A stretch of DNA of 25,829 nt, from positions 1 to 25,829 of the IMG/VR virus record IMGVR_UViG_3300006802_006270; one strand, written 5' to 3'. Shown here one piece after another: positions 1 through 25,829 of the stretch (position 1 is the stretch's first letter; each line of letters starts with the position of its first letter). Source of the DNA: a virus. The translations under genes were made by a program, and so were the position numbers. The notes beneath the pieces were generated by a model. It had not been told where the DNA came from, ran no database searches, and saw nothing but the letters and a program-made list of their open reading frames with translations.

Positions 1-405
1 ACCGTGTTCAAATCCACCACCCCAAGATTTTTTCCAATCTGAATTTAGTATTCCTAATACTTTAATGATTGGCGTGTCTTGTAGTTCATCTTTTTCATGG
101 TCTGTATGTAGATTATCTTCTCTATGTTCATCTTTCATAGAGATACCGCAAAACAAAAGGTCTAGGGGAACATTCACATTTTGTTTTTTTGCAGTTTCAT
201 GAATCATCATTAATAAACTCATAGACACGCCGCCCAAAAATTTATCATGCATTGTGTTACCTTGTATAACATTTATCTTTGCATGTTTATCTTCAAATGG
301 TTTACCCATTGGATAATTAAAGTTCCATTTATCAGATTTTGTAATTTGATGTTTAAAGAAATCTAAAAATAAAGGTGAACAACAATTCTTAACTATCGTT
401 GCCAT
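1..405 (-). CDS. 2OG-Fe(II) oxygenase-like protein, partial (3' end beyond window)
   Basis: Reading from the ATG at 405 gives 135 codons with no stop before the window edge, so the C-terminus is missing. The visible part has an H-T-D triplet (in [10 protein letters not shown]) that fits the first Fe(II)-binding HxD pair of 2-oxoglutarate/Fe(II) dioxygenases. It is followed by a W-G-G-G-F-E-H-G stretch resembling the strand after the metal site in prolyl-4-hydroxylase-like phage oxygenases. The distal His and the 2OG-binding Arg would lie off the window. The start overlaps the uvsX 3' end by 17 nt, with only a weak AAAGAG ribosome site, so translation is probably coupled to uvsX. The substrate cannot be told; protein or nucleic acid hydroxylation are both possible. 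It differs in sequence from the three oxygenases near the clamp genes. Confidence 0.62.
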
Positions 406-1411
406 ACTTAAACTCTTTTAATGCAACTTCTTCTAATTTTTCCATAACCTCTTTTGTGAAATATTTTTCTGGGTCATTGTTAATTGTTTTGGCATATTGT
501 TTACTACCATCTGGTAATTCAATACGAGTGGATACTTGTTTGAAGATTCCATATTGTACAGCCAAGTCAAGTAATCCATAATACTTATCAAGTCCTTTAT
601 CATAAGTTAATAATACATCAACCATTTTATTTTCCATAGTTAATCTTGACTTATGGTTTTTACAATGAATGATATTACCTATGACTTCTGTACCATCTTT
701 AAATTTTTTCTTTGAAAGATAGATGATACTTGAAGCAGCATATTTTAATCCACTACCACCACCCATTTCTTTTTGAGGGAACATTGAACCAATCACATCA
801 TATGTATGATTCGTTACAACCATTGGTACTTTTGCTTTTCCAAGTTTTAAAGTTAAAACTCTAAATGCAGCTTTGAGTATTTGTGCTCTTGACATATCTC
901 TAGTTTCTTTTCCTGCCTCTGTATCTTCTACTTCTTTTGTAGTTGATAACATACCAAGAGAATCTAAACATATAAAGAGTGGTCTTCGTATATCTACATC
1001 TTGTTGCATGTATCTATCTAATACTTTTAATGCTTGATGTCTAAACTCTTGTACAGTTGTCACTGGCATTATCACCATTCTATTTGCATCTATACCTCTA
1101 TCAACAACCATCTGTTTTGTGATTGCACTTTCTGATTCAAAGTATACAACACCAGAGTTTGGATTTTGGTCTAGAAAGTTTTTGACCATGCCCATGAGAA
1201 AGAAAGTTTTACCTGTTGCACTTTCTCCTGCCAGAGCAGTTATTTTATTTTGTGGAAGTCCACCATAAAGTGAACCAGAGATGAGAGCATTAAATATATG
1301 AGAACCTGTATCTATAAAGTTCTCTACATCTCCAGCCTCTACGCCATCTGAAACTATTCCTGCATATTCGTTACCCGTTTCTTTGATAACATCTTTTAAA
1401 AAGTCATTCAT
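389..1411 (-). CDS. uvsX: UvsX-type RecA-like recombinase
   Basis: A 340-residue RecA/Rad51-family strand-exchange ATPase, the T4 UvsX counterpart (T4 UvsX is about 390 residues). It forms filaments on single-stranded DNA and drives phage recombination-dependent replication and repair. The Walker A motif GESATGKT lies at residues 62-69, and the Walker B strand LFICLD at about 145-150 is followed by SLGML. Later comes the HTYD...[11 protein letters not shown] loop region typical of UvsX/RecA DNA-binding loops. I chose the ATG at 1411 because it has a good AGGGG ribosome site 8 nt upstream. A 27-codon longer reading from 1492 would overlap the upstream methyltransferase by about 70 nt. It lies 10 nt after the CmoA-like gene and is transcribed with it from the promoter at 2151-2179. 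Confidence 0.95.
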
Positions 1412-1421
1412 TTTTTTTCCC

Positions 1422-2126
1422 CTACTTAATTGCAATTGCACCAACGAACATATGATTACGCCAGAATGGTTGAGCAGTTTTAAATCCAGCACATTCTAAC
1501 ATACCTTCTAACTCTTTCCAAGTATTAGGTTTTAACATGTTCCTTAATGTTTTTTCTTTTTCTAAAATATCTGATGCTTCGAAATGTTTTCTTTTATAAT
1601 CATAAAAATTAAAAGTTATCATTTCTTGTAATCTTGAATCATCACAAACTGTTTTTTCTGCAAAGATAAAAGCACCACCATGATTTAGTCCATTGTATAT
1701 ATTTTGTAATACATTAAATCTATCTTTTCTAGGCATAAATTGTAATGTAAATATTGATGTCACTAAACTACAATTTTCAAATTTGTAATTACGAACATCT
1801 TTCTTTTCAAAATTAACATTTGCCCAATCATATTCTTTTTTAATTCTTTCATGTCTTGCGTCAAGTTCTGTGAAGAAACTAGGAGCAAGTTCTATACCAA
1901 CATAATTAGCATACTTACAAAATGATTGATTACCTTTTACAAAGGCCTCTGTTAATTTTCCTGTAGAACAACCGATATCAATTACATTCGTTTCATCTTC
2001 TACAAAGTTTCTAGATAAACTAATTACATCTTCTAGTAAGTTTGTATATCCACGAATTGAATGTTCAATATGGTCATCAAAACCTTCTTCTCTTTGAGCG
2101 AAGGTAAAGTCATAATTTTTAGACAT
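1422..2126 (-). CDS. CmoA-like SAM-dependent methyltransferase
   Basis: A 234-residue class I Rossmann methyltransferase. Motif I is DIGCSTG at residues 50-56. Overall order and motifs follow CmoA, the bacterial carboxy-SAM synthase of tRNA wobble-uridine (cmo5U) modification: an N-terminal F-D-x-H/R-(V/I)-x-x-S-I/V-(R/P)-GY, FTLQF at 126-130, [11 protein letters not shown] at about 143-153, an AEK motif, and a D-Y-K-R segment at about 176-179. The length is close to E. coli CmoA (247). In my hand alignment the position of E. coli Arg199, which holds the carboxylate of carboxy-SAM, is a lysine here (about K192). It may therefore make carboxy-SAM, bind it differently, or be an ordinary methyltransferase. 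It is first after the promoter at 2151-2179, has a TTGGAG ribosome site, and is followed by uvsX. The family call is firm; the reaction is not. Confidence 0.75.
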
Positions 2127-2142
2127 AATTAATACTCCAATT

Positions 2143-2179
2143 TATGTGCCAGTATATCTGGTTCAACAAGTTTTGTCAA
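2143..2179 (-). repeat. 37-bp direct repeat, copy 1 (contains promoter P1)
   Basis: This 37-bp stretch is identical, in the same orientation, to 7922-7958. It includes the whole promoter and the 8 bases after the -10. The two copies bracket about 5.7 kb carrying gp43, the PP-loop gene and both cytosine methyltransferases. Confidence 0.92.
2151..2179 (-). promoter_or_regulatory. sigma70-type early promoter P1 (CmoA-like/uvsX)
   Basis: On the minus strand the -35 TTGACA (2179-2174) and -10 TATACT (2156-2151) are separated by exactly 17 bp, and the -10 is followed by GGCACAT. It lies 25 bp upstream of the ATG at 2126. The -35 sits inside the last codons of the upstream cytosine methyltransferase. 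It is identical over 37 bp (2143-2179) to the gp43 promoter. Confidence 0.85.
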
Positions 2180-3305
2180 CACTTTTATTGTATGGTTCTA
2201 TCACATTCTTATAGACAGCTTCAGCAATGGCCTTCATCATTAATGATGGTACCATTCTTCCACATCTCTCTATCTTTTGTGACATAGAACCAGTTACTTT
2301 AAAATCATCTGGTAAAGCCATTATACGCTTTATCTCATTAATTGTTAATCTTCTTTTTTCTATAAAATGACATACATCTGCATTTGTTGTAATTGTGGGT
2401 GCTGGATGGTGTCTAGACATTTTCTTAACATTGAAATGCCATCCTTTTGGATGAAAGTCATTTCCACCTAATACTTTGTCTGGGTCATCTGGCATCAGAG
2501 ATGCCGTATCTTTATAGTGTGCAGAATTTAACCAAGTGTCTGTACACCATTTAACTTCTTCTTTATCTAATTCTAAATCCTCTAGTGCCTCTCCTGCTGT
2601 TACTACTTCTTTATTCTCTTGTGGAAAGATACTAGCAATGTTCATAAATGTTAATCCTATGGCCTCTGTGACATCCTCACGGACTGCTATGAAGATAACT
2701 CGCCTTCTAGACTGTGGTACTCCAAAATGTGATGCATTCAAAATCTTATATGATACATCATAACCAATTTTTTCAAATGTATTTACAATCTCATTTAATT
2801 TTAGCTTGGCTTCTCCCGCCAATAAGCCTGCAACATTTTCTCCTATGATTACTTTAGGTTTAATTTCTTCTGCAACTCTAAGATATTCAAAGAATAAGTC
2901 TTCTATGTTTTCTACTACTTTATTGTCTGAATACTTTTTAGTTTTACCCCAACCATCAGAATGTTTTGAACCAGACTTTCCTAGTGTACCACACATTGAA
3001 AAAGCAGAACACGGTGGGGAACCATCTAATATATCTAGTTCACCTTTTTGTATTCCAGCAGTTTCTAAAAAGTCTTTACCTGTAAGTTCTTTTATATCAT
3101 CAGGTAGTATTTTTGTATCTGGGTAATTTTCTTTGTAAGTAATTCTTGCTTGTTCTACAAACTCATTTACACAAAGTATATTTCCACCTGCAAGTCTGTA
3201 ACCTGTAGATGAACCACCGCCACCAGCAAAGGTAGATATGACACTAAACTTATTTTGTGCCGATGCTTCTTTTACATCTTTTAAATTATACTTTGAATAT
3301 TTCAT
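2163..3305 (-). CDS. DNA cytosine-C5 methyltransferase (paralogue B)
   Basis: A 380-residue 5-methylcytosine DNA methyltransferase. Motifs in order: I FAGGGGSSTG at 26-35 (SAM binding); IV GSPPCSAFS with catalytic Cys99; VI ENV at 156-158; VIII QSRRR at 198-202; a variable target-recognition region at about 225-285; then a HHPAPTIT segment and a C-terminal GRMVPSLMMKAI helix fitting motifs IX-X. All catalytic residues are present, so it should be active. It is closely similar along most of its length to the gene just upstream, with which it shares the start MKY..YNLKDV, and it begins 1 nt after that gene's stop with no good ribosome site of its own. The pair therefore looks like a tandem duplication with divergence in the target-recognition region. 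Target sequence is unknown. Likely roles are protection from host restriction or the first step of a further modification. Confidence 0.92.
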   Translation of the reverse strand: MKYSKYNLKDVKEASAQNKFSVISTFAGGGGSSTGYRLAGGNILCVNEFVEQARITYKENYPDTKILPDDIKELTGKDFLETAGIQKGELDILDGSPPCSAFSMCGTLGKSGSKHSDGWGKTKKYSDNKVVENIEDLFFEYLRVAEEIKPKVIIGENVAGLLAGEAKLKLNEIVNTFEKIGYDVSYKILNASHFGVPQSRRRVIFIAVREDVTEAIGLTFMNIASIFPQENKEVVTAGEALEDLELDKEEVKWCTDTWLNSAHYKDTASLMPDDPDKVLGGNDFHPKGWHFNVKKMSRHHPAPTITTNADVCHFIEKRRLTINEIKRIMALPDDFKVTGSMSQKIERCGRMVPSLMMKAIAEAVYKNVIEPYNKSVDKTC

Positions 3306-3306
3306 A

Positions 3307-4497
3307 TTAAAAATCTATACATCTTCCTTTTGATTCCCAATCATTATAACGAGTAGGTTCTAAACCATCTTTTCTTCCACCTATTTCTTTAGGGTTTTTT
3401 TTATAGTATGGTTTCAATACTTTTTCATAAATTGATTCTGCAATTGCTTTCATCATAAGTGGTGGTACCATTCTGCCACATCTTTCTGACTGTTGATTAA
3501 AACTACCTGTTAGTTTAAAGTCATCAGGTAATGACATCATTCTTTTTGTTTCTTTAACTGTAAATGTTCTTGGTTCATGCCAATGCATCGCTCCACCTGT
3601 TGCTGTAATTGTTGGAGCAGGTTTATGTCTAGATGTTTTTTTCATATTAAAGTGATGACCTTTAGGATGATAATCACAACCTGTTTCTACTTTGTCTGGG
3701 TCATCTGGCATCTTTAACCAAGTTTCATAGTGAGAAGTTTTTTTAAATTTTTCTATTAGTGTGTCTGCTTCTTTTCTATCTACTTCTATATCACTTAAAC
3801 AATCTTCTAATGTAACCACTTCTTTACTTTCATCTGGGAATAAACTATTAATATTCATAAATGTTAATCCTACTGCCTCTGTAACATCCTCGCGAACAGC
3901 GATAAAGATAGTTCTTTGTCTAGTTTGTGGAACACCATAGTGAACAGAATTTAAAACTTTGTATGATACATCATATCCTATTTCTTCAAATGTATTTACA
4001 ATTTTAAAAAGATAATTTTTTGCTTCTCCAACAGTTAGTCCTTTAACATTTTCAGCAATAATTACTTTTGGTTTTAAATCTTTTGCTATTCTTAAAAACT
4101 CAAAAAATAAATCCTCTATGTTTTCTACCTTTTTACCATCAGAATAATTTTTAGTTTGACCCCAACCTTTAGAGTGTCCACCTTGTACCATTGCACCAGA
4201 TACTGAGAATGCAGAACATGGTGGGGAACCATCAAAGATATCTATGTCACCATACTTGTTAAAATCTTCTGCAGTAAGTTTTTTTATATCATCTGGTAAT
4301 ACAGGTGTGTTAGGATAGTTTTCCTTATATGTATTTATTGCTTGTTCAACAAATTCATTTACACATAATATTTTACCACCAGCCAAACGATAACCTGTGG
4401 AACTACCACCACCACCAGCAAAAGTTGATACTACTGTAAACTTCTCTTGTTCTGATGCCTTAACGACATCTTTTAAATTATAAGGTTTATATTTCAC
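3307..4497 (-). CDS. DNA cytosine-C5 methyltransferase (paralogue A)
   Basis: A 396-residue 5-methylcytosine DNA methyltransferase with all key motifs: I FAGGGGSSTG at 26-35; IV SPPCSAFS with catalytic Cys94; VI ENV at 149-151; VIII QTRQR at 191-195; a KPAPTITAT segment; and a C-terminal GRMVPPLMMKAI helix. The target-recognition region between VIII and IX differs from paralogue B, with different spacing and substitutions, so the two may recognise different sites. It has about 20 extra C-terminal residues (GGRKDGLEP...) that B lacks. The ATG at 4497 lies inside the end of the PP-loop gene (11-nt overlap), so the two are probably coupled. It is in the gp43 transcription unit, which places methylation at the time of phage DNA replication. 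Activity is inferred from intact motifs. Confidence 0.92.
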   Translation of the reverse strand: MKYKPYNLKDVVKASEQEKFTVVSTFAGGGGSSTGYRLAGGKILCVNEFVEQAINTYKENYPNTPVLPDDIKKLTAEDFNKYGDIDIFDGSPPCSAFSVSGAMVQGGHSKGWGQTKNYSDGKKVENIEDLFFEFLRIAKDLKPKVIIAENVKGLTVGEAKNYLFKIVNTFEEIGYDVSYKVLNSVHYGVPQTRQRTIFIAVREDVTEAVGLTFMNINSLFPDESKEVVTLEDCLSDIEVDRKEADTLIEKFKKTSHYETWLKMPDDPDKVETGCDYHPKGHHFNMKKTSRHKPAPTITATGGAMHWHEPRTFTVKETKRMMSLPDDFKLTGSFNQQSERCGRMVPPLMMKAIAESIYEKVLKPYYKKNPKEIGGRKDGLEPTRYNDWESKGRCIDF

Positions 4498-5422
4498 TTT
4501 CTTCTTTTAACCATTCTTCTAAATTTGCTGTATTATCAAATTCATACCAATCACTATATACTTCTAACATTCTAGTTCTATTTTTAAAATTAACTTCTCT
4601 ATTATTTAGCAGAGTGCCAAACAGTTTATTTACACCACTTCCTATTTGTAAATTTAAATGATTTTCTACTTTGTCTATTTCGTTAAATTCGTAAAATGCA
4701 TTTCTGACATGATGTTTTTGAAATGGTTTGTTTAACTGTTCATGGTTGTGTCTATAAAAAAATTGTTTTACTGCAGTAGTTAAATATGGTGTTATAAGTT
4801 TTTTATTATTCATCTCTGCAACTTTTTTGTGCCATATGTAACCAGCTTGATTTTCTTCTTGAAAATAATTATCTCTAAACTCATTAAAATTATCACCTGT
4901 ATAATGTATCATGGCTTTTTTACTTAATCCATAATAACCATCAGCAGCCCAACCAGATAAAACATAGTTTTCTTTTATTTGTGGATAGATATGTAAGAAA
5001 GGAAATGTACATTCAAATTGTGTTTTCTTTTTACATCCTAATCTAACTAAGTTATGAAAATCTTCTACTAATTTATCTGTAGGTATAGTTACACCAATAA
5101 ATCTCCAATTTCTCATTTGTGCAATATCTTTTGCTTTATTATAATCATAAGATTCATGATTATCTAATCTAAAACTATATGCTGTTATTTTCTTTCCAAG
5201 TCTTTCTGCTGCAAATGCAATAGAGATAGAATCAACACCACCAGATAATAATACTGCAACTTCTTTTTCTGGTACAGAATCATTTACTTCATTTGTTAAT
5301 ATTTTATCTATCATTAAATGGTCAAACATGTTTTCATTAGCATTAAATATTGCATCCCAATTATTAGAATATGTGTCTTGGTCTACTTGCATTGGTCTTT
5401 TCTTATCTCCTTTACCTGCCAT
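4487..5422 (-). CDS. PP-loop (asparagine-synthase-like) ATP pyrophosphatase domain protein
   Basis: A 311-residue protein. Residues 1-27 (GKGDKKRP...NNWDAIF) match a short motif seen in small stand-alone phage proteins. Residues 55-165 form a PP-loop ATPase domain: AVLLSGGVDS with the SGGxDS nucleotide loop at 60-65, and LSGWAADGYYG at 154-164, which corresponds to the second substrate-adenylate loop of asparagine synthase B. No N-terminal glutaminase domain is present, so a free or protein-bound amine, rather than glutamine hydrolysed in cis, would be the nitrogen donor if it is an amidoligase. The substrate is unknown. It overlaps gp43's stop by 1 nt (TAATG) and the first C5-methyltransferase by 11 nt, so all four are translated as a unit. 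A role in nucleotide or base modification is inferred from this position; tRNA modification or amino-acid chemistry are alternatives. Confidence 0.75.
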   Translation of the reverse strand: MAGKGDKKRPMQVDQDTYSNNWDAIFNANENMFDHLMIDKILTNEVNDSVPEKEVAVLLSGGVDSISIAFAAERLGKKITAYSFRLDNHESYDYNKAKDIAQMRNWRFIGVTIPTDKLVEDFHNLVRLGCKKKTQFECTFPFLHIYPQIKENYVLSGWAADGYYGLSKKAMIHYTGDNFNEFRDNYFQEENQAGYIWHKKVAEMNNKKLITPYLTTAVKQFFYRHNHEQLNKPFQKHHVRNAFYEFNEIDKVENHLNLQIGSGVNKLFGTLLNNREVNFKNRTRMLEVYSDWYEFDNTANLEEWLKEESEI

Positions 5423-7917
5423 TAAAAAAACTCCTCTAGTGTTCCTTGTGTACCATAACTACCATCAATCTGCCATTGTATAATACCTGTAATAAATTTT
5501 AATGGTTCTATAAATGACTTTTCAAATTGCATATCATAATCTACTATACTGTGTAAGTTTAATTCTTTTGGTAACTTAGTCATAAATGATATTGATGTTG
5601 ATTGATATGTGTTTGGTATTTTCATATGTAAAAATTTAATCTTATCACCTTCTTGAATATAAGGATACTTTCCTTGTAATTTCTTTTCTTTTAAAAGATG
5701 ATTATATAATATTGCACCTTTACAATGTATTGGTGCTCCTTTCTTAAATAGATTGTGTGATTCAGTCCACTTGTTTAATCCATTTACAGAGCGTGGATAC
5801 GCAACTAGTTCTGGGTTTAGTGTCATAAATTCTTTTCTAAAATCTTGTATAAAACTATTTAGCACTTTTGAATCTTCATTCATTATAATAGTTAATGCTT
5901 CTTTAATCTTTTCACGACAAGGTGCAGGGGTTGATGACTTCACAGCTTCAACACCCATGATTTTTAATTTAGGTTCTTTGTAACGAACACCTTCAACATC
6001 ATGTGTATTTAAAATATATCTTTTCTTTGCAACCCAAATACCTTTGTCTGCAATCACCTCTCTTTTCATCTGCATCTTTTGTTCATATGCATTTACATAG
6101 TCAGCGAGTTCTTGATAAGACTTATCAATAAAAGGTTCGATTTTATCTGTAGCCACTTTGTCCAAGAAGTCAACGATTTTGGATTTGTCGGTTTCTCCTT
6201 TGAATACTTTGCCAACAAGTTTGTCAAAACAAATATACACCGAGTCCGTATCTGATGCAATAATGTAATCTTCTCCATTGGTTTCAAGTATTTTATTAAG
6301 ATACCCATTAAGAGAACGTTCAATATAACGAATAGCAAATTGACCACTGGTAGTAATTGCTTCAGCGACCAAAATATTATAATACCTAAACCAGTTATTA
6401 CCAATAGCACCATATGCACTATTAAGAGAAATCTTTTTGGCCATTTGGATATTATTAAATTTTGAAATTGTTTTTTTAAGTTTTGGGTCTTTAGTTCTTT
6501 CATAATCTTTTTTTGCCTCCAACATTAACTGTTTGAATTTTACTCTATCATCATACATCTTTTGCATGAGTTCTGGTAGAAATCCTTTTTGAGTTGTTTT
6601 AAACAAAGCACCATTTGGTGTCATAGTTGCACCTTTTAATATTGATGTGTCTACACTTTTATTTAGCATTTTCTCAACAGACATGTTTTTAACTTTTTCA
6701 TTTGCAACTAATGTTTCTGGTGAAATATTATATTGCATAATCAGATGTGGATATAGTGAATTTAAATCAAAAGACATCACCCATTTATGTAAACCCACTT
6801 GTGGGTCTTTTACATATGCACCTTCAAACTTTTCAGATTTAGTTTGATTTACTTTTTGTGGAATTACTATATTCTTTTTTCTAAGTTCATTATAGATTAG
6901 TATATCCCAATATTTAACTGAACCAAGTACATCCATATAATTAACCTTGGCATCATAAGCCATAGTCAAACATAGTTCAATCAATCTCATTTTATCTTCT
7001 AGTCTATCAACAATTTCTACATCTTGTATATTGTAGTCAATAAACGATTGGAAGTCCTTTAAGTACCATTCTCGGAATGTTTCGTATGGATTGTCATCTT
7101 TACTCTCACCGAGTTCAACATGGGCAATATGGTCAAGTCTGTAACTCTCACGATTGGTATATGTAAACTTCCTATACAAATCATAATAATCTAAATGTGA
7201 TACTCCTTGAATATCATAGACTTGATGTTTTCTACCCATTTGATAAACTTCTCTACTTGATACATTACCCCAAGGTGAAAGTTTATTCACTTCTGTTTCA
7301 TCATATAAATTTTTAATACGATTACATACATAAGGTATATCAAAAAATTCTGTATTCCAACCTGTAATCACATCTGGTTGATTCTTTTGCCAGAAAGATA
7401 AAAACTCTTGTATCAACATTTTTTCATCTTTACATTTTACATAAGTTACATCTTCTCTTGTGTTTTTGTATTCACCTGTACCCCAAACTAATATTTGTTT
7501 GTTTTGATGATTCTTAATTGTGATTGATAGTAGTGGTTCAATTGCATCTTCTGGGTTTGGAAATCCATTTTCACACGCCACTTCTATATCAATCGTTACA
7601 ATAAGAATTTTATCAACATCCCATTTTACAAAACTAGGATATTCATCTGCAATATAATTATATTGAAATGTAGTATTACCAAAGATTAAATGTGGTTGGT
7701 CTTCATAAGATTTTAACCATTCTTTTGCTTCTTTGATTGTATTATGTTTTACAGGTGTGACATATTGACCATCTAAGGTTTTATGTTTTGTTTCTTTGAT
7801 TACTTTACAGAACAGCGTAGGGGAATATTTAACCTTTCGATTAACTCTTTCTCCATTTACATATTCTCTAACGAGCAGGGTATTACCCCATGGTGTTACA
7901 TTTGTATAAAAGTTCAT
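5422..7917 (-). CDS. 43: Family B DNA polymerase gp43
   Basis: The phage replicative DNA polymerase with 3'-5' proofreading, 831 residues (T4 gp43 is 898). Exonuclease motifs: Exo I TIDIE with D110/E112; Exo II GWNTEFFDIP at about 186-195; Exo III Y295-x3-D299. Polymerase motifs: A SFDLNSLYP at 382-390; B KKISLNSAYG at 494-503; C ASDTDS at 554-559. All carboxylates are present. The C-terminus IDGSYGTQGTLEEFF should hold the clamp-binding peptide, as in T4. The ATG at 7917 is only about 6 nt after the predicted transcription start of P2, with no ribosome site, so the message appears nearly leaderless. It is the first gene of the unit that continues into the PP-loop and methyltransferase genes. 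In T4 gp43 controls its own translation; whether this one does cannot be seen here. Confidence 0.97.
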   Translation of the reverse strand: MNFYTNVTPWGNTLLVREYVNGERVNRKVKYSPTLFCKVIKETKHKTLDGQYVTPVKHNTIKEAKEWLKSYEDQPHLIFGNTTFQYNYIADEYPSFVKWDVDKILIVTIDIEVACENGFPNPEDAIEPLLSITIKNHQNKQILVWGTGEYKNTREDVTYVKCKDEKMLIQEFLSFWQKNQPDVITGWNTEFFDIPYVCNRIKNLYDETEVNKLSPWGNVSSREVYQMGRKHQVYDIQGVSHLDYYDLYRKFTYTNRESYRLDHIAHVELGESKDDNPYETFREWYLKDFQSFIDYNIQDVEIVDRLEDKMRLIELCLTMAYDAKVNYMDVLGSVKYWDILIYNELRKKNIVIPQKVNQTKSEKFEGAYVKDPQVGLHKWVMSFDLNSLYPHLIMQYNISPETLVANEKVKNMSVEKMLNKSVDTSILKGATMTPNGALFKTTQKGFLPELMQKMYDDRVKFKQLMLEAKKDYERTKDPKLKKTISKFNNIQMAKKISLNSAYGAIGNNWFRYYNILVAEAITTSGQFAIRYIERSLNGYLNKILETNGEDYIIASDTDSVYICFDKLVGKVFKGETDKSKIVDFLDKVATDKIEPFIDKSYQELADYVNAYEQKMQMKREVIADKGIWVAKKRYILNTHDVEGVRYKEPKLKIMGVEAVKSSTPAPCREKIKEALTIIMNEDSKVLNSFIQDFRKEFMTLNPELVAYPRSVNGLNKWTESHNLFKKGAPIHCKGAILYNHLLKEKKLQGKYPYIQEGDKIKFLHMKIPNTYQSTSISFMTKLPKELNLHSIVDYDMQFEKSFIEPLKFITGIIQWQIDGSYGTQGTLEEFF

Positions 7918-7921
7918 AATA

Positions 7922-7958
7922 TATGTGCCAGTATATCTGGTTCAACAAGTTTTGTCAA
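7922..7958 (-). repeat. 37-bp direct repeat, copy 2 (contains promoter P2)
   Basis: Identical over 37 bp to 2143-2179 in the same orientation. It lies between the small 74-residue gene and gp43. Perfect identity across non-coding as well as promoter positions argues for recent duplication or recombination rather than convergence. Confidence 0.92.
7930..7958 (-). promoter_or_regulatory. sigma70-type early promoter P2 (gp43 operon)
   Basis: -35 TTGACA (7958-7953) and -10 TATACT (7935-7930) with a 17-bp spacer. The first base of the gp43 ATG is 12 bp beyond the -10, so the expected leader is about 6 nt and lacks a Shine-Dalgarno sequence. Confidence 0.87.
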
Positions 7959-7961
7959 TGT

Positions 7962-8186
7962 TTATTTGTTTTCTTCTGATAAAAATTCTTCTGCCGTTTC
8001 TGGGTAGAATGAATTCAATGTTGCAAGTTTATCAGATGCATCTGCCAATTTAGTCATTTCTAAATCCATTGCTCCAACTAAGTCTGGGTGTTCACCTATA
8101 CCTACAGGATTGTTTATATAAACATCAATATTCGCTTTTGCAGCTGCAACTTCAGCTTCATATTTTTTTCTTAGTGCATTTATCAT
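7962..8186 (-). CDS. Small conserved phage protein, function unknown
   Basis: A 74-residue acidic, mostly helical protein. It begins MINALRKKYEAEVAAAK and has a central VGIGEHPDLVGAMD segment followed by a heptad-like stretch (LADASDKLATL). From memory, small proteins with a similar VGIGEHPD segment occur in T4-like cyanophages, where they are conserved without known function; I cannot verify this here. No membrane segment or catalytic motif is visible. Its ATG overlaps the stop of the RimK-like gene by 1 nt, and it ends just before promoter P2, so it is the last gene of the clamp/clamp-loader transcription unit. A short coiled-coil that binds another phage protein is possible but is only a guess. 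Confidence 0.75.
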   Translation of the reverse strand: MINALRKKYEAEVAAAKANIDVYINNPVGIGEHPDLVGAMDLEMTKLADASDKLATLNSFYPETAEEFLSEENK

Positions 8187-9250
8187 TATCTATTCTCCTT
8201 TTCTTTTTCAATAGTGCTTAAAATAGTTTTCATGTTATTTAAAATATCTGTTGTAATACTTTTTTTGCTTGATTTCATTTTTACAGCACCTTCAATACCT
8301 GTTAAGCCTGGTGTTGAGTTAACTTCAATAAAGAAAGGTTTTTCTTTTTCTCTATTTTTTGCTGGAATAAAATCAACTCCAACAATCGTACCCCCAACTG
8401 ATTCTGCAGCCCTTATTGATTCTGTTTTTTCAAGTTCTGTAAGTTTATGTATTTCTGGTTCTGAACCTTGTGATACATTACTTCTAAAATCTCCTTGTAT
8501 TATAGGTCTTTTCATAGCCCCCATAATTTTACCTGACGCTACTATAACTCTAACATCATAATCTGTTTTAATTTGTTCTTGTAGTATAATATCAACATAA
8601 GGGTCTTCTCTATATAATAACTGAACAATACCAGTAAGTGCTCTTTCGCTTTCTATAAACATAACGCCAACACCCTGTGAACCTAGTGCTGTTTTTAAAA
8701 TCATTGGATACTTATTATTTAATTTTTCAGTGGCATTTTTTGAATCTTCTGAATGTCTAATTAAATATGTTTCTGGTGTTCTAATATTGTTTCTTTGAAA
8801 CATCATTTGATTATACCATTTATTATTACAAATTTCATTACATCTAACAGAATTAATAAGATTAAATCCAGCGTGTTCAAGTGTTCTTCCCATAACATAC
8901 CAAGAAGCACAACCATCTCTTGCATTTAATCCTCTCATCATTATTAAGGTACTTTTTGGATTCATTACTATTGGTTTTTGATATTCAGAATCTACTTTCA
9001 TAGTTGGTAATTTTGCTTTACCATCTTTATCAACAGGGTATGTATATAAAAGTTTACTATCACCATCACCATCTTCTAGATAACATCCCATTAACTCTAC
9101 TAAATGAACTTCAAGTCCAAGCTTGTCTGCATTTTTTCTAATAAGTGGGGCAGTTTCATTTGGGTCTAATGGGTCATCATGTGAGATGATAACTAATTGA
9201 TAAGGTTTTTCATCTGATTGTTCAGACAAGAATTTTTTAAAGTCATCCAT
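8186..9250 (-). CDS. RimK-like ATP-grasp ligase
   Basis: A 354-residue ATP-grasp enzyme of the RimK/glutathione-synthase type. The central domain carries YPMILKTALGSQGVGV (glycine-rich ATP loop), QEQIKTDYDVRVIV, MGAMKR, VGVDF and a C-terminal FFIEVNSTPGL with the E-x-N magnesium ligands. These enzymes form a peptide or amide bond through an acyl phosphate; bacterial RimK adds glutamates to ribosomal protein S6. The substrate here cannot be read, but a host or phage protein C-terminus is a reasonable idea. I chose the ATG at 9250 because it lies 7 nt after the iscU stop, whose GAG may serve as ribosome site. A 28-codon longer reading from 9334 would overlap iscU heavily. It is followed by the 74-residue gene with a 1-nt overlap. 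Confidence 0.85.
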   Translation of the reverse strand: MDDFKKFLSEQSDEKPYQLVIISHDDPLDPNETAPLIRKNADKLGLEVHLVELMGCYLEDGDGDSKLLYTYPVDKDGKAKLPTMKVDSEYQKPIVMNPKSTLIMMRGLNARDGCASWYVMGRTLEHAGFNLINSVRCNEICNNKWYNQMMFQRNNIRTPETYLIRHSEDSKNATEKLNNKYPMILKTALGSQGVGVMFIESERALTGIVQLLYREDPYVDIILQEQIKTDYDVRVIVASGKIMGAMKRPIIQGDFRSNVSQGSEPEIHKLTELEKTESIRAAESVGGTIVGVDFIPAKNREKEKPFFIEVNSTPGLTGIEGAVKMKSSKKSITTDILNNMKTILSTIEKEKENR

Positions 9251-9257
9251 TATATAT

Positions 9258-9668
9258 TTACTCTGAGTTAGGTTGCCATTTACCCATTGTTTCTTGTTTT
9301 CCTTTATAGTCTGCAAGTGCAGCTTTGATAGCATCTTCTGCCAAAACTGAACAATGAATTTTTACAGGTGGTAGTGCAAGTTCTTCTGCAATGTCACTAT
9401 TTTTAATTTTTAAAGCTTCATCTACACTTTGTCCTTTAACCCATTCGGTTAATAAACTTGATGATGCAATGGCAGAACCACAACCATAGGTTTTAAATTT
9501 AGCATCTGTTATGATACCATCATCACCTACTTTGATTTGTAACTTCATCACATCGCCGCATGCTGGTGCCCCAACCATACCTGTACCAACTGATGAATCA
9601 TCCTTATCAAGTGTTCCTACATTTCTAGGATTCTCATAATGGTCTAAAACTGCTTTTGAATATGCCAC
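9258..9668 (-). CDS. iscU: IscU-type iron-sulfur cluster scaffold
   Basis: A 136-residue IscU homologue, the scaffold on which [2Fe-2S] clusters are built from cysteine-derived sulfur and then passed to apoproteins. All cluster residues are present at the same numbers as in E. coli IscU: Cys37, Asp39, Cys63, His105 and Cys106. The LPPVK motif for the HscA chaperone is at 99-103. It is therefore very likely functional with host IscS/HscBA rather than a remnant. It starts with GTG, and the regA stop overlaps it (TAGTG) with GAGGTAGA upstream, so it is translationally coupled to the repressor gene. No other iron-sulfur assembly gene is visible, so it probably supplements the host machinery, perhaps for phage Fe-S enzymes or to redirect iron. 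Confidence 0.95.
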   Translation of the reverse strand: MAYSKAVLDHYENPRNVGTLDKDDSSVGTGMVGAPACGDVMKLQIKVGDDGIITDAKFKTYGCGSAIASSSLLTEWVKGQSVDEALKIKNSDIAEELALPPVKIHCSVLAEDAIKAALADYKGKQETMGKWQPNSE

Positions 9669-10078
9669 TACTCTACCTCTTTCTTTTTTCCTATGTTATA
9701 TTTAGTTTCTAACATCCATTCATCTTTTTCTTTGAATGAAATAATTTTAATTTGACTTAATGGTGCAATAGGTTCTGGTGTACCTTTCATTGTAACCAAT
9801 CCCCAATCACTTAGAAGTTTAACTATTGTATTTCTTCTAGCAATATCATTCTCTGATAAATTTGTATCCTTACCATCAAGTGCAAATAATTCTTTAAAGT
9901 GTACTATGTAATACTTACCTTGTTTATGAAGTATATGGCAAGACTGATATAGTTTCCTTTCTTTTCTAGAAGCAACTCCAATACGAGATAATGTTTCTCT
10001 TATCTTTAGGAAGTCATCTGGTTCTTTTAATAGAACTTCAAACATCTGCTCTTGTTTCCAAACTACATTATTTTCCAT
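9668..10078 (-). CDS. regA: RegA translational repressor
   Basis: A 136-residue homologue of T4 RegA (122 residues), an RNA-binding protein that blocks ribosome binding at the start codons of several early mRNAs, including clamp-loader genes. Recognisable segments are the central CHILHKQGKYYIVHFKELF block followed by a D-x-x-RRN-x-I-x-x-L-L-x-x-WGL motif. It is in the classical place, directly after gp62, with an 11-nt overlap, and its stop overlaps the iscU start. The charged C-terminal tail (KKKEVE) is a little longer than in T4. Candidate targets are the shared TATATTATG start regions of gp43, gp44, gp45 and the first oxygenase gene; that is an inference. Confidence 0.93.
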   Translation of the reverse strand: MENNVVWKQEQMFEVLLKEPDDFLKIRETLSRIGVASRKERKLYQSCHILHKQGKYYIVHFKELFALDGKDTNLSENDIARRNTIVKLLSDWGLVTMKGTPEPIAPLSQIKIISFKEKDEWMLETKYNIGKKKEVE

Positions 10079-10460
10079 GTTTACCGCCTTTATCTAAACT
10101 ATTCATGATAGTTTTTATTTGTTCATCATTTAGTATACTGAGAGCTGATTTTGCTTTTTCATTACTATATCCATAATACTCTTTAACACATTCTAAATGT
10201 TTTTCTTTCTTCGCTTTCAACCAAGGTGTATACCTTTGTCTTGTTCTTAGAGTATTTAGTAAAAAATCAAACTGTAATTTCTTATCTGCCTGATGATTCA
10301 TGTTCATTTCATTGACTAGAAAGATAGTATCTTGAAATGGAGCAAGACATTTGTTTACAATATAGGGTGGATATTTCTTTTCCCACATCTCATCTTCACC
10401 ATCCATAAGTTTCTCTTTGGAAGTATTGATAGCTTTTAGATATTCTTTTAATTCATGCAT
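10068..10460 (-). CDS. 62: Clamp loader small subunit gp62
   Basis: A 130-residue homologue of the T4 gp62 clamp-loader subunit (187 residues in T4; shorter in many T4-like marine phages). It joins four gp44 ATPase subunits to open the gp45 ring. Diagnostic segments: the N-terminal ELKEYLKAIN..KEKLMD, WEKKYPPYIVNKCL with the conserved hydrophobic/Pro pattern, DTIFLVNEMN and DKKLQFDFLLNTLR.R.R. It lacks ATPase motifs, as expected. The start at 10460 overlaps the end of the third oxygenase gene by 8 nt, with GGCGGAG upstream. The oxygenase gene is inserted between gp44 and gp62, which are adjacent in T4. Confidence 0.9.
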   Translation of the reverse strand: MHELKEYLKAINTSKEKLMDGEDEMWEKKYPPYIVNKCLAPFQDTIFLVNEMNMNHQADKKLQFDFLLNTLRTRQRYTPWLKAKKEKHLECVKEYYGYSNEKAKSALSILNDEQIKTIMNSLDKGGKHGK

Positions 10461-11175
10461 TATCTAATCTCCGCCATGGTATGGTATCTGCATGGTTTGT
10501 TTCATTATATAAATTAACACTATCACCAGCAACTTGTATACCACTATCTTTTTTAAATCCTTTGTATGACATATTAAATGCAATACTTCTTCTTTCACCA
10601 GAGCCTTGAAATGGATATACTTGATGAAATAAACTATTAGGAAATAATAAACACATGCCAGGTTTTGGTTTTACTACAAAAGAACCTGTTGTAAAAATAT
10701 TATCAGTATTACAAAAAGTAAATTCTATTTCACCATCCTTATCTCTTTTACCAGGTATGTTTCTAGGTTTCATAGCAGGAACTTTTAAATATAACACAGC
10801 ACTTATCTGACAATGTGAATGATTGTGTTGTGGATTATATTCATTTTCATATTGATGTACAGTCCAAATAGATTGCATTTGAGTTTTAATATTTATAGCA
10901 TTATATAAATCTTGTTGATGAGAATTTATGTAAGCTTGTTCAATATAACTTCTAGATAGTGCATGAAAGATATCCATACATTTTTTTTCTTCTAACATAG
11001 AATGTGGTATTTCACTTTCTTTTTTTATGACACCAGCAAGTCTTGGGCCCATGTCACCTTTTTCTTTAACTTCATCAGCAATTCCATTAAGTTTTTTAAT
11101 AAATCCCTCTGGTAATTGTGCCATCATAACTAAAGGCCCAAATGGTTTCATCACTTGTACTTTATCTATTTCCAT
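10453..11175 (-). CDS. 2OG-Fe(II) oxygenase of the phage PF13759/TIGR02466 type
   Basis: A 240-residue putative dioxygenase. The core starts with IWTVHQYENEYNPQHNHSH (metal region; H117 and H119), then a strand SAVLYLKVP, then LLFPNSLFHQVYPF with distal H184, and GERRSIAFNM with Arg195/196 as the probable 2-oxoglutarate ligand. This order matches the family of putative 2OG-Fe(II) oxygenases common in marine T4-like phages. The substrate is unknown. The ATG at 11175 is preferred because it overlaps the gp44 stop by only 10 nt; an alternative TTG at 11205 would add 10 residues. It is embedded between gp44 and gp62, so it is made with the clamp loader. It is a diverged paralogue of the two oxygenases at 12806-14610. 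Confidence 0.85.
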   Translation of the reverse strand: MEIDKVQVMKPFGPLVMMAQLPEGFIKKLNGIADEVKEKGDMGPRLAGVIKKESEIPHSMLEEKKCMDIFHALSRSYIEQAYINSHQQDLYNAINIKTQMQSIWTVHQYENEYNPQHNHSHCQISAVLYLKVPAMKPRNIPGKRDKDGEIEFTFCNTDNIFTTGSFVVKPKPGMCLLFPNSLFHQVYPFQGSGERRSIAFNMSYKGFKKDSGIQVAGDSVNLYNETNHADTIPWRRLDNA

Positions 11176-12101
11176 TTCACATCTACCATAATTTCTGTTA
11201 GACAAGCCAGTAAGTTTATTTCTTGGTCTGCCACAAACGCTGACTGATACTGGTACTTAGATAAGATAAGAACTGCATGAGGTATTGTACCAGCAGTAGC
11301 ATACTTATAAAGATTATCGTAAATCCTGCGATAAATACGGACAGGGTCATTGTCCAAATTATGTACAATCCATTTTCGTACATTAGTGAATTCCTGAGCC
11401 TTGAGTGCGGTAATAAGTTCATTTATATTTACCTCTGATATGTTGACAAGAATACCAGCATCTATTTGACCTGATGTAGAGTACCTTTGTAATTCGTTTA
11501 TTGTTCTACGCCAATCTGGGAAATATTTAGTTAATACTTCCATTACAACCCTAGGTTCATATTCTATATTTTCTGTTTCAAGAATATTTTTAACACGACC
11601 AAAAAATTCTTTTGCAAGTTTTGGTTTATCATCTTTTGCAATAATAAAATCAATCACACTACATCTTGAATGTAGTGGGTCAATTAATCTATTCTTATAA
11701 TTACAAGTAAGAATGAACCCACAGTTTTTGTGAAATTCTTCCATGAACCCACGAAGTGCAGGTTGTGTAGATTGGGGATTTAAATAATCTGCCTCATCAA
11801 GTATGACATACTTACGACCACCTTCAAGTGATACAGTAGAGGCAAAGTTTTTAATTTTATTTCTGAGTACATCAATACCAGATTCTTCTGAACCATTTAC
11901 GAGTAATGATGTTGCACCAATTTCATCAAGCATGGCTTTGGCAACAGTAGTCTTACCGACACCAGGCCCACCTGATAAAATTAAGTTTGGTATGTGTTTG
12001 TCTTCTACAAATTCCTTAAAAGTCTTTTTTAAGTTCTCTGGTAAAATACAGTCATTGATTGTTGTGGGTCTGTATCGTTCAACCCATAAAAAAGTTTCCA
12101 T
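11166..12101 (-). CDS. 44: Clamp loader large subunit gp44 (AAA+ ATPase)
   Basis: A 311-residue homologue of T4 gp44 (319), the ATPase subunit of the clamp loader that places the gp45 ring on primer-template DNA. It begins with WVERYRPTTINDCI, the classic clamp-loader N-terminus. Walker A GGPGVGKTT is at 44-52, Walker B ILDEAD ends with the DEAD box at 102-105, and the SRC arginine-finger motif is at 145-147. All ATPase residues are intact. It lies 18 bp after gp45. The ATG at 12101 is preceded by GGATTATATATT, and that region shares TATATTATG with the gp45, gp43 and 14610 starts (possible RegA site). Confidence 0.97.
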   Translation of the reverse strand: METFLWVERYRPTTINDCILPENLKKTFKEFVEDKHIPNLILSGGPGVGKTTVAKAMLDEIGATSLLVNGSEESGIDVLRNKIKNFASTVSLEGGRKYVILDEADYLNPQSTQPALRGFMEEFHKNCGFILTCNYKNRLIDPLHSRCSVIDFIIAKDDKPKLAKEFFGRVKNILETENIEYEPRVVMEVLTKYFPDWRRTINELQRYSTSGQIDAGILVNISEVNINELITALKAQEFTNVRKWIVHNLDNDPVRIYRRIYDNLYKYATAGTIPHAVLILSKYQYQSAFVADQEINLLACLTEIMVDVKWK

Positions 12102-12119
12102 AATATATAATCCAATTTG

Positions 12120-12794
12120 TTATTCATAACTTGATTCTGGTTCAAGTGCTACCCAATATTCTACATCTTTATTAGAAGATACTAGATGACTAATATTCTT
12201 AGATGAAATATCTACATGATAATCACCATCCATAACTTTTAGATTTTCTACTTTGAAGAAGAATTTAAAATCACTACCATCTTCAACAGTGTCAACATCT
12301 ACAGAAAATGTATTTGCAGTATCATTTTTTTTATCTTTGACTGTTAAGAATACATCAGTATTTTTCTTTTCTAAGACTAAATCAGGTGCTCCAATCACAC
12401 CAGCAGCCCTTTTTAATTTAGTTAAGTTGTCACCATTCAATGTGAATGAAACTTCTTTACTAGGCATAGTAATTGTTTTGTTTGGTGAAGTAACAACCGA
12501 TGGGTCTGAATAAAAATATTTCAGAGAATTCTTTGGATTATTTTCTTCTTTAATAGTTACAAACCCTTCATCAAATTCTAGAACAGGATTTGCAAATAAT
12601 GATATAGAAGCTAGAAATTCATTTAAGTCATAGATTGCTACTTCCTTATCAAATGATTCTTCTACTTCAGCCTTTGCAACAATATTTTTCATAGCAGACA
12701 TTGTTGTCAATGTGCTACCTTCTTTTATTACAAGGTTTTGATTTATAGATGCAAAGTTTTTTAATACATCTACTGTGTGGTCACTTAGTTTCAT
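12120..12794 (-). CDS. 45: Sliding clamp gp45
   Basis: A 224-residue homologue of the T4 gp45 sliding clamp (228), a trimeric ring that tethers gp43 to DNA and, in T4, also activates late transcription with gp55 and gp33. It begins MKLSDHTVDVLKNFASINQNLVIKEG, the typical clamp N-terminus. The rest shows the expected alternating beta/helix pattern of two PCNA-like domains, with DVDTVEDGSDFKFFFKVENL in the second. A clear ribosome site AAAGGAG stands before the ATG. It follows the oxygenase gene at 12806 by 11 bp and is followed by gp44. The presence of gp55 in the same window makes clamp-coupled late transcription likely in this phage too. Confidence 0.94.
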   Translation of the reverse strand: MKLSDHTVDVLKNFASINQNLVIKEGSTLTTMSAMKNIVAKAEVEESFDKEVAIYDLNEFLASISLFANPVLEFDEGFVTIKEENNPKNSLKYFYSDPSVVTSPNKTITMPSKEVSFTLNGDNLTKLKRAAGVIGAPDLVLEKKNTDVFLTVKDKKNDTANTFSVDVDTVEDGSDFKFFFKVENLKVMDGDYHVDISSKNISHLVSSNKDVEYWVALEPESSYE

Positions 12795-12805
12795 AATATA
12801 CTCCT

Positions 12806-13588
12806 TTAAGATTTAATTTCTTTATTTAATGTTGGTGATTTAAATTGTGCGACAGTTTCTTTACTATCTCTAATATTAAAGTTAGCAGACATTGTTCTTC
12901 GTTCACCTTCTCCGAAAAATGGCATAACACAATGTTGTAACCAATTAGGAAATATCATCATAAATCCTTTTTTGGGTTTTATATATTCTTGTGCATCTAA
13001 CTTTAATCTATAAACATCATGAATAGTATTTGTTGATGTGATTAAACCTGTATGACCATCAATGTCACCTGTTGCATTATGTAATTGAGGGAATGATGGT
13101 TTTTCTTCAATACACTTTGGTACTTTTAAATAAAGTATCATAGACATACCTGCAGGTGTTTGACATCCGTGTGCATGTAAAGGATTGTAATCTCCAGCAT
13201 AACTATGTACAGTCCATGCTTCAAAAGCCTCTGCAATACTATCACGATTATAACCAGTCTTATCATTTAGTAAACTAGTTGCACATCTATCTATAACAGT
13301 TTTAAAATCTTTTCCCATTTTATCATCTAATGGAAAAGTCCATTGTGCAGATTTTTTATCTTGATTAATCTGTCCAACTAACTGACCTTCGTGAGATACA
13401 TTACTAGGTATAATAACTTCATCAATGTGATTATTAATATCATCAATAAAGGCATCTGGGAATTGTACTGCCATTAGTTTATATGACGGTATAGTTTTTA
13501 TCTGTGCGTGTGTATCAAAAGATTGATTTTCTTTTTTAGATTCTTCCTTTTTTACGCCTAAAGAATCTGATAAATCTTTTAAACTCAC
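12806..13588 (-). CDS. 2OG-Fe(II) oxygenase of the phage PF13759/TIGR02466 type
   Basis: A 260-residue putative dioxygenase. After an N-terminal Lys/Glu-rich stretch of about 30 residues, the catalytic part has WTVHSYAGDYNPLHAHG (H138, H140), an ILYLKVP strand, and a double-stranded-helix second half with FPNWLQHCVMPFFGEG (H219) and ERRTMSANF (Arg230/231, probable 2OG carboxylate ligand). It is clearly paralogous to the next gene upstream, sharing EVIIPxNV, the VGQI block and MPFF..ERRT.SAN. The start overlaps that gene's stop as ATGA, so the two are translated together, possibly as a heteromeric pair. It lies directly before gp45. The substrate is unknown. Confidence 0.87.
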   Translation of the reverse strand: MSLKDLSDSLGVKKEESKKENQSFDTHAQIKTIPSYKLMAVQFPDAFIDDINNHIDEVIIPSNVSHEGQLVGQINQDKKSAQWTFPLDDKMGKDFKTVIDRCATSLLNDKTGYNRDSIAEAFEAWTVHSYAGDYNPLHAHGCQTPAGMSMILYLKVPKCIEEKPSFPQLHNATGDIDGHTGLITSTNTIHDVYRLKLDAQEYIKPKKGFMMIFPNWLQHCVMPFFGEGERRTMSANFNIRDSKETVAQFKSPTLNKEIKS

Positions 13589-14610
13589 GACTGTTCACCA
13601 GAGTGGTCTTTTCTATAATGGTCACCAGTTAGTTTTTCTTTTAAAGTAATATTAATGTTTGCTGAGAATGTTCTTCTCTCATCATCTTCTTTATTACTAA
13701 AGAAAGGCATCACTCCATGTCTTAACCAACTAGGGAACATAATCAATGTACCAACTTCTGGTTTGATATACTCCTCTGTAATAGGTCTTAACATATTAAC
13801 ATCACGCATACCATTAGTACCCCAAGTTAAATATGTAAAACCATCTACTGCACCTGATGATTCATTTAACCCTTCAAAATTTTCTGATGGGTTTCCTAAG
13901 GTTGCAATACATCTAGGAACTTGTAAATACATAATACACGATACACCCATTGGTGTTCTAGTGCCATGGTCGTGTACAGGATTGTAATCACCACTATAAC
14001 TATGTACTGTCCACATTGATTCTGTAGAGGTATCACATTCTATTCCAACTGTTCTATTGACATATTCTTTTGCAAGTCTTTGTAGAACACCACTAAACAT
14101 TTCACCAACTTCATCACCTTCGTGTGGGAAAGTTAATTGTGCTGACCTTTCATTCTGTCTAATCTGTCCAACTAAACCTTTTGAATGGTCTACATTATTT
14201 GGAATAATAACTTTTTCTATATGTTCATTTATTTCTGTAGTGACTTCTGCAGGAAATTGACATCTCATTAAATGAACTGCAGCCTTTGGTCGCATTGCAA
14301 TTTGAATACCACCAGGGTTTTTTGGAACTTCCTCACCTGTATCTATTTGTTGTTCTTCTGAAGCTTTGTTTTGAGCATTTATCATATCTGCTCTTTTCAC
14401 TTGTTGTGTTTCTTCATTCATAATATTTTCACCTTTGTTTTTTGCATCATGTAGTGCTTTGTTATAATCTTCGATAGTAAATGGTCTGTCACCCATTTCA
14501 TTTGGTCTGATGATTTCAGATTTACCTGTTTCACTATTGAATCTATCAATTCCGCCTACGCCAACATCAATATCTTCAACACTTAATTTTATATCTTCTT
14601 TATCACTCAT
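13585..14610 (-). CDS. 2OG-Fe(II) oxygenase of the phage PF13759/TIGR02466 type, with N-terminal extension
   Basis: A 341-residue putative dioxygenase, the longest of three paralogues. The first 105 residues are polar and probably disordered (many Asp, Glu, Lys, Asn) and have no counterpart in the other two. The catalytic part has MWTVHSYSGDYNPVHDHG (H213, H215), a CIMYLQVPRC strand, FPSWLRHGVMPFF (H298) and ERRTFSANIN (Arg312/313). The gene is first after promoter P3, with AGGAATATATT before the ATG. Its 4-nt overlap with the next oxygenase suggests coupled production. Why a phage keeps three such enzymes beside its clamp genes is not known; hydroxylation of host or phage proteins, or of nucleic acid, are possibilities. 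Confidence 0.87.
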   Translation of the reverse strand: MSDKEDIKLSVEDIDVGVGGIDRFNSETGKSEIIRPNEMGDRPFTIEDYNKALHDAKNKGENIMNEETQQVKRADMINAQNKASEEQQIDTGEEVPKNPGGIQIAMRPKAAVHLMRCQFPAEVTTEINEHIEKVIIPNNVDHSKGLVGQIRQNERSAQLTFPHEGDEVGEMFSGVLQRLAKEYVNRTVGIECDTSTESMWTVHSYSGDYNPVHDHGTRTPMGVSCIMYLQVPRCIATLGNPSENFEGLNESSGAVDGFTYLTWGTNGMRDVNMLRPITEEYIKPEVGTLIMFPSWLRHGVMPFFSNKEDDERRTFSANINITLKEKLTGDHYRKDHSGEQS

Positions 14611-14635
14611 AATATATTCCTAAATTGTTGTAGCC

Positions 14636-14665
14636 ATTATACATGAAAGGAACAGGCTTTGTCAA
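14636..14665 (-). promoter_or_regulatory. sigma70-type early promoter P3 (oxygenase/gp45/gp44 operon)
   Basis: -35 TTGACA (14665-14660), -10 TATAAT (14641-14636), 18-bp spacer, followed by GGCTACAA. It lies 25 bp upstream of the ATG at 14610. The -35 sits in the loop of a perfect 9-bp inverted repeat (14648-14674). Confidence 0.87.
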
Positions 14666-14674
14666 CCTGTTCCT
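14648..14674 (-). repeat. Perfect 9-bp inverted repeat spanning the P3 -35 element
   Basis: AGGAACAGG and CCTGTTCCT are separated by 9 bp, which on the minus strand read TTGACAAAG and hold the -35 hexamer. It lies 15 bp after the hsp20 stop. It could act as a weak terminator for hsp20 (only TTTC follows the stem on the minus strand) or as an operator over P3. Confidence 0.75.
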
Positions 14675-14689
14675 AACACTTTTTGCTAA

Positions 14690-15121
14690 TTATTTTACTT
14701 TAATAGTTCTTGGTTTTTTGTGTTCTGGCACAATCTGTTCCAATTCTATTTCAAGTAAACCATTTTTTAGTTTCGCGTCTTTGATTTCAATATCATCTGC
14801 AAGAGTAAACTTTCTAGTGAATGCTCTTTTTGCAATGCCTTTATGAACTAGACCTTCATTTGGGTCTGTATCAGTCATTACATCTGCCGATTTAATCACT
14901 AGAACGCCATCAGTCAAAGTAACTTCTATTTCATCTTTACTGAATCCTGCTAATGCAATTTCAATAACATGTTTAAAGTCATCTGTCTTTCTGATATTGT
15001 ATGGTGGGAATCCACCTGTTTCGTAGGTTGTTCCATAATCTACAAGTCTATCAAAGACCCTATCAAATCCAACCGAAAAAGGTGTAATTTGATTTATATC
15101 AAAATGTGTTAGTTTTACCAT
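14690..15121 (-). CDS. hsp20: Small heat shock protein, Hsp20/alpha-crystallin family
   Basis: A 143-residue small heat shock protein of the IbpA type, an ATP-independent holder chaperone. Residues about 38-135 form the alpha-crystallin domain: PPYNIRKTDDFKHVIEIALAGFSKDEIEVTL is the classic first half, LVHKGIAKRAFTRKFTLAD the middle, and LKNGLLEIELEQI..E.KKPR the end with the G-L-L-x-I-x-L motif. The IxI-type C-terminal tail (TIKVK) allows oligomer assembly. Hsp20 is a frequent auxiliary gene in marine T4-like phages, where a role in protecting or folding phage proteins is proposed. It has a very strong AAGGAGG ribosome site 8-14 nt before the ATG. Hairpins lie both upstream (15157-15179) and downstream (14648-14674), so it may be expressed as its own unit. 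Confidence 0.95.
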   Translation of the reverse strand: MVKLTHFDINQITPFSVGFDRVFDRLVDYGTTYETGGFPPYNIRKTDDFKHVIEIALAGFSKDEIEVTLTDGVLVIKSADVMTDTDPNEGLVHKGIAKRAFTRKFTLADDIEIKDAKLKNGLLEIELEQIVPEHKKPRTIKVK

Positions 15122-15156
15122 AATAGTTAACCTCCTTAGTTAAGCAAAGTTTATAG

Positions 15157-15179
15157 TGTGAACCCATTAGGCGTTCACA
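15157..15179 (-). repeat. Inverted repeat TGTGAAC-N9-GTTCACA
   Basis: A perfect 7-bp inverted repeat between the stop of the 15183 gene and hsp20. On the minus strand it is followed by CTATAAACTTTG, so it has no uridine tract typical of a terminator. It could be a factor-dependent stop, an mRNA-stabilising 3' structure or an operator for hsp20. Confidence 0.6.
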
Positions 15180-15182
15180 GTA

Positions 15183-15803
15183 TTATTTATATAAATTGTT
15201 TTTAGGTTTTGTATATTTTTTCCAAAATTCTTTATGATGTTCTTTACTAATACCATTAAAGTAATCTAGCTCTTTTGGAAATTCTGTAATATATCCCACT
15301 TTAGGTTTATAAAATTTTATCTTTCCCTTTTCAAAACATATCTTATATCTAGTAAGGAAATCTTCATGAACATATCCATTACCACCTTTTTTTATTGAAA
15401 ACCCAGATATCATTTTACCCTCATCTGCTGTTGAATATATAACATCATCTAGGTATTCGCATAAGTCATAAAATTTTTCAAAAGATTCTTCTGTATCTGC
15501 TAAAAAAACTTCTGGGTAATCTAGAGCATATCTACAACCTGTGCCTGCAATTTTCCAATGTTCTTTTTGTGGTTGTGGTTTAGGTAAACCCTTTTCTTCA
15601 GCTTCCATAACTTGTTTTTTATAACCTACTGTCCATAAACCACTTCTATTTTTTTGTCCAAAAGAACGAATGTAATCATAAAGCATATGAATAATTTTAT
15701 TTTTAAATTTTTCATCTCCCATCTGATAAGATTTTAGCAATGGTTTAATTATTTTATCACGAAAATTTTTAACATCTTCTACTGGTATTGACCTATCTTT
15801 CAT
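15183..15803 (-). CDS. Protein of unknown function, partner of ParB-like gene
   Basis: A 206-residue basic protein that I do not recognise. It starts MKDRSIPVEDVKNFRDKI with a clear GAGGTGAAG ribosome site and overlaps the ParB-like gene by 11 nt, so the two are almost certainly made together. It is rich in Lys, Tyr and Phe. Visible segments are HWKIAGTGCRYALDYPEVFLAD, an acidic helix EESFEKFYDLCEYLDDVI, and a C-terminal part of short strands (GYVHEDFLTRYKICFEKGKIKFYKPK) ending KPKNNLYK. There are no membrane segments, Walker motifs or clear nuclease signature. Its place between the cobS terminator and hsp20, outside any T4 core module, suggests an accessory gene. Confidence 0.75.
   Translation of the reverse strand: MKDRSIPVEDVKNFRDKIIKPLLKSYQMGDEKFKNKIIHMLYDYIRSFGQKNRSGLWTVGYKKQVMEAEEKGLPKPQPQKEHWKIAGTGCRYALDYPEVFLADTEESFEKFYDLCEYLDDVIYSTADEGKMISGFSIKKGGNGYVHEDFLTRYKICFEKGKIKFYKPKVGYITEFPKELDYFNGISKEHHKEFWKKYTKPKNNLYK
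15184..15191 (-). promoter_or_regulatory. Possible T4-type late promoter element upstream of hsp20
   Basis: The octamer TATAAATA, the T4 late -10 consensus read by gp55, occurs on the minus strand 63 bp before the hsp20 ATG, overlapping the end of the 15183 gene. In DNA this AT-rich the octamer can occur by chance, so support is weak. Confidence 0.25.
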
Positions 15804-16926
15804 ACTTCACCTCAACAACTTTATTCGCTTTCTCACTTTTTTTCTTTTGGGGTAAAAATTTAATTAGTGAAGCAAATGATACATAATCTCTCTGAGTAAA
15901 AATTCCCATTCTCTCAGCTTCACTTATAATAAATTTTTCTTGCTCTATTAGTCTTTCAATAATATGTTTTCTTAACATATCTATATCTCTTTTTAAGACA
16001 TTTCCTAAATACACATATACCGTTGGATACACTTTATGTTCATCATAGTATTTCATAATATGCTTTCTCATTCTAGTTTCATATTGTGTAAAAGGATATT
16101 TGGTTCTATCTGTATAAGATTGTTTAGTGAATCTTTCAATAATGTAATGCTTATCTTTTGAATTAGCTCGACACCAGTCCGAAGATTGAGGTTTTGTATA
16201 ATCTCTAATATCATCATAGTCTGCTTTTAATTCTTTAAATACTAAAGGAACTAATTTAGCTTTCTGTTTTATTTTTTGAGCTCTAGTTTTTGCAATCTCT
16301 AATATTCTATCTTCTATTAATTTTTTATTTGAGTAGTCTCCCTCAAATTCTCTTTTTATTGTTTTAGAAATACTTGCAACAACATCCTCTTTCGTTGAAT
16401 TGTTATGCACAAATTTTGTATTTTCTTCATGATTAGAAGTTAATTGGTAATCCTCTTGCCAATATTCAGCTGATTCAAGTTTATTATCTATCGGATTAAC
16501 TGCATCATTAAACGAACCCACTGCTACAAATATTCTTTTTTGGTTTGTGCCAAGATGTGCATGATACCTATGATGGCCATTTATTAATTTTAATTTTAAT
16601 TTACCATCAATCCATATGGGAACTACAAGTATTGGTGTATATTTTTTTGGTTTATAATCATCTTCTCTAATATGTTTTTCATGTTTTTCAATTTTAGAAT
16701 CATCTAAACCATCCGCTCTAGATACATTACCAAAATTATCAACAACTATCATACTCATATTAACCTCACCTATTCCAAATAAAGTTAATCCAGCATTAAT
16801 ATAAGGTTTTACCCACTCAGATGAATTTAATAACCAAGTGTCTATAAACCCTCGTTCTCTTTTTTCAATTTCCTCTTTAAATTGCTCATGGGTCATACTC
16901 ATGGTTATTGTTTTGTTTTTACTCAC
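15793..16926 (-). CDS. ParB/sulfiredoxin-like domain protein, function unknown
   Basis: A 377-residue basic protein. Residues about 95-145 contain LKLKLINGHHRYHAHLGTN. The G-H-H-R-Y-H-A box at 117-123 matches the nucleotide-binding GHHRxxA-type box of the ParB N-terminal/sulfiredoxin fold, found in partition proteins, some nucleases and some kinase-like enzymes. The remaining two thirds (Lys/Arg-rich helices, CRANSKDKHYIIERF, YETRMRKHIMKYY) are unrecognised and could bind DNA or RNA. It starts with GTG and has a strong AGGAGG ribosome site. It lies directly after the cobS terminator and overlaps the unknown 206-residue gene, so the two form a self-contained unit. No ParA ATPase is nearby, which argues against a partition role. 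Regulation of a modification or defence-related process is possible but unsupported. Confidence 0.7.
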   Translation of the reverse strand: MSKNKTITMSMTHEQFKEEIEKRERGFIDTWLLNSSEWVKPYINAGLTLFGIGEVNMSMIVVDNFGNVSRADGLDDSKIEKHEKHIREDDYKPKKYTPILVVPIWIDGKLKLKLINGHHRYHAHLGTNQKRIFVAVGSFNDAVNPIDNKLESAEYWQEDYQLTSNHEENTKFVHNNSTKEDVVASISKTIKREFEGDYSNKKLIEDRILEIAKTRAQKIKQKAKLVPLVFKELKADYDDIRDYTKPQSSDWCRANSKDKHYIIERFTKQSYTDRTKYPFTQYETRMRKHIMKYYDEHKVYPTVYVYLGNVLKRDIDMLRKHIIERLIEQEKFIISEAERMGIFTQRDYVSFASLIKFLPQKKKSEKANKVVEVKYER

Positions 16927-16961
16927 TTTGACCTCCTGTGGTCTTTCATTATATAATTTAG

Positions 16962-16990
16962 AAAAACTGAGGGAACTTTCATTCCCTCAG
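16962..16990 (-). terminator. Rho-independent terminator after cobS
   Basis: On the minus strand a perfect 9-bp stem CTGAGGGAA/TTCCCTCAG (16990-16967) with a 6-nt loop is followed at once by TTTTTC. It stands 46 bp after the cobS stop and separates cobS from the ParB-like unit. It is the clearest terminator in the window. Confidence 0.9.
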
Positions 16991-17035
16991 CCGAGGTATC
17001 TAACATGAAGTTAGAATTTGTATTAAGATTTTTCA

Positions 17036-18241
17036 TTAGTAGTTTACCGCTCCACCGTCTTCATTAACAGTTTCATCTTCTGGGTCATCTAGATTTTCAT
17101 CTGAATCTGATATACTTTGTACATCTTCTCCAGCATCTATCTTAGTGTATAAGTCAAGGAATGATTCTTTTGTATCATCATCAAATCTTGATACACATAA
17201 CTCAATAGACTTCATTTTATCTTTGAAGATTGAGAACGCTTTCACAATGTGGTCAAGTCTTCTAGTAGAAATGATTTCATCAACTCCACCATCATAAAAA
17301 GTTTTTCTGATAACCTCTGCCCAAACAGTTAGATTGTCTGCAAACTTTTCATCTATCTTACCATACTTTTCCATAGAACCAAGTATGATTTTCTTTTCAA
17401 CTTTTGAACTAGGATATGGTTGTTCGATTGTAACCGCAAATCTTTCTAAGAAAGCTTCGTTAAGAATGTTAGTACCAACGAATCTACCATCATCAGAACC
17501 TTTACCCTTAGTGTTGGCTGTTGCAATCACATTGAAACCTGGTTTTGGTGTAATCCACTTGTTAATCTTTTTAAGGAAGACACCCTTGCCTTCAAGAACT
17601 GGTTGTAACGCAAGTAACTTATTAGAACCTAAGTCACACTCATCAAGAAGTAAAGTACAACCTCTTTCCATTGCCTGAATAACAGGGCCTGGAACGAACT
17701 TAGTTTCACCATTAATTAATCTGAATCCACCAAGTAAATCATCTTCATCTGTTTCAATGGTAATGTTCACTCTAATCAATTCTCTTTTTAATTGACTATG
17801 TAATTCCTCTACCATTAATGTCTTACCATTACCTGATAGACCTGTGATAAAAACAGGATAGAACATTTTAGATTGAATCACTTTTTTAATTGTAGAACAA
17901 TGACCCCAAGGTACAAAACCCTCAAAGTGACTTGGTATCAGATTTTGAGTTTCTGTATTAGCCATAAGATTGATTGTAGCTTCAGGTTGACTTGTAGTAA
18001 CCTGTGGTGTCATAGTAACTTCAGGTGTATCTGATTCAGAATTAGAATTAGATGGTAACTGATATTGACCGTGGCCAACTCTGAATTCATCTTTCTTTAA
18101 CCATGAAGGTGATTTTAATCCAGCAGATTTTGCGAACTCATTAATTTCGTTTCTAGTTAGAATGGCACCATCACCAAACTTTTTAGAAGCAGCAATTACG
18201 AACTCTTGTTTTGCTGGGGTTAAGTCATTTATTGTTTTCAT
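17036..18241 (-). CDS. cobS: CobS-like AAA+ ATPase
   Basis: A 401-residue AAA+ ATPase of the CobS/MoxR group. In bacteria CobS pairs with CobT in the ATP-driven cobaltochelatase of aerobic cobalamin synthesis. Residues 1-62 are an N-terminal domain (ILTRNEINEFAKSAGLKSPSWL...) of the kind seen in phage CobS, then comes a Ser/Thr-rich linker. The AAA+ core has Walker A GLSGNGKT at 134-141, Walker B CTLLLDE at 194-200, a sensor-like VIATANTKG, and an arginine-finger-type FLERF. The C-terminal 30 residues are strongly acidic. It has its own promoter P4 and a leader of about 100 nt with a 15-bp palindrome, and ends at a strong terminator. It probably works with the CobT-like VWA protein just upstream. 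Cobalamin chelation or a MoxR-type remodelling role are both possible. Confidence 0.9.
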   Translation of the reverse strand: MKTINDLTPAKQEFVIAASKKFGDGAILTRNEINEFAKSAGLKSPSWLKKDEFRVGHGQYQLPSNSNSESDTPEVTMTPQVTTSQPEATINLMANTETQNLIPSHFEGFVPWGHCSTIKKVIQSKMFYPVFITGLSGNGKTLMVEELHSQLKRELIRVNITIETDEDDLLGGFRLINGETKFVPGPVIQAMERGCTLLLDECDLGSNKLLALQPVLEGKGVFLKKINKWITPKPGFNVIATANTKGKGSDDGRFVGTNILNEAFLERFAVTIEQPYPSSKVEKKIILGSMEKYGKIDEKFADNLTVWAEVIRKTFYDGGVDEIISTRRLDHIVKAFSIFKDKMKSIELCVSRFDDDTKESFLDLYTKIDAGEDVQSISDSDENLDDPEDETVNEDGGAVNY

Positions 18242-18289
18242 ATTGATACCTCACATATCTCATTATTTATTTTTGACTTGAAATGTAAT

Positions 18290-18304
18290 TGAGAATGATT
18301 CTCA
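18290..18304 (-). promoter_or_regulatory. Fur-box-like palindrome 1 (cobS leader)
   Basis: TGAGAATGATTCTCA is a perfect 7-1-7 inverted repeat, the same architecture as the Fur-box core TGATAATnATTATCA with one symmetric change. It lies about 40 bp downstream of the predicted start of transcription from P4 and 49 bp before the cobS ATG. Confidence 0.6.
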
Positions 18305-18348
18305 TTTAGGATTTTCTCTCTCATTACTTTTTTTATCATCATGTAGCT

Positions 18349-18378
18349 ATTATGACAGGTTGAAACAGGTTTTGTCAA
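18349..18378 (-). promoter_or_regulatory. sigma70-type early promoter P4 (cobS)
   Basis: -35 TTGACA (18378-18373), -10 CATAAT (18354-18349), 18-bp spacer containing CCTGTT and AACCTG, followed by AGCTACAT. It drives cobS with a leader of about 100 nt. It lies between two copies of the 15-bp palindrome. Confidence 0.82.
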
Positions 18379-18422
18379 GTGCCTATAGCCCCTATATTTA
18401 CTAGATTCTGCTAAATAGTTAT

Positions 18423-18437
18423 TGAGAATGATTCTCA
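18423..18437 (-). promoter_or_regulatory. Fur-box-like palindrome 2 (upstream of cobS promoter)
   Basis: A second exact TGAGAATGATTCTCA, directly abutting the cobT-like stop codon (18438-18440) and 45 bp upstream of the P4 -35 element. Being a 7-1-7 palindrome with a single central base, it cannot fold into a good RNA hairpin, so a DNA operator is more likely than a terminator. Confidence 0.6.
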
Positions 18438-20849
18438 TTAAGCAATCATTCCTATAAACTTATTTAATAGTGGTCTAGAATTCTTTCTACCAGAAGACAT
18501 TTTTCCAAATGCTTTTTTCAATTCTGATTTCTTAGCTCCAGGTTGAATGTCTGACATATTATCTTCTGATATATCTAGTTTTTTTCCACCTGGTAAAACA
18601 TACATTTCATCCCAAGCTTGAGTGGTACAAACTGCAACATTGTTTTTTAGAATTTCTTTTTGAATCTTTTTAATTTGTTCTGCATCATCCCAATATCTTA
18701 AATCAAAGATGTATTCAATATCATTTCTAGAAACTGTACCTTTTCTATTACCAGAAGCAATAAAGAAATTAGTAATTGACATATCTGGTACTCTTGCTTT
18801 TAAGAAAGATATTAATACATTTGTTTGATTACGATACTCAAAATCATTATAGCCATATTGATTAATTTGACTAGTATATTTTTTTCTAGTAATTGGGTCT
18901 GTTAAAACTACTTTCTTATCACTACCTCTACCAAGTCTAGTAGAATGTATTTGACCTACATAATCATCTGGTAAAGGAATTTCTTCACCTGTAATTCTGT
19001 CATATCTTTCGCTGTATTCTCTATTATCTTCTTTAGAGAATTGATATTTACTTTCAATACTGTTACTAGCACCATCAGTCAAGAATACTGTATGTACTTT
19101 TTGTAAACCATAATTCTTTTTAAACTCTGGTACCAAATCCATAGCAGCAACTATTGAATGATTCAATGGTGTACTATGTAATTGATAATTTGATTGTGGA
19201 TAAATTGGATAAATTTTTGCATAACCATTTTCATCTTTAGGATATCTATCTTTGTTAATACCTTTGGCATCACCATAGTAATTTGCAAATGCCCACAAGT
19301 TATTTAAACTTTCTTGCATATCTTTAGCATTTGCTCTACTTGATACTATATTTAATAATCTTAATTCATTAATAATAATATCATTATGTTTTACTTTTTG
19401 AATCTTAGGGTTTTTGTTAGTGTCATCTCTTTGACCATAACCATTTGTAAATCCATAAACTTCAAAAGGAATTTTTACTCTCTCACAAAACCAAACTAAA
19501 TTTAAAGTCTGTTTGATTGTACTGTAAAAGTTATCATACATAGAACCTGACCAATCCACGAACATAACTAGTCCGTGATTAGTAGCTCCAGGTTCAACAT
19601 TCATTTTTAGGAATATGTCTTCATTGTAAGAATAACTATGTAACTTATCCATATTTAAACTACCTGTTTTAGCAACAGTACTTCTTTTATATAAGTCAGC
19701 AGCTTTTCTCATTTCAAATTCTTTAACCATATATGATATAGTTTGTGCTTGTTGTTTTTTAAAATCAATAATATCTTTTTTAATCCAATTCATATAATCG
19801 GCATTGTAATCTCTACCTGTACATTGACTGGTATAATGTTCTGTCAATTCTTTGTTAACTTTTTTGTAATCTATAATTACTTCTTTAAGATTTACTTTAG
19901 GTATATTTAAGTGTTCAATACTAGTTGCATTTTTATCAGTAGCTTCACTTTGAGATGCAACATAGTTTTTATCAGTCAATGATTCAATACCACCATCACC
20001 ACCAGCATCTTTTGTATCACCTTCTTGTATTGATTCTGATTCTGATTCATCTTCTAAATCTACACCTTTAGATGATTTACCACCATCATCTTTTTCAATA
20101 TCTGAATCTGAATCTGAATCACCATTACCATCAGTATCAATATCATCTGATTCTTGGTCACCATCTTCGGAACTAATAGAATCATTTGATTCAGAATTTT
20201 TATCATCTGAATCTTCTTCATTATCACTTTGTACGATATCCATTTTAAACATATCATCTGATTCAGTATCTTTATCTTGTGTATACATCCATTCTTGTAA
20301 TTCAATAGCAAGATTTAAAACATCTTCAGGTGTTTTAGTTTGATTTGCTTTTTGAACCCATTCTAATTCATCATTATCAAAAGGTACATTTGGTACATTC
20401 TTATAATGCATATTAATTCTATCAATTAAATTAAGTTTAGATAAGTCTTTTCCATTAATACCGAAAAAGTCTTTTTCTAATAATTCTTTATAAGCAGTTT
20501 TGAAAACTTTTTTAGAACCCAAATATTTGTCTTGAATCATTTTTTCAATTCTAACATCTTCTAGAACATTCATAAAAGAGTGTTTAACATTTTTGTTATG
20601 TGCATCTTCTAATAAAGTTTCGGGTGTATATAAAGCGTGACCCACTTCGTGAAGTGACATCATATCCATAACTGATTCTGATTTATCTTTCCATATAGGA
20701 AGCACTACTTCTCTAGTGATAGGGTTGAAACTAGCAGTTTTTGCTTTCTGATAAGATACAGTAACATCTTCCTCAGCTAACAATTTAACTAAAGTAGATT
20801 TATCTTTTACAGATTCTAGTTTGATTTTTTGGGATTTTTGTCTTGTCAT
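18438..20849 (-). CDS. cobT: CobT-like protein: metallopeptidase-like and VWA domains
   Basis: An 803-residue protein in three parts. Residues 1-180 hold a metallopeptidase-like signature, LHEVGHALY with HExxH at 67-71, and NVLEDVRIEKM at 94-104, which may supply a third zinc ligand. Residues about 195-285 are a very acidic Ser/Asp/Glu low-complexity stretch, as in CobT. Residues about 380-800 are a von Willebrand A domain with the metal-ion site DWSGS at 432-436 and a later VFLTDGASNS. CobT-type VWA proteins act with CobS-type AAA+ partners, here the next gene. The name cobT is by analogy; a role in cobaltochelation is unproven for phages, and the HExxH part suggests proteolysis or a degenerate zinc site. 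Its own promoter P5 gives a leader of about 30 nt. It is usually annotated in phages simply as peptidase or VWA protein. Confidence 0.85.
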   Translation of the reverse strand: MTRQKSQKIKLESVKDKSTLVKLLAEEDVTVSYQKAKTASFNPITREVVLPIWKDKSESVMDMMSLHEVGHALYTPETLLEDAHNKNVKHSFMNVLEDVRIEKMIQDKYLGSKKVFKTAYKELLEKDFFGINGKDLSKLNLIDRINMHYKNVPNVPFDNDELEWVQKANQTKTPEDVLNLAIELQEWMYTQDKDTESDDMFKMDIVQSDNEEDSDDKNSESNDSISSEDGDQESDDIDTDGNGDSDSDSDIEKDDGGKSSKGVDLEDESESESIQEGDTKDAGGDGGIESLTDKNYVASQSEATDKNATSIEHLNIPKVNLKEVIIDYKKVNKELTEHYTSQCTGRDYNADYMNWIKKDIIDFKKQQAQTISYMVKEFEMRKAADLYKRSTVAKTGSLNMDKLHSYSYNEDIFLKMNVEPGATNHGLVMFVDWSGSMYDNFYSTIKQTLNLVWFCERVKIPFEVYGFTNGYGQRDDTNKNPKIQKVKHNDIIINELRLLNIVSSRANAKDMQESLNNLWAFANYYGDAKGINKDRYPKDENGYAKIYPIYPQSNYQLHSTPLNHSIVAAMDLVPEFKKNYGLQKVHTVFLTDGASNSIESKYQFSKEDNREYSERYDRITGEEIPLPDDYVGQIHSTRLGRGSDKKVVLTDPITRKKYTSQINQYGYNDFEYRNQTNVLISFLKARVPDMSITNFFIASGNRKGTVSRNDIEYIFDLRYWDDAEQIKKIQKEILKNNVAVCTTQAWDEMYVLPGGKKLDISEDNMSDIQPGAKKSELKKAFGKMSSGRKNSRPLLNKFIGMIA

Positions 20850-20883
20850 ATAAATTTACTCTCTCAATTCAAATTACATAGCC

Positions 20884-20912
20884 AGTATGACAGGTCCAAC
20901 AGGAATTGTCAA
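20884..20912 (-). promoter_or_regulatory. sigma70-type early promoter P5 (cobT-like)
   Basis: -35 TTGACA (20912-20907), -10 CATACT (20889-20884), 17-bp spacer containing CCTGTTGGACCTG, followed by GGCTATGT. It lies 34 bp upstream of the ATG at 20849, in a 167-bp gap after the deformylase gene that otherwise holds only the palindrome at 21003-21021. Confidence 0.82.
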
Positions 20913-21002
20913 GGGTTATATGCTGTTGATTTATATAGGATTTTTGAGATTTATGAAAATAAAATTGTACAAATATTGAACAATTTCAATAACTTATATG
21001 AT

Positions 21003-21021
21003 AATGAGAATCATTCTCATT
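21003..21021 (-). promoter_or_regulatory. Fur-box-like palindrome 3 (end of deformylase gene)
   Basis: AATGAGAATCATTCTCATT is a perfect 9-1-9 inverted repeat, differing from the classic Fur-box form AATGATAATCATTATCATT at one symmetric pair. It overlaps the deformylase stop codon and lies about 90 bp upstream of the P5 -35 element. Confidence 0.65.
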
Positions 21022-21532
21022 TAGACTTTTGTAGTTTTCTGACTGTTTTATTGAGTTTTTTCATTGCTCTCTCTATTTTTAATCTAGATACCTTCTGTGT
21101 AAAGTCGGTACCTTCCATATGGTCATATTCGTGTTGAAAGATTCTAGAGGATAAACCATCAAATGTTCTTTCATATTTTTCACCTTTCTCATCTTCAAAC
21201 TCAACTTTGATTGCAATCGGTCTTTTAACTTTAAGCCAAACACCAGGGTATGTCAAACAACCCTCATCTATTGATATTTCTTCTTTTGATGTTTCCACTA
21301 TTTTAGGATTGAAACATGTAAGTATCTTTCTAGTATTAACATCTTCATACATAATAAAAACTCTTTCTGAAATACCTATTTGATTTGCAGATAAACCAAC
21401 ACCTTGATAATGTTCCATAGAATCAATTAAATCTTGTCTAACTTTTTCTCTATCACAATCTTTACTTACAGATTCCATTCGGGTTCGTAATATAAGATTA
21501 TTTGGTTCTAATAATTTTGATACTTCACTCAT
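21017..21532 (-). CDS. def: Peptide deformylase
   Basis: A 171-residue peptide deformylase that removes the formyl group from the N-terminal methionine of new proteins. All three signature motifs are present: GVGLSANQ at 44-51 (with Ser in place of the usual Ala), EGCLTYPG at 90-97 with metal ligand Cys92, and QHEYDHMEG with HExxH ligands His134 and His138 and catalytic Glu135. Unlike many short marine-phage deformylases that end after the third motif, it has a C-terminal helix (LKIERAMKKLNKTVRK). A phage copy may sustain formyl-Met removal during heavy phage protein synthesis. It is the last gene of the gp55-gp47-gp46 unit, overlapping the small membrane protein gene by 4 nt (ATGA). Confidence 0.95.
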   Translation of the reverse strand: MSEVSKLLEPNNLILRTRMESVSKDCDREKVRQDLIDSMEHYQGVGLSANQIGISERVFIMYEDVNTRKILTCFNPKIVETSKEEISIDEGCLTYPGVWLKVKRPIAIKVEFEDEKGEKYERTFDGLSSRIFQHEYDHMEGTDFTQKVSRLKIERAMKKLNKTVRKLQKSK

Positions 21533-21741
21533 TTAGATTCTCCATACTTAAATACATATTTTGACCACAGGTAACTTCTAGTAATACCTACAACTGTAAA
21601 TATTGCTGCTAAATCAATCATGGCCCAGACATCAATATGTATACCATAATAGGGAAATATTGTTAACTGTATTATAATAGAAAGTATTAATCCACTTCCA
21701 ATATCTAATGTTCTATGTACTAAATGTTTTCTGCTTGTCAT
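21529..21741 (-). CDS. Small two-helix membrane protein
   Basis: A 70-residue protein with two predicted membrane helices (about residues 14-29, GSGLILSIIIQLTIFP, and 38-55, VWAMIDLAAIFTVVGITR), joined by a short YYGIHID turn and flanked by basic residues. The pattern FP-x-x-GI-x-I ... IFTVVxIxRSYxxxxxF is a recurrent small phage membrane protein; I recall it as a domain of unknown function, with no assigned role. Its start and stop each overlap a neighbour by 4 nt (gp46 before, deformylase after), so it is made stoichiometrically within the gp46/47 operon. An inner-membrane action on the host is likely from topology alone. Confidence 0.8.
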   Translation of the reverse strand: MTSRKHLVHRTLDIGSGLILSIIIQLTIFPYYGIHIDVWAMIDLAAIFTVVGITRSYLWSKYVFKYGESK

Positions 21742-23450
21742 ACTACCACCATTTTACTAAAGTTTTTGTTTTTCTCAAATCTAAGTGTGTGCTTAAACTT
21801 GTCCACTAATACATCTTGTTTGTGACTGATTACAAATACATTTTCACCTTCAAGTGTATTCAATATTTTTAAGAACTCATCTGTTCCTGCACTATCTAAT
21901 GAACTATCAAATATCTCATCTAGTATTAATAGATTCGTATTGGTACTATTTTTCATTTTAGCAATTGCTCTCCATGTAAATAATAATGCCAAATCTATTC
22001 TCATTTTTTCACCTTCACTAAATGAAGCATAATTAAAGTTATCACGGAATCTTGATTTAATTGTTTCATCAAAATTTTCATCTAATGTAAAGTTTACATA
22101 AAATTCCATAGATGCCAGGTACTTATTAATCAACTGATTCATAATAGGTAAGTATTGTTTTATAATCTTAGTCTTAATACCTGTATCTTGTAACATAGCT
22201 CTAGATGCTTCTTTGTAAACCTTTTCCTCTTTTAAATCTTTTCTGTTCTTTTCTATACCACTAAATTCTTCTTGAAGTGTTTTTAGTTTTTCTTCATCAG
22301 AATTATTAATAGTACTCTTTTCTAATTCTGTAATCTCATTAGATAATCTTTCTTGGTATTTTTCTAATTCTTTTATTGATGTATTTAATTGTGCTATCTT
22401 TATAGAGTTATCCTGTATCTCATTTGTAATTTTAGATATTTCACCTAATCTGCTTTGTGTCTTATCTAATTCAGATTCCATTTTGTATAGACCATCTAAA
22501 ATATTATTTGATTCATCTTTTTTAATATCTATCATCTTATCTTTAAAATCTTTATCTATATGTTGTTCACAAGCAGGACAGTCTTCATTTTCTGATAAGA
22601 ACTTAATCATTCTATCTTTTTCTTTCTTTTTTTCTATAAGTGTAGAGCGTAAGTCTTTTAATTTTACATCTTTAGATTCTATATTGATTTGGTCTGTTAC
22701 TGATTCAAATAATCCTTTTTGATTTTCTTCTAGTGTTTTTTTATTATTTACTTTTTCATCTAACATTAATGAGTTAGAATGATAATCATTTTGTTTTGAT
22801 TCTATTATTGAACCTTTATTAGAATTAGTTTCTTTAATATAAGCTTCTTGCATAGTTATCTTTTCATTACACAACTTATAATTATATTCTACTTCTTGTA
22901 ATTCTATAACTAAATCTTTTAGTCTTTGTTTAAGTAACATATTCATTAATGAAAATATTTTGATATCTAATAAATCTTCAACAACCTCTCGCCTGAATCT
23001 AGCTTTAAGTTGCATAAATGGTACAAAGGTTGAACTACCTAATATTACAACTTGTGTAAATGAACGATAGTTTAATTTAAGTATTTGTTGTTCTAATATT
23101 TTTTGATAGTCACGATTATTGGCTTCTTGATTTAACATCTTATCGTTTTGCCATATCTCAAACTTATTTGGTTTGATACCACGAATGACTTTATATCTAC
23201 GACTTGCAATACTAAACTCAATCTCTACAACAGTTTCCATAGCATTAACTGTATTGACTAATTGAGATTTACTAATTGTTCTAAATGGTTTTCCAAACAA
23301 TGCAAAACATAATGCATCAAGCACTGTTGATTTACCAGCACCATTCTCACCTATGATAAGTGTAGTTTCATTACGATTCAAATCTATTTCTGTAAATTGG
23401 TTACCTGTGCTTAAAAAATTACGCCATCTAACCTTTTCAAATATAATCAT
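21738..23450 (-). CDS. 46: Recombination nuclease subunit gp46 (Rad50/SbcC-like)
   Basis: A 570-residue SMC-type ATPase, homologue of T4 gp46 (560), which with gp47 resects DNA ends for recombination-dependent replication and host DNA breakdown. Walker A GENGAGKST is at 34-42. A long coiled coil of about residues 170-450 is broken by the zinc-hook CPAC at 291-294. The C-terminal ATPase half has the ABC signature FSEGE at 477-481 and Walker B LLILDEIFD at 507-515. All catalytic parts are intact. It overlaps gp47 by 4 nt (ATGA) and the downstream membrane protein gene by 4 nt. Confidence 0.97.
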   Translation of the reverse strand: MIIFEKVRWRNFLSTGNQFTEIDLNRNETTLIIGENGAGKSTVLDALCFALFGKPFRTISKSQLVNTVNAMETVVEIEFSIASRRYKVIRGIKPNKFEIWQNDKMLNQEANNRDYQKILEQQILKLNYRSFTQVVILGSSTFVPFMQLKARFRREVVEDLLDIKIFSLMNMLLKQRLKDLVIELQEVEYNYKLCNEKITMQEAYIKETNSNKGSIIESKQNDYHSNSLMLDEKVNNKKTLEENQKGLFESVTDQINIESKDVKLKDLRSTLIEKKKEKDRMIKFLSENEDCPACEQHIDKDFKDKMIDIKKDESNNILDGLYKMESELDKTQSRLGEISKITNEIQDNSIKIAQLNTSIKELEKYQERLSNEITELEKSTINNSDEEKLKTLQEEFSGIEKNRKDLKEEKVYKEASRAMLQDTGIKTKIIKQYLPIMNQLINKYLASMEFYVNFTLDENFDETIKSRFRDNFNYASFSEGEKMRIDLALLFTWRAIAKMKNSTNTNLLILDEIFDSSLDSAGTDEFLKILNTLEGENVFVISHKQDVLVDKFKHTLRFEKNKNFSKMVVV

Positions 23451-24514
23451 TCTAAGTCTAAGTCTTGTGCCTCTGTATATAAAGATTTCATTTGATTCTT
23501 TAATCTATCTTTACTTAAATCAATAGGTAAGTCATCAATGTATTTGTTTAGTAGTGTTACTGTGTCTTCTGTGTTTTCTACAATATCATCTGATACTGAA
23601 CTTGCATCTAAGTCTGAAAAATCTTCGACAATTTTTATATCAAAAGCATCTGCTGCATATAACTTGTCTAGGAATTGGTCAAACTGATATAAATCTTTTT
23701 TGTTTACTACAATGAGTTTAACATATTTGTTTGCATACTTTGTAGTATCATGTTCTTTATAGTTTTCTTTTGAATCATCATAATATATCTTTTCATATAT
23801 TGTATATGGGTTAACTATTCTTTCTAATTCCTTTGTTTCTGTATCATAGATATGGAATCCTTTTTTATCTTCCCAATCATTCCAATATATTTCATATGGT
23901 GTACCTAGATAATAGATTTGACCATCATCTGACTTGTGATGAAAATGCCCACTCATAACTGTATCAAACTTTCTAAAAAATTCTTTCTCACGGCCTCCTT
24001 GTGATATGATAACATTCTTGTTCATTTGAAAACCATTTATTTCTAGATGACCCATACATACATCAGCTTTAGTTTCATCAATCATACCCTCTGCATAGAT
24101 TTCATTTGATTGAGTAATCCACGGCATAAGTAGTATTGGTAAACCACCAAAGTCTACTTCTGTTGCTTCATCATAGATATGAATATTTTTGTGTTTACCG
24201 CCTAGTAATTCTGTAAGAGAATTTACTTCACTTGTGTTCTTATAATAGATATCATGATTACCGACTAACATATGTAAGTCAATTCCTAATACATTAAATG
24301 GTAATATAAATCTCTCTCTAAAATCTTTTGCTGTTCTATATGATACATACTTACGCCTATCAAAACAATCACCTAAATGTAATACTGTTTTAATATTGTT
24401 TTGTTGTAAATATGGAAAGAATATACCTTCATAAAATTTATAAAAGTATTCATTAAAATTCACATTATCATTTCTTGCGCCAAAGTGCGAATCCGTTATT
24501 AGTGCTATTTTCAT
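23447..24514 (-). CDS. 47: Recombination nuclease subunit gp47 (Mre11/SbcD-like)
   Basis: A 355-residue calcineurin-like metallophosphoesterase, homologue of T4 gp47 (339). Metal-binding motifs run in order: D-x-H at 8-10, GDCFDRR at 48-54, GNHD at 85-88, GHLE at 155-158 and GHFHHK at 189-194. It is the nuclease subunit that works with gp46, which follows directly (4-nt overlap). The C-terminal third (about 250-355) is acidic and probably contacts the gp46 coiled-coil base. Its ATG overlaps the gp55 stop by 1 nt (TAATG). Confidence 0.96.
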   Translation of the reverse strand: MKIALITDSHFGARNDNVNFNEYFYKFYEGIFFPYLQQNNIKTVLHLGDCFDRRKYVSYRTAKDFRERFILPFNVLGIDLHMLVGNHDIYYKNTSEVNSLTELLGGKHKNIHIYDEATEVDFGGLPILLMPWITQSNEIYAEGMIDETKADVCMGHLEINGFQMNKNVIISQGGREKEFFRKFDTVMSGHFHHKSDDGQIYYLGTPYEIYWNDWEDKKGFHIYDTETKELERIVNPYTIYEKIYYDDSKENYKEHDTTKYANKYVKLIVVNKKDLYQFDQFLDKLYAADAFDIKIVEDFSDLDASSVSDDIVENTEDTVTLLNKYIDDLPIDLSKDRLKNQMKSLYTEAQDLDLE

Positions 24515-25074
24515 TAAGTAGTTTCTGTATTAGAATTTTCTTCCATGAATTCCTCTAGGCCTTCAGGTAGTGTAGATTTCTCTTTTTTCTTTACTTTATA
24601 TACATCTTCATCAGGCAACATAATGTCTGGGTCAAAACCTCTTACATCATAAACTGTATCATCGCCTTCATTCACAGTATAGGTTTCATATTGTTGTTTC
24701 TCAATCATTTTATTTTTGATATGAGTTTGTTTCTTTTCTTTTTGAATTCTTCTTAAAAATGCATAGTATATAATTTGTGTAAAGTATGCGAAAGGATTCT
24801 TTGATTTGTCTGGGTCAAAGTTATGTATGTATTGTAAACAGTTTTCTATACCATCAGAAACCATTTCAGAACGATAAGTATAATTAATAAAGTTAGGTCT
24901 GTATGATAATCCATTTGCAATTTTTAAAAAACACTCACCTATGTAATTCGTTACTTGGGGTTTTTCTTCTCCAGCTTCTTCTGCCTCTTTACATAGTTCT
25001 TTCCACGCAATCATAGCTGCATGAAACTCTTTGTTGTCTATGTAGTGTGCACCTTTTTTCTTTGTTGTTGCCAT
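24514..25074 (-). CDS. 55: Late-transcription sigma factor gp55
   Basis: A 186-residue homologue of T4 gp55 (185), the small divergent sigma factor that directs RNA polymerase to late promoters of the form TATAAATA. The core SYRPNFINYTYRSEMVSDGIENCL.YI.NFDP..SKNPFAYFTQIIYYAFLRRIQKEKKQ is the family signature, corresponding to sigma region 2 (core binding and -10 recognition). It lacks regions 3 and 4, as expected. The C-terminal end is acidic and hydrophobic (LPEGLEEFMEE), compatible with the clamp-binding tail of T4 gp55. A good AAGGA ribosome site and promoter P6 precede it. Head of the gp55-gp47-gp46 unit, with order as in T4. Confidence 0.97.
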   Translation of the reverse strand: MATTKKKGAHYIDNKEFHAAMIAWKELCKEAEEAGEEKPQVTNYIGECFLKIANGLSYRPNFINYTYRSEMVSDGIENCLQYIHNFDPDKSKNPFAYFTQIIYYAFLRRIQKEKKQTHIKNKMIEKQQYETYTVNEGDDTVYDVRGFDPDIMLPDEDVYKVKKKEKSTLPEGLEEFMEENSNTETT

Positions 25075-25104
25075 CTCTTTTCCTTGATGAATTGTTATGT
25101 AGCC

Positions 25105-25133
25105 ATAGTACTAGGTTGGACATAATATGTCAA
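25105..25133 (-). promoter_or_regulatory. sigma70-type early promoter P6 (gp55 operon)
   Basis: -35 TTGACA (25133-25128), -10 TACTAT (25110-25105), 17-bp spacer, followed by GGCTACAT. An A/T-rich stretch upstream of the -35 could act as an UP element. The first base of the gp55 ATG lies 30 bp beyond the -10. Confidence 0.8.
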
Positions 25134-25164
25134 GTTTTATTATAGGTTTTAGCTAAAAAAGTTT

Positions 25165-25182
25165 TTTGCAATTATTTGCAAA
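25165..25182. repeat. Inverted repeat TTTGCAA-TTAT-TTGCAAA between divergent promoters
   Basis: A perfect 7-bp inverted repeat with a 4-bp centre. It lies between P6 (minus, -35 at 25128-25133) and P7 (plus, -35 at 25189-25194), only 6 bp from the latter. It could be a regulator site or, on the minus strand, a poor terminator for the 25261 gene (AAAAAACTTTTTT follows). Confidence 0.5.
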
Positions 25183-25188
25183 TTAGCG

Positions 25189-25217
25189 TTGACAAACCAT
25201 GTTCAACCTTTTATAAT
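25189..25217 (+). promoter_or_regulatory. Perfect-consensus sigma70-type promoter P7 on the plus strand
   Basis: TTGACA (25189-25194), 17-bp spacer, TATAAT (25212-25217): both hexamers are exact consensus. The spacer carries TGTTCAACC, as in the minus-strand phage promoters, and the -10 is followed by CGCTGTG. It fires away from gp55 and into the 25261-25776 gene in antisense. No plus-strand gene follows within the window. Confidence 0.72.
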
Positions 25218-25260
25218 CGCTGTGTTCCAGCCGAGAATACTATATACTCTAAAGAGATGG

Positions 25261-25776
25261 TTAATGTTTAGTAGTACTACAAGGTATATCATTAAGTTCT
25301 TCTTCTGTTATTTCCTCTTTTACTAATTCTTTCTCTTTATTTTGACCACTTAATGCAGAAACATATCCATTAAACATTTTCCTTACTTCTTCCGTATTTT
25401 CAAATTCATCTTCTTCTTCGTATATATCTTCTTTCTTGGGTTGCATAATAGGTCCATTTGTTTCGGCATCAGCTGCACTATAAGAATCTAACATAAATTG
25501 ATAATAGTTATTTAACGCAAAAGAAGCCGAAGTGATTGTTATAATTGTTGACTTTTCAATATCAAACTCATCTGATTCTGTGAATGGTTGTAACCAACGA
25601 GATAAAGTTAATGCTTCAACAACACCTTTTTTAGTTACTCTGTTTTTCAATTCCATTTTTAAAGGATGTAATATATGTAGTTTATTTGATTCATTATCTG
25701 TTCGTGTAGGTATACAAGTACAAACGATACTCTCACCATTTGCCAATTTTATTACTCTAGTAGTGTTATCTGTCAT
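25261..25776 (-). CDS. Probable Sm-like-fold phage protein of unknown function
   Basis: A 171-residue protein. The N-terminal 95 residues (VIKLANGESIVCTCI ... LHILHPLKMEL ... LSRWLQPF ... FDIEKSTIITITSAS) follow the strand pattern of Sm/LSm-like proteins of T4-like marine phages: K-L-x-x-GE-x-I, a P-x-x-x near the third strand, W-x-x-PF and a final I-x-I-S strand. The rest is a helix (NNYYQFMLDSY) and a very acidic tail. RNA binding is possible by fold but unproven; I am unsure of the assignment. The ATG has an AAGGAT ribosome site. TATAAATA lies 27 bp before the ATG, so it may be a late gene, separate from the early gp55 unit, and the plus-strand promoter P7 makes RNA antisense to it. Confidence 0.75.
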   Translation of the reverse strand: MTDNTTRVIKLANGESIVCTCIPTRTDNESNKLHILHPLKMELKNRVTKKGVVEALTLSRWLQPFTESDEFDIEKSTIITITSASFALNNYYQFMLDSYSAADAETNGPIMQPKKEDIYEEEDEFENTEEVRKMFNGYVSALSGQNKEKELVKEEITEEELNDIPCSTTKH

Positions 25777-25819
25777 ATCCTTATCCCTAGATTGTATATC
25801 ACTATTTATATCCTTATCC
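25775..25819 (-). repeat. 12-bp direct repeat around the start of the Sm-like gene
   Basis: GGATAAGGATAT occurs on the minus strand at 25819-25808 and again at 25786-25775, 33 bp apart. The second copy is the ribosome site and first bases of the ATG. The first copy runs into the TATAAATA octamer and is not followed by a start codon. Confidence 0.55.
25803..25810 (-). promoter_or_regulatory. Possible T4-type late promoter (TATAAATA)
   Basis: An exact match to the T4 late -10 octamer on the minus strand, with the expected transcription start about 20 nt before the ATG at 25776, leaving room for the AAGGAT ribosome site. The gp55 sigma factor encoded next door makes such promoters expected. A chance match in AT-rich DNA cannot be excluded. 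Confidence 0.42.
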
Positions 25820-25829
25820 TGTCTATCTC

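Follow-up and report, generated by a model that had tools for sequence, protein, structure and literature searches.

The 3' end of the Sm-like gene in a group of T4-like marine phages is marked by a conserved promoter of sigma-70 type that points against the surrounding genes. In the window (the whole stretch of 25,829 nucleotides analysed here, IMG/VR record IMGVR_UViG_3300006802_006270) this promoter, called P7, faces the Sm-like gene from the spacer that separates it from gp55. According to its anatomy and conservation, the best reading is a predicted antisense RNA running into the 3' end of the Sm-like gene, as an earlier note on this DNA had proposed. Our tentative explanation (probability roughly 45%) is that P7 is an early sigma-70 promoter for an untranslated cis-antisense RNA that would brake the uvsW/Sm-like message in the style of lambda OOP or GadY.

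The window comes from a T4-like marine phage and is a block of minus-strand genes. Profile searches identified gp46, gp47, gp55 and the Sm-like gene, and our reading of the open reading frames adds probable uvsX, DNA polymerase, clamp and clamp loader genes. All window genes are on the minus strand. As stated in the earlier note, no plus-strand gene follows P7; indeed no credible one was found in the window, the nearby plus-strand frame being only 45 aa long and starting inside the -35 box. Six relatives with annotated stretches of 10-18 kb show the same orientation: every CDS is on the minus strand except one of 32 aa in Melnitz, located behind the promoter towards gp55. The genes ahead of the promoter in the named relatives include Sm-like, uvsW, uvsY, gp3 and gp23.

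Both the exact consensus and the phage-specific spacer words reported earlier for P7 were recovered (Table 1). Exact matches to TTGACA-N16-18-TATAAT occur twice in the window, at 25189 (plus) and 14665 (minus), for a chance expectation of 0.06 per window; two were never reached in 100 dinucleotide shuffles. TGTT or TGTC spacer words are carried by seven sites scoring at least 10/12, of which P7 lies on the plus strand and the other six on the minus strand. Since the predicted start is at 25224 and the Sm-like gene ends at 25261, about 37 nt of the predicted RNA are intergenic.

Table 1. Coordinates of P7 and of the neighbouring features in the window
Feature	Position	Strand	Remarks
P7 antisense promoter	25189..25217	+	-35 TTGACA 25189-25194, 17-nt spacer, -10 TATAAT 25212-25217; 12/12
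Inverted repeat GCTG-TGTTC-CAGC over the predicted start site	25219..25231	+	arms covary between phages
Predicted transcription start	25224	+	7 nt past the -10 box; inferred from sigma-70 spacing
Predicted antisense RNA, untranslated start before the Sm-like overlap	25224..25260	+	sequence kept in 38 distinct close relatives
Sm-like gene, 3' end faced by P7	25261..25776	-	phrog_471 6.5e-14; Pfam Sm_like below cut-off; profile match PDB 3by7
gp55 promoter TTGACA-17-TACTAT, back to back with P7	25105..25133	-	promoter scan
gp55, late sigma factor	24514..25074	-	phrog_234 5.8e-65

The window contains several other features. A second strong plus-strand site (16928-16957, TTGACC-18-TATAAT, 11/12) faces the 3' end of a CobS-like AAA gene (17036-18241, minus); it has no obvious counterpart in the genome promoter lists. 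The minus-strand promoters at 7958 and 2179 share the same letters from the -35 box through the -10 box and past it (TTGACAAAACTTGTTGAACCAGATATACTGGCACATA), like a duplicated promoter cassette. Two adjacent similar minus-strand genes (2163-3305 and 3307-4497) resemble cytosine-C5 DNA methyltransferases by translation alone. Three others on the same strand (10453-11205, 12806-13588 and 13585-14610) have similar cores of the form WTVH...YNP.H.H and look by eye like paralogues, possibly 2OG-Fe(II) oxygenases.

The plus-strand hexamers are near-invariant in 38 distinct close intergenic sequences where much of the remainder varies, and the block directly 3' of the -10 box is also conserved. Loss of the hexamers in close relatives, which the earlier note had named as evidence against a role for P7, was not seen. 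A broader sample was assembled by gp55 or Sm-like homology, never by the promoter itself, with six named phages added. Its 360 loci gave 355 with a gp55 match and 260 nt upstream, and 225 after removal of near-duplicates. An antisense promoter upstream of gp55 scores at least 10/12 in 194 of these 225 loci (86%), at least 11 in 142 and 12 in 65. The corresponding frequencies were 11.6%, 0.4% and 0 in dinucleotide shuffles (n = 1125) and 10.1%, 0.6% and 0.2% in random antisense windows of the same loci (n = 995). Many of the 31 loci below 10 have another gene directly upstream of gp55, and others hold weaker versions such as TTGACT...TACATT.

The promoter is found in cyanophages, in SAR11 phages and, in a weaker form, in a Methylophilales phage. 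At the same place it scores 12 in HTVC008M and Mosig, 11 in S-PM2, 10 in P-HM2 and P-SSM7, and only 9 or 8, depending on the scan, in Melnitz. Twelve further named cyanophages all carry it with TTGACA (scores 10-12/12), and that of Syn9 reaches 11/12. No such promoter was detected at 9/12 or above within 300 nt upstream of gene 55 of phage T4. In five loci (L073, L074, L075, L079 and L080) the spacer of the antisense promoter upstream of gp55 contains another TTGACA, 12 nt from the first.

The promoter marks the Sm-like 3' end rather than gp55. The Sm-like gene is present in 223 of the 225 loci according to profile search, within 230 nt of gp55 in 198 of them and separated from it by extra DNA in 25. 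A scan from -60 to +200 around the Sm-like stop found a score of at least 10 in 213 of the 223 loci, 9 in nine and none in one. The distance from the -10 end to the stop is 32 nt (median; 5-95%: 15-47). When Sm-like proteins were grouped by single linkage at 50% identity, the median score was at least 10 in all 29 clusters. At other gene 3' ends of seven genomes, used as a matched control, only 119 of 1144 reach 10 and 8 reach 11. In the 25 loci with inserted DNA the promoter is at the Sm-like stop (23 loci score at least 11, and one locus each scores 10 and 9); these loci fall into 6 Sm-like clusters, so that the separation events are fewer than 25. The promoter stays at the stop in 24 of these 25 loci and is present in 29/29 clusters, and it therefore belongs to the Sm-like gene. 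It is also found in S-SSM7, where the annotated neighbour of the Sm-like gene is not uvsW.

The predicted antisense RNA appears to be non-coding, as judged from its sequence. Across 213 relatives, ATG frames close to its start are short, with a median length of 7 codons compared with 16 for random windows. An antisense open reading frame was considered and rejected, the 20-aa frame of the window being lost in relatives. The earlier note had suggested looking for a plus-strand terminator within 300 bp; no terminator-like site exists on the plus strand from 25218 to 25829, and in seven genomes no terminator recurs at a fixed position, so that a short OOP-like RNA is not predicted. No consensus fold was obtained for the leader and the Sm-like overlap, either in the close set or by group, and single-sequence folds were no better than shuffles. 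The overlapped Sm-like 3' end shows no excess synonymous constraint, and the transcript is not unusually U-rich or A+T-rich. Rfam, whose families known from cyanophages include CfrI, gave no match in the window at the gathering score, a lax search of the window end returned chance hits only, and a tRNA search found none.

Directly after the -10 box many sequences carry an inverted repeat around TGT or TATGT, for example CGCTG-tgttc-CAGCG, AACGG-tgt-CCGTT or AACTCT-gtca-AGGGTT. A repeat score of 10 is reached by 73.7% of 190 distinct 26-mers versus 29.1% of shuffles, while a control set of 80 gp55 promoters gave 12.5% versus 12.8%; about a quarter of the sequences thus fall below this score, and related sequences are not independent. 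Among 154 distinct sequences, 54.5% have at least four of five Watson-Crick pairs, a share that dropped to 21.5% when the arms were re-dealt (28.6% at most in 200 re-dealings). The drop was also observed within groups: from 50.0 to 16.9% in Mosig-like, 64.3 to 17.8% in HTVC008M-like, 27.3 to 11.6% in window-like and 100 to 77.8% in S-PM2-like sequences. The arms thus covary, changing between phages and staying complementary. A hairpin in the plus-strand RNA is not the obvious reading since a start 6-8 nt after the -10 box would transcribe only the loop and the second arm. On the sense mRNA the repeat would form a hairpin after the Sm-like stop, without a U-tract; a role as sense terminator was rejected because the next sequence on that strand is ATTATA-like, with a mean of 3.2 T in 8. 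G.T pairs lean to the plus strand as the carrier of the repeat, not beyond re-dealt controls. The covarying start-site repeat is a new observation, and we know of no described counterpart.

Near-copies of the promoter and leader ahead of sense genes suggest that P7 is a working promoter. S-PM2 has a second promoter with a leader copy (21 of 24 letters) before a 114-aa sense gene, and Melnitz one (22 of 24) before a 79-aa sense gene. The leader parallel of P-SSM7 is limited to 16 of 24 letters and is no better than its other matches, yet stands behind an exact promoter; the remaining four genomes contain no clear second copy. The near-copies of S-PM2 (L145-L154) and Melnitz (L178-L185) are tens of kilobases away from the first, before small genes. 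A review (PMC2984593) links sigma-70 hexamers with early-gene homologues of S-PM2 and Syn9, and P7 is called early for this reason. Late-like words near uvsW and the Sm-like gene are sporadic. No account of P7 was found by title or opening of abstract (subscription papers and supplements lay outside this scope).

Like the promoters of lambda OOP and E. coli GadY, P7 lies in the gap between a pair of genes on one strand and is directed at the 3' end of the upstream gene. In lambda, the OOP promoter pO sits between cII and O. OOP is transcribed from a phage promoter placed past a stop codon and facing the gene, and is antisense to the 3' end of cII (PMC5415839); however OOP is short and terminated, with a known effect, whereas the P7 RNA is a predicted one for which seven genomes offer no consistently placed terminator. 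GadY arises from the gadX-gadW same-strand spacer and likewise overlaps the 3' end of the upstream gene in antisense (PMC7368042), but it is the product of a host gene, not of a phage, and it triggers mRNA cleavage and stabilises gadX, an effect that the predicted phage RNA is not known to have. Among T4-like cyanophages, S-PM2 makes the cis-antisense RNA CfrI (PMC2984593, PMC5931967). This RNA overlaps psbA and a homing endonuclease gene, in contrast to P7, and nothing in the window matches Rfam at the gathering score. Antisense transcription of T4 gene 32, the subject of a title cited in PMC3014915, is a further case in a T4-type phage, but concerns another gene, and T4 gene 55 has no comparable upstream promoter (see above).

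We infer the activity of P7, its early timing, and the sign and mechanism of its effect. P7 would be read early by the main sigma factor of the host, and the RNA would start just past the Sm-like stop, enter the gene and, unless stopped, continue into uvsW and uvsY. By pairing with the mRNA, by inviting cleavage by RNase or through collisions between polymerases, this transcript could hold back or trim the uvsW/Sm-like message early in infection. The brake would lift once gp55 takes over from the fading sigma-70 promoters. Early silencing of the Sm-like gene, raised in the earlier note, is plausible. In T4, UvsW is made from a late promoter and unwinds origin R-loops (PMC3016281); motA and asiA of T4 are reported as absent from the cyanophage members of the group (PMC2984593). 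Phages without MotA/AsiA could achieve with an antisense brake on uvsW/Sm-like what T4 achieves with its late uvsW promoter.

Alternatively, P7 may control traffic: its polymerases would meet those from the uvsW/Sm-like operon and limit read-through, making P7 an insulator without functional RNA. This is unlikely but has several points in its favour. No RNA sequence is conserved deep in the gene, neither fold nor terminator was found, the fixed place at the operon end suits a roadblock, and gp55 has its own sense-strand sigma-70 promoter (at least 10/12) in 88.9% of loci. However a roadblock needs no placement 15-47 nt from the Sm-like stop, and the conserved leader and start-site repeat are left unexplained.

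A serious rival to the brake, if a quite improbable one, reverses its sign: the RNA would pair with the uvsW/Sm-like mRNA and shield it from RNase E. Antisense RNAs are reported to protect mRNAs in cyanophage-infected Prochlorococcus, and antisense transcription is described in Kyanoviridae (PMC5415839, PMC10976474). A long RNA would also fit the missing terminator. Protection does not explain why this operon alone has a conserved promoter when other gene ends lack one, and the same promoter occurs in phages of SAR11 and Methylophilales hosts.

A bolder reading, which we consider a long shot, is that the Sm-like gene, accompanied by the antisense promoter in all lineages sampled, and the antisense RNA form one inherited unit. 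The repeat would be a new start-point control device (for instance, nascent RNA or non-template DNA might pair with the discriminator and set the RNA dose), and an Hfq-like Sm ring would bind the RNA, timing uvsW and the switch from origin- to recombination-driven replication.

Divergent coupling, in which P7 would shape gp55 transcription by competition or supercoiling, is very unlikely. The two promoters are back to back, their -35 boxes are at most 5 bp apart or overlap in 30 of 164 loci, and one palindromic -35 pair is common to Syn9, P-SSM4 and P-SSM7. Nevertheless the gap between the -35 boxes varies widely and, on insertion of DNA, P7 leaves gp55 and keeps to the Sm-like gene, which goes against the early-to-late link that the earlier note had suggested from this divergence. 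In several cyanophages (loci L134, L425, L432, L434 and L436) the divergent -35 boxes form a single palindrome, TTGACA-n3/4-TGTCAA, and the promoters nearly touch.

A T4-type R-loop origin, where the P7 transcript would prime DNA synthesis, is not supported and seems very improbable. T4 oriF and oriG combine a promoter with an A+T-rich unwinding element beside replication and recombination genes, and oriE uses an early promoter (PMC3016281). P7 likewise has replication and recombination genes as neighbours; the R-loop unwinder gene uvsW is near it and a broad skew change occurs 10-30 kb beyond P7 in several phages. In contrast to oriF and oriG, P7 has average A+T downstream (66.8% versus 67.0% in controls), and a skew switch at P7 was found in 0/7 genomes. 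In the SAR11 phages among these seven genomes, a wide region past P7 towards gp23 shows weakened GC and AT skew; the GC skew change of Melnitz lies on the opposite side of P7.

Finally, promoter-like sites are common in such A+T-rich DNA (73 of at least 9/12 in 10.8 kb versus 68 in shuffles), but a chance or relic promoter, including the leftover of a rearrangement envisaged earlier, is contradicted by its conservation in 29/29 Sm-like clusters and can practically be dismissed.

The conserved placement of P7 probably reflects an RNA that helps the phage to time its own genes. P7 would then represent a non-coding control element retained in cyanophages, in SAR11 phages and, more weakly, in a Methylophilales phage, with an exact RNA 5' end predicted for each phage. 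A candidate RNA regulator would thereby stand next to UvsW and a phage Sm-like protein, both of which are poorly understood.
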